From the NCBI GenBank assembly GCA_022710975.1, contig JAKLGA010000023.1, positions 1 through 64,000 on the forward strand: a stretch of 64,000 nt of DNA, read 5' to 3'. Each line of letters opens with the position of its first letter. The first letter of the stretch is position 1. Below, one piece after another: positions 1 to 64,000 of this stretch. The DNA is from Myxococcota bacterium. Lineage in GTDB: Bacteria; Myxococcota; B64-G9. The notes below the pieces were generated by a model. It did no database searches. It was not told where the DNA came from and was given only the letters and a program-made list of their open reading frames with translations. The position numbers and the translations under genes were made by a program.

Positions 1-155
1 CCCTCGGCGATGTCCCGGTTGGAGACCACGACCGGCATGAGCGTCCAGCCCTCTTTGATCTTGTCTTCCTTGTGCTGGATGGTCTTGTAGGCGAGCAGCG
101 CGGCCATCAGCCCGAGCACCGCGGCGAGGATGAGCGGCGTCTTGCCCTTGAGCAT
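1..155 (-). CDS. cpaB: CpaB/RcpC-like Flp pilus assembly protein (5' end only)
   Basis: Only the first 51 codons lie in the window; the gene runs off the left edge. The protein starts with a short basic stretch (MLKGK), has one hydrophobic segment at about residues 7-23, and then reads LMPVVVSNRDIAEG, which is how CpaB-type proteins enter their SAF domain. CpaB is an inner-membrane-anchored periplasmic protein of the Tad/Flp pilus machine, thought to work next to the CpaC secretin. The start is supported by a strong ribosome binding site (GAGGAGG) about 5 bases upstream. The rest of a tad cluster would be expected to the left of the window. The identification rests on a short segment. Confidence 0.72.
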   Translation of the reverse strand, partial: MLKGKTPLILAAVLGLMAALLAYKTIQHKEDKIKEGWTLMPVVVSNRDIAE

Positions 156-311
156 GGAGGTCTCCTCCTCGGGGACAGGCCCCGGGCTGGCGGGCCCCGC
201 GGAGGGCCCGGGCGGTCATGCCTCAGGTTCCAACGGTTCCATACCGGCAACCGCCCGCGCGGTTCCCGGCACGGCATCGGTCGAGTTGCGTAGGGGAGGG
301 AGGGAAGGGGC

Positions 312-2468
312 TCAGCCGCGGCGGCGGAGCAGGCCGACCAGGCCGAGCAGCAGCAGCCCGAGCGCACCCGCGCCGCCGGGCGCTCCGGCCCCGCAGCCGC
401 AGCCGCCCTCGGGCGCCTGATCGGAGTCGGACCGGTCGGACATGTCCGACGAGTCCGACGGGTCGGAGGAGTCCTCGCCGTCCGCTGCCGCGTCCCCGTC
501 GTCCACCCCGGCGTCCACGTCGTCCACTTCGTCCGATCCGTCCACTTCGTCCACTTCGTCCACTCCGTCCGATCCGTCCGATCCGTCGGATCCGTCCGAT
601 CCGTCGGATCCATCGTCCGACCCGCCGTGGCTCTCCTGGGCCAGCAGCTCGAGCTCGCCGAACAGATCGGGCTCCTTGCTCATGCCGATGCCCGGGGTCC
701 ACTCCATCCAGCCCTCGCGGCCGGCCAGATCCGCGTCGTTGACCAGGAAGGAGAAGCGTAGAAGGCGCCCGGCCTCGAGGGTCAGGCCCGGCAAGGCCGT
801 CGGCCCCAGGCGGATCTCGTACCGGGTGAAGCCACCCGCGCGCACGATGGCGGCCTCGAAGTCGCTCGAGGCCCCCGGTGGCCCCGCGTAGCGGTAGCTC
901 TGCGCCTGGCCGCTGCTCAGGCCGAAGTTGATCTCGTGATCGTCCAGGCCGTCGTAGCCCACACCGCCGTTCGCGCCCAGGTCGAAGGCCACCTGGAGGC
1001 TGTCCCCGGCCCACAGCATGTCCGGGGACTGGGTGTTGTCGTGAGCCTCGTCTGTGACCTCCAGGGCCAGGAACAGCCCAGCCGCGCTCCAGCGGATCGC
1101 GGCCCGGACGCCCAGATCGCCGGCCCCGAGCTGTGTGGTGCCCCGCCAGCTCTCGACTCCCAGCGCCAGCCAGCCGTCCGGGCCGAAGTCCTCGAGGCCG
1201 CCGTCGAGCGCGAGGCCCGGGGTGCGGTAGGCCTGCACGCGCGGGCGGGGAGGGTCGTCCGACTCGTCGTCGTCCATGCCGTCCGCGCAGCCGCGATCGT
1301 CGAGATCGACGCGCCCGTCCCCGTCGTTGTCCTGCCCGTCTCCGCACTGCCTGGCTGGCTCCGCGCCGGTGATCTCGGGGTGCTCGTCGATGAAGCCGCG
1401 CAGGAACAGGAAGGCCGGCTTCAGGCGAAAGTCGGTCGGGAAGGTGCGCTGGCCGGGTCCGGGCGGGGCGTCGTTCGCGTGCATCAGCCCGAAGCCGTCG
1501 ATGTCGCAGGCCGGCTGATCGGGCTTGCAGTCGCAGATCTCGTAGAAGAAGGAGTTGGTGTACCAGGCCCGGGCGAGCTGCTCCTCGAGCACCCGGCGCA
1601 CGTAGGTGGCCTGGGTCTCCTCGAGCGCGGCGTCCCCGGGCGGGTCGGCCCGGTAGCCGGTCTCGGTGATCCACACCTCGCCCTGGTAGCCGACCGCGTC
1701 CAGGATCTGGCGCAGGTCCTTGCGCGTCCAGGGGTTGCGCTGGTCGTCCAGCACGTTCATGAACGAGTCGCCCTCCCACCAGCCGCCCCAGCCGGTCTCG
1801 GAGAAGCCCTGGTAGGTGTGGTGGGCGATGATGTCGAAGGTGCTGACCGGGATGGTGGCGAACACGCCCTCGAGGTACACGTCGCACTCGCCCACGTTGG
1901 CCAGATCCGGCCCGAGCACCTTGCAGTCGGCGCAGGCCGCGCGCACCGCGGCCGCGCCGGGCGCGGCGATGAGCGCGGCGTACTCGCCGACCGTGCACTC
2001 GAGGAAGCCGCCCAGGTTGGGCTCGTTCCAGATCCCGAAGTGGGTCACCCCGAGGGCCCGGTAGTGGGTGACCGCGTCGGTGACGAAGTCGCTCCACTCG
2101 GCCGAGGTGTTCGGGCAGTCGTTGCCGCTCTGCCCGTCGGTGTCTCCGTGGCGCGGGACCCACTCCGGGGTGTAGCCGAGGCTCAGGTACACCTTGAGGC
2201 CGGCCGCCGTGGCGCGCGCGACGAAGGCGTCCAACTCCGCCCAGTTGTAGGCGTCGTCGCTGGGCTCGAGCCAGTACCAGTTGCCGTCCATGCGCACCCA
2301 GCCGACCCCGAGGTCGGCCGCCGCGTCGATGAACTCGGGCCAGCCCACGTGGATGTTCATGCCGACCGACTCGTCACCCACGGCGGCGCGCGCGCCGCTC
2401 CCGGTCCCCAGCCCCACCAGCGCCCCGACCGCGAGGGCGATGGTCCACGGGCGAAGCCGCGTTCGCAT
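312..2468 (-). CDS. Secreted clan GH-A glycoside hydrolase with CBM9-like domain and MYXO-CTERM anchor
   Basis: The 718-aa protein has a Sec signal peptide (residues 1-29) and a TIM-barrel hydrolase domain at about 33-365. Candidate catalytic acids are E149 in WNEP (acid/base) and E269 in ITETGY (nucleophile), the clan GH-A pattern. A calcium-loop-like Cys linker (CGDGQDNDGDG, about 375-403) follows, then a CBM9/DOMON-like sugar-binding beta domain (about 410-610). An Asp/Ser/Gly linker (about 620-690) leads to GCGCG, a hydrophobic helix and RRRG, a MYXO-CTERM-type surface sorting tail. It probably acts on an extracellular polysaccharide and stays at the cell surface; the exact GH family and substrate are not clear. 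There is no good Shine-Dalgarno sequence; TATCAT lies 6 bases before the ATG, which suggests a leaderless mRNA. It is divergent from the OmpA-like gene. Confidence 0.82.
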   Translation of the reverse strand: MRTRLRPWTIALAVGALVGLGTGSGARAAVGDESVGMNIHVGWPEFIDAAADLGVGWVRMDGNWYWLEPSDDAYNWAELDAFVARATAAGLKVYLSLGYTPEWVPRHGDTDGQSGNDCPNTSAEWSDFVTDAVTHYRALGVTHFGIWNEPNLGGFLECTVGEYAALIAAPGAAAVRAACADCKVLGPDLANVGECDVYLEGVFATIPVSTFDIIAHHTYQGFSETGWGGWWEGDSFMNVLDDQRNPWTRKDLRQILDAVGYQGEVWITETGYRADPPGDAALEETQATYVRRVLEEQLARAWYTNSFFYEICDCKPDQPACDIDGFGLMHANDAPPGPGQRTFPTDFRLKPAFLFLRGFIDEHPEITGAEPARQCGDGQDNDGDGRVDLDDRGCADGMDDDESDDPPRPRVQAYRTPGLALDGGLEDFGPDGWLALGVESWRGTTQLGAGDLGVRAAIRWSAAGLFLALEVTDEAHDNTQSPDMLWAGDSLQVAFDLGANGGVGYDGLDDHEINFGLSSGQAQSYRYAGPPGASSDFEAAIVRAGGFTRYEIRLGPTALPGLTLEAGRLLRFSFLVNDADLAGREGWMEWTPGIGMSKEPDLFGELELLAQESHGGSDDGSDGSDGSDGSDGSDGVDEVDEVDGSDEVDDVDAGVDDGDAAADGEDSSDPSDSSDMSDRSDSDQAPEGGCGCGAGAPGGAGALGLLLLGLVGLLRRRG
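425..625. repeat. Ser-Asp-Gly/Asp-Glu-Val coding repeat in the hydrolase linker
   Basis: About 200 bases are built from short direct repeats of the type TCCGATCCG and TCCACTTCG. On the minus strand they encode SDGSDG, VDEVDEVD and SDPSDSSD runs. They form the flexible acidic linker in front of the C-terminal anchor. The hexamer-to-nonamer unit makes this tract prone to replication slippage, so its length may vary between strains. A closely related tract lies at 13372-13512. Confidence 0.8.
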
Positions 2469-2530
2469 GCCGGCATGATACCACAGGCCACGGGGCTGGA
2501 AGTTTCCAGAGATTGCCGTAGGATGCCGAC

Positions 2531-3028
2531 ATGCGCACCCTCACCCTCCTCACGTGCCTGTCCTGCCTGGCCTGCCTGTTCCCTGGCGCCGCCCTGGCCG
2601 GGCGCCCCGAGGCCAAGGTCTTGCCCATCCAGGACGAGCGCCTGGTGCTGCCGGAGCCGCTGGCCTTCAAGACCGGGTCCGCGGAGCTCCTGCCGAGCTC
2701 GCTCGAGCTGCTCACCTCGGTGGCCGGGACGCTCGAGATCCACATGGACATCCGCACTCTGGAGATCGGGGTGCACACCGACTCCATGGGCAGTGATGTG
2801 TTCAACAAGCGCATGAGCCAGGACCGGGCCGACGCCGTCCGCCGGGCGCTCGTCGCCAAGGGAGTCCAGCCCTTGCGGCTGGTGGCCGTGGGCTACGGCG
2901 AGGAGCGGCCCATCGACTCGAACCAGACCGCCGCCGGCCGGGCGAAGAACCGGCGCGTCGAGCTCCAGATCACCGCCCGCTGCCCCTCCGGCCAGATCTT
3001 CGCGGGCGACGGCTGCCACCCGCGCTGA
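2531..3028 (+). CDS. OmpA-family C-terminal domain protein (exported)
   Basis: The 165-aa protein has a signal peptide (about 1-23, ending ALA-G) and then one OmpA/MotB-like peptidoglycan-associating domain. It shows the usual features: a late strand LAFKTGSAELLPSS, the helix RMSQDRADAVRRAL, GYGEERPI, and a final NRRVEL with the Arg pair near the C-terminus. Such domains bind meso-diaminopimelate in the periplasm. No lipobox and no beta-barrel are present, so it is probably a soluble periplasmic wall-binding protein. The ATG has no clear ribosome binding site; TAGGAT sits exactly 6 bases upstream, again suggesting leaderless transcription. It is a single gene divergent from the hydrolase. Confidence 0.85.
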   Translation: MRTLTLLTCLSCLACLFPGAALAGRPEAKVLPIQDERLVLPEPLAFKTGSAELLPSSLELLTSVAGTLEIHMDIRTLEIGVHTDSMGSDVFNKRMSQDRADAVRRALVAKGVQPLRLVAVGYGEERPIDSNQTAAGRAKNRRVELQITARCPSGQIFAGDGCHPR

Positions 3029-3132
3029 GTCCCGCCGGTGGTCTCCCCCCGGCGCCACGGCCCTTGAATCTCGCCCCGACCTGTGGTCTTTTTCCTTTCG
3101 TTCCATCCGCTTCGACTTCAGGAGGTCGCCCC

Positions 3133-4185
3133 ATGACCCGACGCCGCAATTCACGCGCCGCGCTGCTCGTCGCCCTGGCCGGGCTGGCCCTGGCCTCGAC
3201 CGCCTGCGTGACGCCCCTGCTGATGCTGGACTCCTCGGCGCCGCTCGAGGGCCGCCTGTACCAGGTCACCGGGCCGGTGGAGGGCGAGAGCTGCCAGATC
3301 TTCGTGCTCGGCATCCCCGTCTCGGGCGAGGCCTCGCTTCGCACCGCGCTCGAGCGGGCCCGCGGGCACGCGGCCGACGCGCTGGTCGAGGTGGTGGTGG
3401 ACGAGTGGATGGTGCACACCTTCTTCTACGGTGAGCGCTGCACCCAGGTGCGCGCCAAGGGCATCCGCTTCACCGATCAGCCCGCGCCCTACATGGTCCC
3501 CATGCCGGCCATCCCGCCCGCGCCCGCCAGGCCCGCGGAGCCGGCCCAGCCGGCCAGGGCCGAGCCGGCTGCCGCTGGGCCCGGGGCGACCGCCAGGCCC
3601 GCGGACGGGAAGCCAGGGGCCTACGTCCCGGTGGACGAGGATCTCGCCAAGACGGACAACGGCGGGCTGCCCTTCCCGGAGCCCGCCAAGGCCGAGCCCC
3701 CGCCCGAGAAGAAGCTCAGCAAGGCCGAGCGCGCTGCCCTCGAGCGCCAGAAGCGCCAGGAGGACAGGAAGCGCGCGGCCGAGGAGAAGAGGCGCGCGGC
3801 CGAGGAGAAGAAGCTCCAGGCCGAGCAGGCCAGGCTGGCCGCCGAGGCGGCCGCCCAGGCCAAGGTCGAGGCGGAGGCCAGGGCCAGGGCGGAGGCGGAG
3901 GCCAGGGCCCGGGCCGAAGAGGAGGCCCGCCCCGTGCCGGCCGACTTCCAGTCCTTCTGCAGGTTCCAGCCCGGCGAGCTGGTGCGCATCGAGGCCAAGG
4001 CCGAGAAGGTGCAGGGCGAGTTCGTGCGCTGCCTGTGGAACGGGGTGCGGGTGAAGACCGCCGCCGGCGAGCAACGCCTGGTGGCCTTCGAGACCATCTG
4101 GACGGTGACCAAGGCGCCGCCGCCTCCGCCCGCCGAGCCCGCCCCGGCCGCGCCCGCCCCGGCCGCGCCCGCCACGGGGGGCTGA
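3133..4185 (+). CDS. Hypothetical lipoprotein with Lys/Glu/Ala coiled-coil region
   Basis: The start at 3133 is chosen because CAGGAGGT lies 7 bases upstream and a lipoprotein signal follows (LALASTAC). The 350-aa product begins with a globular part (about 25-115) that resembles small outer-membrane lipoproteins with two Cys (GESCQIF, GERCTQV). A Pro/Ala linker follows, then a highly charged helix (about 195-265, KRAAEEKRRAAEEKK type), a small C-terminal domain (about 270-320, CRFQPGELVRIEAKAEK) and a Pro/Ala tail. No known function can be assigned. The adenylate cyclase gene starts 8 bases after its stop codon, so the two are probably co-transcribed. Confidence 0.75.
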   Translation: MTRRRNSRAALLVALAGLALASTACVTPLLMLDSSAPLEGRLYQVTGPVEGESCQIFVLGIPVSGEASLRTALERARGHAADALVEVVVDEWMVHTFFYGERCTQVRAKGIRFTDQPAPYMVPMPAIPPAPARPAEPAQPARAEPAAAGPGATARPADGKPGAYVPVDEDLAKTDNGGLPFPEPAKAEPPPEKKLSKAERAALERQKRQEDRKRAAEEKRRAAEEKKLQAEQARLAAEAAAQAKVEAEARARAEAEARARAEEEARPVPADFQSFCRFQPGELVRIEAKAEKVQGEFVRCLWNGVRVKTAAGEQRLVAFETIWTVTKAPPPPPAEPAPAAPAPAAPATGG

Positions 4186-4193
4186 GGCGGACG

Positions 4194-5405
4194 ATGGGCG
4201 AGCTCGACGACCTGCAGGCCGAGAACGGGCGGCTGGCCGCGGAGAACGAGCGCCTGCGCCAGGAGATGAAGCGCATGCACGAGGGCGTGCGCTTCTCCTC
4301 CATCGCGCTGGGTGGCGGCGGCCCGATGGGCTCCATGGTGGCCTCCACCCACCTGGGCCGCAGCACCGGCACGGTCATGGGCATCGAGGAGATGATCCTG
4401 CAGGTCAACCCGGATCACACCATCGGCTACATCAACGCTCCCATGGCGCGGCTGCTGGGCATCCAGGAGCGGCGCGCGGCGCTGGGTGATCCGCTGGAGA
4501 ACTGGGACAAGGGTCCGCTCGGGCAGGGCACGCTGCGCTCGGTGGTGGACTCCGCCCTGGCCGCCGGCAGCGGCCTGGTGGTCGAGCGCGTCTGCCCGGA
4601 GCTCGACGTGGCGCTGCTGCCCTGCCAGACCGGCGGGCGGCCGGCCTGCGCGCCCATCCTCCGCTTCGTGGCCAACGCGGTGAAGGGCCGGGTGGAGCTG
4701 GTGGTGCAGGACGTCACCCGCCTGCGCTGGCTGGAGAGCACCTTCGCCCGCTACGTGGCCCCCGAGGTGATCGCGCAGATGCTGGGGCGACCGTCCGAGA
4801 GCTTCATGGAGATGGAGCGGCGCGAGATCACCGTGCTGTTCGCGGACCTGCGCGGCTTCACCCGCCTGACCCAGCAGCTCGAGCCCAAGGTGCTGCGCGA
4901 GATGGTGAATGAGTTCCTGTCGAGCTGCGTGGCCGCCATCGGGCAGGTCAGCGGCACGGTGGACAAGTTCGTGGGCGACGAGGTGATGGCGCTGTTCGGC
5001 GCGCCCATGGAGATGCGCGATCACTCCCTGCGCGGACTGCTGGCCGCGCTGGAGCTGCAGAAGCAGCACGCCGCGCTGATGCAGGTCTGGGCCGGCCGCG
5101 GCCTGCCCACCGCCGGGGTGGGCGTGGGGGTGACCACCGGGGAGGTGTTCGTGGGCAACCTGGGCACCGACACGCGCATGGAGTACACCGCCATCGGCCA
5201 CGCGGTGAACCTGGCCGCGCGCCTGTGCGGCTCGGCCCTGGCGGGCGAGACGCTCACCGTGGCCGACACCTACCAGCGCTGCGCCGAGGCCATCCGCACC
5301 ACCGAGCTGAAGAACGTGCCGCGCTTCAAGTTCTCCCCCAAGGGCAAGCACTCCTTCAAGAACGTGGACGAGCCGGTGTCCGTCCTGGCGGTCACCGAGG
5401 TCTGA
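4194..5405 (+). CDS. Class III adenylate cyclase with N-terminal coiled coil and PAS-like domain
   Basis: The 403-aa soluble protein has a coiled coil at 3-30, a PAS-like sensory domain at about 62-178 (MILQVNPDHTIGYINAPMARLLG), the linker ARYVAPEVIAQML, and a class III nucleotidyl cyclase domain at about 210-400. Both metal-binding aspartates are present (D218 in FADLRGFT, D262 in FVGDEVM), as are K258 in front of FVGDE and the late motif YTAIGHAVNLAARL with the transition-state Asn and Arg. That set points to ATP as substrate and an active enzyme making cAMP. The start at 4194 gives the coiled coil directly and sits 8 bases after the previous stop. The activating signal is unknown. Confidence 0.88.
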   Translation: MGELDDLQAENGRLAAENERLRQEMKRMHEGVRFSSIALGGGGPMGSMVASTHLGRSTGTVMGIEEMILQVNPDHTIGYINAPMARLLGIQERRAALGDPLENWDKGPLGQGTLRSVVDSALAAGSGLVVERVCPELDVALLPCQTGGRPACAPILRFVANAVKGRVELVVQDVTRLRWLESTFARYVAPEVIAQMLGRPSESFMEMERREITVLFADLRGFTRLTQQLEPKVLREMVNEFLSSCVAAIGQVSGTVDKFVGDEVMALFGAPMEMRDHSLRGLLAALELQKQHAALMQVWAGRGLPTAGVGVGVTTGEVFVGNLGTDTRMEYTAIGHAVNLAARLCGSALAGETLTVADTYQRCAEAIRTTELKNVPRFKFSPKGKHSFKNVDEPVSVLAVTEV

Positions 5406-5419
5406 GGCCCGGGCCCGCC

Positions 5420-5449
5420 TTGTCTCCGCGCGCCCTGCAATGCTAGTCT
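5420..5449 (+). promoter_or_regulatory. Candidate sigma70-type promoter
   Basis: TTGTCT (5420-5425) and TAGTCT (5444-5449) are separated by 18 bases and end 28 bases before the start codon at 5478. The same 11-base string ATGCTAGTCTC recurs upstream of the Cys-rich lipoprotein gene on the minus strand (about 55366-55376). Confidence 0.35.
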
Positions 5450-5477
5450 CGGACAACGAGTTGCGGGAGGGTCGCCG

Positions 5478-7664
5478 ATGCACGCGATGAGGAAGTCTGC
5501 GCTTCTTGGCCTGCTGGGCCTGTGGGTGCTGTCGGCCTGCGCCGACACGGACTGCGGGGGCTGCGTCGGCCAGCTCGACCAGCCGTTCCCCAACGAGCCC
5601 CGGGTGTGGAACGGGGTGCAGGCCCGCGTCTCCCAGTCCGGCCTGCAGTTCGTCGAGGACAACCTGCCCACCATCCTGGACACGCTGCTGGTCGACGGGT
5701 TGGTGTTCGAGATCCCGCCGACCGACTTCGACGTGACCATCGCCTCGGGCACCATCTGCGAGACGCCCTGCCCGGTGGAGGTGGACATCCTCGGGGCGAC
5801 CCTGTCGCTGCTGCAGCCCGACCAGGTGCGGGTCGACTCGAACATCGACGTGACCACGGACATCACCATGCACGGCAACGGCCTGCTGGGAGACTGCGTG
5901 TTCCCGGTGCGCCTGGTGCAGAAGCCCATCGCCGCCCAGGTGACCCTGCAGGTGGACACGCTCACCGGCTTCGTGCACTTCGACGTGGGCGGCCTGAACG
6001 CCACCATCAGCGAGGACGAGTACCAGATCGAGTGCGGCATCCTGACGGACCTGGTGCTCGAGGCGCTCAAGGGCACCATCACCGACATCCTGAACTCCCA
6101 GCTCCAGGACCAGCTCGGCGGGGCCATCGACGACCTGGTGGCCGAGCAGACCTGCCTGCCGTGCGACTTCTACGGGCTGGGCTGCCCGGCGCCCTCGAGC
6201 TGCAACGGGGACGGCTTCTGCGAGTCCAACGGCGCGTGCCTGGTGAAGCCCCTGGGGATGGTGGGGCGGCTCGATCTGGGCGAGCTGCTCTCGAGCGTGG
6301 ACCCGACCAGCGACGCCCAGGCCGATCTGCTCATCGCGCTGGCGCAGAACCAGCTCGCCAACCAGCAGCCCTTCGTGCGCGCCAACGGCCTGGAGCTGCG
6401 CGTGGTGGGCGGCACCTACGCGGACCTGGACGCGTGCGTGCCCGCCCCGCAGCCGGCCCAGATCCCACCCACCGGCAACGCCCCGCTGATCACCTTCGGC
6501 AACCTGATCCCCGGCCTGGGCGACCCGTACCACATGGCCATCTCGGTGGCGGACAGGTACCTGGACCACCTGATCTACCAGCTCTGGCGCAGCGGCCTGT
6601 TCTGCCTGTCCATCGACACCTACGGCGTGGACATGATCTCCTCCGGAACCCTGGCGCTGCTGCTGCCGTCCATCGACCGGCTGACCGGCGGGGAGAACGT
6701 GCCGGTGCGGCTCAGCCTGCACCCCCTGGGCGTGCCCAACGTCCAGGTGGGCGCGGGCACCTTCCTGCCGGACGGCTCGGTGGACGCGCCCATCCTGGTG
6801 CTCACCCTGCCCGACCTGCGCATGGACTTCTGGCTGAAGCTGCACGGCCGCTGGGTGAAGTTCCTGTCGCTCACCCAGAGCGTGATCGTCGACCTGGCCC
6901 TGCAGTTCACCGCGGACAACAGCGTGCTGCCCATCCTGGGCGAGGACAGCATCCACGTGGTCAACGTGCGCGTCGCGGACCACGAGCTCCTGGGCGAGCC
7001 CGAGGACCAGCTCCGCCAGCTCGTGCCCGACCTCATCCGCCTGGCGCTGCCGCAGCTCGCGGGGCTGCTCGAGGCCATCGCCATCCCGCCGCTGCAGGGC
7101 TTCGTGCTGCAGGTCAAGTCCCTGCAGGGCGACGTGCCCCGCGGCGCGAGCGACTACTTCGAGTTCATGAGCATCTACGCGGATCTGGACTTCGCCCCGG
7201 CGCCGGCGCCGGCCGAGACCCGGGCCTGGCTGGACGCCCAGGACGGGGACGGGGTGCGCCTGGGTGTGGCGGGCGAGGCGCTCGAGCACCAGGTCCGCCT
7301 GGACGGCGGCTTCTGGTCCCCGTTCCGGACCGGCGCCGAGCTCGCGCTCGCCCTGCCGCCGCTGCCCGGGCGGCACCTGCTCGAGGTGCGCTCGCGCCGG
7401 GTGGGCGACTACCGCAGCCTCGACCCGACGCCCGTGCGCCTCGAGCTGTCGCGCCAGGCCCCGCGCGGGGCGCTGCGGCCGATCGAGCCCGCCGCCCCGC
7501 CGGTCGTGCGGCTCCCGGCCGCCCCCGAGCCCGTGGTCGCGGCCGGCGCGCTGTCGGCCGCCGACGAGCCGCAGGCGGGCTGCGCCACGGGCGGCTCGCC
7601 CGCCGGGCTCGCGCTCGGGCTGCTCGCGCTCACCGGCCTCGCGCTCCGCCGGCGGCGGGCGTGA
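5478..7664 (+). CDS. Large lipoprotein with TULIP/BPI-like features and MYXO-CTERM-like tail
   Basis: The 728-aa protein has a lipoprotein signal peptide (VLSAC, Cys about 21). The body alternates amphipathic helices and long beta strands: an N-terminal segment VSQSGLQFVEDNLPTILDTL, a Cys-rich insert near 220-250, and LDHLIYQLWRSGLFCLSID near 360. That arrangement is reminiscent of BPI/LBP-like tubular lipid-binding (TULIP) proteins, which carry lipids in a groove; this is inference. The C-terminus reads AGCATGG, a hydrophobic helix and RRRRA, a MYXO-CTERM-like tail. Having both a lipobox and such a tail is unusual. The ribosome binding site GGGAGG is 8 bases before the ATG. It is transcribed alone. 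Confidence 0.7.
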   Translation: MHAMRKSALLGLLGLWVLSACADTDCGGCVGQLDQPFPNEPRVWNGVQARVSQSGLQFVEDNLPTILDTLLVDGLVFEIPPTDFDVTIASGTICETPCPVEVDILGATLSLLQPDQVRVDSNIDVTTDITMHGNGLLGDCVFPVRLVQKPIAAQVTLQVDTLTGFVHFDVGGLNATISEDEYQIECGILTDLVLEALKGTITDILNSQLQDQLGGAIDDLVAEQTCLPCDFYGLGCPAPSSCNGDGFCESNGACLVKPLGMVGRLDLGELLSSVDPTSDAQADLLIALAQNQLANQQPFVRANGLELRVVGGTYADLDACVPAPQPAQIPPTGNAPLITFGNLIPGLGDPYHMAISVADRYLDHLIYQLWRSGLFCLSIDTYGVDMISSGTLALLLPSIDRLTGGENVPVRLSLHPLGVPNVQVGAGTFLPDGSVDAPILVLTLPDLRMDFWLKLHGRWVKFLSLTQSVIVDLALQFTADNSVLPILGEDSIHVVNVRVADHELLGEPEDQLRQLVPDLIRLALPQLAGLLEAIAIPPLQGFVLQVKSLQGDVPRGASDYFEFMSIYADLDFAPAPAPAETRAWLDAQDGDGVRLGVAGEALEHQVRLDGGFWSPFRTGAELALALPPLPGRHLLEVRSRRVGDYRSLDPTPVRLELSRQAPRGALRPIEPAAPPVVRLPAAPEPVVAAGALSAADEPQAGCATGGSPAGLALGLLALTGLALRRRRA

Positions 7665-7760
7665 CGATATTTTGACCAGCTCTTGACCGCGGGGAGACCC
7701 GGGGGCGCCGGGGATGGGCTCTGCTGGGCCTGCCCCGAGGATCCACCCAAGGAGGAACCC

Positions 7761-9545
7761 ATGCTCTCCAGACTGTCGTGGCAAGCGCTCGTGGCCGTCC
7801 TGGCCCTGGCCTGGCTGGCGCCCCCGGCCGGCGCCGGCGAGGCCGCGCCCACCCTCGAGCTCCAGACCAGGCGGGTGGTGGTGTTCAAGGACGGGCACGC
7901 CCTGGTGGTCAAGGAGGGCCGCGGCCGGACCGACGCCGAGGGCAGCCTGGTCACCGACCAGGGCCCCACCCAGGCGGTGCTCGGCACGCTGTGGGTGGCG
8001 GACGCCGGCGGCGCCGCCGGAGCGGCCGGGAGCCCCTCCGCGCTCACCGTCGAGCGCCTGCAGCGCGAGGAGCGCCGCACCTCGCCCGGCGTGTGCCGCA
8101 GCCTGATCGAGATCGTCGCCGCCAACCTGGGCAAGAACGCGGTGGTCTCCCGCCGGGAGGGCGGCGATCTGGAGGGCAAGCTGCTCGCGGTGCTGGACAG
8201 CCCGGCCCCGGCCGCGCGCGAGGCCTTCGCGCCGGAGGCCGCCTCGCCCTACGCCGCCTGGTCGGCGCGCCCCGCGCCGGCGCCTGAGCCGGGCGGCGAC
8301 GAGGCCTGGCGTCCGGCCACGGGCGACCTGTTCGTGCTGCGCACCTCGCAGGGCGACGTGGTGCTCGGGGCCGCCGAGGTGCGCGCGCTGCGCGTCCCGG
8401 ACATGGCCACCCGGCTCGAGCGCGCCGAGGTGCGCAGCGTCCCGGCCAACCGCCTGCGCGTGCGCTTCCCGGGGGCCAAGGCGGGCGAGACGCGCGCGCT
8501 GCGGCTGCTCTACCTCCGCCCGGGCCTGCGCTGGGTGCCCACCTACCAGGTGAGCCTGGACGGGGGGAGCCTAGCCGACGTCTCGCTGCAGGCCGAGGTG
8601 CTCAACGAGGCCGAGGACCTCGCGGGCGCGCCGGTGGACTTCGTGGTCGGGCTGCCCACCTTCCGCTTCAAGGAGGTGAGCTCCCCGCTCACCCTGGAGC
8701 GGGCGCTGCGCCAGGCGCTGGCGGTGGTGGCGCCCGACCTCGACAACAGCCTGGGCATGCAGCAGTCGTTCGGCAACGTCTACCAGGACCCGCGCGCGCG
8801 GCGGCTGCGCCCGGCGCCCGAGGGGGCCGGCGACGAGCAGTTCAGCCTGGTCGAGAAGGCCATGGGCGGCAGCGAGGTCCAGGACCTGTTCTTCTACTCC
8901 GCGCCGAGCCTGACCCTCGGGCGGGGCGAGCGCGCCGCGGTCGGGTTGTTCCACGCCCGGGTGCCCGTGCGCCACATCTACACCTGGGAGCCGCGCCTGC
9001 CGCACGGCGCCGCGGGGCCCATGGGCGGCAGCGGGTCGCCGCTGCGCCCCGAGGTGAACGAGGTCTGGCACCAGCTCGTCCTGGAGAACCGCAGCCCCGT
9101 GCCCTGGACCACGGGGCCGGCCCTGGTGCTCGACGCCGGCCGCCCGGTGGGCCAGGACCTGATCACCTTCACCCCCCCGGGCCGCGAGGTGACCCTGCCG
9201 GTGACCGCCGCGGTGAGCGTGCGCGGCACGGTCCAGGAGGTTGAGCTCGGGCGCGAGCGGCGCGCCGAGAAGTGGCGCGGCAGCTACTACTCCCGCGTCA
9301 CCCAGCGCGCGGAGCTGCGCGTGTCGAACGCCCTGAAGACCCCCGTGCACCTGGTGCTGCAACCCGGCGTGGGCGGCCGCGCGATCAAGGCCTCCCAGCG
9401 CGGCGTCATCCAGGTGGGCGGGCACGACCCCGCGGACGGGCTCGAGGAGCTCAACCCGCACTCCAGCGTGCGCTGGGAGCTGGAGCTGAAGGCGGGCGAG
9501 GAGGCGGCCGTCCAGGTCACCTACCAGACGCTGGTGGCCGAGTGA
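7761..9545 (+). CDS. Exported DUF4139-like protein
   Basis: The start at 7761 follows AAGGAGGAA and gives a clean Sec signal peptide (about 1-27, ending AGA-GE). The 594-aa product has an N-terminal beta region (RRVVVFKDGHALVVKEGRG). Its C-terminal half carries the YLRPGLRWVPTYQVSLDG pattern and repeated beta segments typical of DUF4139 proteins, including the VTLPVTAAVSVRG region. Proteins of this family are periplasmic or surface beta-sandwich proteins without an established reaction. No catalytic motif or lipobox is visible. The end is only 6 bases from the convergent TonB-dependent receptor gene. Confidence 0.65.
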   Translation: MLSRLSWQALVAVLALAWLAPPAGAGEAAPTLELQTRRVVVFKDGHALVVKEGRGRTDAEGSLVTDQGPTQAVLGTLWVADAGGAAGAAGSPSALTVERLQREERRTSPGVCRSLIEIVAANLGKNAVVSRREGGDLEGKLLAVLDSPAPAAREAFAPEAASPYAAWSARPAPAPEPGGDEAWRPATGDLFVLRTSQGDVVLGAAEVRALRVPDMATRLERAEVRSVPANRLRVRFPGAKAGETRALRLLYLRPGLRWVPTYQVSLDGGSLADVSLQAEVLNEAEDLAGAPVDFVVGLPTFRFKEVSSPLTLERALRQALAVVAPDLDNSLGMQQSFGNVYQDPRARRLRPAPEGAGDEQFSLVEKAMGGSEVQDLFFYSAPSLTLGRGERAAVGLFHARVPVRHIYTWEPRLPHGAAGPMGGSGSPLRPEVNEVWHQLVLENRSPVPWTTGPALVLDAGRPVGQDLITFTPPGREVTLPVTAAVSVRGTVQEVELGRERRAEKWRGSYYSRVTQRAELRVSNALKTPVHLVLQPGVGGRAIKASQRGVIQVGGHDPADGLEELNPHSSVRWELELKAGEEAAVQVTYQTLVAE

Positions 9546-9551
9546 TCCGGC

Positions 9552-11693
9552 TCAGGGCGTCGCCCCGGGGCCGGGCCCGCGGTAGCCGAGCTTGAGCAGG
9601 ACCTCGAGGCCGGGGCCGGGCAGCTCGTTGTGCCAGGAGTCGTAGGGCATGACGGTGCGCTGGCGCACGTCCAGCATGTTGTAGATCCCCAGCCCGGCGA
9701 ACAGGCCGGGCACGACGGCGTTCTCCCACAAGAGGTACACGTTCATCACCAGCTCGGCCGGGTACTCGCGGTAGTGCGGCAGCTGCTGCCCGCCCACCTC
9801 GTCCACCCGGTCGATGCCCCAGCGCTGGTCCCCGAGCAGCACGCCCGACAGGTTCAGGCTGAGGTCCCGCCACAGCGCCAGCCCGCCCAGGAAGGACAGC
9901 TTGTAGGGGCTGAAGCCGAGCAGCACGTGCTCGCGCCCGGGCACCGCGTAGGAGGCCGGGTTGTCCAGGCCGGCGGTCGAGTAGTAGGAGAAGCTCAGGT
10001 TGGCGAAGGCGCTCTTCCACTTGAAGCGCAGCTCCGCCTCGGCGCCGTACGAGCCGGAGGAGTCGGAGTTGCGGTAGCCCTCGCCGGTCTCGTCGAAGAA
10101 GTAGATGATCGGCCGCTGCACGTCGATGTAGAACCCGTTGGCGACCACGGACAGGGATTCCAGGAGCTGGTAGCCGAGCTCGAGCTCGTAGACCGTGGTC
10201 TTCTCCGGCTCGACCTCCGGGGTGAAGCTCAGGTTGCGGTTGGACGGCGAGCGGAAGGCCTGGCTGACCAGGACCTTGAAGTGGAACGGGCCGTAGGCCT
10301 TGTGCAGGCCGGCGCGGGGCACGAAGGACACGCCTGAATGATCGTGCCACTCCAGGCGCGCGCCCGCCGAGGCGTTGATCCACTCGGTCTCGAGCAGGCC
10401 CTGCAGGTAGATCGCCACCCGGTGGTAGCGCATGTCGTCGACCAGCTCGGCGCGGTCCGGGTGCTCCGGGTCCCAGGTGTCCAGATCGATGAAGCGGTAG
10501 ATCGGGTCGTGCGAGGTGTCGTAGGCGTACTCCGCGCCGAACAGCAGATCGAGCCAGCCGAGCGGCGCCCAGGCCAGATCCACGCCCACCAGCGCGCGCT
10601 GCTCGGTGGAGTCGTCGTGCAGCGGGGCCGAGTCGGAGAACTGGTCGCTGCGCGGATCGGTGCAGTTCCAGGGCCGCCAGAACATGTGCCGCAGGCGCGG
10701 GGTGAGGACCAGGCCGTCGGCCAGCTCGAGGCGGTAGGCCAGCTCGAGCGAGCTGGTCAGGAAGCTGACCGGCAGGGTGAAGGGCAGGGCGAAGTCGTAG
10801 GCGCTTCGCATGCTGGTGCGGTAGTAGTCGAACAGGTAGCGCACCTCGAGCCCGCGCCAGCCGAGCGCGAGGCTGGCCTGGAAGGGATCCGCGCGGGACT
10901 GGCCGAGCATGGAGTACGAGCTGCCGTACACGTCGGTGTAGCGCTGGTCGCCGCGGTTGGTCTGGCCGACGAACAGGGAGGCCGCCAGCCTCAGCCCGTC
11001 CAGCTCCTGGAAGGTGTGGCCCACCGCCGCGCTGAGGGTGCGCTGGCCGAGCGCCGCGCCGCGATCGTGGCCCACGCCGGTGAGCGTCAGCTCGGCGCCC
11101 TCCAGCCCTGCGCCGGCCACGGTGATGACGTTGACCACGGCCAGCTCGGCCGCGCCTCCGTAGACGACCGAGCCCGGGCCGCGGATGACCTCGAGCCGCT
11201 CGATGAGCTCGGCCGAGAAGCGGTTGGTGAGCTGGGCGTTGGTGTACATCGGCTCGTGCATCTCGTGCCCGTCGAGCAGGATGAGCACCTTGCCCTCGGC
11301 CGCCCACAGCCCGCGCACCCCCAGCAGGACCGTGTCCATCACGTCGGCGCCGAGCTGGAAGCCCGGCACCAGCCGCAGCACGTCCTGGAGGTCGCGCGCG
11401 CCCGAGCGGCGGATCTCCTCCCGGGTGATCACCGTCAGGATGCCGGGGGACTCCCGCACACTCTGGGTGGTGGAGCGCGTGGCCACCCCCACGGGGATGC
11501 CCAGCAGCTCCTCGAGCGACAGGTCGTTGAAGTCCTGGGGCTCGTCGGGCGCGGGCTGCCCGTCCTCGGCCGGAGCCGGAGCCGGCTCGGCCCCCTCCGC
11601 TCCGGGCTCCTCCTCGGCCTGCACCGCGGGCGATCCTGCCAGCAGGGGCAGGAGCGCGTAGACGAGCAGGCGCGAGCGGGGACGATCGGCCAT
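9552..11693 (-). CDS. TonB-dependent outer-membrane receptor
   Basis: The 713-aa protein has a signal peptide (about 1-26), a Glu/Pro/Ala-rich linker (27-52), and a plug domain at about 55-185 containing LSLEELLGIPV, VITREEIRRSGARDLQDVLRLVPGF and RLEVIRGPGSVVYGG. The rest is a 22-strand-type beta barrel rich in aromatic girdles. Such receptors import siderophores, cobalamin, sugars or other ligands using TonB energy; the LEEL/VPGF type is frequent among Myxococcota and Bacteroidota receptors. No substrate can be named from context. The ribosome binding site GGAGGA lies just upstream of the ATG. A 9-bp-stem inverted repeat (11723-11752) lies 30 bases upstream. Confidence 0.9.
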   Translation of the reverse strand: MADRPRSRLLVYALLPLLAGSPAVQAEEEPGAEGAEPAPAPAEDGQPAPDEPQDFNDLSLEELLGIPVGVATRSTTQSVRESPGILTVITREEIRRSGARDLQDVLRLVPGFQLGADVMDTVLLGVRGLWAAEGKVLILLDGHEMHEPMYTNAQLTNRFSAELIERLEVIRGPGSVVYGGAAELAVVNVITVAGAGLEGAELTLTGVGHDRGAALGQRTLSAAVGHTFQELDGLRLAASLFVGQTNRGDQRYTDVYGSSYSMLGQSRADPFQASLALGWRGLEVRYLFDYYRTSMRSAYDFALPFTLPVSFLTSSLELAYRLELADGLVLTPRLRHMFWRPWNCTDPRSDQFSDSAPLHDDSTEQRALVGVDLAWAPLGWLDLLFGAEYAYDTSHDPIYRFIDLDTWDPEHPDRAELVDDMRYHRVAIYLQGLLETEWINASAGARLEWHDHSGVSFVPRAGLHKAYGPFHFKVLVSQAFRSPSNRNLSFTPEVEPEKTTVYELELGYQLLESLSVVANGFYIDVQRPIIYFFDETGEGYRNSDSSGSYGAEAELRFKWKSAFANLSFSYYSTAGLDNPASYAVPGREHVLLGFSPYKLSFLGGLALWRDLSLNLSGVLLGDQRWGIDRVDEVGGQQLPHYREYPAELVMNVYLLWENAVVPGLFAGLGIYNMLDVRQRTVMPYDSWHNELPGPGLEVLLKLGYRGPGPGATP

Positions 11694-11722
11694 GGTCCTC
11701 CTCCAGCAGCCTCGGCGAGCGC

Positions 11723-11752
11723 GGCTCCAGGCAGCGTGGATTTCCTGGAGCC
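11723..11752. promoter_or_regulatory. Perfect inverted repeat upstream of the TonB-receptor gene
   Basis: GGCTCCAGG and CCTGGAGCC form a perfect 9-bp inverted repeat with a 12-base centre. It sits in the 140-bp divergent gap, 30 bases upstream of the receptor start codon. It could be an operator or a stem-loop in the receptor 5' leader. No U-tract follows on either strand, so a terminator is unlikely. Confidence 0.45.
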
Positions 11753-11833
11753 ATAGCAGAGCCCGTCCGGGTCGGTCAAGCCGTGGAGCTTTTCTCTTGC
11801 GCTACGTCCAGGGGGCAGTAACGTAGTCCCGAC

Positions 11834-12415
11834 ATGGGCACCTCCGCCGGCAACCCCAGGACGCGCGGGACCGTCTTGCTGGCGCGCAAGGCGTTCGTCG
11901 AGAAACGCTTCGGCCCTCCGGCCTGGCAGCGGGTGCTCGGCCGCCTGAGCGCGCAGGACCGGCAGATCCTCGAGGGCCAGCTCCTGCCCATCTCGTGGTA
12001 CCCGATCGAGCTCAACCTGCGCCTGGACGACGCCATCGCCGCGGAGCTGTCACCCGCGCACCGCGACCAGATCTTCCTCGACATGGGCTGGATGTCGGCG
12101 GAGGTGAACCTCAAGGGCTCCCACGCCGCCTGGGTGCGGCCCGGGAATCCCCACTACCTGCTCGGGCAGGCCCCGGTCATCTACCGCTTCTACTACAGCC
12201 AGGGTCACCGGACCTACACCCAGCTCTCGGAGACCTCGGGGGTGCTGCGCACCTTCGACGCGGAGAGCGTGACCCGCAGCGACTGCCTGACCGTGTGCGG
12301 CTGGTACGTGCGCGCCATCGAGCTGTGCGGCGGCCGCCAGGTCGAGGTCCGCGAGACCCGCTGCCGCACCGAGGGCGCCGAGTGCTGCGAGTACCACTGC
12401 GCGTGGTCGAGGTAG
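11834..12415 (+). CDS. V4R/DUF2378-like sensor-domain protein
   Basis: The 193-aa soluble protein has no signal peptide. Its C-terminal end (VEVRETRCRTEGAECCEYHC) matches the Cys-x6-C-x3-C ending of V4R-type ligand-binding domains. The overall length and the myxobacterial setting also fit the DUF2378 (TIGR02265) paralogue family. These are small sensor or heme-NO-binding-like domains; a ligand cannot be assigned. The start ATG is preceded by TAGTCC only 4 bases upstream and has no Shine-Dalgarno sequence. It probably forms an operon with the esterase gene that begins 7 bases after its stop. Confidence 0.6.
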   Translation: MGTSAGNPRTRGTVLLARKAFVEKRFGPPAWQRVLGRLSAQDRQILEGQLLPISWYPIELNLRLDDAIAAELSPAHRDQIFLDMGWMSAEVNLKGSHAAWVRPGNPHYLLGQAPVIYRFYYSQGHRTYTQLSETSGVLRTFDAESVTRSDCLTVCGWYVRAIELCGGRQVEVRETRCRTEGAECCEYHCAWSR

Positions 12416-12422
12416 GCCAGGC

Positions 12423-13634
12423 GTGAAGCTCCTGCGAACCCTGGGCGCGCTCTTGGTGCTGTGCGGCGCGCCGCCCGGCGCGGCGCAGACCCTGGAGGCG
12501 GTGGACGACTTCGGCACGAACCCGGGCGGCCTGCGCATGTGGCGGCACGTGCCGGCCGCGCTGCCCGAGCCCGCGCCGCTGGTGGTGCTGCTGCACGGCT
12601 GCTCCCAGTCCGCCGGCGACTACGACGCCGAGGTGGGCTGGCTGCAGCTCGCCGAGCGCTGGGGCTTCGCCTTGCTGCTGCCCGAGCAGCGCCCCCTCAA
12701 CAACCCCAGCCTGTGCTTCCGCTGGTTCGAGGCCGGGCAGATCGCCCGCGACCAGGGCGAGGCGCTCTCCATCCGCCAGATGGTGGCGCGCATGGCCGCC
12801 GACCTGCCCGTCGATCCGGGCCGGGTGTTCGTGACCGGGCTGTCCTCGGGCGGGGCCATGGCGCTGGTCATGCTGGCCGCCTACCCCGAGGTGTTCGCCG
12901 CCGGTGGCGCGGTGGCCGGCCTGCCCTACGCCTGTGCGCGCAGCCTGTGGGAGGCCACGGGCTGCATGCAGGGGCTGGTCGATCGCGAGCCCGCGGCGTG
13001 GGCCGAGCTGGTGCGCGCCGCCTCGGGCCAGGCCGGGCCCTGGCCGCGGCTGTCGATCTGGGCCGGGGAGCGGGATCGCACCGTGGCGCCGGCCAACGCC
13101 CGCGAGGCGCTCGAGCAGTGGAGCGCGCTGCTCGGGCTGGGGCTGGACGAGTCCGAGGAGAGCGCGCTCGGCGCCCACCGGCGCCGGCGCTGGCGGGACG
13201 CGACGGGTCAGGTGCTGCTCGAGGCGGTCGACCTCGCGGACGCGGACCACGGTCAGCCGGTGCAGCCCGAGGCCGAACCACCCTGCGGGCAGGCCGGGCC
13301 GTACCGGCTGGAGCTCGGGGTGTGCGCCGCGCGGGAGCTGGCCGTCTTCTTCGGGCTTGAGCCCGGCGGAGATGATGGATCCGACGGATCCGACGGCTCG
13401 GACGGATCGGACGGATCGGACGGCTCGGAAGCTGGAGAAGAGGGGGACGAGGGGGAGGACCGATCCGACGGATCGGACGGATCGGTCGGATCCGACGGAT
13501 CGGACGACCCGGAGGAGAACCCGGACCCCGGCTGCGGCTGCGCGGGGCCCGGGCCCGGGCCCGTCGGCCTCTGGCTGATCGTCATGCTCGCCTGGTCGCG
13601 GCGGACCCGCGGCCGACGCGTGCCGGAGGGGTGA
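12423..13634 (+). CDS. Secreted PHB-depolymerase-type esterase with SDG linker and MYXO-CTERM-like tail
   Basis: Translation starts at GTG. The 403-aa protein has a signal peptide (about 1-21) and an alpha/beta-hydrolase domain at about 28-310 of the PHB depolymerase / acetyl-xylan-esterase-like family. It contains LLHGCSQSAGDY (oxyanion region), the nucleophile S141 in TGLSSGG, an Asp in WAGERDRTV and a late His in DADHG. Residues about 318-365 are SDG repeats broken by an acidic block. The tail has PGCGCAG, a hydrophobic segment and RRTRGRR, a slightly long MYXO-CTERM-like anchor. It probably cleaves an extracellular polyester or esterified polysaccharide at the cell surface; the substrate is open. 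Confidence 0.8.
   Translation: MKLLRTLGALLVLCGAPPGAAQTLEAVDDFGTNPGGLRMWRHVPAALPEPAPLVVLLHGCSQSAGDYDAEVGWLQLAERWGFALLLPEQRPLNNPSLCFRWFEAGQIARDQGEALSIRQMVARMAADLPVDPGRVFVTGLSSGGAMALVMLAAYPEVFAAGGAVAGLPYACARSLWEATGCMQGLVDREPAAWAELVRAASGQAGPWPRLSIWAGERDRTVAPANAREALEQWSALLGLGLDESEESALGAHRRRRWRDATGQVLLEAVDLADADHGQPVQPEAEPPCGQAGPYRLELGVCAARELAVFFGLEPGGDDGSDGSDGSDGSDGSDGSEAGEEGDEGEDRSDGSDGSVGSDGSDDPEENPDPGCGCAGPGPGPVGLWLIVMLAWSRRTRGRRVPEG
13372..13512. repeat. SDG-coding short direct repeats in the esterase linker
   Basis: Runs of GGATCCGACGGATCGGAC-like units encode SDGSDGSDG, with a 27-base acidic interruption. The nucleotide units match those in the hydrolase linker at 425-625 on the opposite strand, although the catalytic domains are unrelated. 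Confidence 0.8.
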
Positions 13635-13714
13635 CCGGAATCCGGACACCCGGCGGCTGCTCGGCCCGATCGCGCCTCTCGACATTCCGACCTGTTGGCG
13701 TGCCCTGACCCGCC

Positions 13715-13730
13715 TGGCACGGGCCCTGCT
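13715..13730 (+). promoter_or_regulatory. Candidate sigma54 promoter for the 13779-16959 operon
   Basis: TGGCAC-N5-CTGCT matches the -24/-12 consensus (TGGCAC-N5-TTGCW) at 10 of 11 fixed positions, with the required GG-N10-GC spacing. It predicts a transcript start near 13740, 39 bases upstream of the first gene. Confidence 0.45.
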
Positions 13731-13778
13731 TTCAAGGCCGCAGTCCGCCTGAGGGTGGGCGGCGAGGGGGGCAGGGCC

Positions 13779-15089
13779 ATGCTGGGCAGCGTGGGCTGGT
13801 GGTGGTTGGCGGGGCTGGCGCTCGAGATCGGGACGGCGCCGGCCTGGAGCCTGGGGCCGGTGGAGCGGTGCACCTCGGCGGTGCGCGCCGGGCCGACGGT
13901 GTGGCTGGGGTGCGCCTCGGGCCTCTGGCGGACCGGGCCGGAGGGCCTCGCGCCGGTGCTGCCCTGCGCGGAGGAGGCTCCCGGCTCGGTGCGCGTGAGG
14001 CCGCTGCCGCCCGGGCCGTTCGAGGCGGTGGCGGCGACGCCCTGCGGGCTCTACTTCCTGCGGCCCACGGGGCCGCCGGTGGGGGCCGCGCTGCCGGAGC
14101 CACCCAGCGCCCTGGACGTGGACGCGGACGGCCAGGCCTGGGTGGTGGCCGACGGGCTCCTGTGGCGTTGCCAGGCCGGTTCCCCTTGCCTGGTCGCGGC
14201 TGGGCTGGAGGAGCTGGAGGACGAGGACCTGCGTGTGCTGGCGCTGCGGGACGGGCCGCGCCTGTGGACCGGGGGCCGCCTGCTGCGGCCGGGACCGACC
14301 TGGCGCGAGGAGCCGGCGCCGGGCCCGGGCTGCCAGCCGCTGGCCGGACCGGAGGGCGAGCTCATGTGGGTGGACGGGGACGGGCGCCTGTTCGCGCCGG
14401 ACGCGTCCGGCCGGCCGGTCCTCCGCCTCCAGGTTCCGCGGGCGCGGGCCGAGCGGCTGAGCGTGGCGGAGGGTTTCCCGGGCGGGCTGTGGCTGGCCGA
14501 CCGGCGCTGGTTCTACGTCTGGCGCCCCGACGGGTGGTCGCGCGGGCCGCTGCCGCCGGGTCGCGGGGTCGCCTGGCCGGTGGCCGGGGAGCGGGAGGAC
14601 GGCCTCCCGTGGCTGCTGCTGGGGGACGCCCTGCACCGGCCCGGCCCGGCCCGGGCGCCCGCGCCGGCCTGGTGCCCGCCCGCGCCCGCGGCGGACCTCG
14701 GCGGTGGGCGCCCGTCCCTGGAGCCCGGAGCGGGTGGGGCGCGGAGCTGGCTGCCCAGGCTCACCCTCGGCGTCGGCGGGGTGGCCGGCCACGCGGCCGA
14801 GGGCGTCGGCGGGGTGATCGCCCGGCGGGCCGAGACGTCCCGCTGGTGCCTGGCGCTGGGGGTCGCCTGGCCCCTGGGGGAGCTCGCGGCCGACGAGGCC
14901 GCAGTGGAGCGGGCGGCGCTGGCCAGGGAGCGCCGCCAGGCGCTGGCCGAACGGCTGGCGCTCGCGGAGGAGCTCCACGCCGCGCGAGACCGGTTGTGTC
15001 GGGCCTGGGCGGGGCCGGCCCAGCGGCTGGAGCTCACGGCCCTGGACGAGATGCTGGCCGTCCTGCGGGACGGCAGGGAGGCGCCATGA
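13779..15089 (+). CDS. Exported protein: propeller-like N-terminus plus TolC-like C-terminal fragment
   Basis: The start at 13779 follows GAGGGGGGCAGG and gives a signal-peptide-like N-terminus (WWWLAGLALEIGTAPAWS). The 436-aa product has a Trp/Gly/Cys-rich N-terminal part of short repeated beta motifs (about 25-310). The C-terminal segment (about 325-430) reads LPRLTLGVGG, then RWCLALGVAWPLGEL, then a long Ala/Arg/Glu helix, the order seen in one half of a TolC-type outer-membrane efflux protein. It is much too short to be a full TolC. It is the first gene of a three-gene operon; the next gene overlaps it by ATGA. Function unknown. Confidence 0.6.
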   Translation: MLGSVGWWWLAGLALEIGTAPAWSLGPVERCTSAVRAGPTVWLGCASGLWRTGPEGLAPVLPCAEEAPGSVRVRPLPPGPFEAVAATPCGLYFLRPTGPPVGAALPEPPSALDVDADGQAWVVADGLLWRCQAGSPCLVAAGLEELEDEDLRVLALRDGPRLWTGGRLLRPGPTWREEPAPGPGCQPLAGPEGELMWVDGDGRLFAPDASGRPVLRLQVPRARAERLSVAEGFPGGLWLADRRWFYVWRPDGWSRGPLPPGRGVAWPVAGEREDGLPWLLLGDALHRPGPARAPAPAWCPPAPAADLGGGRPSLEPGAGGARSWLPRLTLGVGGVAGHAAEGVGGVIARRAETSRWCLALGVAWPLGELAADEAAVERAALARERRQALAERLALAEELHAARDRLCRAWAGPAQRLELTALDEMLAVLRDGREAP

Positions 15090-15838
15090 GCTGGACGGTG
15101 GGGAGGGCCGGGGTCGGGGCGGGGCGCGCGAGGGGGCTGGCCGGCGTCGCCGGGCTGCTGGTCTGGCTGCTGCTCGGACCGGTTCGCGGTCAGGAGGCGA
15201 ACCCCTGGGGGCTCGACCTGCTGTCCGGGGAGGTGGTCTCCGAGGAGGGCGAGGGCGCTCCGGCCGGACCCGCCCTGGAGCCTGCCCCGGAGCCCGCGCC
15301 GGAGCCGCTCGGGAGGACGCGCCGGCGGGCGCCGGCCTGCCAGCGGCGCGAACCGGCCACGGCCGCGCTGGTGCGCGCCGCGGTCGAGGCCGCCGGGCTC
15401 GACGCCGGGGACGACCGGGACCGGGCCTGGCGGGTGCGGGTGGCCGGCTTCCTGCCCAAGCTCGACGCCGGGGTGAGCATGGACCTCGGCGACCGGAAGG
15501 ACTTCCGCTACGAGGTGGGCAGCCCGCGCGTGGACGAGCTCCAGGTGGACGACGGCTGGGGCTGGGACGTGGGCCTGAGCCTGGATCTCGCCGGCGCCGC
15601 CTACCGCTCCGAGGAGCTCCAGGCGGCCCGCGAGGGCGTGCGCCGCGCCCGCGAGCGCCGGGAGCTCGCCCTGGAGGTCATCCGCCTGCAGCACGCCAGG
15701 CGGCGGCTGCTGCTCGGTGGCCTGCCGGCCGCGGACAGCGAGGACGGCGCCCAGCTCGAGGAGCTGACCGATCTCCTGGACGCCTGGACCGCGGGCCGCT
15801 TCGCGGACGCGCTCTGCCGGCCGCGGGCGGGGAGGTGA
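15086..15838 (+). CDS. Exported short TolC-like protein
   Basis: The ATG overlaps the previous stop codon (ATGA). The 250-aa product has a signal peptide (about 1-36, ending VRG-QEA) and a Pro/Glu/Ala linker. The segment at about 115-215 reads FLPKLDAGVSMDLGD, WGWDVGLSLDLAG and then a long helix of Ala, Arg and Glu. This copies the strand-strand-helix order of the C-terminal part of the preceding protein and resembles half of an outer-membrane efflux (TolC) repeat. A full TolC has about 430 aa and two such repeats. It may be a structural partner of the upstream protein. Function unknown. Confidence 0.6.
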   Translation: MSWTVGRAGVGAGRARGLAGVAGLLVWLLLGPVRGQEANPWGLDLLSGEVVSEEGEGAPAGPALEPAPEPAPEPLGRTRRRAPACQRREPATAALVRAAVEAAGLDAGDDRDRAWRVRVAGFLPKLDAGVSMDLGDRKDFRYEVGSPRVDELQVDDGWGWDVGLSLDLAGAAYRSEELQAAREGVRRARERRELALEVIRLQHARRRLLLGGLPAADSEDGAQLEELTDLLDAWTAGRFADALCRPRAGR

Positions 15839-15843
15839 GGGCC

Positions 15844-16959
15844 ATGGCCCGCGCGGTGTGGGTGGCGCTCGGACTGCTCGTGGGCGCGTGCCAGCCCCCG
15901 GCCCCGCCCGGCGGAGACGTGCTGCCGCCCTGGGTGGTGGAGTTCGCGCCGCAGGGCGAGGCGGTCCCGCTGGAGACCGAGGTGGTGGTGACCTTCAGCG
16001 AGCCCGTAGCCCCCGAGGCGGCGGTGACGGGCCTGGTGGTGCTGGTGGAGGAGTCCGCGCTGGACGAGGGGTTCCACGAGGACCTGGACGAGCCGCCGCT
16101 GACCAAGAAGCGGAAGGCCGCGCTGGTGCCCGTGGAGGCGCGGCTGGCCGGCGACGGCGAGCTCGTGCGGCTCACGCCGGCGGGTCCGCTGCTGGCCGGG
16201 GCGGCCTACTGGGTGCTGGTGTCCTCGGCGGTGACCGACCAGGCCTCGAACCCGCTGGTCGCGGAGCTCGTGCTGGACGAGAACGGCCGGGTGGTGAGCC
16301 CGCGCGGCCATGCCAGCCACCGGTTCCAGGTGCGCGCCGGGGGCGGCGAGCAGACCGACGGCGGCCCGGACGGCGGCCCGGACGGCGGGGCGTGGACGGA
16401 GGCAGGGCCCGCGGACGGCCCGGCGCCCGCGGCGCTGCGCCTGGCGTGGAGCGAGGTGTTGGCCAACCCGGCTGGGGACGAGGCCGCCGGGGAATACCTT
16501 GAGCTCGCCTCCCTGGAGACAGGGCCGGTGGAGCTCGCTGGCCTGCGGCTCGACGATCAGGGCGGCGCGGAGGAGGGCGAGGAGCTGGCGACCTGCGCCG
16601 CGGGTGCGCCCGCCTCGCTGCCCCCGGGCGGCGTGGCCCTGGTGGTCGGGCGGGCCTTCGCGCCTCCGGCCGAGCTGCCCGCGGGGACGCTGCTGCTGTG
16701 CACCCCGCGCGACAGCCTGACCCCGAGGGGGCTGCGCAACTCGGGCGGAGAGATCCTGGTGCTGCGCGACGCCCTGGGCCGGGAGCTCACGCGCTTCGGG
16801 GGCTGGCTGGACTTCTCCGCGCACGAGGGTTGCGGGGCGCGGCGGGCGCCGCTCGCCGGGCCGGACGGGGAGGAGGCCTGGAGCTTCCCGGGCGGGCCGC
16901 CCTGCGCCACGCCCGGCTGGCTGGACGAGGCTCAGACCTCGGGCGCCGAGCCGCCCTGA
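15844..16959 (+). CDS. Lipoprotein with Big_5-like and lamin-tail domains
   Basis: ATG 15844 is preferred (GGGAGG about 9 bases upstream); a GTG at 15835, overlapping the previous stop, is the alternative. The 371-aa product has a lipobox (LLVGAC) and an SbsA-type Ig-like domain (about 30-150, VVVTFSEPVAPEAAVTG). An Asp/Gly-rich linker follows. A lamin-tail (LTD) domain occupies about 195-365 (WSEVLANPAGDEAAGEYLEL, LAGLRLDDQGG, LRNSGGEILVLRD, TPGWLDEA). LTD domains in bacteria occur in secreted nucleases and surface lipoproteins and are thought to bind or tether. It closes the TolC-fragment operon. Confidence 0.78.
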   Translation: MARAVWVALGLLVGACQPPAPPGGDVLPPWVVEFAPQGEAVPLETEVVVTFSEPVAPEAAVTGLVVLVEESALDEGFHEDLDEPPLTKKRKAALVPVEARLAGDGELVRLTPAGPLLAGAAYWVLVSSAVTDQASNPLVAELVLDENGRVVSPRGHASHRFQVRAGGGEQTDGGPDGGPDGGAWTEAGPADGPAPAALRLAWSEVLANPAGDEAAGEYLELASLETGPVELAGLRLDDQGGAEEGEELATCAAGAPASLPPGGVALVVGRAFAPPAELPAGTLLLCTPRDSLTPRGLRNSGGEILVLRDALGRELTRFGGWLDFSAHEGCGARRAPLAGPDGEEAWSFPGGPPCATPGWLDEAQTSGAEPP

Positions 16960-16993
16960 GCGGCGCGGGCGTCCAGGCCCAGGGCGGCCGGCT

Positions 16994-17392
16994 TCACCGG
17001 CCCAGGCCCAGGAGCGCCCGCACGCGGGAGGCGAGCTCCTCGAAGTTGAAGGGCTTGTCGAGGGAGTCGTCGGCGCCCATGACCGGGGAGGTGGCCGCGT
17101 TGAGCGCCTCACCGATGGCGGTCAGCATGAGCACCTTCACCTCGCGGCCGGCCTCGTGCTCGCGGATGTAGCGCACGACCTCCCAGCCGGACAGCTTGGG
17201 CATCATCACGTCCAGGACCACGAGCTGGGGCCGCTCCACCAGGAAGGCGCTGAGCGCCTGCTCGCCGTCGTTGGCCGTGATCAGCCGGGCGGCCACCGGG
17301 CGCAGCGCGGCCTGGACCATCTTGAGGATCTCGGGATCGTCGTCGGCCACCAGGATGGTCGGCAGCGGACTCTCGCTTTTCTTCTTGGGCAT
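16994..17392 (-). CDS. Single-domain response regulator (REC)
   Basis: The 132-aa protein is a stand-alone CheY-like receiver domain. The acidic pocket (ADDDP, residues 16-20), the phosphoacceptor D61 in VVLDVMMP, T91 and K113 in LDKPF are all present, so it should be phosphorylatable. There is no output domain; such proteins act through protein contact, for example in motility or phosphorelays. No histidine kinase is in the window. It lies 16 bases downstream of the 17409-18167 gene and is probably co-transcribed with it and with the PilZ-REC gene. Confidence 0.9.
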   Translation of the reverse strand: MPKKKSESPLPTILVADDDPEILKMVQAALRPVAARLITANDGEQALSAFLVERPQLVVLDVMMPKLSGWEVVRYIREHEAGREVKVLMLTAIGEALNAATSPVMGADDSLDKPFNFEELASRVRALLGLGR

Positions 17393-17408
17393 GCTGGCGC
17401 GCTCCCCG

Positions 17409-18167
17409 TCAGTACTTGGGCACGGCCTTCAGCAAGGCCTTGCCGCCCTTGATCACGACCTTGAACTCCACTGACTTGCACTTGTACGTCTTCATGATGG
17501 TGGGGATCTGCCTGCGCAGCGAGGCCCCCAGGGTCTCGGCCGACAGCGCCCCCGGATCTTCCTTGCAGCGCCGCTTGGCGGTGACGAAGGCGCTGTAGAT
17601 CGCGTGCACCTGGTCCTCGCTCAGCCCACCCCCGGGGCGGGCGGCGGCGGCGGGGGTCGGGCGGGCCTTCGGCTCGGTGACCTCCTGGTCCAGGCCGTCG
17701 GCCGCCGGGGCGTCCTGCGCGTCCAGGCTGTCCTGGCCCTCGCCCCGCTTGTCCCTCTCCTTGCGCTCCCGCTCCTTCGAGTGCAGCCGGGCCTTGAACA
17801 GATCGCGGGCGTAGGTGCCCTCCTCGATCTGCTTGCAGATCCGCGACCAGTAGTTCTGGTAGGTGGCGAACTTGGCCACGAGCTGCTGCACGCGGAAGCG
17901 CAGCGCGGTGTTGCGGATGTTGGTGGTGTGCAGCACGTTCAGGCGGCGCTTGATGTTGTCGCGCAGGTGGAACGGCTCCAGGCGCTCGATGCCCTGGAAG
18001 TATTGCTCGTAGATGGTGCGCAGGCGGTCCATCTCGCCGTCCAGGATCTCGGCCTCCTGGGACAGCTCCTGCGAGCCCTGGTCCTTGCCGTCCTTGGCGG
18101 CCTGGGCCGCGGCCGTGCCCGGCTTGGGAGGTGTGGTGGCCTTGCCGTTCTTGCCCGGAACCGCCAT
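17409..18167 (-). CDS. Hypothetical protein resembling the MXAN_5187 C-terminal domain family
   Basis: The 252-aa protein has a helical N-terminal half (about 40-115, EMDRLRTIYEQYFQGIERLEPFHLR) with many aromatic and basic residues. A charged linker follows (about 128-170, KERERKERDKRGEG). The C-terminal domain (about 175-252) contains AFVTAKRRCKED, SLRRQIPTIMKTYKCKSVEFKVVIKGGKALLKAVPK. The architecture recalls a myxobacterial family known only by the MXAN_5187 C-terminal domain; function is not established. It has no signal peptide or membrane segment. Flanking response regulators suggest a role in the same signalling pathway. Confidence 0.6.
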   Translation of the reverse strand: MAVPGKNGKATTPPKPGTAAAQAAKDGKDQGSQELSQEAEILDGEMDRLRTIYEQYFQGIERLEPFHLRDNIKRRLNVLHTTNIRNTALRFRVQQLVAKFATYQNYWSRICKQIEEGTYARDLFKARLHSKERERKERDKRGEGQDSLDAQDAPAADGLDQEVTEPKARPTPAAAARPGGGLSEDQVHAIYSAFVTAKRRCKEDPGALSAETLGASLRRQIPTIMKTYKCKSVEFKVVIKGGKALLKAVPKY

Positions 18168-18256
18168 GCAGGCAGGTGTACCATCTCCCGCGCGGGGCGC
18201 GCAAGCTCAGCCCGCCTCGGCGGGGCGCGGCCGGGTCGCCAGGGGGCGCCCGGGGT

Positions 18257-19054
18257 TCAACGGCCGCGGGGCGTGTGACCGATGGCCAGCAGGGTCTCGA
18301 TGGTCTCCATCATCTGCTTCAGCTTGATGGGCTTGTCCAGGTAGACGTCGGCGCCGGACTTCATGGCCCGGACCCGCCCTTCGCGACCGCCGGAGGAGAC
18401 CACCAGCACCGGCACCCCCGCCAGGCTCGGGTTGGCGCGGATGTGCTCGATGAGCTGGCCGCCGTCCATGATGGGCATGTAGAGATCCACCACCACCAGG
18501 TGGTAGGGACCCTTCTGCAGATGCTCGAGGGCCTCGCGGCCGTTGTCGGCCTCCACCACCTCGAGCTGGGAGCCGGGGAAGTCGCTGCGGCCGCACAGCT
18601 TCTGGATCCCGTAGCGCAGCATGTCGCGGACGACCACGTTGTCCTCGACCAGCAGCACGCGGAAGTTCACCGGCCGCGCGTTCGCCGCGGCCGGCCGCTC
18701 GCGGCTCCGCAGGCGGCTGACCAGCTCGACCAGCGACGCCCGGTCCGGCGACTGGTCCAGGAGGAAGCGCACCCCGATGCCCGCGGGCTCGCCGGGGGAG
18801 CGGGCCTCGCGGCGCCACATGACCTCGCCGCGCACCTGGATGGGGTCGAGCAGCCCGGGGAAGGACACCGAGAAGTCGAGCTGGGCGCCCTTCTGGTAGA
18901 AGTCCTCGGTGATGATGAACACCCCGCCCTCGGAGATGTTCTCGGTGTAGTCGGCCAGGAACTGGGCGGCGTTCGAGTACTCGACCTTCAGCAGCATCGG
19001 CGCGCGCGGGAAGATGCGCTTGTCCTCGCCGCTCTCCTTGTCCTGGTTCGCCAC
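18257..19054 (-). CDS. PilZ-REC fusion response regulator (c-di-GMP-binding)
   Basis: Translation starts at GTG, 6 bases after GAGGAGG. The 265-aa protein has an N-terminal PilZ domain (about 10-112) with an intact c-di-GMP motif: R13-x3-R17 and N39-x-S41-x2-G44. It is followed by a receiver domain (about 130-255) with the ED pair in LLVEDN, the phosphoacceptor Asp in VVVDLYMP, a Ser in VVSSG and the Lys in LDKPI. It should integrate c-di-GMP and phosphorylation. PilZ-REC proteins of this kind are common in myxobacteria and affect motility or polarity. Its promoter region is back-to-back with that of the nuo operon. Confidence 0.88.
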   Translation of the reverse strand: MANQDKESGEDKRIFPRAPMLLKVEYSNAAQFLADYTENISEGGVFIITEDFYQKGAQLDFSVSFPGLLDPIQVRGEVMWRREARSPGEPAGIGVRFLLDQSPDRASLVELVSRLRSRERPAAANARPVNFRVLLVEDNVVVRDMLRYGIQKLCGRSDFPGSQLEVVEADNGREALEHLQKGPYHLVVVDLYMPIMDGGQLIEHIRANPSLAGVPVLVVSSGGREGRVRAMKSGADVYLDKPIKLKQMMETIETLLAIGHTPRGR

Positions 19055-19147
19055 GCATCCTCCTCGAGGCCGCGCACCGCCCCCTCCCCATCAGCTCATG
19101 CGGCGCGGGCCAAGGTGCAGAGGAAGTTACGCTTTCCAGGCCGGGCC

Positions 19148-19189
19148 TGTCAAGACGACCTTGACACTCCGCGTGCCTTGGCCTACACG
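19148..19189. promoter_or_regulatory. Divergent promoter region with overlapping -35 boxes
   Basis: TGTCAAG-ACGAC-CTTGACA is a perfect 7-bp inverted repeat (19148-19166) that places a TTGACA -35 box on each strand. On the plus strand TTGACA (19161-19166), 17 bases, then TACACG (19184-19189) points to nuoJ, starting 29 bases further on. On the minus strand the -10 is weaker (about 19124-19129, TAACTT). The palindrome could also be an operator shared by the PilZ-REC and nuo genes. Confidence 0.45.
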
Positions 19190-19218
19190 TTGCCCCAACC
19201 AGCCCGCGTGGAGCGTTC

Positions 19219-19704
19219 ATGCAGCCCATCCTGTTCTGGAGCCTCGCGGTCATCTCCCTGCTGGCCTCGGCCTCCGCCGTGACCACCGGGCGACCGGTGC
19301 GCGCGCTGCTCCTGGGGGTGATCGTCCTGGGGGTCGACGCGGGCCTGATCTTCGGGCTGGGCGCGCCACTGCTGGCCTCGGAGGTGCTGCTGGTGGGCGC
19401 GGCCGCCGCGCTGCTCACCTGGACCCTGGTCGTGCGCCCGCGCCGCCTGCGGCTGGGGGCGCCGGGGCGGGTGCGCATGAACATCTCCCGCCTGCTGGCG
19501 CTGGGCGCGGTGGCCTACCTGACGGTGCTCCTGGTGTGGGCCATCGCGGCCAGCCCCGACGTGGAGCCGCAGCCTGGCGACCACCTGGGCGGCGAGTTCG
19601 GCTCCTGGGCCGCCGGGGCGCTCCTGGGCGGCGCCGCGGCCGCGGCCTGGGTGGTGACGCTGGCGCGCCGCCGCCGTCCGGACGAGCCCGGGGAGGCGCC
19701 GTGA
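19219..19704 (+). CDS. nuoJ: NuoJ-like complex I membrane subunit (orphan, divergent)
   Basis: The 161-aa protein has about five transmembrane helices. Its first three align with NuoJ (pattern LASASAVTTGRPVRALLLGVIVLGVDAGLIFGLG). The family's conserved LVYAGAIMVLFLFVVMLL helix is here LLVGAAAALLTWTLVVRP, so the pi-bulge helix that links the Q site to the proton path is strongly altered. NuoJ is an inner-membrane subunit of NADH:quinone oxidoreductase. It opens a five-gene set J-K-L-M-N with no nuoA-I genes nearby. A modest GGAG lies 7 bases upstream of the ATG. Confidence 0.72.
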   Translation: MQPILFWSLAVISLLASASAVTTGRPVRALLLGVIVLGVDAGLIFGLGAPLLASEVLLVGAAAALLTWTLVVRPRRLRLGAPGRVRMNISRLLALGAVAYLTVLLVWAIAASPDVEPQPGDHLGGEFGSWAAGALLGGAAAAAWVVTLARRRRPDEPGEAP

Positions 19705-20000
19705 CCCCGTCCTCCCACGTGCTGCTGTTCGCCGTCCTGCAGGTGGCCATCGGCCTGGCCGGGCTGATCACCCGTCGCACCGGCGAGGTCGCCGTGGTGT
19801 CCGGGCTGGTGATGCTGTCGGGCGTGCTGGTGGCCTTCTGCGCCCTGGCGCGCGCGCTGGGGGAGGGCCCGCAGGCCGGCGGGGTCGTGGTGCTCCTGCT
19901 GCTCATCGCGCTGGCCGTGGTCGGGCTGATCTGCCTGTACGCCTTCCACCGTTACCGCCGGGCGGTGGTCGTGGACGAGCACGACCGGATGAGGCGTTGA
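19701..20000 (+). CDS. nuoK: NuoK-like complex I membrane subunit lacking both key glutamates
   Basis: The GTG start overlaps the nuoJ stop (GTGA). The 99-aa product has three transmembrane helices and aligns end to end with NuoK without gaps at the N-terminus (TPSSHVLLFAVLQVAIGLAGL) and at the C-terminal HRYRR. The two membrane glutamates that are essential in E. coli NuoK (E36 in GLEIM, E72 in AAAEAS) are replaced here by Val (GLVML) and Leu (LIALAVV). Canonical coupling through this subunit is therefore unlikely. Gene order and length support the NuoK assignment despite low identity. Confidence 0.75.
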   Translation: MTPSSHVLLFAVLQVAIGLAGLITRRTGEVAVVSGLVMLSGVLVAFCALARALGEGPQAGGVVVLLLLIALAVVGLICLYAFHRYRRAVVVDEHDRMRR

Positions 20001-21760
20001 TGGGCGTCGCGCGCTTCATGGCCGAGGCCCACGTGTTGCTGTGGATCGTGCCCGCGATCTCGGCGGTGCTGCTGTCGGGCCTGGGTGCGCGGCTGGGCAA
20101 CCGGTGGCTGAACGCGCTGGCGCTGGCCGGCAACGGCTGGACCTGCCTGCAGGCCTTGCTGGCGGGCGTGTACTTCCTGTACGGCCCCGCGGACGGCGTC
20201 GGCCACCCGGTGATCTGGAGCTGGATGACCCTCGAGCCGTTCGGCCTGGTCTTCAACCTGGACGGCACCGGCGCCTGGGCGATCGTGGCCCTGGCCGGGG
20301 TCACGCTGGCCGCCCAGCTGCACGCCGCCGCGTCGGTGGGCCGGCTGGCGGGCCGGCACCGCTTCGCGGCCCTGATGCAGATCGGCCTGGCCTCGGGCGC
20401 CATGCTGGCCTGCGCCGGCTCGCCGCTGGTCATGCTGGTCGGCTGGGAGGGGCAGGCGCTGGCGGCCGCCTTTCTGGCGGGCTTCTGGGAGCCCGAGGCC
20501 GGGGGCGGACGCACCGGCATGCGCTGGCTCCTGTTCCAGCGCCTGTCCGGGCTGCTGCTGATGCTGGGGTTGTTCACCCTGGGCGTGGAGGAGGATCTGG
20601 GGCTGGGCCTGATCCTGGCCGCCGCGGCGGTCCGGGCGGGGCAGGTGCCCTTCCACGGCTGGCTGCCGGACATCGGCCGGGTGCCGGTGCCCGCGGGCGC
20701 GCTGCTCCACGGGGCGTGGTCCAGCCTGCCGGCCGTGCTGTTGCTGGTGCGCATCGCGCCGTGGGTGGAGAGCTCGCCCTGGGCGGTGCAGGCCGTGGTG
20801 GTGGTGGGCCTGGCGGGCGTGCTGCTCGGGGCGCTGGCCGCCCTCCAGCAACCGGTGGCCGCCAAGGCCCTGGGCTGGCTGTTCGTGCTGCACGGTGGGC
20901 TGGCGTTCCTGGGCCTGGCCTTCGGCGATCCGGTGGCGGCCCTGCTGCTGGCCTCCGGCCAGGCCGTGGCGCTCGGCGGCATGACGCTGGCGGCCGGGGT
21001 GCTGACCGATCCCCTGGCCGGGCTGGGCGCCGTGCTGGGCCTGCCGGCCCGGTTCCGGGGCCGGCTGGTGTTCGGCCTGGTGTGCACCCTGTCGCTCCTG
21101 CCCCCCGGCCTGACCTTCCTGGGCTTCGGCCGGCTGCTGGCGGCGGCGCCGCAGGGCACCCTGGGCAAGCTGGCCCTGGCGGCGGTGCTGGTGGCCGGCG
21201 TGGCCACGGGCTGGGTGGCCCAGCGCGTGGTGCGCAGCCTCGGCGCGGAGCCCGCCGACGAGGGCCTGCCGGTCCAGCGCGGCCTGGCCTTCGGACCCTG
21301 GTTGCTGGCGGCCGCGGCGCCCGCGTGCGGGGCGCTGGTGCTGTGGTTGAACGGCCCGGCCGCCGCCGGCGGCGAGCAGGCCTGGCCGCTGGCGCTGCTC
21401 GGCTCCGGGGCGGCCCTGGCCGGGGCGGGCCTGGGCTGGCTGGTCGGGCGCGGCCGGCGCCGGGTGCTGCCCGAGCGGCTGGCGCAGACCCAGCTCGTGA
21501 CCCAGTGGCTGGCCGACACCGGCCTCGGCCTGGGCGCGGCCGTGGTGCAGGTGAGCGTGGTGACCGCCCGGGCGCTGGGCGTGATCGTCTGGCGGGTGCT
21601 GGGCGAGTGGATCATGGACGGGCTGGTGGTGGCCACCGCCTACCGCACGGTGCAGGGCATCGGCATGGCGCTGCGCGGCCTGCAGAACGGGAACGTCCAC
21701 CGCTACATGCTGGTGATCACCGCCGCGGCGCTCGGGCTGGTGCTGTGGATGCTGCGCTGA
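20000..21760 (+). CDS. nuoL: NuoL-like antiporter-type subunit with altered proton channel
   Basis: The 586-aa protein overlaps nuoK by one base (TGATG). It has about 15 helices and the long lateral C-terminal helix ending in the typical GLQNGNVHRYMLVI. The TM5 glutamate is kept (VGWEGQAL) and so is the TM8 His (ALLHGAW). The TM7 lysine (E. coli K229) is Arg in AVRAGQVPFHGWLPD. The TM11 motif HLMTHAFFKA is ALLLASGQAVA, losing two His and a Lys. The TM12 GFFSKDE motif is LGFGRLLA. Membrane subunit of a complex-I-like assembly; pumping by the usual route looks impaired. Confidence 0.82.
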   Translation: MGVARFMAEAHVLLWIVPAISAVLLSGLGARLGNRWLNALALAGNGWTCLQALLAGVYFLYGPADGVGHPVIWSWMTLEPFGLVFNLDGTGAWAIVALAGVTLAAQLHAAASVGRLAGRHRFAALMQIGLASGAMLACAGSPLVMLVGWEGQALAAAFLAGFWEPEAGGGRTGMRWLLFQRLSGLLLMLGLFTLGVEEDLGLGLILAAAAVRAGQVPFHGWLPDIGRVPVPAGALLHGAWSSLPAVLLLVRIAPWVESSPWAVQAVVVVGLAGVLLGALAALQQPVAAKALGWLFVLHGGLAFLGLAFGDPVAALLLASGQAVALGGMTLAAGVLTDPLAGLGAVLGLPARFRGRLVFGLVCTLSLLPPGLTFLGFGRLLAAAPQGTLGKLALAAVLVAGVATGWVAQRVVRSLGAEPADEGLPVQRGLAFGPWLLAAAAPACGALVLWLNGPAAAGGEQAWPLALLGSGAALAGAGLGWLVGRGRRRVLPERLAQTQLVTQWLADTGLGLGAAVVQVSVVTARALGVIVWRVLGEWIMDGLVVATAYRTVQGIGMALRGLQNGNVHRYMLVITAAALGLVLWMLR

Positions 21761-21773
21761 AGGAGGAGGACGG

Positions 21774-23270
21774 GTGACCACCCCCCAGGCCCTGCTGCTC
21801 AGCCTGCCCTGCGTGCCGGTGGCCGGCGCGCTGGTGGCTGGCTTGCTGCCCGCCAGGCGCGGGCGGGCCATCCGGGCGGTGGGCTGGACCGCCTCCCTGG
21901 CCGCCCTGGCGGTGTGGGTCTGGCTGCGGGCCGTGGTGGAGGCCGGGCCCGGCCCGTGGGTGTCGCTCCAGGCCCCCTGGGTGCCGGCCTTCGGCATCTC
22001 CGTGCACCTGGCGCTGGACGGCACGGGCGTGCTGATGTCCGGCCTGGTGGCGGCCGTGGCGGTGGCCGCGGCCGTGGCCACGCTGCCCTTCGAGCCGGGC
22101 CTCAGCCGGGTGCACGTGGTCAGCCTGTTGCTGGCCGAGGCCGGCATGCTGGGCCTGGTGGCTGCCTGGGACCTGATCCTGTTCGTCACCTTCTGGGAGG
22201 TGACGCTGATCCCGTTCTACTTCCTGATGGGCCGGGGCCCCCGCGCCGGGGCCGCCGCCGCCACCCGCTTCGTGGTCACCTCGGTGACCTCCAGCGTGCT
22301 GATGTGGGTCGGCCTGCTGTGGGCCGTGCGGCTGGCGGGCGGCACGCCGACCTTCGATCTGATCGAGCTGTCCGCCCGGCTGGCCATCCAGCCGGAGGTC
22401 CCTGGCAGCCTGGTGCTGCTGCTCTCGGTCGCCTGCCTGGTGCGCATGGCGGCCCTGCCGCTGCACACCTGGCTGACGGTGGCCGTCGCCGACGTGCCCA
22501 CCGCGGCGGCGATGCTGCTGGCCGGCGGGGTGCTGCCGCTGGGCGGCTTCGGGCTGGTGCACGTGGTGGGCCGGCTGTGCGGGCCGGATCTCGGCGGGGT
22601 GGGGGACTGGTTCATGTGGCTGGGGCTGGCCACGGCCACCGGCGGCGGGCTGGCGGCGCTGGTGCAGCGCGATCTGAAGCGCCTGCTGGCCTTCGTCTGC
22701 CTGGCCCAGGTGGGCCTGGCCAGCGCGGGCCTGGCCATGCCCTCCGAGGCGGCCCGCGCGGGCGGCCTGCATCTGCTCGTGGCCGCGGGCCTCGGCGGCG
22801 CGGCCCTGTTCCTGTTCGCCGGCGTGGTGTGCCAGGCGCGGGGCAGCCAGCGGCTGGTGGACCTGGCGGGCCTGTGGGCCTCGCACCCGTTCTTCGCCGG
22901 GATGGCCTTCGCCGCGGTGGCCTCCGCCGCGGCCGTGCCCGGCACGGCCGGGTTCGTCGGGGCGGCGCAGGTGCTGCAGGGCACCGGGGGCGGCTGGCTG
23001 GGGGTGGCCATGCTCGCGCTGGCGCTGCTGTGCCCGGGCGTGGCGGTGGTGTGGGCCTACCGCCGGGTGGTGGGCGGCTCCTACCAGGGTGACGTGTGGT
23101 CCGCGGAGCGCTGGCCGCGCAAGCGCCAGGCCGTCGTCCTGGCCGTGCTGGCCCTGGCTATCCTGGCCACGGGCCTGTTCCCGGCGCTGGTGAGCCCGGG
23201 CACGGGGCAGGGCTCGACCGCCGTGGCGAGCGCGGACACGCGGGGGCAGGCCGGGGAGGGGACGCCTTGA
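21774..23270 (+). CDS. nuoM: NuoM-like antiporter-type subunit with altered proton channel
   Basis: Translation starts at GTG, 3 bases after AGGAGGAGGA. The 498-aa product has about 14 helices and clear NuoM features: FWEVTLIPFYFL keeps the TM5 glutamate, and QRDLKRLLAF keeps the TM10 Lys-Arg. The TM7 lysine is Arg (CLVRMAALPLHTWL), the following PDAH is TVAV, the TM8 lysine region LLKTAAYG is VLPLGGFG, the TM11 His is Ala (LLVAAGLGGAALF) and the TM12 glutamate of FVGEF is Ala (FVGAAQ). It is one of three antiporter-like subunits in this orphan set. Confidence 0.85.
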   Translation: MTTPQALLLSLPCVPVAGALVAGLLPARRGRAIRAVGWTASLAALAVWVWLRAVVEAGPGPWVSLQAPWVPAFGISVHLALDGTGVLMSGLVAAVAVAAAVATLPFEPGLSRVHVVSLLLAEAGMLGLVAAWDLILFVTFWEVTLIPFYFLMGRGPRAGAAAATRFVVTSVTSSVLMWVGLLWAVRLAGGTPTFDLIELSARLAIQPEVPGSLVLLLSVACLVRMAALPLHTWLTVAVADVPTAAAMLLAGGVLPLGGFGLVHVVGRLCGPDLGGVGDWFMWLGLATATGGGLAALVQRDLKRLLAFVCLAQVGLASAGLAMPSEAARAGGLHLLVAAGLGGAALFLFAGVVCQARGSQRLVDLAGLWASHPFFAGMAFAAVASAAAVPGTAGFVGAAQVLQGTGGGWLGVAMLALALLCPGVAVVWAYRRVVGGSYQGDVWSAERWPRKRQAVVLAVLALAILATGLFPALVSPGTGQGSTAVASADTRGQAGEGTP

Positions 23271-24754
23271 ACCCGGCGGGCTGGCAGGGCGCCCTGCCCG
23301 TGCTGCTGGTCGGGCTGGCCGGGCTCAGCCTGGCCGCGATGGGGCCGCTGCTGCCTCACCTGCGGCGGGTCGCGCTGTGCCTGGGGTTGGCGGCGCTGCT
23401 CGGGGCGCTGGCGGCGGTGGCGGTGCTCTGGCCCGGGGCGCCTGAGACGCTGCTCGGCGGCGGCGGCCTCAGGCCGGACGGCTACGCCCTGTTCGTGCAG
23501 GCCGCGGTGCTGCTGTGCGCCGTGTTCGCGCTGCTGTTCGGCTGGCACGCCGGCGAGGACTGGGCGCCCGGCTCGACCGGCCTGGTGCTGCTGGCCACCT
23601 CGGGGGTCTGCCTGCTGGCCCTGGCGGTGGATCTGGTGGCCATCCTGACGGGCCTGGTGGCGGCCATGCTGCCGCTGCTCGGCCTGAGCGCGGCCTCGCC
23701 CGGGCTGCACGGCCGGGAGGCGGCCCTGAAGAGCCTGCTGGCGACCACCCTGGGCGCGGGCCTGCTCGGGCTCGGCGTGGCGCTGGTCGCCAGCCAGACG
23801 GGCACCACCCTGCTGTCCGCGCTGCCCGGGGAGCTCGAGCACCTGGGCTGGCTCGGTGACCGGCCGCTGCTGGTGGCCGGGCTGGCGCTGTGCCTGGCGG
23901 GGCTGTGCGTGTTCATGGCGGCCGTGCCGTTCCACATGCTGTTCCCCGACGCGGTCGAGGGCGCGCCCACGCCGGCCGCCATGCTGCTGACCGGCGGCCT
24001 CCTGGTGGCGGGGCTGGCCGCGACGGGGCGGGTGGTGCTGTGCGGCTTCGGGGACGCGGTGCTGTCCGGGCCGGGCTACCTGGCCTGGACCGAGGTGCTG
24101 CACGGCCTGGGGGTGGTCACCATCCTGGCCGCCAACGCGCTGGCGCTGGTCCAGCGGCGCCTGAAGCGCCTGCTGGCCTGCCTGGCCTCGGGACAGGTCG
24201 GCCTGGCGCTGGTCACCCTGGCCGCCGCCGGCGTGCTCCAGTCGCGCAGCCCGGAGGAGCTCGACCGGGCGCTGGGCGGGCTGCTGGCATTCCTGGCCGT
24301 GCACAGCCTGACCTGGGTGTGCCTGTTCGTGGCCGTCGGCAGCGCGGTCACCGAGGCCGGCAGCGATCCCAAGCTGGGCCACCTGGATGGCCTGGCGCAG
24401 CGCTCGCCCTGGCTGGCGGCCGCGGTCGGGCTGTCGCTGCTGTGCATGTCGGGCTTGCCGCTGACCGCGGGCTTCTTCGCCCGCATGTACCTGCTGGAGA
24501 CCATGGTGGCCGCGGGCTGGACCGCCAGCGCCGTGGCGGTGGCCCTCAGCGTGGGGCTGGTGCTGGTGATGAGCCTGGGCCTGGTGGGGGCCATGGTCCT
24601 GCGCCCGCCGCGCGAGGGCGTGACGGTGCGCTCGTCCCTGGCGGTGAGCCTGGTGGCCGGGCTGGCCTCGCTGGTGATCCTGGGCCTTGGCCTGCTGCCC
24701 GGCGGCTTGATGGATCTGGCGGTGCGCGCGGCCGGCTCCATGCTCGGCCGCTGA
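23267..24754 (+). CDS. nuoN: NuoN-like antiporter-type subunit with altered proton channel
   Basis: The best start is TTG at 23267, overlapping the nuoM stop (TTGA) with GGGGAGGGG upstream; it gives 495 aa, close to the family's usual 480-490. The protein has about 14 helices, with AAVPFHMLFPDAVEGAPTPAA and RRLKRLLACLASGQVG as recognisable NuoN signatures. The TM5 glutamate is lost (AILTGLVAAML), the TM7 lysine is Phe (CVFMAAVPFH), the TM8 lysine region is TGGLLVAG, and the TM12 lysine of GFIGKF is Arg (GFFARM). It ends the operon; its stop is 14 bases from a convergent gene. Confidence 0.82.
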   Translation: MNPAGWQGALPVLLVGLAGLSLAAMGPLLPHLRRVALCLGLAALLGALAAVAVLWPGAPETLLGGGGLRPDGYALFVQAAVLLCAVFALLFGWHAGEDWAPGSTGLVLLATSGVCLLALAVDLVAILTGLVAAMLPLLGLSAASPGLHGREAALKSLLATTLGAGLLGLGVALVASQTGTTLLSALPGELEHLGWLGDRPLLVAGLALCLAGLCVFMAAVPFHMLFPDAVEGAPTPAAMLLTGGLLVAGLAATGRVVLCGFGDAVLSGPGYLAWTEVLHGLGVVTILAANALALVQRRLKRLLACLASGQVGLALVTLAAAGVLQSRSPEELDRALGGLLAFLAVHSLTWVCLFVAVGSAVTEAGSDPKLGHLDGLAQRSPWLAAAVGLSLLCMSGLPLTAGFFARMYLLETMVAAGWTASAVAVALSVGLVLVMSLGLVGAMVLRPPREGVTVRSSLAVSLVAGLASLVILGLGLLPGGLMDLAVRAAGSMLGR

Positions 24755-24768
24755 GGCCGGCGCCCGGG

Positions 24769-25937
24769 TCAGTCCGGCCAGGGCGTCCAGCTCAGGGCGT
24801 AGAACAGCATCACGTCCCCGTACAGGAAGCCGGTCAGGTAGCGCGACTCCAGGCTGAGGACCGGCCCGGCGCCGGGCGCCAGGGGGATGTCGGCCCCTGC
24901 CAGGCGGTCGCGCAGCGCGGGCCACTGGGCGAGCTCGGAGGCCAGGCGCGCCAGGCGTACCTCGTCGCCGTGGGCCAGCGCCGCGCCGAAGCCCAGGCCG
25001 GTGGCGCTCAGGCCGATGCCCAGCGCGATCGGCCCCGAGTCCAGGTCCGTGGCGCCCGCCTGGCCGCCCGGGTGCTCGGCGAAGCCGGCCAGCAGGCCCC
25101 AGTCGAGCCAGAAGAGCTCCGTGTATCGCCGGTAGAGCCTGGCCGAGAGCTCCGGGGCCAGGTGCGCCAGGAGATCCAGGCGCAGGGACAGGTCGCAGCC
25201 GCGCGGGGCGCCGCCGGGCAGCCGGCTCCACGGCAGGCCGTGGGCCGGGTCCAGGCCGGCCTGCTCCAGCCAGGTGAGGTGCGCGCGGATGGCGCCGGCT
25301 GCGTCCGCGCGGCCCGTCAGCCGATCGCGCAGCCGCAGCGACAGGAGCACCGGCACGCTGTCGTAGGGCCAGGTGACGCCCGGGCAGGAGCGCAGCGGCC
25401 GCCCGCCCGCGTGCCTCGCGGCGCGCAGCAGCAGCGCGGACAGGTGGGCGTGCAGGGGCTCGAAGCGCGCTCCGCCGCCCGCCAGGCGGTAGGCGCCCAG
25501 CGCCAGGTTGAGCGAGCCGAGGTAGGTGGCCTCGTCGCGGTAGCTGCGCAACGCCTCCAGCCGGCCGCCCGGGGGCTTCAGCCGCGCGGCGACCGCCTGC
25601 TGGGCCAGCTCGAGCAGCGGCTCGATCCGCGCCAGCAGCTCCGCCCTGGCGCCCGGCTCGCGCAGCGCCAGGTTGGCGTAGGCCAGGGCGGGGAAGACGA
25701 AGGGGAACAGATCCCCTCGGGGAACACGCGGCACTCCGCGCGCACCCTGGCGGCGTAGGCCGCCGGATCCGCCAGCAGCCCGTCGAAGGCCTGGCGCAGG
25801 CGTGTCCGCGCCTCGGCCAGGGCGGGGTGCGCTCCGCCCGCGCCGGAGGCCGGGGCGGAGGCTGGCCCGGTCAGGACGGCGATCACCAGCGCGGCGCCCG
25901 CGGCGCGCGCGAACGCTCTCGGACCCGGGCGTCGCAT
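24769..25937 (-). pseudogene. Hypothetical exported protein, reading frame broken by a +/-1 shift at 25713-25716
   Basis: One gene is split over two frames. The N-terminal part starts at 25937 with a signal peptide (ALVIAVLTGPASAPASG) and reads to ECRVFPEG. The protein continues in another frame as DLFPFVFPALAYANLAL and runs to 24769. Adding one base to the four-C run at 25713-25716 (GGGG on the coding strand) joins them into a single protein of about 389 aa. The C-terminal part is helical, with GGAPRGCDLSLRLDLLAHL and a final YLTGFLYGDVMLFYALSWTPWPD, and looks like an alpha/alpha-toroid-type protein. The break may be a sequencing error in a homopolymer or a real mutation. No function is assigned. 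Confidence 0.7.
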
Positions 25938-25957
25938 GCGCGCCGTGGGCTCGCGCC

Positions 25958-26569
25958 TCAGGCGTCCGGCGCCTTGGGGCCGGACCCGTGGCTGGCGGTC
26001 GGGAAGGCCGCGGCCTGGGAGGCCGCCCGCTTGCGCAGCACGGCGAACACCACCAGGGCGACGATGATCAGCGCCATGACCCAGCGGCCGTGGCGGGTCC
26101 AGAAACCCATGCGGGCGTCCGAGATGGGGTAGGCCTCGACGAACTTCTTGCCGCCGGCCTTCTTCTCGAAGGCGTTGACCAGCGCCTGGGAGAGCTCCCG
26201 CTGGTTCGGATCGGCGACCTTGGCCGGCTCGAGCGGGAGGAACTCGAAGGTCGAGTCATCGACCCACTTGAGCATGATCGGCTCGCAGCTCCACCAGGCG
26301 AAGTAGGCCCAGAACAGGCCGAAGATCTCGCACTGGTAGCCGACCTTCTGCCCGGCGAACAGGGCCTTGAACTCGGCCTTGCCCTCCTCGGGCACCTGGA
26401 GCTCGGCGGCCATCGAGTCGATGATGTCGTCGGTGATGTCGGCCACGTCGAAGGCGTCCTGGCCCGAGTGGTAGATCACCTGGGCCCGGGCCGGCGCGGC
26501 CAGGCCGGTCAGCCCCACCAGGACGAGCGCGCCCAGGCAGGCGCTCCAGCAGCGGATGTTGCGGCTCAT
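25958..26569 (-). CDS. Hypothetical exported single-pass membrane protein
   Basis: The ATG overlaps the selB stop (ATGA). The 203-aa product has a signal peptide (about 1-29, ARA-Q) and a conserved-looking middle part with two Cys (VGYQCEIFGLFWAYFAWWSCEPIML) that may form a disulfide or a short amphipathic hairpin. A second hydrophobic helix lies at about 163-178 (RWVMALIIVALVVFAVL), followed by a basic and Ser/Pro tail. The topology is periplasmic domain outside, short tail inside. I do not recognise the family. Translational overlap with selB suggests co-expression, not necessarily a shared role. Confidence 0.7.
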   Translation of the reverse strand: MSRNIRCWSACLGALVLVGLTGLAAPARAQVIYHSGQDAFDVADITDDIIDSMAAELQVPEEGKAEFKALFAGQKVGYQCEIFGLFWAYFAWWSCEPIMLKWVDDSTFEFLPLEPAKVADPNQRELSQALVNAFEKKAGGKKFVEAYPISDARMGFWTRHGRWVMALIIVALVVFAVLRKRAASQAAAFPTASHGSGPKAPDA

Positions 26570-28563
26570 CGACTCTCCCCTTTCTCTTCGAGGACAGGGG
26601 CCACGGCGGCCCCGGGTTGGACCTGGGCGGGGGCACGGCGCAGCACGCGCTTGTCGCCCACGCGCAGGGTGACCTTCAGGCGGTCGAAGTACTCGGCCAG
26701 CGGGATGACGTGCTTGCGGCTGCCGCCGACCATGCCCTTGAACTCCTGGGTGGTGATGGCCTGGTGCGCCTGCAGGTGGGCCACCAGGCGCTGCTCGAGC
26801 TCGGCCAGCGCCTCGGCGTGGATGAACAGATCGCCGGTCAGGTGAACCAGGCGCCGCTCGCGCACCAGGTGGCGCAGGAGCTCCTGCACCTCGGCCGCCG
26901 GGCGGCCGGTCTTCTGCGCGGCCTCCTCCACCCGCGGCGGGGCCAGGCCCGCCTGGCGGTAGGCCCCCTCGAGCTCGGCCTCCAGGCTGGCGCCGGCTGC
27001 GTCCAGGGCCACCCGGTGGGTGCTCAGCCGGGCGAGCTCGGCCTCCAGGCGGGCGCGTCCGGCGCGCTCCAGGCCGGCCATCACCAGGCGGAACAGGCGC
27101 GGATCCAGCTCGGCGTCCAGCGAGGCGCGCAGGCTCTCGGCCGGCATGCCGGGCAGGAGCGGCTGGGCGGCGTGGAAGTCCCTGAGCTGGGCCTCGGCCC
27201 GGTCCTGCAGATCGCGCACGACCTCGCCCGAGGCGTACCTGGCCGGATCCCGGTCGAGCTTGACGGCCGCCTGGCGGGCCAGCATCGGCTCCAGCTCGCG
27301 CTCCACGGTCCGCCGGCCGTGGCCGGTGCGCAGGCTGAGCCCGGAAAGGTCCTCCCCGCCCAGCCCCGCGCGGCGCAGCAGCACCTCCAGCCGCTCGCCC
27401 AGCGAGCCGTGCTCGAGCCGGTCCAGGTCCTGCAGCCAGGCCTCGGCCTGGCGGCGCTGGAAGCGCGGCGGCAACACGGCCAGGATCGGGCCGCCGGCGA
27501 AGGTGGTGCCCCGACCGGCCAGGGTGGTGGTGCCGCGCAGCAGGTAGCGCTGGCCGGGCAGCGCCGCCACGGGCTCCTCGCAGTGCAGCCGGGCGTAGGC
27601 CCGCTCGCCCGGCAGCAGGCTGTCGCGGCCCACGAGCTGGACGGTGGCCATGCTGTGCGCGGTGCCGGTGTGGAGCTGCATCTGGGTGCGCGTGCGCAGC
27701 GGCCGCGCGCCGGGCAGGAGCTCCAGGCCGCACTCGAGCACCGCCTCGGCGCGCAGCTCCCCGGCGTGGGTCAGCACCTGGCCGCGGCGGATCTCGGTGC
27801 GCTCGATCCCGCTCAGGTTGATCGCAAGCCGCTGGCCGGCCTGGGCCGTCTCAAGGGTATGACCGTGGCTCTGCAGACCCCGCACCTTGAGCCCCCCGAG
27901 CCGGCCGCCGGGATCGGGCACCACGGCCACCTCGTCCTCGAGCCGGAGCTGCCCGGAGACCAGGGTGCCGGTGACCACCGTGCCGAAGCCGGTCTTGCTG
28001 AAGGAGCGGTCCACGGCGAGGAACGCGGGGGCGTCGGCCGGGCGCTTCTCCACGGCCGACCCGAGCCGGCGCAGCGTCTGACGCAGCGCATCCAGGCCTG
28101 CCCCGGTGCGGGCAGAGACCGGTACGACGGGCGCCTCCTCCAGGAAGGTCCCGGTCAGCTCCTTGCGGAGATCCTCGGTCACCAGCCCGAGCCACTCGGG
28201 GTCCACCAGATCCACCTTGTTGAGCGCCACGAAGCCGTTGCGGATCCCCAGCAGGCCGCAGATGTCCAGGTGCTCGCGGGTCTGGGGCATGACACCCTCG
28301 TCCGCGGCGATCACCAGCATGACCAGATCGATGCCCCCTGTGCCGGCCACCATGTTGGCCACGAAGCGTTCGTGGCCGGGCACGTCCACGATTCCGACCC
28401 GCAGATCCTCGCCCAGCTCGAGGTGGGCGAAACCGAGATCGATGGTGATTCCCCTGGCTTGCTCCTCCGGCAAGCGGTCGGTATCCACACCCGTCAGGGC
28501 CCGCACCAAGGCGGTCTTGCCGTGATCGATGTGCCCGGCGGTGCCGACGACCAGGGTGCGCAT
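26566..28563 (-). CDS. selB: Selenocysteine-specific elongation factor SelB
   Basis: The start at 28563 gives MRTLVVGTAGHIDHGKT, the usual SelB N-terminus; an upstream ATG at 28602 would add 13 unlikely residues. The 665-aa protein has the GTPase G motifs (GHIDHGKT, DVPGHE, NKVD) and the SelB signature RLPEEQARGITIDLGFAHL. EF-Tu-like beta barrels and C-terminal winged-helix domains follow (about 430-660, ending ITTQEFKGMVGGSRKHVIPLAEYFD), which bind the SECIS hairpin of mRNA. SelB delivers Sec-tRNA to in-frame UGA codons, so the organism should encode selA, selC, selD and at least one selenoprotein elsewhere; none is visible here. Confidence 0.95.
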   Translation of the reverse strand: MRTLVVGTAGHIDHGKTALVRALTGVDTDRLPEEQARGITIDLGFAHLELGEDLRVGIVDVPGHERFVANMVAGTGGIDLVMLVIAADEGVMPQTREHLDICGLLGIRNGFVALNKVDLVDPEWLGLVTEDLRKELTGTFLEEAPVVPVSARTGAGLDALRQTLRRLGSAVEKRPADAPAFLAVDRSFSKTGFGTVVTGTLVSGQLRLEDEVAVVPDPGGRLGGLKVRGLQSHGHTLETAQAGQRLAINLSGIERTEIRRGQVLTHAGELRAEAVLECGLELLPGARPLRTRTQMQLHTGTAHSMATVQLVGRDSLLPGERAYARLHCEEPVAALPGQRYLLRGTTTLAGRGTTFAGGPILAVLPPRFQRRQAEAWLQDLDRLEHGSLGERLEVLLRRAGLGGEDLSGLSLRTGHGRRTVERELEPMLARQAAVKLDRDPARYASGEVVRDLQDRAEAQLRDFHAAQPLLPGMPAESLRASLDAELDPRLFRLVMAGLERAGRARLEAELARLSTHRVALDAAGASLEAELEGAYRQAGLAPPRVEEAAQKTGRPAAEVQELLRHLVRERRLVHLTGDLFIHAEALAELEQRLVAHLQAHQAITTQEFKGMVGGSRKHVIPLAEYFDRLKVTLRVGDKRVLRRAPAQVQPGAAVAPVLEEKGESR

Positions 28564-28590
28564 GAGCAGGGACTTGTAGCAGAGGTCGCG

Positions 28591-28617
28591 CTCCGGGATC
28601 AAGCCCCGGAGTTTTTT
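28591..28617 (+). terminator. Terminator-like hairpin in the selB/zinc-ribbon divergent gap
   Basis: CTCCGGG and CCCGGAG form a perfect 7-bp stem with a 7-base loop, followed at once by six T on the plus strand. That is the form of a rho-independent terminator, yet no plus-strand gene ends here. On the minus strand the same hairpin lies 28-48 bases upstream of the selB start and would be part of its leader. Confidence 0.5.
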
Positions 28618-28618
28618 C

Positions 28619-28648
28619 TTGCTTCCACGAGACCCCTGGAATTACTAT
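28619..28648 (+). promoter_or_regulatory. Candidate sigma70-type promoter for the zinc-ribbon gene
   Basis: TTGCTT (28619-28624), an 18-base spacer and TACTAT (28643-28648) end 50 bases before the start codon at 28699, in an unusually AT-rich stretch. Confidence 0.35.
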
Positions 28649-28698
28649 TTTTTCCAGCTATCCGGCGGGTGTCGTGGACCCCTTGAGAGGTCGAGTCA

Positions 28699-30738
28699 AT
28701 GGAAGCGGCATGTCCCCAGTGCCAGATGCACTACGAGGTCGGTGAGGAGCATCTCCAGGCGGGCGGACCGGTGGTGTGCCCGACCTGCCAGGTGGCCCTC
28801 GTGTTCGTCCAACCAGGCACGAACACCCCGCTCGATCCTCAGCCGGCCTACGGCGCTCCGGCCCCTGCGCCCGAGCCACCCGCTCCGGCTCCCGAGGCGC
28901 CTGCCCCGCCCACGCCGGGCCCCGCTGAGGCGGCGGTCGCCGCCCCTGCGTGGGAAACGCCGGCCTGGCCCGCCAGCCCCGAGCCCGCGGCTCCACCCGC
29001 GGTCGAGGCCGCGCCCGTGGCCGAAGCTCCTCCGGCGCCTCCCCCTTCCGTCCCCCGCGGCTGGGATGCGGGCGAGCTGCTGTGGGGCAAGGCGCCCGTG
29101 CCGACCGCGCCGGTCGTGTCTGCTCCACCCGTGGAGCAGCCGGCCCCAGGGGTCGAGGTCTCCGCCCCTCATGCGGCGGAGGCGGCTCCGGTGGTCGAGG
29201 TCCCACCTCCACCCCCGATGCTCGCGCCAGAGATCCCGGCTCCTCCCGCGGTGGAGTCGGCTCCCGAGGTCACGGCCCCCCCCGCGGTGGAGTCGGCGCC
29301 CGAGGTCACGGCCCCCCCCGCGGTGGAGTCGGTGCCCGAGGTCACGGCCCCCCCCGCCCTGGAGCCCCCTGCGGTCGGCTCGGCCTGGGGAGACATGAGC
29401 TTCGAGGGCCAGGGCGCGCCCCCTGCCGGGCCCGTGGCCGAGAGCGTGGCCCCTCCGGCCGGCAGCCCGCCGCCGCCGCCCTCGCCGCAGCAACTGGGTG
29501 ACTGGGCCGACGCCGCCGCCCGCTGGGCGGCCAGCGGCTTCTCCGCCGACCAGATGCCCGCCTTCGTGAAAAACCGCGACGCGCAGGCCGACGCGGTCGC
29601 GTCCAGCGCGCCGCCTCCCGTCGCCTCGCAGCCCCCGGTCGAAGCCGTGGTGGCCCCCGTGGCGGCCCCCGTGGTGGCCTCCGTGGTGGCCGCTCCACCC
29701 GTGCCTCCGTCGGGCGTGGTGACAGGCAGCCTGCTGTCTCCGCCCCCCGCGCCCCGGGTGGCGCCGCCCCCGCTGCCGGCCCAGCCCGCCCAGGCGGCCG
29801 GGGCGCCTCCGCCGCTGCCCAGGGACGCCCCGCCGCCGTTGGATCTCCCCAGCCCGGGGGAGACGGCTGGAGGGGCGCGCAAGAGCACCTACGTGATGCG
29901 CGGCTCGGGCGAGGGCACCGGGGAGGAGATGCCCCCCTGGATGGCGGAGAGCGCTCCGCCGCCCCCCGCGCCCGCCGTCGTGGTGCCGGTCAAGCCCATG
30001 AGCTTCGAGCCGCCCCCCGAGCCCGCCCGGGTGGTGAGCGCGCCGCCTGCACCTGCCAAGTCCGGATTTCCCACCCTGCTGGTGGTGGTGATCGTGCTCC
30101 TGCTGGTCGGGGGCGGCGGCTACGCGGGCTACTACTTCTACATGCAGTCGCAGCAGGGCGCAGGCGCGGACGCGCCGGTGGGGGACACGCCCCAGCCGCA
30201 GCCGCCCAACCCCGTGCCTGACCCGCCGAAGCCGGCCGACGTGCAGCCGACCGCCGATGCAGGCGTGGAGGCGGCCAGCGCCGCCGACGCGGGCCCGGCA
30301 GAGGCCACGGGCGTCGACGCCGTCGCGCCCAAGCCGGCCAAGCCGGAGGAAAAGCCCGGTCCGGACGAGCCCGGCAAGGTGGCGGTGGTCAAGCCGGTGA
30401 AGCCCGTGCCTGACAAGCCGGCGCCCGATCGGCCCGCGCCCGACAAGCCCGGTCCGATCAAGGTGACCGCCAAGGCCCAGGAGATCGCCCTGGGCCACTA
30501 CAAGACCGGGAACAACCTCATCCGCCAGCAGAAGTTCGCGGCCGCCATCAAGGAGTTCCAGAAGGCCCTCAAGGTGGATCCCACCCTGGCGCTCGCGCAC
30601 CGGGGGCTGGGCATCGCCTACGCGCAGATGCGGCAGAACAAGCAGGCCTGCGGGGCCTACAAGTCCTACATGAAGATGCTGCCCAAGGACTCCAAGGAGA
30701 TCCCCACCCTGCAGAAGATCCTCGAAGGCTGCAAGTAG
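28699..30738 (+). CDS. Zinc-ribbon, single-pass membrane, TPR-domain protein
   Basis: The 679-aa protein begins with an MJ0042-type zinc ribbon (C5-x2-C8 and C27-x2-C30). A long Pro/Ala/Val/Glu-rich region follows (about 45-450), then one transmembrane helix (about 457-480, LLVVVIVLLLVGGGGYAGYYF), a second Pro/Lys linker, and at least two TPR units at about 590-660 (ALGHYKTGNNLIRQQKFAAAIKEFQKAL). The order zinc ribbon, disordered linker, TM, TPR resembles myxobacterial motility and envelope proteins such as AgmX/GltJ, but identity with them is not claimed. The TPR end should be periplasmic and the zinc ribbon cytoplasmic. Confidence 0.78.
   Translation: MEAACPQCQMHYEVGEEHLQAGGPVVCPTCQVALVFVQPGTNTPLDPQPAYGAPAPAPEPPAPAPEAPAPPTPGPAEAAVAAPAWETPAWPASPEPAAPPAVEAAPVAEAPPAPPPSVPRGWDAGELLWGKAPVPTAPVVSAPPVEQPAPGVEVSAPHAAEAAPVVEVPPPPPMLAPEIPAPPAVESAPEVTAPPAVESAPEVTAPPAVESVPEVTAPPALEPPAVGSAWGDMSFEGQGAPPAGPVAESVAPPAGSPPPPPSPQQLGDWADAAARWAASGFSADQMPAFVKNRDAQADAVASSAPPPVASQPPVEAVVAPVAAPVVASVVAAPPVPPSGVVTGSLLSPPPAPRVAPPPLPAQPAQAAGAPPPLPRDAPPPLDLPSPGETAGGARKSTYVMRGSGEGTGEEMPPWMAESAPPPPAPAVVVPVKPMSFEPPPEPARVVSAPPAPAKSGFPTLLVVVIVLLLVGGGGYAGYYFYMQSQQGAGADAPVGDTPQPQPPNPVPDPPKPADVQPTADAGVEAASAADAGPAEATGVDAVAPKPAKPEEKPGPDEPGKVAVVKPVKPVPDKPAPDRPAPDKPGPIKVTAKAQEIALGHYKTGNNLIRQQKFAAAIKEFQKALKVDPTLALAHRGLGIAYAQMRQNKQACGAYKSYMKMLPKDSKEIPTLQKILEGCK
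29242..29349. repeat. Three tandem 36-bp coding repeats
   Basis: Three in-frame copies of a 36-bp unit encode PPAVESAPEVTA (last copy ESVPEV). The copies differ at only a few bases. They lie in the disordered cytoplasmic linker of the zinc-ribbon/TPR protein. Confidence 0.85.
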
Positions 30739-30758
30739 GCCGGGATCCGGGGGCGGGC

Positions 30759-31382
30759 TCAGAACAGCAGCGCCGGCACGGGGCGCCAGTCGGTGCCGTC
30801 CGACTCGAAGGTGGCCATCAGCCGGTCGCGGTGCGTGCGCTTGCCGTCCTTGGTGAAGTCGGCGTCGAGCACCACGCTCCAGCGGTACACCTCGCCGTGC
30901 GGCCTGGGCTGGCCGAGCTCCACGATCGCCAGCGCAGGCTCCGCGCCCAGGCGGGCGGCGGCCTCGGGCTGGAGCATGGCCAGGACCTGCTCCGGGCTGG
31001 GCGCCGGCACTCCGCCGCGCTTCCAGGCCTTCTCGAGCTCGCCGAGCTGCAGCGAGACCAGCTTGCTGCCGGCGTAGTGCACCTCGGTCTGCCTGTAGAT
31101 GAACACGCGGTAGCCGCGGGTGGCGTACAGGTTCACCTTGAGCAGGCAGGTCTTTTGCTTGCGGGGCTTGCCCCCAGGGCCGGCCAGCTCGATCTCGCCG
31201 GCCGCGCAGGCGCCCAGGAGCTCCACGTCGGCCACCGTCTGATCGGGAGCCTGGGTCTTCCAGCGGGCCGCCAGGTCCTGCTGTAGCTTCTTCTCCGACG
31301 GCGCGGCCGGCCCCGCCTGGACGGCGCCACAGCACAGCGCGAGGGACGCGACAACCAGGCTGACAGACATGAGCGCTTTCAT
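30759..31382 (-). CDS. Hypothetical exported protein
   Basis: The start at 31382 follows AGGGAGAC. The 207-aa product has a signal peptide (about 1-24, VQA-GPA) and then a compact alpha/beta domain with a Cys pair (LLGACAAGEIEL, QKTCLLKVNLYATRGY). The C-terminal half carries HGEVYRWSVVLDADFTKDGKRTHRDRLMATFES, which looks like a cystatin- or NTF2-like curved sheet. There is no lipobox after the signal peptide, so it is probably periplasmic. I do not recognise the family. It is divergent from the CHAT gene, with a 116-bp gap. Confidence 0.7.
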   Translation of the reverse strand: MKALMSVSLVVASLALCCGAVQAGPAAPSEKKLQQDLAARWKTQAPDQTVADVELLGACAAGEIELAGPGGKPRKQKTCLLKVNLYATRGYRVFIYRQTEVHYAGSKLVSLQLGELEKAWKRGGVPAPSPEQVLAMLQPEAAARLGAEPALAIVELGQPRPHGEVYRWSVVLDADFTKDGKRTHRDRLMATFESDGTDWRPVPALLF

Positions 31383-31498
31383 CGGTGTCTCCCTGTCGGG
31401 TCGATTCGCGCGTTTCCTAGCACGTCCGGCCGGGTTTTGGTAGCCTCTTCGCGGCGGGAGGAACGAGGCGTTCTTCTCCGTCTTCTGGGAGCGTGTGG

Positions 31499-34400
31499 AT
31501 GCGCTGCCTCGCAATCGTGTGTACGCTCCTGCTGCTGACCCCTCTGGTCGCGAGCGCCGAGCCCCTGGAGGCGCTGCACGCGAGGGCGCTGCGCGCCTAC
31601 GATCAGGCCATGGAGCACTTCGGTGTGGCGCTGGGGGAGCGGGCCGAGGACGGCTCCGCCGTGCGCCGGCTGCTGACCGCCCAGGTGGCCGAGCTGACCT
31701 GCCTGCGGGGCAGCCGCGAGGGGTGCCTGCAGGCCTCGAGCGCGGCTGGCCGCGCGCTGGGCGAGTACCTCGGCCCGCTGGAGCCGGGCGGGGCGCCCGA
31801 GCCCGCCCGCTGGGCGCGTGCGCGCGCCTTCGTGCTCGAGGTCTACCGTCTGTCCGAGGGCTGGGGCCTCGACAACGCCCTGGCCTCGGAGGCGCTGGGG
31901 TTGTTCGCCCGCCTGGAGGGCGATCACCACCGGGCGCAGGCGCGCGCCGCCGGGCAGGCGCGGCTCGACGCGCTGGTCCTGCGCGCCCGCAAGGCGAGCG
32001 GGGTCGAGGCGCTGTCTGCCTGGGCGGAGGCCTTTCGCCTGGCCGAGCTGATGCTGGACGAGGCCGCCCAGGTGAAGGCGGCCCAGGGGCTGGCCGGGGC
32101 CCTGCTGTCGCTGGGCCCGGGCGGCCTGCCGCCGGGGGCGGACGCCGCCGCGCTGCGGCGCGCGCTGCTCGCCGGCCAGGATCGCCTGGCCATCCTGGGG
32201 CAGGACGACGCGGTCGCCCGCGGCGCGCTCGCCCAGGCCCTGGAGCGGGTCCAGACCCGCGAGCTGGCCGCGCCCGACCTGGTGTTCGACGCGCTGCCCG
32301 CGGCCGAGCGTTTCGAGGTGGACCTCGGCCGCGCGGCCGGCGAGCTGCGCGAGCTGGCGGGGCGCGCGCCGCTGCGGTCCCGGGCCAGCGCGCTGCTGCA
32401 CTTCTTCGCGGCCTACGCCGGCAGCCTGGCCGCCGAGCCGGGGGCCGCCGAGCCGCTCGTGGCCCTGTCCGAGGTACTGGCGCTCACCGATCCGTACCTG
32501 GCGGCGCGGGCCGCGGGCCTGCGCGGACGCGAGGCGCTGCTCGCGGGTGACTTCCATCGGGCCGCGCGCCTGCTCGAGGAGGCCGCCGAGCGCCTGGGCT
32601 CGCTGCCGGGCGCCGCCGCGGTGGCCGGGCTGCTGCAGGCCGCCCAGGCCCAGGCCCTGTTCTACCTCGGTCAGTACGGCCTGGCCGCGGAGGCCTTCGG
32701 CGAGGCCGCCGCGCACCTGGCGGAGCGCCCGGCCGGGGCCACCCAGGCCTACCTGGGCCAGGCCCACGCCCTGCTGTTCGCCGGGCAGCTCCCGGCCGCC
32801 GAGGAAACCCTGCGGCGGGCGGAGGGCCTGCTGGCGCGGGTCGGGGCCGAGCAGCGTCCGTCCATCGCGCGCTCGCTGCGCCTGGACCGGGCCCTGGCGG
32901 ATCTGTCCGCCGGGCGCGGCGAGCAGGCCCTGGCCGGGCTGCGGGCCGTGGCCGAGGAGGCCCGGCAGGCCGGTGACGTCCGCGCCGGAGCCGTGGCCCA
33001 CACCAACCTGGCCGAGCTGCTGAACGATCGCGGCGCCTGGTCCGAGGGGCTGGGCGCGGCCGAGGCGGCGCTGGCCTGGCTCGATCCCGCCAGCCAGGCC
33101 GACGCGGCCTGGCAGGCCTGGACCGAGAAGGGCCGGGCGCTGGCCGGCCTGGGCCAGGGCGCGGCGGCCCAGCGCGCCTTCGGCTCCGCCATGGATCTGG
33201 TGGAGGGGCTGCGGGCGCGCATCGGCGCCGAGGGCGCCCGGCGGTCGTTCGCGGCCGCCAAGGCGCGCCTGTACCGGGCGGCCGTGGCCGGCTGGGTCGA
33301 CCTGGGCGATCGGCGCCAGGCCTTCCTGGTGGCCGAGCGCGCCAGGGGGCGGGCCTTCCTGGACATGCTGGCCGAGCGGCAGCTCACCCTCGGCGATCGG
33401 GAGCGCCAGGCCAGGCTCGGGCCAGCCCGCGAGCGGTTGCTGCGCGACCTGCCGCGGCCCGAGCTGGTGCTCGAGGAGCCGGCCGCCGGCCTGGCCCCGG
33501 CCCGGACCGGCGCGCGGCCCGCGCCGGTCCGGCCCGATCCGCGCTCGGACTGGCGGAGCCTGGTGAGCGTCAACCCGGCGGGCGTCGACGACGTGCGCGG
33601 GCAGCTCGCGCGCGGCGAGGCCCTGGTGGCGTGCTTCCACGACGGCCGCCGGCTGCACTCCTTCCTGGTGCACGCGGGCGGGGTGGAGCTCGAGAGCGCG
33701 GAGGTCGACGAGGAGACCCTGCAGAACCGCACGCTCGCCCTGCTGCGGCTGCTGCGCGACCCGCGCTCGGACGAGGCCGCCATCCGCGAGAAGGGCGAGC
33801 GCCTGCTCACGCTCATGCTGGGGGGCCTGCGGCCGCGGCTGGCCGCCTTCCGCCGGCTGACCTTCGTGCCCTGGGGGCCGCTGCACTACCTGCCGCTGGG
33901 CGCCCTGTGGGACGGGCAGGCATACCTGCTGGATCGCCACGAGCTGGCCGCGGTGCCCTCGGCCTCGGCCCTGGTCATGCTGCGGGCGAGGCTCGCGGCC
34001 CGCGGCGGGCCCAAGGGCGCGCCGCGCGTGCTGGCGCTCGGCGATCCGGCCTCCGACCTGCCCGCGCTCCCGGCCGCCCAGGCCGAGGTGAGGCTGATCG
34101 GCGGGCTGTTCGGCGGCGCCCAGGCCGAGGTGGGCGGGCGGGCCACCAAGCGCCTGTTCCTCGAGCGCGCCCCGGGCGCGGGCCTGATCCACCTGGCCTC
34201 CCACGGCGTGTTCCTGCCCGGCCGGCCGATGGAGTCCTACCTGGCGCTGGCCGGGGACTCGCCCGAGCTCGGGCGCCTGCGCGCCCTGGACGTGCTGGGC
34301 GTCGATCTGCGTCAGGCCCGCCTGGTGACGCTGTCGGCCTGCTCGAGCGGGGAGGTGCAGGTGGAGCAGGGCGACGAGCTCACCGGGCTCACGCGCGCCT

Positions 34401-34609
34401 TCCTGCACGCGGGCGCACCCGCCCTGCTGGCGGCCCTGTGGCCGCTCGAGGATCGCGCCGCCCTGGGGCTGGTGGACCGGCTGTACCGCGAGCTGCGCGG
34501 CGGCAAGGCGCCCGCCGCGGCCTGGGCGCTGGCCGCCCGGGAGCTCAAGTCCCGGCCGGAGCACGCCCACCCGTTCTTCTGGGCGCCGCTGCAGCTCGTC
34601 GGTTCCTGA
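31499..34609 (+). CDS. Exported TPR-CHAT protease-like protein
   Basis: ATG 31499 is chosen over a GTG two codons upstream because GGGAG lies 9 bases before it. The 1036-aa protein has a signal peptide (about 1-21, ASA-E), a long helical TPR solenoid (about 22-690) rich in Ala/Leu/Glu, and a C-terminal CHAT domain (about 715-1036). CHAT is a caspase-like fold; the catalytic pair appears intact, H902 in IHLASHG and C948 in LSACSSG, with the late FLHAGAPALLAALWPLED motif. Most bacterial CHAT proteins are cytoplasmic proteases or scaffolds; here the signal peptide predicts a periplasmic location, which is less usual. It converges on the FHA-GGDEF gene. Confidence 0.85.
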   Translation: MRCLAIVCTLLLLTPLVASAEPLEALHARALRAYDQAMEHFGVALGERAEDGSAVRRLLTAQVAELTCLRGSREGCLQASSAAGRALGEYLGPLEPGGAPEPARWARARAFVLEVYRLSEGWGLDNALASEALGLFARLEGDHHRAQARAAGQARLDALVLRARKASGVEALSAWAEAFRLAELMLDEAAQVKAAQGLAGALLSLGPGGLPPGADAAALRRALLAGQDRLAILGQDDAVARGALAQALERVQTRELAAPDLVFDALPAAERFEVDLGRAAGELRELAGRAPLRSRASALLHFFAAYAGSLAAEPGAAEPLVALSEVLALTDPYLAARAAGLRGREALLAGDFHRAARLLEEAAERLGSLPGAAAVAGLLQAAQAQALFYLGQYGLAAEAFGEAAAHLAERPAGATQAYLGQAHALLFAGQLPAAEETLRRAEGLLARVGAEQRPSIARSLRLDRALADLSAGRGEQALAGLRAVAEEARQAGDVRAGAVAHTNLAELLNDRGAWSEGLGAAEAALAWLDPASQADAAWQAWTEKGRALAGLGQGAAAQRAFGSAMDLVEGLRARIGAEGARRSFAAAKARLYRAAVAGWVDLGDRRQAFLVAERARGRAFLDMLAERQLTLGDRERQARLGPARERLLRDLPRPELVLEEPAAGLAPARTGARPAPVRPDPRSDWRSLVSVNPAGVDDVRGQLARGEALVACFHDGRRLHSFLVHAGGVELESAEVDEETLQNRTLALLRLLRDPRSDEAAIREKGERLLTLMLGGLRPRLAAFRRLTFVPWGPLHYLPLGALWDGQAYLLDRHELAAVPSASALVMLRARLAARGGPKGAPRVLALGDPASDLPALPAAQAEVRLIGGLFGGAQAEVGGRATKRLFLERAPGAGLIHLASHGVFLPGRPMESYLALAGDSPELGRLRALDVLGVDLRQARLVTLSACSSGEVQVEQGDELTGLTRAFLHAGAPALLAALWPLEDRAALGLVDRLYRELRGGKAPAAAWALAARELKSRPEHAHPFFWAPLQLVGS

Positions 34610-34615
34610 GAGCCC

Positions 34616-35527
34616 TCACAGGGAGACGCGGTTGCGGCCCTGGGCCTTGGCCCGGTAGAGGGCGTTGTCCGCCGCCGCGGTCAGCTCGCCCGCCTCGTCG
34701 CCGTCGTCCGGGAAGCAGGCCACCCCGATGCTCAGGGTGGGGTGGAGCGCCAGGCCGTCGCGTTGCATGCCGGCCCCGTCGATGGCGGCGCGGATGCGCT
34801 CGGCGAGCTGCAGGGCGGCGACCGAGTTGAAGCCGGGCAGGAAGGCCATGAACTCGTCCCCGCCGAAGCGGCAGGCCCGCCCGGAGTGCCCGACCACCCG
34901 CCCGATGATGTGCCCGGCCTCCCCGATGCAGTGGGCGCCGAACAGGTGACCGTGGGCGTCGTTGATGGCCTTGATGCCGTCCATGTCCATCATCAGCAGC
35001 GCCAGGCAGGCGCCGTGCTGGCGGGCGCCGGCCAGGGCCGCGTCGAGCGCGTCGTCGAAGCAGCGCTTGGCCTCGAGGCCGCTCAACGGATCCGTGGTCG
35101 CGAGCTGGGCCACCTCGCGCTGGAAGCCGAGCTCGAGCGCGTCGACCAGGCCGAAGCGCAGGATGGTGGCGCCCAGCAGGATCTTGTCCCCCTCCTTGAC
35201 GACCAGCTTGCCGCGCAGCGTGCGCGAGCGCACCCGGGTGCCGTTGGTGGAGCCCAGATCCTCCAGCCAGTGCCGCCCGTCGGGCTCGCACCACACCCGC
35301 GCGTGGCGCCAGGACACGCCGGGGTCGGTCAGGCGCAGATCGGCGTCCGGCGCGCGGCCGATGAGGGCCTCGAGCTCGATGGCGTGGATGCGGCCGAGAT
35401 CGGCGCCCTGCCCGCGCAGCACGGTCAGGCAGGCCCGCAGCACCGGGGTGTGCTCGGGATCGGGCTCGGGCACGGGGATGCGCACCTGCATGGTGACGGT
35501 GCGGTCGCGGCGCTCCCCTTCGCTCAT
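34616..35527 (-). CDS. FHA-GGDEF diguanylate cyclase
   Basis: The 303-aa soluble protein has an FHA domain at about 30-125 with the phosphothreonine-binding residues in place: R58 in LIGR, S72 in SWRHARV and N95 in GSTNGT. A GGDEF domain occupies about 143-303 with an intact RFGGDEF (222-226) and D181/D183 in MMDMDG, so it should make c-di-GMP. The inhibitory RxxD I-site is absent (Gly at both positions), which suggests no product inhibition. The ATG overlaps the upstream stop (ATGA), so it is the last gene of the 37753-34616 operon. The nearby Ser/Thr kinase is a plausible source of the phosphothreonine ligand. Confidence 0.9.
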   Translation of the reverse strand: MSEGERRDRTVTMQVRIPVPEPDPEHTPVLRACLTVLRGQGADLGRIHAIELEALIGRAPDADLRLTDPGVSWRHARVWCEPDGRHWLEDLGSTNGTRVRSRTLRGKLVVKEGDKILLGATILRFGLVDALELGFQREVAQLATTDPLSGLEAKRCFDDALDAALAGARQHGACLALLMMDMDGIKAINDAHGHLFGAHCIGEAGHIIGRVVGHSGRACRFGGDEFMAFLPGFNSVAALQLAERIRAAIDGAGMQRDGLALHPTLSIGVACFPDDGDEAGELTAAADNALYRAKAQGRNRVSL

Positions 35528-37197
35528 GGCGCCTCACGCACGGGTAGGACCACCGAGAAGCTGCCGCTGCAGCCGTCCTTGGTGGAGTTGCCCGACACCG
35601 CCTGCCCCACCAGCCAGGCGCCCTCGTCGTCCGCGCGGAACACGTCCAGGGTGATGCCGCACTGGGGCTCGCCCACGGAGTTGAACACGTGCCCGCGCAC
35701 CACGCCGGGCGCGGGCAGCGTCGTGTCGGCGTCCGCCAGGCTCAGGTCCACGGTGACGAACACGTGCCGCAGGGTGTGGCGCGGGAGGCCCGTGGCGGCG
35801 CTGGGCACCAGCGTGAGGTCGTACTGGCCGGGATCCAGGCGCAGGGAGAAGGCGCCCTGCGAGTCGCTCATGCCGTCGTAGGAGCGCAGCGCCCCGTCGT
35901 CCAGACCCGACCAGTCGGAGGTGCGGCTGGCCACCAGGGTGACGTCCGGGACGGCCTGACCCTGCTGGTCGCGGATGGTGCCGGTCACCCAGGGGCGCTC
36001 GTCGACGGCGATCACCACCTGCGAGGTGTCGGCCAGGAGCTCCAGGGTCGAGGTGGTGATGCTGGCGGCGGAGGCGACCGGCGGCACCGCCCGCACCTGG
36101 TAGGTGCCCTCGGGCAGCGTGGTGGCGAAGGCGCCCTCGACGTCGGCCTCCACCACCTCGCGCAGGCTGCCCTGGCCGAGCTGCTCGAGCAGGAACTGCA
36201 GCCGGCAGCCCGGCACGGGCTCGCCGCGCACGGTCAGCACCCGGCCCGACAGCGCGCGGCTCGGCGGCAGATCGCCCACGTAGAAGGAGCCGAGGTCCGG
36301 CGCGTCGAGCGGCAGCCCGGGGATGGAGACCGTGGGCAGGCGCATGCCCGCCGCGGCCGGGCGCAGGCTGAGGTCGAGGCTGGTGGGGCGGATCCAGCTC
36401 CAGCGGTCGCCGCTGACCTGGCGGCGCACGAGCGGCAGGCGCAGGTAGGCCACGCCCTGGGCGTCCGGCGTGGCCACGTTGGTGCGCAGCCCCTGATCGG
36501 TGGTGCCCTCCACCTGCATGCCGGGCACGGGCAGGGGCAGGCCCTCGCTCTGCAGCACCTGCACCTTGACCAGCAGCAGCTCGGTCTGCTGGCCGAGCTC
36601 GTCGGGGCTGGGGTAGGGGCCCGGGTAGGAGAGGTCCAGGGAACGCGGCGCGTCCGCGGACAGCGCCACCGCCTCGTAGCGGAGCTGGGGGAACTCGTCG
36701 CGGTTCGAGGGCCGGAAGAGCAGCGCGTACAGGCCGGGCGCCGGGTTGAGGGCGAACAGCCCGTCCGAGGGCACCTGCACGCTCCAGGTGAGCGAGCGGT
36801 CGTCGAAGCCCGGCTCGCGGGTGGCCACGGCCGTGCCGGCCACCCCGCCCGCGGCGAAGGGCGAGGGCACCTGGCCCTGGAGGACGACCGCCGGCTCCAG
36901 CTCGAGCGACAGGGCCTGGCTGTCGACGCCCGGATCCGACAGGTCCACGGTCGCCTGGGTGTCGGCCGAGGAGGCCCCCTGCGGGGGGCGCAGCTCGAGG
37001 TGGATGACGTCCTCGGAGTTCGGGATGGGCTCGCACCTGTAGGTGTCGAGGTTGCAGCGCCAGCCCTGCGCGCAGTCCAGCGAGTCGAAACAGGTCTCCC
37101 CGGCCGGGATCATCAGGCCGCAACCGTCGGCCCACGGCGCGGCCAGCGCGCCGACCAGCGCGAGCAGGATCCGGGCTGTGTCCGTCTTTCTCCTCAT
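35524..37197 (-). CDS. Lipoprotein-like surface protein with carboxypeptidase-regulatory-like repeats
   Basis: The start at 37197 follows GAGGTAGGG and yields a signal peptide ending ADGCGL, a plausible lipobox. The 557-aa product has a small Cys-rich module at about 32-57 (ETCFDSLDCAQGWRCNLDTYRC). Several beta-sandwich repeats of the carboxypeptidase regulatory-like / SpaA type follow, each with GxVxxxxGxPVxxxxV...G.Y.L patterns (for example LSGRVLTVRGEPVPGCRL, VTGTIRDQQGQAVPDVTL and VRGHVFNSVGEPQCGITL). Such domains are non-catalytic surface modules. It sits between the sigma54-driven lipoprotein and the FHA-GGDEF gene. Confidence 0.72.
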   Translation of the reverse strand: MRRKTDTARILLALVGALAAPWADGCGLMIPAGETCFDSLDCAQGWRCNLDTYRCEPIPNSEDVIHLELRPPQGASSADTQATVDLSDPGVDSQALSLELEPAVVLQGQVPSPFAAGGVAGTAVATREPGFDDRSLTWSVQVPSDGLFALNPAPGLYALLFRPSNRDEFPQLRYEAVALSADAPRSLDLSYPGPYPSPDELGQQTELLLVKVQVLQSEGLPLPVPGMQVEGTTDQGLRTNVATPDAQGVAYLRLPLVRRQVSGDRWSWIRPTSLDLSLRPAAAGMRLPTVSIPGLPLDAPDLGSFYVGDLPPSRALSGRVLTVRGEPVPGCRLQFLLEQLGQGSLREVVEADVEGAFATTLPEGTYQVRAVPPVASAASITTSTLELLADTSQVVIAVDERPWVTGTIRDQQGQAVPDVTLVASRTSDWSGLDDGALRSYDGMSDSQGAFSLRLDPGQYDLTLVPSAATGLPRHTLRHVFVTVDLSLADADTTLPAPGVVRGHVFNSVGEPQCGITLDVFRADDEGAWLVGQAVSGNSTKDGCSGSFSVVLPVREAP

Positions 37198-37228
37198 CGC
37201 CCTACCTCGGTCCACCCCACGTCCGCCC

Positions 37229-37753
37229 CTACTCGCAGATGAGCTCCGGCGAGACCTTGAAGGTCCACTGCCAGGTGTCGTACTGCGCATCCGCGTCCTT
37301 GAACATGATCTCCGAAGGGTTGTCGTCCTCGGCGGTCGGATTCGCGTAGGGCCTGTCCGCGACGAAGACGGTCACGGTGTGGAACGTCTGCTTCCACGTC
37401 GTGGTCTGGCCCGTGATGACCAGATCCCAGTCGAGCTGGGGCGAGCCCGTGCGATCCACGTTGCCATCGGGCGCGAGGTAGAGGTCGCGCACCGGCGCGA
37501 CCTTCAGCCAGTCGTCCACGAAGTCCTCGTACCAGCGCACGTAGAGCACGTCGCGGGTGTTGAGCTCCCGCACCACCCCGACCTTGAAGGTGAAGACGCA
37601 GCCAGGATCGTCGATGGTGAGGATGCCTTCGCCGACCTTCGGCGTGAGCATCATGAGATCGATCACCGGCGGGTAGAGCGTCTCGCCCTCCGCCTCCTCG
37701 ATGGCCGGGCTCCACAGGCAGCCGCCCGCGAAGGTCAGGATGAGGATCGCCAT
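37229..37753 (-). CDS. Hypothetical lipoprotein, first gene of the sigma54-driven operon
   Basis: The 174-aa product starts with a short hydrophobic stretch and FAGGC, an acceptable lipobox. It continues as a beta-rich domain with YVRWYEDFVDDWLKVAPVRDLYLAPDG and VTVFVADRPY and ends in ICE. The ATG at 37753 is chosen because a perfect -24/-12 promoter (37785-37800) predicts a transcript start near 37774; longer starts upstream would lie in or before the promoter. The n-region is short and carries no basic residue, which is atypical, so the exact N-terminus is uncertain. Function unknown; the following carboxypeptidase-regulatory-like protein may be its partner at the surface. Confidence 0.7.
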   Translation of the reverse strand: MAILILTFAGGCLWSPAIEEAEGETLYPPVIDLMMLTPKVGEGILTIDDPGCVFTFKVGVVRELNTRDVLYVRWYEDFVDDWLKVAPVRDLYLAPDGNVDRTGSPQLDWDLVITGQTTTWKQTFHTVTVFVADRPYANPTAEDDNPSEIMFKDADAQYDTWQWTFKVSPELICE

Positions 37754-37784
37754 GGCAGGTCGTTTCCATCGACCTCGCTGAGTG

Positions 37785-37800
37785 AGCAAGTTGGGTGCCA
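37785..37800 (-). promoter_or_regulatory. Perfect sigma54 (-24/-12) promoter
   Basis: Read on the minus strand, TGGCAC-CCAAC-TTGCT matches the consensus TGGCAC-N5-TTGCW at every fixed position. It lies between the sigma54-activator gene (ends 37911) and the lipoprotein gene (starts 37753), about 21 bases from the predicted transcript start to the ATG. It is nested in an inverted repeat (AGTTGGG...CCCAACT). It should control lipoprotein, 35524-37197 and FHA-GGDEF as one unit. Confidence 0.8.
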
Positions 37801-37910
37801 GGCCCGCCTGGGGTTTCCCAACTCCATGCCATGAAAGCGAAAAACCCATCAGCCTCGCCTTCCGTGGGTCTCCCTGGGGGGCACCCACCGCGACATGCGT
37901 GCCAGCCTGC

Positions 37911-39749
<1,839 letters not shown>

Positions 39750-39769
39750 ACCCTGCTCCTCTCCTGACG

Positions 39770-40689
39770 TCAGAAACGCAGCTGCCAACCCAGGCCCACG
39801 CCGCCCGGGACGGCCAGCGGCACCAGGCCGCCCGGACCGGGTGGAGGCGCGGCCGGCGCGGACTCGGCGCCCTCGGGGCGCACGGTCTCTTCCCTGACGC
39901 GCTGGAAGGGCTCCACCGTGCTGTCCTCGAAGTAGTAGAAACCATCGGCCACACCGTAGATCCACAGCGCGCCGAAGACGGCCAGGGACGTGTACTGGGT
40001 GATCTGGAAGCCGTTCGCCAGGCCGAGCTCGTCGTGCGCGTAGCGCAGGTCATCGTCCGCCAGGCCCCACACCACCAGCCCGCTCATCACGTTGACCAGC
40101 AGGCTGAGCCCGCCGGTCACCGCCAGCGCGATGCCCTTGGTGCGATGGCCGTTCTGGAACTGCGGGATGCCGAAGGGCAGCAGGTTGAGCGCCCACCAGT
40201 GCTCGCTGCGCGTGCGCTCCAGGTACACCCGCGTGACCGCGGCCTGGGCCTCCTTGCGCCGGCGCTCCGCCTCCAGGGCCTGCTGCCGCTCGCGCTCGAT
40301 CTGCTCGAGCTTCTCCTTGAGGGCCGGCTCGGCGCGGATGGCGTCGAAGAAGCCGACCGCCGGCGGCGGGATCAGGAAGGGATCCAGGCGGTGCAGCGGG
40401 CGCAGGTAGAGCAGCTCGAGGAGCTCCTCGCGCGACCGGACCTGGTCCCCGGTGTAGAAGTAGGCCAGCCCCAGCATCTCGCGGGCCGCGGCGATGTCCG
40501 CCTCGCGGGTGAGCTGGACGGTCGGCTCGAGCAGCGGGCGGAGCTGCTCGATGGCCTTGCCGAAGTTCTTGTACTCGAACTCCAGGCGGGCCGCCTGGAA
40601 GCGCTCCTCCATCGAGGCGGCCCGCGCCAGGCCGCCCGCCAGGCAGGCGACGAGCGCCAGGACCGCCGGGAGCGCGCGGGTGGCGGAGC

Positions 40690-40693
<4 letters not shown>
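39770..40693 (-). CDS. Exported TPR-like protein with DUF5683-like membrane part
   Basis: The GTG start overlaps the kinase stop (GTGA). The 307-aa product has a signal peptide (about 1-25, ARA-AS) and TPR-like helices (about 27-95, RFQAARLEFEYKNFGKAIEQL...LGLAYFYTGDQVRSREELLELLYL). A charged coiled coil lies at about 118-150. A C-terminal region with NLLPFGIPQFQNGHRTKGIALAVTGG, two hydrophobic helices and YGVADGFYYFED resembles DUF5683-type proteins. It ends in VGLGWQLRF, with a terminal aromatic. Such proteins are found next to Ser/Thr kinases in myxobacteria; function unknown. Confidence 0.72.
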
Positions 40694-42693
<2,000 letters not shown>

Positions 42694-42708
42694 ACCCGAC
42701 AGGCCGCG

Positions 42709-42737
42709 ATCATTCCGCGAAGGAACCTGTTTGTCAA
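42709..42737 (-). promoter_or_regulatory. Candidate sigma70 promoter for the kinase gene
   Basis: On the minus strand a consensus TTGACA (42737-42732), a 17-base spacer and AATGAT (42714-42709) end 15 bases before the kinase ATG, predicting a very short leader. Confidence 0.5.
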
Positions 42738-42912
42738 TGCGAGGCCAGCCTGGCGCCTGAGAAAACCACGCCCGGCGTCCGGCGGGGTATGATCCAATTA
42801 TCGTCCCACCTTGGACGGGCGAGCCCCCGGGCGCGATTCATCGCCGAGGCGATGGCGTCCCGACAGGTGAGGGTGTACATTGGGTCAGCCATTGGGGGAC
42901 GGAGGTCGATGG

Positions 42913-44745
42913 ATGGCTGGCGGCACATTCCTGGACGTGATCCGCGCGCGGGTGACCGAGACCCCTGAGCGATCGGCCCTGCTCCACTGCGTCGGGGGCA
43001 CCTGGGAATCCATGTCCTGGGGGGAGGTGGGACGGCTGACGGACCACCTGGCCTGCGGGCTGTTGAACCTGGGGCTCGCCCCCGGCGAGCGGGTGGGGCT
43101 CCTGTGCCGCAGTCGGCTGGAGTGGGTGCTGGCCGATCTCGGCATCCTGAAGGCCGGGTGCGTCACCGTGCCGGTCCACGCCAACGCGGTGGCCGGGGAG
43201 GTGCAGCACGTCCTGGGGCACTCCCGCGCCCGGGCGGTGTTCGTGGAGACCGCGGCCGATCTCGCCAAGCTGAGGTGCCTGTCCTGCGGGCTGGCCCTGG
43301 AGCGATCGGTGGTGATGCGGGGCGCCTCCCACGGGCAGGGAGAGCTGCCCTGGGACGAACTCCTGGCCATGGGCCGAGCCCGCCAGGCCGAGCAGCCCGG
43401 GGCGCTGGCTGCGCGCCAGGCCGAGGTGGCGCCGCCCCAGCTCGCCACCCTGGTGTACACCTCGGGCACGACCGGCCCCCCCAAGGGCGTCATGCTGACC
43501 CAGGCGAACCTCGTCTTCCAGGTGGAGGCGCTGGCCGGCGTGATGCGGGGTCTGTTCGGGCCGGACGACGTGCACCTCATGTGCCTGCCGCTGAGCCACA
43601 TCCTGGCACGCTCCATGGTGCTGGCCGCGGTGCGGGTGGGCTACACCACAGCCTTCTCCACCGGGCTCGACGCCCTGGAGCGCGAGTTCGGCGAGGTGCG
43701 GCCCACCTTCGTCACCGTGGTGCCGGCCATGCTGGACCAGCTCCAGATCGCCATCCGGGCCGAGGCCGAGAGCCGCTCCTTCGTCCTGCGACGGGCCTTC
43801 CGCTGGGCCGAGGGCGTGGGACGCGAGGTGCTGCAGCGCCGAGCGCGGCGTGAACCCCTGTCGCTCACCCTGGGCGCGCGGGCCGCGCTGGCCAGGGCGG
43901 TCGTGCTCGGCCCCTCGCTGACGGAGCGGTTCGGCGGCCGGCTCAAGTACTTCATCAGCGGCGGCGCGCCGCTGGCGCCGGAGGTGGCCGAGTTCTTCAC
44001 CAGCCTGGGCCTGCCGGTGCTGGAGGGCTACGGCCTCACGGAGAACGTGGGGGCGCTGAGCGTCAACCGGCCAGAGCGTTTCCGGCTGGGGAGCGTGGGG
44101 CCCCCCATCCCCGGGGTGGAGGTGCGCCTGGCCGCGGACGGGGAGATCCTGGCCCGCGGGCCGAACGTGATGGTGGGCTACTTCGAGGACAAGGCCGCCA
44201 CCGCCGAGGCGCTGGACGCCGAGGGCTTCCTGCACACCGGCGACCTGGGCAGCCTGGACGCCGAGGGCTTTCTGCGCGTCACCGGCCGCAAGAAGGATCT
44301 GATCGTCACCTCCGGCGGCAAGAAGGTCTCGCCCCAGAACATCGAGCGCATGCTGCAGACCAGCGCCTTCCTGGAGCAGGCCATGGTGTTCGGCGACGGC
44401 CAGGACTACCTGGTGGCGCTGCTGTCGCTGCGGCAGGAGCGCGTCCAGCGCTTCGCCGAGGCCGAGGGCCTGCCGTTCGACAAGCTGTCGGAGCTGGCCT
44501 GCCACCCGCGGGTGCTGGAGGCGGTGCAGCGCGAGATCGACGCCTTCAACGCCCGGCTGGCCAGCCACGAGACCATCCGCCGCTTCACCATCCTGCCCCA
44601 GCCGCTGCGGGTGGACACCGGCGAGGTGACCGCGACCCTCAAGCTCCGGCGCCAGGAGGTGGCCCTGCGCTACCGCGAGCTCATCGCGGCCATGTACGAG
44701 GATCCCAGCCGGGGCCCCCAGGCCCTGTGCGCGGAGGAGCCATGA
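42913..44745 (+). CDS. AMP-forming long-chain acyl-CoA synthetase
   Basis: ATG 42913 is chosen because GGAGGT lies 7 bases upstream. The 610-aa enzyme belongs to the ANL superfamily. Signatures include the P-loop TSGTTGPPKGVM (about residue 185), GYGLTENVG (A5), LHTGDLG (A7), TGRKKDLIVTSGGKKVSP (A8) and the C-terminal catalytic Lys in TATLKLRR. The insert between A3 and A5 and the overall length fit FadD15-like long-chain fatty acid:CoA ligases. It would activate fatty acids with ATP and CoA at the inner face of the membrane. The next gene overlaps its stop codon. Confidence 0.92.
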   Translation: MAGGTFLDVIRARVTETPERSALLHCVGGTWESMSWGEVGRLTDHLACGLLNLGLAPGERVGLLCRSRLEWVLADLGILKAGCVTVPVHANAVAGEVQHVLGHSRARAVFVETAADLAKLRCLSCGLALERSVVMRGASHGQGELPWDELLAMGRARQAEQPGALAARQAEVAPPQLATLVYTSGTTGPPKGVMLTQANLVFQVEALAGVMRGLFGPDDVHLMCLPLSHILARSMVLAAVRVGYTTAFSTGLDALEREFGEVRPTFVTVVPAMLDQLQIAIRAEAESRSFVLRRAFRWAEGVGREVLQRRARREPLSLTLGARAALARAVVLGPSLTERFGGRLKYFISGGAPLAPEVAEFFTSLGLPVLEGYGLTENVGALSVNRPERFRLGSVGPPIPGVEVRLAADGEILARGPNVMVGYFEDKAATAEALDAEGFLHTGDLGSLDAEGFLRVTGRKKDLIVTSGGKKVSPQNIERMLQTSAFLEQAMVFGDGQDYLVALLSLRQERVQRFAEAEGLPFDKLSELACHPRVLEAVQREIDAFNARLASHETIRRFTILPQPLRVDTGEVTATLKLRRQEVALRYRELIAAMYEDPSRGPQALCAEEP

Positions 44746-46004
44746 GCGCCGGGCGCACGGCGCCGCGGGCCTGGCTGGCGCTCGCCTGGCTCTCCGTCTG
44801 GGCCGCGGGCGGCCAGGCCGCGGCCGGCGCCGCCCAGGCCGACGAGTCGCTCGGGCCCCGGCGCGCACCGGGCGACTTCACCGGGTCGGCGGCCTTCCAG
44901 GAGCTGCGCAAGGCGGGCCGGCAGATCCTGGCCGAGCAGGCCTGGGATCTGGACGGCGACTGCAAGCCCGAGGCCGTGGTGGTGGAGGAGGGCGAGGACG
45001 GGCTCGCGCTGGCCGTGTACCGCGACGCGGGCGTGGGCGACTTCCGCCTACTCTTCCGCGCGGGCCCGAGCCGGGCCTCGGAGCTCGCGCGCCTGGAGCG
45101 GGTCAAGCTGGGGGACACCCCGGCGCTCCTGTTCGACGTGTTCGAGGACAACCCGGACGAGGCCGAGCACTTCGTGCGGCTCGTGACCGTCGAGCCGGTC
45201 CAGGCTCCCGAGGGCGCCCCGCGCATCGGGCTGCGCACCGTGTTCGGCGGGGGCTACCAGGTGCGCCACCCCGAGGAGGAGGCCGGCCGGGCGTCCGTGC
45301 GGCAGGTCGACCTGGGCGGCCTCCCGATCGGGCTCGAGCTCGGCCCGGCGGACGGCGCCCGTTGGCCGGCCCTGTGGCTGCGCACGGACGAGCGGCGCGT
45401 GGCGCTGCCGGCCGGCTCCGGCGGCCCCGAGGTGTGGCTGATCACCGGGCTGCGCGAGGAGGAGTACGGGGCCGAGGGCGGGGCGTACGCGCTCGTGGCG
45501 GAGCGCGCCCTCGACTTCCTGCCCCGGGCGGCGGGCGTGGTCGCCAGCGGGCCCGAGGGCGCGGCGCGCGTGCTCGACGGCGACCTGGGCACCGGCCTGG
45601 CGCTGGCGCCGGGGCAGGCGGCCGCGCTGATCCTGGAGCTCCAGGGCGAGCAGCCGGTGCGCGCGCTGCGCGTCCTGCCCGGCTGCGCCTCCTCGGCCGG
45701 GGACTGGGACCGGCGCGGGCGGGTGGGGCGGCTGACGGTGCGCTTCGACGGCGGGGCGCCGCTCACCGTCGAGCTGGAGGGGCCGCCCGCCCTGGACCCG
45801 AGGGTGCTGGCCCAGGGCTCCCTGGGCGTGCCCGGCGCGCCCTACGCCCACCAGGTGCTGGTGTTGCTGGCCACGCCCGTGCGCGCCCGGCGGCTGGAGC
45901 TGCGGCCCGGGATCGGGCTGGCGGGGGAGGGGGGCGGGGCCTGCCTGGGGGAGCTCGGCGTGCACCTGGAAGGACTCAGTCGAGCTTCGCCGCCACCACG
46001 GTGA
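44742..46004 (+). CDS. Hypothetical exported protein with discoidin-like C-terminus
   Basis: The ATG overlaps the acyl-CoA synthetase stop (ATGA) and follows GGAGGAG. The 420-aa product has a signal peptide (about 1-30). The first half carries an integrin/VCBS-like element (WDLDGDCKPEAVVVEEGEDG, then FRLLFRAGPSRA), a blade-like motif that reads out a quantity. The C-terminal third (about 270-415) has VLDGDLGTGLALAPGQAAALILELQGEQPVRALRVLPGC, which resembles NAD-glycohydrolase or discoidin-like surface-binding modules (F5/8-type). Function unknown. Its last 29 bases overlap the end of the convergent 45976 gene. Confidence 0.68.
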   Translation: MSAGRTAPRAWLALAWLSVWAAGGQAAAGAAQADESLGPRRAPGDFTGSAAFQELRKAGRQILAEQAWDLDGDCKPEAVVVEEGEDGLALAVYRDAGVGDFRLLFRAGPSRASELARLERVKLGDTPALLFDVFEDNPDEAEHFVRLVTVEPVQAPEGAPRIGLRTVFGGGYQVRHPEEEAGRASVRQVDLGGLPIGLELGPADGARWPALWLRTDERRVALPAGSGGPEVWLITGLREEEYGAEGGAYALVAERALDFLPRAAGVVASGPEGAARVLDGDLGTGLALAPGQAAALILELQGEQPVRALRVLPGCASSAGDWDRRGRVGRLTVRFDGGAPLTVELEGPPALDPRVLAQGSLGVPGAPYAHQVLVLLATPVRARRLELRPGIGLAGEGGGACLGELGVHLEGLSRASPPPR

Positions 46005-46875
46005 TCAGGGCCTTGCCCACCCCGTCGATGCGGGAGGCGCCCAGCACGGCCAGCTCCCCGTCCTTCAGCTCCACCGAGGTCTGCACCAGGGTCGTGTCCT
46101 TGTCGCGGTACATCTTGAAGGCCAAGCGGATGACCTTGGTCTCGCCCTGGATGCGCTCAGGCACGAGCTCCACGGTCAGGCGGTGCTCGCCTCCGAGCTG
46201 CAGCTTGGACTTCTGCCCGGCCTCGGTGGTGATGAAGGCCTTGTCCAGCACGCTCCACTGGTTGTAGGTGAACACCCCCTGGAGCTGGGCCACCACGGGT
46301 TTCAGCTCCGCCGGGATGGGGGTCGGGTTGGCGGCCGTGTCCGCCTGCACCAGGGTAAGCGTGATGCGCGCCTGGAGCGGCTTCTGATCCAGCTCGGCCA
46401 CGCTGCGCAGCACCAGCTCGACCACCGGCTCGGTGTCCACCACCACCAGGGCCCGGGTGCGGTCCTCGAAGTCGATGCGCCCGGCGGGCGACAGGTAGTT
46501 GCGCAGCAGGCGCTGGAGCGCGATGCCGTCCGCGTACTTAAGGAACACGGTCTTGCGGGTCAGGCTGTCGGACACGCGCACGGCGTAGGTGGTCTGCTTG
46601 CCCTTGGCGCTCGCGACCAGCAGGGTGGTCGTGCCCGGGCTGAGCCCGAACACGGCCAGGCCGTCCCCGGAGATCTTGATGTCGGCCACGGCCGGATCGC
46701 CGATGGACACCCTGTTCGCGTCCTTGAGCACCAGGGTGCGCTGCTCGCCGACCTTCAGCGCGATCGTCAGCCCGTCGTTGCCGGCGGTCACCTCCAGGGC
46801 CTTGTCCTCGGCCCGGGCTGCGCCCGCGCACCAGCACAGGGCCGCCAGGGCGGCCGCGAGAAGCTGGGTCTTCAT
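45976..46875 (-). CDS. Secretin N-terminal (CpaC-N-like) periplasmic protein
   Basis: The 299-aa product has a signal peptide (about 1-22) and a 'pilus formation protein N-terminal' domain at about 27-102 (GEQRTLVLKDANRVSIGDPAVADIKISGDGLAVFGLSPGTTTLLV), the module that precedes the rings of CpaC/RhcC secretins. A second ring-like domain follows at about 103-165 (KYADGIALQRLLRNYLSPAGRIDFEDRTRALVVVD). No secretin beta-barrel domain follows; instead there is a mixed beta domain (about 175-299). It may be an adaptor in an export or pilus-like machine. GAGGAGG precedes the ATG. It is the third gene of the ECF sigma operon. Confidence 0.78.
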   Translation of the reverse strand: MKTQLLAAALAALCWCAGAARAEDKALEVTAGNDGLTIALKVGEQRTLVLKDANRVSIGDPAVADIKISGDGLAVFGLSPGTTTLLVASAKGKQTTYAVRVSDSLTRKTVFLKYADGIALQRLLRNYLSPAGRIDFEDRTRALVVVDTEPVVELVLRSVAELDQKPLQARITLTLVQADTAANPTPIPAELKPVVAQLQGVFTYNQWSVLDKAFITTEAGQKSKLQLGGEHRLTVELVPERIQGETKVIRLAFKMYRDKDTTLVQTSVELKDGELAVLGASRIDGVGKALITVVAAKLD

Positions 46876-46888
46876 GGCTCTTTCCTCC

Positions 46889-47359
46889 TCACAGCTTGAA
46901 GTTGCGATCGAACACCCACACGATCTTCACCTTCGGATCCGAAGTGGCGAAGCGCAGCTCGAAGCGATCCACGGCGGCCACCCGCTCCGCGGGCGCCGGG
47001 CCGAGCCGCCCGTCGTCGCCGCCGTCCGCGGCCGGGCCCGGGTTGGGCAGGAACCACAGCCCCAGCGCGAGCAGCAGGGCCGCGGCCGCCGCGGCCAGGC
47101 CGGCCCAGGCCCAGACCCGCGCGGGCCGGGCGGCGGGCGCCTCCAGGGCGGCCTGCACCCGTCGCCACTCCTCGGCGCTCAGCTCGGGCGCCTGGGCCAG
47201 CGACTGGCGCGTCTCCGCCGTGGCCGCCTGCAGCGCCGCGACCCGCGCGCGGCAGTCGGCGCATTCGGCCAGGTGGCGTTCCAGGCGCGCGCGCTGGCGC
47301 GCTGACAGATCGCCGGCCGCCCAGGCCGGACCCAGGCGCTCGAAGCGTTGACAGCTCAT
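46889..47359 (-). CDS. Zinc-finger anti-sigma factor
   Basis: The ATG overlaps the sigma-factor stop (ATGA). The 156-aa protein has an N-terminal ZAS-type zinc finger (C3, then HLAECADC with H-x3-C-x2-C) at about 1-42, a helical linker, one transmembrane helix (about 97-115, LLLALGLWFL), and a short periplasmic domain ending WVFDRNFKL. It should hold the ECF sigma factor inactive at the membrane until a periplasmic signal arrives. Pairing with the adjacent sigma gene is strong; the signal is unknown. Confidence 0.85.
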   Translation of the reverse strand: MSCQRFERLGPAWAAGDLSARQRARLERHLAECADCRARVAALQAATAETRQSLAQAPELSAEEWRRVQAALEAPAARPARVWAWAGLAAAAAALLLALGLWFLPNPGPAADGGDDGRLGPAPAERVAAVDRFELRFATSDPKVKIVWVFDRNFKL

Positions 47360-47916
47360 GGCCGCTCCTCCCGCAGGTGCCCGAGCCCCCGGGCCAGGTG
47401 TTTCTTGGCCTCGAACAGGTGCCAACGCACGGTGGAGCGCAGGCAGCCCATGGCGCGGGCGGTCTCGGCGGTGTCCATGCCTTCCAGCTCCTTGCATACG
47501 AAGGCGGCGCGTTGGGCCGGGCTGAGCCGGTCCAGCGCCGCGCCGATCGTCCGGGTGAGATCGCCCCGGGCGGCCAGCTCGGCCGGGTCCGCGCCCGCGC
47601 CGGCCACGCGCTCGGGCTCGAGCGCAACGGCGGTCCGGGCCGCCCGCCGCCTGGCGAGGTCGAGGGCCGCTCGCACGGCCACCGCGGAGAGCCACGCGCC
47701 GAATGGCCGCTCGGGGCGCACCCCGCCGAGGTACTTGCAGGCCCGCAGCATGGCCTCCTGGGTCGCGTCGAGCGCGTCCTCGCGGTTGCCCAGGATGCGT
47801 GCGCTGACCCGGAACGCCCGCTGCCGGTGGCGGCCGAGCAGCTCGCCCAGGGCTCCCCGGTCGCCCGCCTGGGCGCGCAGCACCAAGTCGCGGTCCTCGG
47901 GGCTCGGCTCGGCCAT
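47356..47916 (-). CDS. ECF-type RNA polymerase sigma factor
   Basis: The start at 47916 follows AGGTGA; a longer reading frame upstream lacks support. The 186-aa protein has region 2 (about 12-80, LVLRAQAGDRGALGELLGRHRQRAFRVSARILGNREDALDATQEAMLRA) and region 4 (about 125-178, LDRLSPAQRAAFVCKELEGMDTAETARAMGCLRSTVRWHLFEAKKHL). Together with the anti-sigma factor and the secretin-N protein it forms a tight operon, so the regulon may include an envelope or pilus-like structure. Autoregulation is likely but no promoter was identified with confidence. Confidence 0.92.
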   Translation of the reverse strand: MAEPSPEDRDLVLRAQAGDRGALGELLGRHRQRAFRVSARILGNREDALDATQEAMLRACKYLGGVRPERPFGAWLSAVAVRAALDLARRRAARTAVALEPERVAGAGADPAELAARGDLTRTIGAALDRLSPAQRAAFVCKELEGMDTAETARAMGCLRSTVRWHLFEAKKHLARGLGHLREERP

Positions 47917-47989
47917 GGTTTCACCTGGCGTTCGGTTCCGGCGTTCCAACCGTACTACCGTTCGCGGCGCGCGGGTGTTGGGGCCGGGC

Positions 47990-48022
47990 AAAAAAAAACC
48001 GCCCCCCGCGAGGGGGGGCGGT
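47990..48022 (-). terminator. Rho-independent terminator for the SCP2 gene
   Basis: On the minus strand, after the SCP2 stop codon, a GC-rich stem (ACCGCCCCCC with its complement, tight CGCG-type loop) is followed by eight or nine U. It starts 23 bases downstream of the stop. This is the clearest terminator in the window. Confidence 0.9.
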
Positions 48023-48044
48023 CCAGCGGTCGGAGCTCAGCGAC

Positions 48045-48371
48045 TCACAGGCCGAGCACGTTGCCCAGCTTCATGGCCAGGCTCATGTCGCCCTTGATCT
48101 TCAGCTTGCCGGTCATGAACGCCATCTGGCCGTTCAGCTTGCCGGTGGCCATGTCCACGAAGTCCTTGGCGGCCATGATGATGGTGCACTTGGCGCCGGC
48201 GTTCTCGCCGTCGCCGACCTGGCCGCCGCTCTTGGTGCAGTCGACCCACCACTTGCCAGCGCCCTCGCCGGTGATGTCGAACTGGTAGATGGCGTTGACC
48301 TTGGTCACCGCGTCGCCCTTGGCCTGGAGCTTCGGAGGCAGCACAGTGGAGAAGATTTCCTTCGGGGTCAT
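48045..48371 (-). CDS. SCP2 sterol-binding-domain protein
   Basis: The start at 48371 follows GGGAGGAC. The 108-aa product is a stand-alone SCP2 domain: an N-terminal helix (PKEIFSTVLPPKLQ), then YQFDITGEGAGKWWVDC, a central AGAKCTIIMAAKDFVDMATGKL, the NGQMAFMTGKLKIKGDMSLAMKL motif, and a short hydrophobic end. SCP2 domains bind fatty acids, acyl-CoA or sterols in a hydrophobic tunnel. The usual length is about 100-110 aa, so it is complete. It has its own promoter and terminator and seems to be monocistronic. The acyl-CoA synthetase 3 kb away may be related in lipid metabolism. Confidence 0.92.
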   Translation of the reverse strand: MTPKEIFSTVLPPKLQAKGDAVTKVNAIYQFDITGEGAGKWWVDCTKSGGQVGDGENAGAKCTIIMAAKDFVDMATGKLNGQMAFMTGKLKIKGDMSLAMKLGNVLGL

Positions 48372-48442
48372 GGAACGTCCTCCCTGTCGCGAACCGCCCG
48401 TGGCGATTCTGTGATTGACAATCCGGTCAACGAAATCGCCGC

Positions 48443-48471
48443 ACGGTAGCATGCTTCGATTTTCGTGTCAA
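48443..48471 (-). promoter_or_regulatory. Candidate sigma70 promoter for the SCP2 gene
   Basis: On the minus strand a consensus TTGACA (48471-48466), 17 bases and TACCGT (48448-48443) lie about 70 bases upstream of the SCP2 start codon. Confidence 0.45.
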
Positions 48472-48577
48472 CTGCTAAAAAAGCTTTCATTTACGGGTGA
48501 CTGAAGACGCGGGTGGTCTAGACGCCCGGGCTCGACCTCTCATCCCTGGGAATGCTGGGCAAACGGGCCCAAACTGG

Positions 48578-48630
48578 TCTATACATTTCTACATTTCAAT
48601 GCCATTCTCGTGTTCACTTTAGGGTATTAT
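48578..48630 (+). promoter_or_regulatory. AT-rich promoter/operator region of the MocR gene
   Basis: TCTATACATTT (48578-48588) and TCTACATTT (48588-48596) are imperfect direct repeats spaced by 10 bases, followed by a good -10 hexamer TATTAT (48625-48630), 18 bases before the start codon. MocR regulators usually bind direct repeats next to their own promoter. The -35 box is weak. The stretch is strikingly AT-rich for this genome. Confidence 0.4.
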
Positions 48631-48648
48631 TCTGCAATATTCGCATGT

Positions 48649-50148
48649 ATGGAATGGGACGCGCTGCTCACCCGGGATCCGAGCGAACTGCTCCACGTGC
48701 GCATCCGGCGGGGCATCCGGGAGGCCGTGCAGGCGGGCGAGCTGCTGCCCGGGGAGCAGCTGCCCGGGGTGCGCGCGCTGGCCGGGCAGCTCGGCGTCAA
48801 CCGCCTGACCGTGCTCAAGGCGCTGTCCGCGCTGAGCCGGGCGGGCGTGCTCACCTCCTCCCGCGGCAAGGGCGTGTTCGTGGCCCGCGCGCCGCGCTCG
48901 CGCGGGGGCCCGGAGAGCCGCCAGGCGAGGGTCGGGCCCTTCTTCGAGGGCGTGGCGGAGGGCCCCGACGGCGGCCCAGGGGGCAACGAGCAGGCCGGGG
49001 ACGCGCTGAAGAACGTGATCGACGCCGCGCTCGCCCCGGGCAGCATCTCCTTCGCCGCGGGCTTCCCGCCGCCCGAGGCCATCCCCACCGCCACCATCCG
49101 CGCGCGCCTGGGGCGGCTGCTGCGCGAGGAGCAGGGCGCCGCGCGGCTGGGCTACGTGTCCACCCAGGGCGACCCCGGCCTGCTGGCGGCCCTGCGGGAG
49201 CTGCTGGCCGAGCGCGGCCTCCGGCTCGGACCCGACGACCACGTGCTCGTCACCAGCGGTGCCCAGCAGGCCCTGAGCCTGTGCCTGGACGCCCTGGTCC
49301 AGCCGGGCGAGGCGCTGGCGCTGGAGAGCCCGGGCTACCTGGGCGCCATCTCGGCCTGCCGCCTGAAGCGCATCCCCATGGTGGGCGTGCCGGTGGACGC
49401 GGGCGGGCTCAACCCGGCGCGGCTCGAGAGCGCGCTGCGCCGCGAGGACGTCTCGGCGGTCTACAGCGTGCCGAGCTTCCAGAACCCGACCGCGGTCACC
49501 CAGGGCCTGCGGCGGCGGCGGCAGCTCCTGGAGCTCACCCGGGCGCGGGGGGCGTTCCTGATCGAGGACGACATCTACGCCGACCTGCGCTTCGGCGGCC
49601 ACCGCGTACCGCCGATCAAGAGCCTGCCCGGCAGCGAGCGGGTGATCTACCTGGGCTCGTTCTCCAAGTCGTTGGCCCCGGGGCTGCGCCTGGGCTTCCT
49701 GGTGGCCAGCGGCGAGCTGGCCGCGGGGCTGCGGCGCACCAAGGAGGTCATGGACATCAGCACCAGCGCGCTCTCCCAGGTGCTGGTGGCCGAGCTGCTG
49801 CGCAGCGGGTTCTACCGCCGCCACCTGGTGCGCGTGCGCCGGCTGTACCGCGAGCGGCGGGACGCCATGCTCGCGGCGCTCGCGGACGAGCTGCCGGGCT
49901 GGGTGCGCTACACCCGGCCCAAGGGCGGACTGCACCTGTGGGTCATGCCCGAGCGCCCGCTCGACGCCGGGCGCCTGCTCGCGCGCTGCCAGCAGGAGGG
50001 GGTGTCCTTCTCCCCGGGCAGCCTGTTCTTCTGCGACGGCCGGCGCTCGAGCTCGTTGCGCCTGAACTACGCCAGCCACTCGCCCGCCCAGATCGGGGAG
50101 GGGGTGCGGCGGCTGGTCACTTGCCTGAGGAAGGAGGCCTCCCGATGA
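48649..50148 (+). CDS. MocR-family regulator (GntR helix-turn-helix fused to aminotransferase domain)
   Basis: The 499-aa protein has an N-terminal winged helix-turn-helix of GntR type (about 8-75, LLPGEQLPGVRALAGQLGVNRLTVLKALSALSRAGVLTSSRGKGVFV). A fold-type I PLP-dependent aminotransferase domain follows (about 105-495), with the Schiff-base Lys in GSFSKSLAPGLRLGF, the YSVPSFQNPT motif and the final Arg in SLRLNYA. Alpha-aminoadipate-type aminotransferases share this C-terminal architecture. The start at 48649 gives MEWDALLT; there is no clear ribosome binding site and a possible -10 lies close, so leaderless translation is possible. It probably regulates itself and the overlapping aminotransferase gene. 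Confidence 0.9.
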   Translation: MEWDALLTRDPSELLHVRIRRGIREAVQAGELLPGEQLPGVRALAGQLGVNRLTVLKALSALSRAGVLTSSRGKGVFVARAPRSRGGPESRQARVGPFFEGVAEGPDGGPGGNEQAGDALKNVIDAALAPGSISFAAGFPPPEAIPTATIRARLGRLLREEQGAARLGYVSTQGDPGLLAALRELLAERGLRLGPDDHVLVTSGAQQALSLCLDALVQPGEALALESPGYLGAISACRLKRIPMVGVPVDAGGLNPARLESALRREDVSAVYSVPSFQNPTAVTQGLRRRRQLLELTRARGAFLIEDDIYADLRFGGHRVPPIKSLPGSERVIYLGSFSKSLAPGLRLGFLVASGELAAGLRRTKEVMDISTSALSQVLVAELLRSGFYRRHLVRVRRLYRERRDAMLAALADELPGWVRYTRPKGGLHLWVMPERPLDAGRLLARCQQEGVSFSPGSLFFCDGRRSSSLRLNYASHSPAQIGEGVRRLVTCLRKEASR

Positions 50149-51275
50149 GCACCTCGCTCCGCGTCACGGCCTGGTCCGACGCCGCCCGGGCCCGCGCCGC
50201 CCTGGCCGGCCCGCTCCCGTTCGGTAAGGTGTTCGCCGATCTGATGGCGCGCATCCAGCACGACGCCGAGCACGGCTGGCACGACGGCGCGATCGTGCCC
50301 TTCGGCCCGTTGGCGCTCTCGCCGGCGGCCAAGGTGCTGCACTACGGCCAGGAGATCTTCGAGGGTCAGAAGGCCTACGCCTGGCCCGACGGCCGGGTGG
50401 CGCTGTTCCGCCCGGAGCTGAACGCCCGGCGGCTGAACCAGTCGGCCCGGCGCATGGTCATGCCGGAGGTCCCCGAGGCCCTGCAGCTCGAGGCGCTCGA
50501 GCTGCTGGTGGACCTCGTCCGGGCCTGGGTCCCGCGCGGGCCCGGCACCGCGCTGTACCTGCGCCCGGCGCTGCTGGGGATCGACCCGACCCTCGGCGTC
50601 GCCCCCTCGGCCAGCCACCTGTACCTGGTCCTGGCCGCGCCGGTGGGGGGCTACTTCCAGGCCGGCGCGGGCGGGATCGCGGTTCGGGTCGAGGAGCGCG
50701 AGGTGCGCGCCTACCCCGGTGGCGTGGGCGCGGCCAAGACCGGCGGGAACTACGCGGCCGGGCTCCGCGCCCAGCAGCGCGCCAAGGCCGCCGGCTTCGA
50801 CCAGGTGCTGTTCCTCGACGGCCGCGAGCACCGCCTGCTCGAGGAGATGAACGGCATGAACGTGTTCGCCGTGCTGGACGGGGTGGTGTGCACCCCGCCG
50901 CTCGGCGACACGGTGCTCGACGGCGTCACCCGCCGCTCGCTGCTCGAGCTGGCTCCGGCGCTGGGGCTCCGGGCCGAGGAGCGCGAGCTGCCGCTCGACG
51001 AGCTGGTGGCGGGGCTGCGCCGCGGGCGGGTGAGCGAGCTGTTCACCTCCGGCACCGGGGCCGGGCTGACCGCCGTGAGCCTCCTGGGCGTCGGCGAGGA
51101 GCGCGTGCCGGTGGGGCCGAGCGGGCCAGGGCCCGTCACCCGCCTGCTGGGAGAGGAGCTGTCCGGCATCCAGCAGGGCCTGCGGCCCGATCGCTTCGGT
51201 TGGATGCGCGAGGTGGGCGCACACCCGGTCGGGGCGGACGCCCCCGCGCCGCGTCCGCGCAGCGCGCGGGCCTGA
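50145..51275 (+). CDS. ilvE: Branched-chain amino acid aminotransferase
   Basis: The ATG overlaps the mocR stop (ATGA) and follows AAGGAGG. The 376-aa enzyme is a fold-type IV PLP aminotransferase of the BCAT group 2 type: HYGQEIFEGQKAY, LYLRPALLGIDPTLGV, the catalytic Lys in VGAAKTGGNYAAGL, EEMNGMNVF and LFTSGTGAGLTAV. It interconverts Leu, Ile and Val with their 2-oxo acids using glutamate/2-oxoglutarate. About 30 extra residues at the C-terminus (RFGWMREVGAHPVG plus a Pro/Ala tail) include the usual ending. Co-transcription with a MocR regulator suggests that its expression answers to an amino acid or vitamin B6 signal. Confidence 0.92.
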   Translation: MSTSLRVTAWSDAARARAALAGPLPFGKVFADLMARIQHDAEHGWHDGAIVPFGPLALSPAAKVLHYGQEIFEGQKAYAWPDGRVALFRPELNARRLNQSARRMVMPEVPEALQLEALELLVDLVRAWVPRGPGTALYLRPALLGIDPTLGVAPSASHLYLVLAAPVGGYFQAGAGGIAVRVEEREVRAYPGGVGAAKTGGNYAAGLRAQQRAKAAGFDQVLFLDGREHRLLEEMNGMNVFAVLDGVVCTPPLGDTVLDGVTRRSLLELAPALGLRAEERELPLDELVAGLRRGRVSELFTSGTGAGLTAVSLLGVGEERVPVGPSGPGPVTRLLGEELSGIQQGLRPDRFGWMREVGAHPVGADAPAPRPRSARA

Positions 51276-51299
51276 GACCACCCGGGCCTGGGGGGACCC

Positions 51300-51329
51300 T
51301 GGACAGCCCGGACCGCCGGACGGTAGCCT
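51300..51329 (+). promoter_or_regulatory. Candidate sigma70-type promoter
   Basis: TGGACA (51300-51305), 18 bases and TAGCCT (51324-51329) end 16 bases before the start codon at 51346. Confidence 0.35.
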
Positions 51330-51345
51330 TCCTGCAGAGGTGGCC

Positions 51346-52614
51346 ATGGACAGAGGACGCGCATGGAAGGTGCCGGTCGTGCTCGAGGTCTGGGCGCTCC
51401 TCGCGGTTGCTGTCTGGTGCCTGGGGGGGTGCAGCGAGGAGAATGCCGCGGCGGACGCAGCCCTGGACGCGCAGGACGCGAGCGGGGAGGAGGAGCCCCT
51501 CCCGGACGACGGCGGGCCAGACGCCGCCGGGGACGACGCCGGCGAGGACGCCGCGGATGGCGCCGGCGAGGACGGGGCCGAGGACGGAGCCGCGGACGCC
51601 GGTGAGGACGGAGCCGAGGACGGAGCCGAGGACGGAGCCGAGGACGCAGCGGACGGCTCCGGGGAGGAGGCCGGCGACGAAGCGCCGGTGCCCGACCCCG
51701 GGCTCCCGGCCGGGGCCGAGCCCGCGCCGGTGGGCGTGGAGGTGGAGCTCCCGGGCTGCCTGCCCGACGGCGATGGAAACGGCGAGGTGGTGCCGCTGCA
51801 GGTCTACCTGCCCGAGGGCGCCGGGCCGTTCCCGGTGGTCGTGCTCCACCACGGCTTCATGCTGGACGCGACCCAGTACGCCTCCTACGGCGCGCACCTG
51901 GCGGGCTGGGGCTACCTGGCCATCTTGCCGAAGATGCCCGGCGCGCTCTTCGGCGGTCCCAACCACCGGGAGCTCAAGCTCTGCCTGGAGTCGCTCCTCG
52001 ACTGGATCGACGCCCAGGCATCGGTCCCGGCCGGTCCGCTCCAGGGCAAGGCGGACGCCTCGCGCCTGGGGCTCGCCGGCCACTCCATGGGGGGCAAGAT
52101 CTCGCTGCTCGTGGCCAGCGAGGACGCCCGGCCGGACGTCGTCTTCGGGATCGATCCGGTGGACGCCGGGGGCGGGCCCACGGGGGGCGATCCGGTGGAC
52201 TTCCCCTCGGTCACCCCGGAGCTCATGGGCAGCATCCACGTCCCGCTGGTGCTGCTGGGCGAGACGGTCAACGCCACCTGCACGGGCTTCATGTGCCAGG
52301 CCTGCGCGCCCGCGGAGGACAACTTCCAGCAGTACCACGAGCACGCCACCAGCCCGGCCCTGGAGATCGAGGTGGTCGGGGCGAACCACATGAGCTTCCT
52401 GGACGACCCGGACTGCGGGTTGACCTGCAACGTGTGCGCGGACGGGACGGACGACCCGCAGGTGACGAAGCTGCTCACCCGGCGCTACCTGACCGCCTTC
52501 ATGAACGTGTTCCTCAAGGGCGAGACCGCCTACCGGAGCTACCTCACCGGCCCGGGCATGCAGGTGGACCTCGACGCCGGCCTCGTTCACACGCGCGTGC
52601 AGAACGGTTTCTGA
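51346..52614 (+). CDS. Alpha/beta-hydrolase lipoprotein with acidic repeat linker
   Basis: ATG 51346 is preferred (AGAGG 6 bases upstream) over a GTG two codons earlier. The 422-aa product has a lipoprotein signal (CLGGC) and an Asp/Glu/Gly/Ala linker (about 35-120) with EDGAEDGAEDGA runs. A chlorophyllase/dienelactone-hydrolase-like domain follows: VVLHHGFMLDATQYASYGAHLAGWGY, the nucleophile Ser in LAGHSMGGK, an Asp in GIDPVDAG and a His in VGANHMSF. Four or more Cys near the end (ATCTGFMCQACA, DCGLTCNVCA) probably form disulfides. It is an outer-membrane-anchored esterase or lipase-like enzyme of unknown substrate. Confidence 0.82.
   Translation: MDRGRAWKVPVVLEVWALLAVAVWCLGGCSEENAAADAALDAQDASGEEEPLPDDGGPDAAGDDAGEDAADGAGEDGAEDGAADAGEDGAEDGAEDGAEDAADGSGEEAGDEAPVPDPGLPAGAEPAPVGVEVELPGCLPDGDGNGEVVPLQVYLPEGAGPFPVVVLHHGFMLDATQYASYGAHLAGWGYLAILPKMPGALFGGPNHRELKLCLESLLDWIDAQASVPAGPLQGKADASRLGLAGHSMGGKISLLVASEDARPDVVFGIDPVDAGGGPTGGDPVDFPSVTPELMGSIHVPLVLLGETVNATCTGFMCQACAPAEDNFQQYHEHATSPALEIEVVGANHMSFLDDPDCGLTCNVCADGTDDPQVTKLLTRRYLTAFMNVFLKGETAYRSYLTGPGMQVDLDAGLVHTRVQNGF
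51490..51660. repeat. Acidic Ala/Glu/Asp/Gly coding repeats
   Basis: GGACGGAGCCGAGGACGGAGCC-like units of 12 bases recur, including three near-perfect tandem copies at about 51605-51640. They encode the linker of the alpha/beta-hydrolase lipoprotein. Confidence 0.75.
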
Positions 52615-52634
52615 CGACGCGGAGTGTGCGCAGG

Positions 52635-55325
52635 CTAGTTGTCTCCCCAGCGGAGCTGGTAGGGGGAGCAGGTCCAGCCGCCGTTCGTGTGGGACGCGCG
52701 GAGGTAGACCTGGACGGTGTCGTCGGCGCCGCCGCAGTGCGGTTCCAGCTCGACCGCCTCGTTGGCCGAGCCGCTGGCGTCTGAGCAGCACCCAGAGTAG
52801 CCTCCGCTGCTCGAGGGAGACCCCGCTGTGCAGGAGTAGGAGGGCACGCCCTCCGGGTTGACACACGCTGCGTACAGGCAGAGCGCGTAGTTCGAGCCCG
52901 CGGGGATATTTCGCAGCTCGGCCCTGGGCCGCACGGCGGACCAGAGGGCTTCGGTCACGCGGAATCGATACCAGTCCAGGTCACCCTGGCCGTAGAGCGT
53001 GGCGGTGAACAGGTCGGCAGGGAAGGGTGTGGCACTGGTGACTGAGCCGAGATCGCGCGCCGAGGCCAGAGTCTCGTTCGGCTCGAAGCCATCGATGATT
53101 GGTTCGCCCGCGCAGGTCCCTCCCGCGCACAGGTCCCCGGAGGTGCACGGATCGCCGTCGGAGCACGGAGCGCCGTCGTTCGGCGACCAGACCTGCGGGG
53201 CGGTGGCGTCGCAAGCCTCGCAGGGGTTGGCCGGGTTCGTCTGGCCATCGGTGAAGCATGCTCCTCCGAGAAGGCAGGTCCCGGGCAGGACCGTGGAGAA
53301 GCAACCCGAGAGGCTGTCGCAGTCGTCATCCGTGCAAGTCAACCCGTCGTCGCAGGAGATCAATCCGGCACCTGCGCAGGACCCGTTCTGACAGGTAGAG
53401 CTGGTGGTGCAGACGTTCACATCGTCGCAGGATGTGCCATTTGGAAGGGAGGACCAGGCCTGCGGAGAGTCGGCCGCATCGCACTCCTGGCAGGGGTAGC
53501 CGGGCCGTGGGTCGCCGTCGGCCCAGCAGACGCCTCCGATGCGGCACCGGCCGGCCAGGATGGAGAAGCTGCAACCGCCGACTCCGTCGCAGGTGTCCGC
53601 GGTGCAGTCCAGCCCGTCGTCGCAGGAGTAGGAAATCCCCAAGCATGCTCCGAGGGAGCACGAGTCCATCCTCGTGCACGGGTCGCCATCGTCGCACGGC
53701 AGGCCGGTCAGAGGTGCCCAGGCTCCCGGAGTCGAGGAGTCGCAGGCCTCGCAGGGATTGGCAGGGTTCTCCTGCCCATCGTCCCAGCAGGCTCCACCGA
53801 TCGAGCAGCGGCCGGCTTCTACGCTGAAGCTGCAGCCGCCCGCTCCGTCGCAGGTGTCCGCGGTGCACTCCAGGCCGTCGTCGCAGGTGTAGCCCTCACC
53901 CGTGCAGGCCCCCCCCGTGCACAGGTCGCCGGAGGTGCACGGGTCGTCGTCGGAGCACGAGGCGCCGTCGTTCGGCGACCAGGCCTGCGGGGCGGTGGCG
54001 TCGCAGGCCTCGCAGGGATCGGACGGATTCGCCTCGCCATGGGCGCGGCAGGTGGCGTCGATCAGGCAGTGCCCCGCTACCAGGGGATGTTCGCAGCCGC
54101 CCGCGCCGTCGCACACATCCTCGGTGCAGAGAAGCCCGTCATCGCAGGAGAAGGCATCCCCTTCGCAAACCCCCTGGTGGCACGCGTCGTCGATGCTGCA
54201 CGGGTCGCCGTCCTCGCAGGGGCTGTCGTCGGGCAGGGCCGACCAGTTGCCCGGGTCGCTGTCTGGGGCGCAGGTTTCGCATGGGTTGGTGGGGTTCGGC
54301 TCATCCGCGGCGCGGCACACGCCCTCGATGACGCAGGCTCCAGCGGACAGAACGTTGGAGCAGGTGCCGTCGCCGAGGCAGAGGTCCTCGGTGCAGTCCA
54401 GATCGTCTCCGCAGCCGTATGGGGTCCCCTGGCAGGTGCCAGCCAGGCACTGGTCGCCCGAGGAGCAGGCGTCGCCGTCGTCGCATGCGGAGCCTGGATC
54501 GAGCTGGCTCCAGTGGTCGGGATCCACGGCGGGCAAGCAGGCCTGGCAGGCGTCGGCGGGATGTGGCGCGCCGCCTGGGACACAAGCACCGTCGATGATG
54601 CACACCTCCTCGACCAGGTCGTTGCGGCAGGTGCCATCTCCAAGGCAGGTGTCTAGCGTGCAGGCCTCATCGTCGTCGCAGGAGTACTGCGTTCCGGCGC
54701 AGGTCTGGTCCTGGCAATGGTCCGCGAACGTGCATGCATCGAGATCGTCGCACGCGGCCTGGTCTGCAGAGGACCAGCCGTCGAGCCGTAGCTCTGGGAC
54801 GCACGTCTGGCATGGGTTGTCGGCGGGTGACTGCCCGGCGCTCCAGCACTGGCTGGAGATAAGGCAGTAGCCCGCGAACATGGTGAAGGTGCATCCGCCC
54901 GCGCCATCGCAGCCGTCCGCGGTGCACTCGATCTGGTCGTCACAGGCGTAGCTCTCACCCGCACAGCCTGGAGGGCCGCAGGTGTCGTCGCGGGTGCATG
55001 CGTCCCCGTCGTCGCATGCCCGCCCCGTGGCCGGTGACCACCCGGTCGTGGACTGCGCGGGATCGCAGGTGCTGCAGGCGTCCGCCGGGTCCGGTGCCTC
55101 TTCGGGAACGCATACGCCGGCGATCAGGCAGAACCCCGCCGCCAGCGCGTGCTGGCAGGTGTGTTCGATGTCGCACACGTCCTGGGTGCAGGCCAGGGCG
55201 TCGTCGCACTCCTCGATGCGTGTGCATTCCGGTGGCTCGCCCTGAGCGCCCGAGTCGCAGCCCGACGCCTGCCAGGCGAGGAGCGGGAAGGACATCCAAA
55301 GAGCCAGCCGTGCGGAATTCTGCAT
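52635..55325 (-). CDS. Lipoprotein with eight Cys-rich tandem repeats and a PPC-like domain
   Basis: The 896-aa product has a lipoprotein signal (WQASGC) and GGAGGT upstream of the ATG. Residues about 32-745 hold eight repeats of about 88 aa with a shared plan: CDDGDxCT...C...C.G..Y.CDDGLxCTxDxCDGxGGC....AGxCxIxGxCxxxGxxxPxxPCxxCxxxxxxxxWSP. Each unit carries about ten to twelve Cys, probably all in disulfides. The C-terminal 150 residues (FEPNETLASARDLGSV ... GDLDWYRFRV) resemble a pre-peptidase C-terminal (PPC) domain. It is a cell-surface adhesin-like or scaffold protein; no enzyme motif is seen. Repeats 5 and 8 are nearly identical in part, which suggests recent exchange. Confidence 0.8.
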   Translation of the reverse strand: MQNSARLALWMSFPLLAWQASGCDSGAQGEPPECTRIEECDDALACTQDVCDIEHTCQHALAAGFCLIAGVCVPEEAPDPADACSTCDPAQSTTGWSPATGRACDDGDACTRDDTCGPPGCAGESYACDDQIECTADGCDGAGGCTFTMFAGYCLISSQCWSAGQSPADNPCQTCVPELRLDGWSSADQAACDDLDACTFADHCQDQTCAGTQYSCDDDEACTLDTCLGDGTCRNDLVEEVCIIDGACVPGGAPHPADACQACLPAVDPDHWSQLDPGSACDDGDACSSGDQCLAGTCQGTPYGCGDDLDCTEDLCLGDGTCSNVLSAGACVIEGVCRAADEPNPTNPCETCAPDSDPGNWSALPDDSPCEDGDPCSIDDACHQGVCEGDAFSCDDGLLCTEDVCDGAGGCEHPLVAGHCLIDATCRAHGEANPSDPCEACDATAPQAWSPNDGASCSDDDPCTSGDLCTGGACTGEGYTCDDGLECTADTCDGAGGCSFSVEAGRCSIGGACWDDGQENPANPCEACDSSTPGAWAPLTGLPCDDGDPCTRMDSCSLGACLGISYSCDDGLDCTADTCDGVGGCSFSILAGRCRIGGVCWADGDPRPGYPCQECDAADSPQAWSSLPNGTSCDDVNVCTTSSTCQNGSCAGAGLISCDDGLTCTDDDCDSLSGCFSTVLPGTCLLGGACFTDGQTNPANPCEACDATAPQVWSPNDGAPCSDGDPCTSGDLCAGGTCAGEPIIDGFEPNETLASARDLGSVTSATPFPADLFTATLYGQGDLDWYRFRVTEALWSAVRPRAELRNIPAGSNYALCLYAACVNPEGVPSYSCTAGSPSSSGGYSGCCSDASGSANEAVELEPHCGGADDTVQVYLRASHTNGGWTCSPYQLRWGDN
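53106..55230. repeat. Tandem array of about 264-bp Cys-rich coding repeats
   Basis: Eight full repeats plus a partial one encode the Cys-rich units. The segment at about 53106-53224 and that at about 53910-54014 are almost identical at the nucleotide level, while other units have diverged. Confidence 0.8.
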
Positions 55326-55437
55326 GCTGACCTCCGTCGAGGGCGGTGGTGAGTCTGTGGCGAGGAGAGACTAGCATGGGGGGAGCTCACGCGAACAGGT
55401 CACCGCCTGCCCTCCTCGAGGATGTTCGGCTCGCTGG

Positions 55438-57027
55438 CTAGCGGATCTGGACGACCACGGTCCCGGCCGGCCGTCCGAGGACCGCCAGCCACCCGCCTGG
55501 ATGCACGGCCATGGCCAGCGGATCCGTGGCGCTGTCCAGAAGGACTGCCTGACCGGTCTGCGGATCGATGGCGTGGGCCTGGTAGAGGTACCCCTCGGGA
55601 TCCGCCTGCAGGAGCACCCGCTCTCCGCCGGGCGCCCAGAGCGGCGCCAGCGGAGACGCCGTCCCGGCGCGCAGGGTCCGGGTCGGGCCGCCCGCAACCG
55701 GTGTGACCTGGAGATCGAAGAGCTCCTGCGCAGCCTTCAGGTGAAGCACGTCCAGGCCGGTCGGCGAGGGCTCGTAGAACAGCATGGCCAGCGCCGACGC
55801 CACAGGCCGGTTGGTCCCGTCCTCCAGGTCGATCGCCCGGAGCTCGAGCGACTCCGCCTGGAGGTAGAGCGCGGCCGAGTCCCCCACGACCCGGAAGGGC
55901 AAGTGGGCCATGGCAAACTCGGGCGAGGGGATCAGGTCCGAGGCCAGCTCCCGCGCGCCGCTCCCGTCCACCGCGGTGGCGAGAAGCTGGTACCCGAGGC
56001 CGAGGTAGGCGCCCGGGTGGAGGATGAGGCCCCTGGCAGGGACCTCCAGGAAGTAGCCCGGGAAGTTGAGCGGCAAGTCCGGCACCAGGAGCACGGGCTG
56101 GCCCTCACCTTGCAAGGGCACGGCGCTCAGCTCAAACGTCTGGGCCTCACAGTTGAAGTTCGTCCCGATGTAGAGCCGCTCGTCTCCCGCGGACTGCCAG
56201 TAGGCCGAGGTCACGACCTCGCTGGCCACCAGGCGGGAGGGTCCGCCGGCCGCGGGGGCCAGGCGCAGCTCGGTGGTGTGCCAGTCGCACGCGATGTTCG
56301 GGTTCTCGAAGTGGTGCGCGACGGCCCGGCCGAGGTAGAGGAGGCCGGTGCCGTCCCGGGTGAAGCGCAGGGGGCCCAGCGCGTCGGAGGCCACCTGGTA
56401 GGCGGGAGCGTCGGGATCGTCCAGCGACAGGATGGAGAGTGCGCCGGCGACGGCCTGTTCATCCCAGCCGGTGATCACCGCCACCCGCGTTCCGTCGTCC
56501 GACGGCCAGAAGAGACCCACCGCGGAGGCCAGCCTCCGGCTGGCGCCGGCGTCCGCGACCCAGAGGTGGGCGTAGGCGCCATCGGGGGTCAGGAAGATCA
56601 CCCTGGAGCCATCCGGGGTGAACTCCGCCCAGCGCACCCCGGCCGCGAGGTCCACGCTGGTCCGATCGACCAGATCGGTCAGGCGCAGCCGGTTCTCGGC
56701 CTCATCCACGCTCAATAGCTGCCGGCAGTCCGGCGAGAAGGACTCCAGGAGCGAGCCTCCCGGCGCGACCACCAGGGGCGAGGCAAAGCCCTGGGCGAAC
56801 GCGCGGCTGCAGGGATCCGCGGGATCGTCGGCCCCGCCATCCGTGGCCGCTCCCTCGCCCGGATCGTCCGTCGAGCCCCCGTCGCTGTCGGACGCATCGG
56901 GTTCTCCGTCCCCGGCGTCGGCCGGGCTCCCGGCGCCCGAGGAGCAGCCCGGGGCCCCGAGCAGCAGCCAGCATCCCAGCCAACACCCCAGCCCATGTCC
57001 CAGCGAGATGACGAGCGGCGTACGCAC
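55438..57027 (-). CDS. Beta-propeller (TolB/PD40-like) lipoprotein
   Basis: The start is uncertain: GTG 57027 gives a good lipoprotein signal (VRTPLVISLGHG ... GAPGC) after a weak GGGGGT; ATG 57066 would add 13 residues without a ribosome binding site. The product of about 529 aa has an Asp/Gly-rich linker and then repeated blades of the PD40/WD40-like type, such as WAEFTPDGSRVIFLTPDG, FWPSDDGTRVAVIT, LRFTRDGTGLLYLG and LWAPGGERVLLQADPEG. Such propellers in lipoproteins are protein-binding platforms; it is not the TolB of the Tol-Pal system, since the tol genes are absent. Function unknown. Confidence 0.72.
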   Translation of the reverse strand: MRTPLVISLGHGLGCWLGCWLLLGAPGCSSGAGSPADAGDGEPDASDSDGGSTDDPGEGAATDGGADDPADPCSRAFAQGFASPLVVAPGGSLLESFSPDCRQLLSVDEAENRLRLTDLVDRTSVDLAAGVRWAEFTPDGSRVIFLTPDGAYAHLWVADAGASRRLASAVGLFWPSDDGTRVAVITGWDEQAVAGALSILSLDDPDAPAYQVASDALGPLRFTRDGTGLLYLGRAVAHHFENPNIACDWHTTELRLAPAAGGPSRLVASEVVTSAYWQSAGDERLYIGTNFNCEAQTFELSAVPLQGEGQPVLLVPDLPLNFPGYFLEVPARGLILHPGAYLGLGYQLLATAVDGSGARELASDLIPSPEFAMAHLPFRVVGDSAALYLQAESLELRAIDLEDGTNRPVASALAMLFYEPSPTGLDVLHLKAAQELFDLQVTPVAGGPTRTLRAGTASPLAPLWAPGGERVLLQADPEGYLYQAHAIDPQTGQAVLLDSATDPLAMAVHPGGWLAVLGRPAGTVVVQIR

Positions 57028-57202
57028 AGGCACCCCCGATTGGTGGCGCTCCCACTCTTGCGGCATCAGCCCGACCCGCGTCAACCTCGCCCGAGCACCA
57101 GGCCGCACGGCCCGGGTCCTGCGGGTACTTGCCGTCCTTCGGGCCCCATTGGGTGTAGGATGGCTCGCGGGTCTGGCGGGTAGCGGGGAACTGGAGGCTC
57201 AC

Positions 57203-57622
57203 GTGAAACGCGCAGTGGTGCGAAAGCCGGCGAGGAAGGCTGCCAGGAAGATCGTCAGGAAGCCGGCCAAGAAGGCAGCCAGGAAGGCAGCCAAGAAGCC
57301 TGCCAAGAAGGTCGCCAGGAAGGTAGTCAGGAAGGCCGCCAAGAAACCGGCCAGGAAACCGGCCGAGGATGAGGTGCTGGCCATCGTGTTCGTGCCGGCG
57401 CTGATCGCCCTGCTGGCCCGGGCGGAGCAGTTGAAGGGCGCGCCGCTCACCCGCGTAGAGGTCGAGCGCATCCGGGACGAGGGCGCCTGCATCGCGCTCC
57501 CGGCCAGCGCCGTCGCGGACGTGGACGAGGGCCGCGGCTACCCCGACATCGATCCGGAGCGGGCCTGGGAGCAGTGGCAGGCGGTCCGGGTCAGCGTCCT
57601 GTCGGCGATGCCGGATCGGTAG
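57203..57622 (+). CDS. Histone-H1-like Lys/Arg/Ala tail protein with C-terminal domain
   Basis: Translation starts at GTG, 6 bases after GGAGG. The 139-aa product begins with about 54 residues made almost only of Lys, Arg, Ala, Pro and Val in KKPAKK/RKAARK units, as in eukaryotic H1 tails or bacterial AlgP. The C-terminal domain (about 55-139) is acidic to neutral: AIVFVPALIALLARAEQLKGAPLTRVEVERIRDEGACIALP and ends PERAWEQWQAVRVSV. That second part looks like a folded helical domain of unknown family. The tail should bind DNA or another polyanion. It lies next to the nested inverted-repeat element at 57648-57795. Confidence 0.72.
   Translation: MKRAVVRKPARKAARKIVRKPAKKAARKAAKKPAKKVARKVVRKAAKKPARKPAEDEVLAIVFVPALIALLARAEQLKGAPLTRVEVERIRDEGACIALPASAVADVDEGRGYPDIDPERAWEQWQAVRVSVLSAMPDR
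57212..57364. repeat. Lys/Arg/Ala coding repeats
   Basis: Degenerate 12-base units of the type GCCAAGAAGGCAGCCAGG repeat through the tail-coding part of the histone-like gene, with AGG and AAG as the dominant basic codons. Confidence 0.75.
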
Positions 57623-58004
57623 CCTCGATAGAAAGCTGCCGCGTAGAAAGGTGCCAGCCTCTTTCGGAAGCGGCCATCCCGGCAGGTTCAGGCTCTCCAA
57701 TGCGAGATGTGTAACCCTTGGAAATGCAACGATTGACGCAGTTATGACGCGCGTCAAAGCTGCGTCAAAAAGCGTCAAAAAGAGGCTGGCACCTTCGCCC
57801 GGACCGCCATGAATCGCTATTGGTTCTAAGCCGCCTCTTGCCATCCCTCGGTGAAAAGCGACCCCGGCGTCGCGCAGAGGAAAGTGATCAGGGACGTGGC
57901 ACGCTGCAACCACTTTCGGCGGTCTTCAGCTGGGAGGGGTGGCTTGGATCGATTGATGAACGCGACACCTGGTGTGGGATGAGGCGTTGAAGGAGAGTGC
58001 TGGG
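57623..58004. other. 382-bp gap: nested inverted-repeat element and AT-richer sequence, no gene seen
   Basis: This is the only stretch longer than 300 bases without a gene that I can support. It holds the inverted-repeat element at 57648-57795 and, to its right, about 200 bases of lower GC with stops in all frames and only a very short reading frame (MNRYWF). The base composition differs from the flanks, which fits an inserted element and its remnant. Confidence 0.6.
57648..57795. mobile_element. Candidate small non-autonomous element (nested inverted repeats)
   Basis: A perfect 17-bp inverted repeat bounds the element: AAGGTGCCAGCCTCTTT at 57648-57664 and its complement at 57779-57795. Inside lies a second perfect inverted repeat, TGACGCAG (57734-57741) and CTGCGTCA (57760-57767), around a perfect 12-bp palindrome TGACGCGCGTCA (57745-57756), with 3-base spacers on each side. 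GCGTCAAA recurs three times. The form resembles REP/REPIN or MITE-type elements. No target duplication is obvious, so the class is uncertain. Confidence 0.5.
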
Positions 58005-58487
58005 ATGGAGGCGGTCGAGCTCACGCGGCTGAAGCAAGCCTACACCCTGCTCGGGGTGCTGCCGGACTCAAGTGCGCTGGGGATCCGGCGGGCGTACGGG
58101 CGTCAGGCCAGGACGTGGCGATCGGACCGGTGGCCGGAGGGCAGCCCGCAGCGGGAGCGGGCCGTGGCGCGGCTGCAGGAGCTCAAGCAGGCCTTCCGGT
58201 TGATCAGACACGCACCGTTGCGCTACCACGTCGAGTCTCCTGGTGTCCCGGCCCGGGCCGGTCGGCCTGGACCGCGGCACAGCGCGCCTGTCACGAACTG
58301 GTTCGAGTGGATCGTGCGCTTCGCGTGCGGCGCGGCCTTCGGCCTGCTCGTCCTGGTCCTGCACTGCCTCGTGGAGCTCTCGACGGCGATCCTGATCTGT
58401 GTCCCGCTGGCGACCGGGCTCGGGTCCGCCCTGCTCGGCGACCGTTTCTGGCACACGATCTTGAGGAGCATGCTGTGGTGGGCCTGA
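58005..58487 (+). CDS. Degenerate J-domain membrane protein
   Basis: ATG 58005 is chosen because AAGGAG lies about 12 bases upstream; a GTG at 57972 is the alternative. The 160-aa product has a J-domain-like first half (about 6-75, LKQAYTLLGVLPDSSALGIRRAYGRQARTW...LQELKQAFRLI). The HPD motif that activates DnaK is replaced by RSD (TWRSDRW), so DnaK stimulation is doubtful. Two hydrophobic helices follow at about 105-145 (AAFGLLVLVLHCLVEL and ILICVPLATGLGSALLG). It is a small membrane protein of unknown role. Confidence 0.62.
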   Translation: MEAVELTRLKQAYTLLGVLPDSSALGIRRAYGRQARTWRSDRWPEGSPQRERAVARLQELKQAFRLIRHAPLRYHVESPGVPARAGRPGPRHSAPVTNWFEWIVRFACGAAFGLLVLVLHCLVELSTAILICVPLATGLGSALLGDRFWHTILRSMLWWA

Positions 58488-58488
58488 G

Positions 58489-58872
58489 CTAGAGCAGGCC
58501 GGTGCGGTCGAAGTACACCTCGTTGCGCCGGATCAGGCCGCCCTCGAGCTGGACCAGGCACACCCCGTCGAGCTCCAGGAGCTTCCCGCGAGTCGGGACG
58601 CGGGCGTGCCACAGGTTGACGAAGCCGCCTGCCATGGGGATGGAGCTCCGCTGGGTCCAGACCCAGTCCGGGTAGCGGGCCAGGAGCTTCCTGAAGTAGC
58701 CGAGCAGCGCCTCCCGGCCCTGGAGCCCGCGGGGCACGGCGGGATCCAGGTAGAAGGCGTCCGGCGCGTAGAAGCCGGCCAGGACCTCGGGCCGGTTGCC
58801 GGTCCAGGCCGGCAGCCAGGAGTCCGCGAACCTCCGCGCCGCGTCCTCGCCCAGCGCTCCTTCGAGCTGCAT
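58489..58872 (-). CDS. SnoaL/NTF2-like protein
   Basis: The start at 58872 follows GGAGGT. The 127-aa product is a single SnoaL-like polyketide-cyclase/NTF2-fold domain: helical start (ARRFADSWLPAWTGNRPEVLAGFYAPDAFYLDPA), GREALLGYFRKLLARYPDW, and a final antiparallel sheet (VNLWHARVPTRGKLLELDGVCLVQLEGGLIRRNEVYFD). The pattern of a Tyr/Asp-rich pocket and Trp is usual for small-molecule-binding members. Activity cannot be inferred. Its end is 1-2 bases from the end of the convergent J-domain gene. Confidence 0.85.
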   Translation of the reverse strand: MQLEGALGEDAARRFADSWLPAWTGNRPEVLAGFYAPDAFYLDPAVPRGLQGREALLGYFRKLLARYPDWVWTQRSSIPMAGGFVNLWHARVPTRGKLLELDGVCLVQLEGGLIRRNEVYFDRTGLL

Positions 58873-58985
58873 GTCCACCTCCAGCCTCCCGGGCATCCTA
58901 CCACCTGGCGGCGCGGGCGAGGCGATGCTAGACCAGGACGGTGAGGAGCGCGCGCTCCGCTGGCGCAGGCTCCCCGGGAGGATGC

Positions 58986-61289
58986 ATGCTCAACGTCGGC
59001 AGCCTGGTGGGGGCCCTGTTGGTTTGCTGGAGCGCCGCCGGGTGCGGCACCGAGGCCGGGTTCGCGCCCTTCAGCCCGCCGGTGCCGGCCCAGCCGTACG
59101 TCGACCGGCCCTTCCTGCAGGAGGAGAACCACACCACCAACGAGCTCGAGCCGGGCATCGGCGCGCTGGTCGCGGTGGCGCTGCCGCCCCCCGAGGCCTC
59201 CGGGTTCGAGGTCCCCACCCAGGTGACGCCCCGCGGGCTGGTCGGGCGCGACGGCCAGGGCGCACCGCGGATCGCCTCCATCCCCGCGGCCGATCCCGAC
59301 CTGATCGCGGCCTCGTTCCTCGGCGCCGAGCTGCTGCTCGCCGGTCCGCGCGGGCTCTACCGCTGCGGCCCGGCCGCGTGCGCGGCGAGTGACCCGGCGC
59401 CTGCCGGGCTCACCGTCCTCGGCCTGGCGCCCGCGGCCACCTCGACGCGGGTGTACGTGCTGACCGACGTCGGGCTCGGCTGGCTCGACGCCGGTGGGGC
59501 CGTGCGCTGGCCGGCGCCGGGCGGGGCCTCGGTGACCGCGGCCCTGGAGCGCGGCGACGACCTGCTGCTCGCCGGGCCGGCCGGCCTGGCCGCCCACCCG
59601 CGGCCCGCCGGGGACACGCTCGGCGCGGCGCGCTGGACGTTCACCGCCGCCGATGGCCTGGCCGCCGGCCGGATCGCCGCCCTGGTCGCGGACGTCACGC
59701 TCCCGCAGGCGCTCGACCTGGTGGCCGTGGGCGACGCCGGGCTGCAGGGCCTGTCCCTCGCCGGCGCGGCGCCGCAGGTGGTGGAGGTGCCGCTCTTCGC
59801 CGCGGATCGGGTTCCGCTGGATCGGCCCACGGCCGCGACGCGCGCCGCGGACGGCGGGCTGCTGGTGGCCACCCGCGGCGGCGCCTGCCGCGTCATGGAA
59901 CGCGGCCTCGGCCCCGAGTGGCGGGTGTACAACGCCGAGCGCTGGCTGCCCGACGGCGACGTGCGCGGCCTGGCGGCCGATCCTCGGCTCGCCGACGGCC
60001 CGCTCTACTTCGCCACCGCGGGCGGCCTGGCCAGGGTCACCGCGCGGCGGCTGACGCTCGAGGAGAAGCTCGCGCCCTTCGTCGAGCGCGTCGTCCTGCG
60101 GCACGATCGCGACGGCGCGGTGGCCGACTCGCACCTGACCCGGCGCGGCGATCTCTCCTCCAACATCCCCTGGGACTCGGACAACGACGGCGGCTGGACC
60201 GCCTACTGGCTGCTGGCCGAGTGCTTCCGCTACCAGGTTACCGGCGATCCGGCCGCGAAGCAGCACTTCGACCGGTCGCTCGAGCGCATGCTCAGCCTGC
60301 AGACCCTGACCGGCACCGACTACTTCCTGGCCCGGGCGGTGATCCGCAAGCAGGGCTGCCCACTCGACGACTGCGACGGTCCTGACGACGGCGAGTGGTT
60401 CACCTCCCCGGACGGCGAGTGGTGGGTCAAGGGCGACACCTCGAACGACGAGGTGACCTCGCACATGTTCATGATGGGCCACGCCTACGAGCTGTGCGCC
60501 GACGGCGAGCAGCGCGCCCAGATCCGCCAGCACGTCTCGCGCATCGTGGGCGGCCTGCTCGACCACGGCTACCAGCTCCTGGACGTGGACGGGCTGGTGA
60601 CCACCTACGGGCAGTTCGATCCGGCCTACGTCAACGACTCGCTGCCCGGCAAGTACGGCGACGGCGGCCACCGCTCGGCGCAGCTCCTGGCCTGCCTGGT
60701 GCTGGCCTACTACATGACGGGCGAGGCCCGCTACCTCGAGGCCGAGCGGCTGCTCGTCCGCGAGCACCACTACGACACCAACGTGCTGACCGAGGCCGAC
60801 TACCCCTTCCGCGCGGGCAACGGCGACGGCGACGAGCTGGGCACCCAGGCCTTCTTCGTGCTGGTGCGCTTCGAGCAGGATCCGGCCCTGCGGGCCACGT
60901 GGCTGGCCGGCTGGGAGAACACCTACCGCCACCTGGTGCTGCAGCAGGGCGCCTTCTGGGATCTGGCCCACGCCGTGATCGGAGGCGCCGCGCCGCGGTT
61001 CGAGGAGGCCGGGCGCTGGCTGCGCCTGGCGCCGGTCGACTTCATCCGCTGGGAGATGCGCAATCTCCAGCGCCGCGATCTCGTGGCCGCGCCGGACTAC
61101 TACCACGACAGCGGGCGGATGCGCTCGGACGGCCGCATCCTGCCCTACGACGAGCGGCCCAACGATCGCTGGAACACCGATCAGTTCAAGGTCGAGGGCG
61201 GCCTGGGGCCGTTCATCGAGATGGACGGCGCCGACGTGCTGATGCCCTACTGGATGGGGCGGCACTACGGGATGATCATCCCCGAGTGA
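58986..61289 (+). CDS. Lipoprotein with beta-propeller and alpha/alpha-toroid domains
   Basis: The start at 58986 follows GGGAGG and gives a lipoprotein signal (WSAAGC). The 767-aa product has an N-terminal beta-rich propeller-like half (about 40-380, with GLGWLDAGGAVRW, GLQGLSLAGAAPQVVEV and GDVRGLAADPRLADGPLYFATAGGLARV). The C-terminal half (about 400-767) is helical, with DGGWTAYWLLAECFRYQVTGDPAAK, YDTNVLTEADYPFRAGNGDGDELG and DYYHDSGRMRSDGR. This second part looks like a six-hairpin (alpha/alpha) toroid as in glycoside hydrolases or lyases. A surface carbohydrate-active role is plausible but the family is not identified. Confidence 0.72.
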   Translation: MLNVGSLVGALLVCWSAAGCGTEAGFAPFSPPVPAQPYVDRPFLQEENHTTNELEPGIGALVAVALPPPEASGFEVPTQVTPRGLVGRDGQGAPRIASIPAADPDLIAASFLGAELLLAGPRGLYRCGPAACAASDPAPAGLTVLGLAPAATSTRVYVLTDVGLGWLDAGGAVRWPAPGGASVTAALERGDDLLLAGPAGLAAHPRPAGDTLGAARWTFTAADGLAAGRIAALVADVTLPQALDLVAVGDAGLQGLSLAGAAPQVVEVPLFAADRVPLDRPTAATRAADGGLLVATRGGACRVMERGLGPEWRVYNAERWLPDGDVRGLAADPRLADGPLYFATAGGLARVTARRLTLEEKLAPFVERVVLRHDRDGAVADSHLTRRGDLSSNIPWDSDNDGGWTAYWLLAECFRYQVTGDPAAKQHFDRSLERMLSLQTLTGTDYFLARAVIRKQGCPLDDCDGPDDGEWFTSPDGEWWVKGDTSNDEVTSHMFMMGHAYELCADGEQRAQIRQHVSRIVGGLLDHGYQLLDVDGLVTTYGQFDPAYVNDSLPGKYGDGGHRSAQLLACLVLAYYMTGEARYLEAERLLVREHHYDTNVLTEADYPFRAGNGDGDELGTQAFFVLVRFEQDPALRATWLAGWENTYRHLVLQQGAFWDLAHAVIGGAAPRFEEAGRWLRLAPVDFIRWEMRNLQRRDLVAAPDYYHDSGRMRSDGRILPYDERPNDRWNTDQFKVEGGLGPFIEMDGADVLMPYWMGRHYGMIIPE

Positions 61290-61296
61290 AGGCCGC

Positions 61297-62127
61297 TCAC
61301 TCGATGGGCTTCATGCCGGCCTCGACGCAGATGGGTCTCTCGCCCTCGAAGAAGTAGTAGGCGTCGTTGGCCCGCACCAGCCAGCGGCCGTGCCCCTCGT
61401 CGCGGAAGCTGACCGCCCTGTGGTTGGCTGGCGGGTCCTTGAACCGATCGAGATCCAGCTCGGGCACGGTGTCGCGCCGGCCGCCGCCCCGGGCGAGCTT
61501 CACCTCCGGCCCGAGCAGGCGCGCGAGCGCCTCCCGCTGGTCGAGGTGCAGCGCCAGGACGAGCTGGTTGTAGGCCAGATCCACGGCGGCGTGGGGGCTC
61601 GCGGCGAAGGGGTAGTGCAGCATGAGCTGTCCCTTGGCCCTGGCCTCCTGGTCGATGGAGAAGCGGAAGGTGGCCGGCTCGTAGGCCAGGTACGGGCCGT
61701 TCTCCTTCACCCAGGCCCGGCGCTCGGCGCTGTCTCTGAACCTCCGGCCCAGCATGTCCTCGAGCCGCGAGCCCAGGAACCCCTGCACCTCACCCGTGCT
61801 CCGCAGGCCCTCGGGCGGCGAGTCCAGGAACTCGGAGAACACCTCGACCACGTGGCGGTCGGTGCGAATGAGGTCGAGCAGGTGGACGGCCTCCCAGGCC
61901 AGCGCCGGGTACTTCCTGGCCACCTCGGCCAGCGGGTACACCGCGGCCCGGTGCACGCTCACCAGGAACCAGGTGGCCGCCTGGCGCTCGGCCGGGGTGG
62001 TCTTCGGATCCGCGATCTTGCGGACGTTCTCCAGCGCGCACTCCCCGGTGATGTCCTGCCAGGCCAGGGCCGGCGCGCCCGCCAGGAGCAGCGCGCAGAG
62101 GGCGCACAGCGACAGCAGCCCGCGCAT
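61297..62127 (-). CDS. Hypothetical exported protein
   Basis: GGAGGT precedes the ATG. The 276-aa product has a signal peptide (about 1-22, ALA-W), a helical repeat-like part (about 25-140, AATWFLVSVHRAAVYPLAEVARKYPALAWEAVHLLDLIRTD), and a beta-rich C-terminal domain (about 150-276) ending with WLVRANDAYYFFEGERPICVEAG. There are few Cys and no lipobox, so it should be periplasmic. The helical part resembles HEAT/ARM-like repeats, which serve as binding surfaces. I do not recognise the family. Confidence 0.7.
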   Translation of the reverse strand: MRGLLSLCALCALLLAGAPALAWQDITGECALENVRKIADPKTTPAERQAATWFLVSVHRAAVYPLAEVARKYPALAWEAVHLLDLIRTDRHVVEVFSEFLDSPPEGLRSTGEVQGFLGSRLEDMLGRRFRDSAERRAWVKENGPYLAYEPATFRFSIDQEARAKGQLMLHYPFAASPHAAVDLAYNQLVLALHLDQREALARLLGPEVKLARGGGRRDTVPELDLDRFKDPPANHRAVSFRDEGHGRWLVRANDAYYFFEGERPICVEAGMKPIE

Positions 62128-62261
62128 GGGTCACCTCCGTCGTTCGCCTCATTATACGGATCAGCCCGGCGGAAGTCGTCGTGCAGGGGGTTGACATGCA
62201 CGCCCCTCCCGCCGCCTAATGACCTCGATTGCTGACTCGAAGGTGCGATGGGAGGCGACCG

Positions 62262-62603
62262 ATGGACGAGAAGAGCGGATTCAGCCGGCGCGATCTGTTG
62301 AAGCTGCTCGGCAGCGTGACCGTGGCGGCCGGGGCGGGCTCGGTGGTGGCCACCCTGCTGCCCGGCTGCGGCGAGGACCAGGCCAGCGATCTCCCGGCCG
62401 GCTGCAGCCTGCTGTCCGAGGAGACCGTGATCGACCTCACCAACGGCTATGCCTACGAGGTCCAGGAGCTCCAGTGCCAGGTGGATCAGCCGGCCCTGGA
62501 CTGCTACTGCTACACCGGCGACTACGTCTACTACTCGGGCGACTACCACGCGCCGGTGAACGGCCGGCCCTGCGTGTGTGTGCGCAGCCGCCTGGCCGAG
62601 TAG
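62262..62603 (+). CDS. Small Tat-dependent lipoprotein
   Basis: GGAGGCG precedes the ATG. The 113-aa product has a twin-arginine signal (FSRRDLLKLLG) followed by a hydrophobic stretch and LLPGC, so it should be exported folded by Tat and then lipidated. The mature part of about 80 residues is rich in Cys, Tyr and Asp (CSLLSEETVIDL, LDCYCYTGDYVYYSGDYHAP, RPCVCVRS). Four to six Cys could bind metal or form disulfides. Tat export suggests a bound cofactor or fast folding. No family was recognised. Confidence 0.72.
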   Translation: MDEKSGFSRRDLLKLLGSVTVAAGAGSVVATLLPGCGEDQASDLPAGCSLLSEETVIDLTNGYAYEVQELQCQVDQPALDCYCYTGDYVYYSGDYHAPVNGRPCVCVRSRLAE

Positions 62604-62614
62604 CCCGCCCCGCG

Positions 62615-64000
62615 GTGAGCCCCGCCCTCCAGATCGCCCTCGTCCACGCCTTTCCGCTCGAGCTGGACTCGGCCGCCTGCCGGGGCCTGCGCTGGCTGCG
62701 CGACGAGCTCACCCGGCGCGGGGCGCGGGTCGAGGCGGTCACGCCCGCGGATCCGGGCGCGCTCGGCGTGGCGCTGGCGACGGCCGGGGTGGTCTGCGCG
62801 GGGGAGCTCCGGCCCTGCGAGCACGAGCTGGCCGTGGTGTCTGCCCTGGCGCGCTGCCCCGCGCCGCTCGTGCTCCTGCCCCAGGGCTACCCGTTCTGCG
62901 AGATCGGGACCCGGGTCTGCCCCCGCTGCCCGCTCCGGCTGCGGTGTGAGAGCACCCACCGGGTGGCCGCCTACCGCCACCTGTTCGCGCGCGCCGCGCG
63001 GGTGGTGTACCTCTCGCCGCTCCACCGCCGGGCCTGCGAGGGCTTCCTGGGCGCGCACCCCGGGGCGCTCACCCTGGCGCCTCCGGACCCCTGGCCGCTG
63101 CCCGCGGGCGGGGGCGAGGGGAGCGCGGCCTTCCCCAACCCCAACGATCCCGGCGAGTGGGAGCGGCTGCGCGAGCACTGCCTGGCGCACCCTGGCGAGG
63201 TGGTCTCGGCCTACGCGGACGAGCTCCCGCCCGGCGATCTCCCGGACAACCTGCGGCCCGTGCGCCTGGCCCGGTCCGGCCCCCGGGGCGAGTTGCTCGC
63301 CCGGCACGCGCGGCTGGTGCTGCTCCCGGAGCGGCCGCTGCCCTTCGGCCAGGACGCCGCCGCCATGCTGCTCGCCGGGCGCGGCGCCGCGCTGGGCGAG
63401 GCCGTCGGGCTGGCTCACTGGCTGGGCCCGGAGCCGGGCGCCGGGGCCATCCAGGCGCTCGTGGACGAGGCCCGGCGCGAGCTGCCCGGGCTGGTGCTGG
63501 AAGCGGGCTCCGCCCTGCCGGCGCCCGCCCCGCAGGCCCCGCGCTTCGGGCGCGTGCTCCTGTGGGCGCACGGCCTGGGGCTCGGCGACTCGATCAACCT
63601 CCTGCCCTTCGCCCGCTCGCTGGCCGAGTCCTGCCGGGAGGGGCTCACCTGGGCGCTCCCCGCCCGGCACGCGACCCTGCTCGAGGGCGCGCTGGACGCC
63701 AGCCTGCAGCCCCACGAGGAGCTCGATCCGGAGCAGGCCCGCGCCCGTTTCGAGCTGGTGGTCGAGGTGTCGGTGTACCGCGATCGCCTGTACGCCGGCG
63801 ACCTGGTGGACGAGCGCTGGCTGCAGCTCGAGCTGGCCCGGCCGAGCAACGGCTTCCAGCGTGTGCACGAGAACCTGCTCGACCTCCTGGCGAGCGCGGG
63901 CCTGCCCGCCCGCCCGGAGCGCCCGCGCCTGGCGCTCCGCCCGGAGGAGCGGCGGGCGGCCGAGGCGCGCCTGTCGTCCGCCGGGCTGGACGCCCGCGCG
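62615..64000 (+). CDS. Glycosyltransferase-like protein (3' end outside the window)
   Basis: An open frame with no stop begins at GTG 62615, 11 bases after the previous stop, and runs off the right edge (462 codons visible). There is no clear ribosome binding site, so the start is tentative. The N-terminal part (about 1-180) has LQIALVHAFPLELDSAACRGLRWLRDELTRRGARVEAVTP and a Cys cluster (FCEIGTRVCPRCPLRLRCES), like the N-domain of GT4-type enzymes with a zinc knuckle. From about residue 305 it reads RVLLWAHGLGLGDSINLLPFARSL, which resembles the LGD motif of GT9 heptosyltransferases. It may be a fused or two-domain glycosyltransferase. Confidence 0.6.
   Translation, partial: MSPALQIALVHAFPLELDSAACRGLRWLRDELTRRGARVEAVTPADPGALGVALATAGVVCAGELRPCEHELAVVSALARCPAPLVLLPQGYPFCEIGTRVCPRCPLRLRCESTHRVAAYRHLFARAARVVYLSPLHRRACEGFLGAHPGALTLAPPDPWPLPAGGGEGSAAFPNPNDPGEWERLREHCLAHPGEVVSAYADELPPGDLPDNLRPVRLARSGPRGELLARHARLVLLPERPLPFGQDAAAMLLAGRGAALGEAVGLAHWLGPEPGAGAIQALVDEARRELPGLVLEAGSALPAPAPQAPRFGRVLLWAHGLGLGDSINLLPFARSLAESCREGLTWALPARHATLLEGALDASLQPHEELDPEQARARFELVVEVSVYRDRLYAGDLVDERWLQLELARPSNGFQRVHENLLDLLASAGLPARPERPRLALRPEERRAAEARLSSAGLDARA

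Follow-up and report, generated by a model that had tools for sequence, protein, structure and literature searches.

A kinase-activator operon and the genes that follow it

The window analysed here is a 64-kb stretch of DNA from a 7.13-Mb Myxococcota genome (G000:C16). On its minus strand lies an operon that opens with a Ser/Thr protein kinase gene (40690..42693; PF00069, E 9e-54), followed by an uncharacterised gene without a Pfam family (39770..40693) and by the gene of a sigma54 activator (EBP), P0002 (37911..39749). A sigma70-like promoter candidate, TTGACA-17-AATGAT (42709..42737, minus strand), is called before the kinase gene from its consensus match of 10/12. The order kinase, uncharacterised gene, EBP and lipoprotein, often continued by a CarboxypepD_reg gene, is found phylum-wide. 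A homolog of the lipoprotein occurs in 116 of 195 genomes, and its gene is present in all nine examined genomes of the window's class. The kinase, as the conserved upstream partner gene of this module, had gone unmentioned in the preliminary description of the locus. Divergent from it is a gene for an AMP-binding enzyme (window 42880-44745), which is kept beside the module in several class genomes.

P0002 has the architecture FHA-GAF-AAA+(GAFTGA)-HTH_8, as assigned from Pfam, motifs, HTH conservation and an FHA alignment. Its frame ends with the stop codon at 37911, and the FHA, GAF, sigma54 AAA+ and Fis-type HTH domains are all intact. With Walker A (GETGTGKE), GAFTGA and Walker B in its AAA+ domain it belongs to the NtrC-type EBPs, and its HTH is strongly conserved. 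The FHA domain lacks the GR arginine and the serine of the phosphothreonine pocket, both in the window protein and in most orthologs. P0002 does not qualify as an FHA-domain EBP that reads phosphothreonine, which disfavours a simple scheme in which the kinase acts on the EBP through its FHA domain. Ligand sensing by the GAF domain would be just as likely.

The first gene downstream, also on the minus strand, encodes a putative lipoprotein, P0001 (37229..37753), which starts at ATG 37753 and carries the lipobox FAGGC. The lipobox cysteine is invariant in alignment A1, and a shift in GC3 marks the probable beginning of the gene; start codon and n-region are ambiguous. A Pfam search with P0001 returned no family, and a search with its model structure (mean pLDDT 73) gave only weak beta-sandwich matches, none at E <= 0.001. 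Next comes a CarboxypepD_reg protein with an N-terminal signal-like segment, P0003 (35524..37197, minus strand), assigned by Pfam and conserved beside P0001. The gene of the third protein, P0004 (34616..35527, minus strand), overlaps that of P0003 by 4 nt. P0004 has an FHA domain with the canonical residues GR, SWRH and STNGT, followed by a GGDEF domain with an intact RFGGDEF motif; the RxxD inhibitory site is absent. Its best full-length solved relative is 6hbz, aligned along FHA and GGDEF (residues 34-302), which together with the Pfam domains and their order makes it a putative DgcB-like FHA-GGDEF diguanylate cyclase. The two FHA domains of the locus hence differ, being degenerate in the EBP and canonical in the GGDEF protein, so that the signalling partner of the kinase may be the cyclase and not the EBP. 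Convergent with these genes is a CHAT-domain gene (window 31493-34609) that also stays beside the module in several class genomes. The preliminary description had placed an intact sigma54 activator gene directly upstream of the promoter and, downstream, a lipoprotein, a surface protein and an FHA-GGDEF protein in this order; the genes are indeed arranged in this way.

A sigma54 promoter and its upstream dyad

Between the EBP stop codon and the lipoprotein gene lies the -24/-12 element TGGCAC-CCAAC-TTGCT (TGGCACCCAACTTGCT; 37785..37800, minus strand). Read from 37800 to 37785 it shows no mismatch to TGGCACN5TTGCW and is the sole exact match in the window, which agrees with the exact TGGCAC-N5-TTGCT claimed before. 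It carries the GG (-24) and GC (-12) of sigma54 promoters, set 10 bases apart, and this GG-N10-GC pattern recurs in 18 of 18 loci. Counting from the -12 C at 37786, the predicted +1 falls at 37774. The distance from there to ATG 37753 is 21 nt, the value given in the preliminary description, and this start is supported by GC3.

Could such a match have arisen by chance? In the whole genome, the exact pattern has 35 matches, compared to a single one for the reversed control pattern. At 29 of these 35 sites a gene starts on the same strand 9-94 nt after the predicted +1, as judged with a heuristic, GC3-based gene caller; notwithstanding this heuristic, the set acts like real promoters. One of the sites (L038) precedes a gene of the PspA family, and pspA is a classical sigma54 target. 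The machinery is present as well: rpoN occurs once (one PF04552 match, RpoN box ARRTVAKYRE), and 41 full EBP domains are encoded.

The same element is found between the EBP stop codon and the lipoprotein gene in all nine class genomes, with 10/10 letters in seven of them and one mismatch (9/10) in two. Shuffling gives P <= 0.001 in those seven class genomes and 0.006-0.011 in the other two. Several other Myxococcota carry it at the same place, so the search for this promoter in orthologous loci that had been suggested for the locus has a positive answer. The match at 37785-37800 is well above chance level; genome enrichment, the positions of gene starts and the shuffle P values in class genomes rule out a chance origin.

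The other 34 exact sites (L029-L062) offer a view of the wider regulon. Many of their downstream genes begin with signal peptides or lipoboxes, and the products include trypsin-like, CarboxypepD_reg, VWA, MG2, CUB and LolA-like proteins; the sigma54 regulon of this lineage therefore seems rich in exported proteins. A different case is L031 (G000:C1:757964-757979), where the promoter precedes a small protein with a match to PycTM (Pycsar effector) at E 1e-8.

Besides the promoter, the locus holds a second element that the preliminary description had missed, although it had called for a search for conserved upstream activator sites. This is the palindrome TGGCA-CGCA-TGTCGC (TGGCACGCATGTCGC; 37890..37904, minus strand), situated just past the EBP stop codon and about 103-104 bp upstream of the -24 T. 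Of the 12 loci tested first, 11 contain the pattern [CTA]G[AG]C[AG]-N4-TGTC[AG], compared to 0.035 expected from dinucleotide shuffles, a figure that is optimistic because the pattern was derived from these same sequences. Spacing was not used in choosing the pattern, and it proves to be nearly fixed: 102-104 bp from dyad to -24 T in seven of the eight dyad-bearing class genomes. The eighth has 115 bp, longer by roughly one turn of the helix, and loci of other families have 90-99 bp. In the 12-locus test the pattern was not found in L071. A conserved dyad 90-115 bp upstream in 11/12 loci has the properties of an upstream activator site, and we regard it as a predicted one.

In other families, dyad and -24/-12-like elements also stand ahead of the gene in the lipoprotein position (L116, L119, L122, L144 and L145). 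In L119 they remain with the lipoprotein gene despite a gap of about 2 kb to the EBP gene. In L113-L115, L117, L118 and L129-L131, likewise from other families, the EBP gene directly adjoins the lipoprotein gene, and neither element is present.

Genome-wide, TGRCAN4TGTCRC has exactly two copies, one of them at the window locus. The other (C12:234972, L090) was considered as a further promoter site and rejected, as a -24/-12 element is absent nearby. One-mismatch dyads number 163, only about 1.5 times the reversed control, and are uninformative by themselves for this reason when a promoter is not close. Two of them do lie upstream of exact sigma54 promoters. At L029 (G000:C1:134511-134526, minus strand) the dyad TGACAGGAATGTCGT is located 101 bp upstream of the promoter, and no protein gene is called in the roughly 310 nt between the promoter and a radical-SAM gene; L029 is a candidate for a small RNA and for a second target of P0002. 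An Rfam search of the gene-poor sigma54 loci, L029 included, and of the window locus gave no match. At L059 (G000:C28:136966-136981, plus strand) the dyad TGACAGAGATGTCGT is found 112 bp upstream, and the promoter precedes a 127-residue protein without a Pfam family, a possible further target of the same EBP.

With 41 full EBP domains in the genome, another EBP could act at the window promoter while P0002 acts elsewhere. This alternative, to which the sheer number of EBPs and the two promoters with one-mismatch dyads at 101 and 112 bp lend some weight, is quite improbable in our judgement: in most loci the dyad immediately follows the EBP gene, it is near-unique in the genome, and the HTH of P0002 is under strong conservation. 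The dyad is very likely the enhancer site of P0002, as far as sequence can tell.

A promoter in frame with the lipoprotein gene

The oddest aspect of the locus concerns the relation of the promoter to the lipoprotein reading frame. The open frame of P0001 extends upstream, beyond ATG 37849, and thus runs across the element. After ATG 37753, 12 of 12 codons end in G or C, compared to about 10 of 23 before it and to a fraction of 0.98 in local coding DNA; the start assumed in the preliminary description is therefore the best supported one in this genome. The signal peptide that begins there (MAILILTFAGGC) is unusually short and uncharged. Across families, the promoter occupies one fixed frame of the lipoprotein ORF, NTG GCA CNN NNN TTG C, in 18/18 loci. 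Elsewhere in the genome, 32 sigma54 sites have a called gene, and 11 of them are in that frame, which is chance level. In the frame-locked loci the distance from the element to the lipobox cysteine varies from 13 to about 33 codons.

The first question this raises is whether the element is a promoter at all. In most class genomes it encodes L-A-P-x-L-[R/L] in frame, and the match might be a by-product of a conserved N-terminal peptide, LAPxLR. Ala is encoded by GCA and Leu by TTG in 12 of 12 tested loci; local codon usage puts the probability of this at about 1e-29, a value that is overstated because the loci were found by the promoter pattern and were treated as independent. Even so, codon usage argues against coding alone as the source of the conservation. 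Together with the 35-to-1 enrichment in the genome and an upstream dyad that holds its distance, this makes a peptide without a promoter a scarcely credible explanation.

A second alternative keeps the promoter and places it within the 5' portion of the lipoprotein coding sequence, where it would serve the downstream genes, the lipoprotein being translated mainly from kinase-EBP read-through. There are precedents for sigma54 promoters within genes in M. xanthus (PMC7910581) and E. coli (PMC4591121). The frame lock itself (18/18 loci compared to 11/32 elsewhere in the genome) points the same way, as do L063, L065, L077, L116, L120 and L145, which have no credible start codon after the predicted +1. 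On the other hand, GC3 in the window sets the start at ATG 37753, after +1, and good signal peptides start after +1 in L064, L068, L071, L078, L119, L132 and L144. In L064, L067 and L068, in-frame stops exclude ATG, GTG and TTG starts upstream of the element. Overall, we consider a promoter that bypasses the lipoprotein in this manner unlikely.

Since TTG is in frame in 18/18 loci, a universal TTG start inside the -12 element was considered too. It was discarded because the signal peptide would then be only 8 residues long in L145 and would carry no charge in L065 and L077. If mixed or dual starts yielded one mature lipoprotein, this might reconcile the frame lock with the start-codon data. 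Tentatively, and with the odds clearly against it, we put forward that the promoter sits within the part of its first target gene that encodes the signal peptide, and that two starts lead to the same mature lipoprotein. If this were true, a long form would come from kinase-EBP read-through and a short form or a leaderless mRNA from the sigma54 transcript, and basal and induced synthesis would share one frame-locked element. The frame lock ties promoter and signal peptide together in an odd constraint, one that a simple experiment may be enough to account for.

The proposed circuit, its output and related systems

Judged by its sequence, the locus holds a genuine sigma54 promoter, deeply conserved and accompanied by an upstream site of its own and by a neighbouring activator. 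Promoter match, conservation, a palindrome at near-fixed spacing, an intact EBP and a tight gene order can all be read from the DNA. We give a probability of roughly 0.82 to the reading that this promoter is switched by the adjacent upstream EBP, with the whole circuit as follows. P0002 would be made together with the Ser/Thr kinase, and the kinase and/or the GAF domain would gate it. A P0002 dimer would bind the dyad TGGCA-N4-TGTCGC, just past its own stop codon, via the Fis-type HTH. The DNA would then loop over about 103 bp, and the GAFTGA loop and ATP hydrolysis would remodel the waiting sigma54 polymerase, so that transcription would begin near 37774. One transcript would presumably cover the lipoprotein gene and that of the CarboxypepD_reg protein, joined in this genome and in some relatives by the gene of the FHA diguanylate cyclase. 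Several observations speak against this reading: the frame lock and the relatives with no credible start after +1, the short and uncharged signal peptide from ATG 37753, the number of other EBPs, the lack of a dyad in L071 and the families in which both elements are absent.

What is the circuit for? The preliminary description had drawn a line from activator to promoter to c-di-GMP production. The first half is strongly supported by a promoter in 9/9 class genomes and by a near-unique dyad at a nearly fixed distance. The second half fares differently. The FHA-GGDEF gene is present in five of eight assessable class loci (the window's own, L065, L067, L068 and L069) and absent in L063, L064 and L071, which retain promoter and lipoprotein; L066 was left out of the count because a contig end cuts the locus, and the gene would lie beyond it if present. 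In the outside-family loci examined, a GGDEF gene is not part of the module. One might still suppose that c-di-GMP is the main purpose, so that the EBP would serve to switch on the diguanylate cyclase, with two accessory genes beside it, and the 4-nt overlap of P0004 with P0003, the intact GGDEF motif and the canonical FHA domain would fit. Given the genomes that do without the gene, this is improbable. The conserved targets appear to be the lipoprotein and the CarboxypepD_reg protein, and the module would primarily control a cell-surface lipoprotein system. Because the gene is present in 5/8 class loci and absent in 3/8, c-di-GMP looks like an accessory, lineage-specific branch. In place of the c-di-GMP output assumed before, the locus is thus expected to serve a conserved surface lipoprotein system, to which c-di-GMP is added in some lineages.

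A literature search did not find the phylum-wide kinase / EBP / lipoprotein module described. For this module the locus supplies a complete, testable pair of regulator and DNA site, in lineages that only metagenomes have revealed so far. FHA-domain EBPs of Myxococcus xanthus were reportedly described by Jelsbak in 2005; to our knowledge, a local target site of this kind is not known for them. Like these proteins, P0002 is a Myxococcota protein that combines FHA, sigma54 AAA+ and HTH, while its FHA domain, and likewise that of most orthologs, is devoid of the usual phosphothreonine residues.

In Bdellovibrio DgcB (FHA-GGDEF, PDB 6hbz) the FHA domain recognises the protein's own phosphorylated tail (PMC6733907). 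P0004 resembles it along FHA and GGDEF and in having a Thr-containing N-terminal tail, but its gene shares a putative sigma54 operon with genes for surface proteins. Sigma54 promoters at or inside a coding frame are known from M. xanthus and E. coli; the element described here has such a position too, but its frame relation is kept in 18/18 loci and across families.

EBP genes beside their own sigma54-dependent operon have been surveyed in Desulfovibrio, with Pseudomonas putida cited there (PMC4641369). The window locus shares with these systems the EBP gene, the -24/-12 promoter with an upstream activating site about 100 bp away and the neighbouring target operon; it differs from them in that its EBP has FHA-GAF input domains and shares an operon with a Ser/Thr kinase, in having a distinct dyad and in targets that are surface proteins. 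A sigma54 promoter with an upstream site and an adjacent EBP is a kind of system that is already known, and the locus adds a new example to it.
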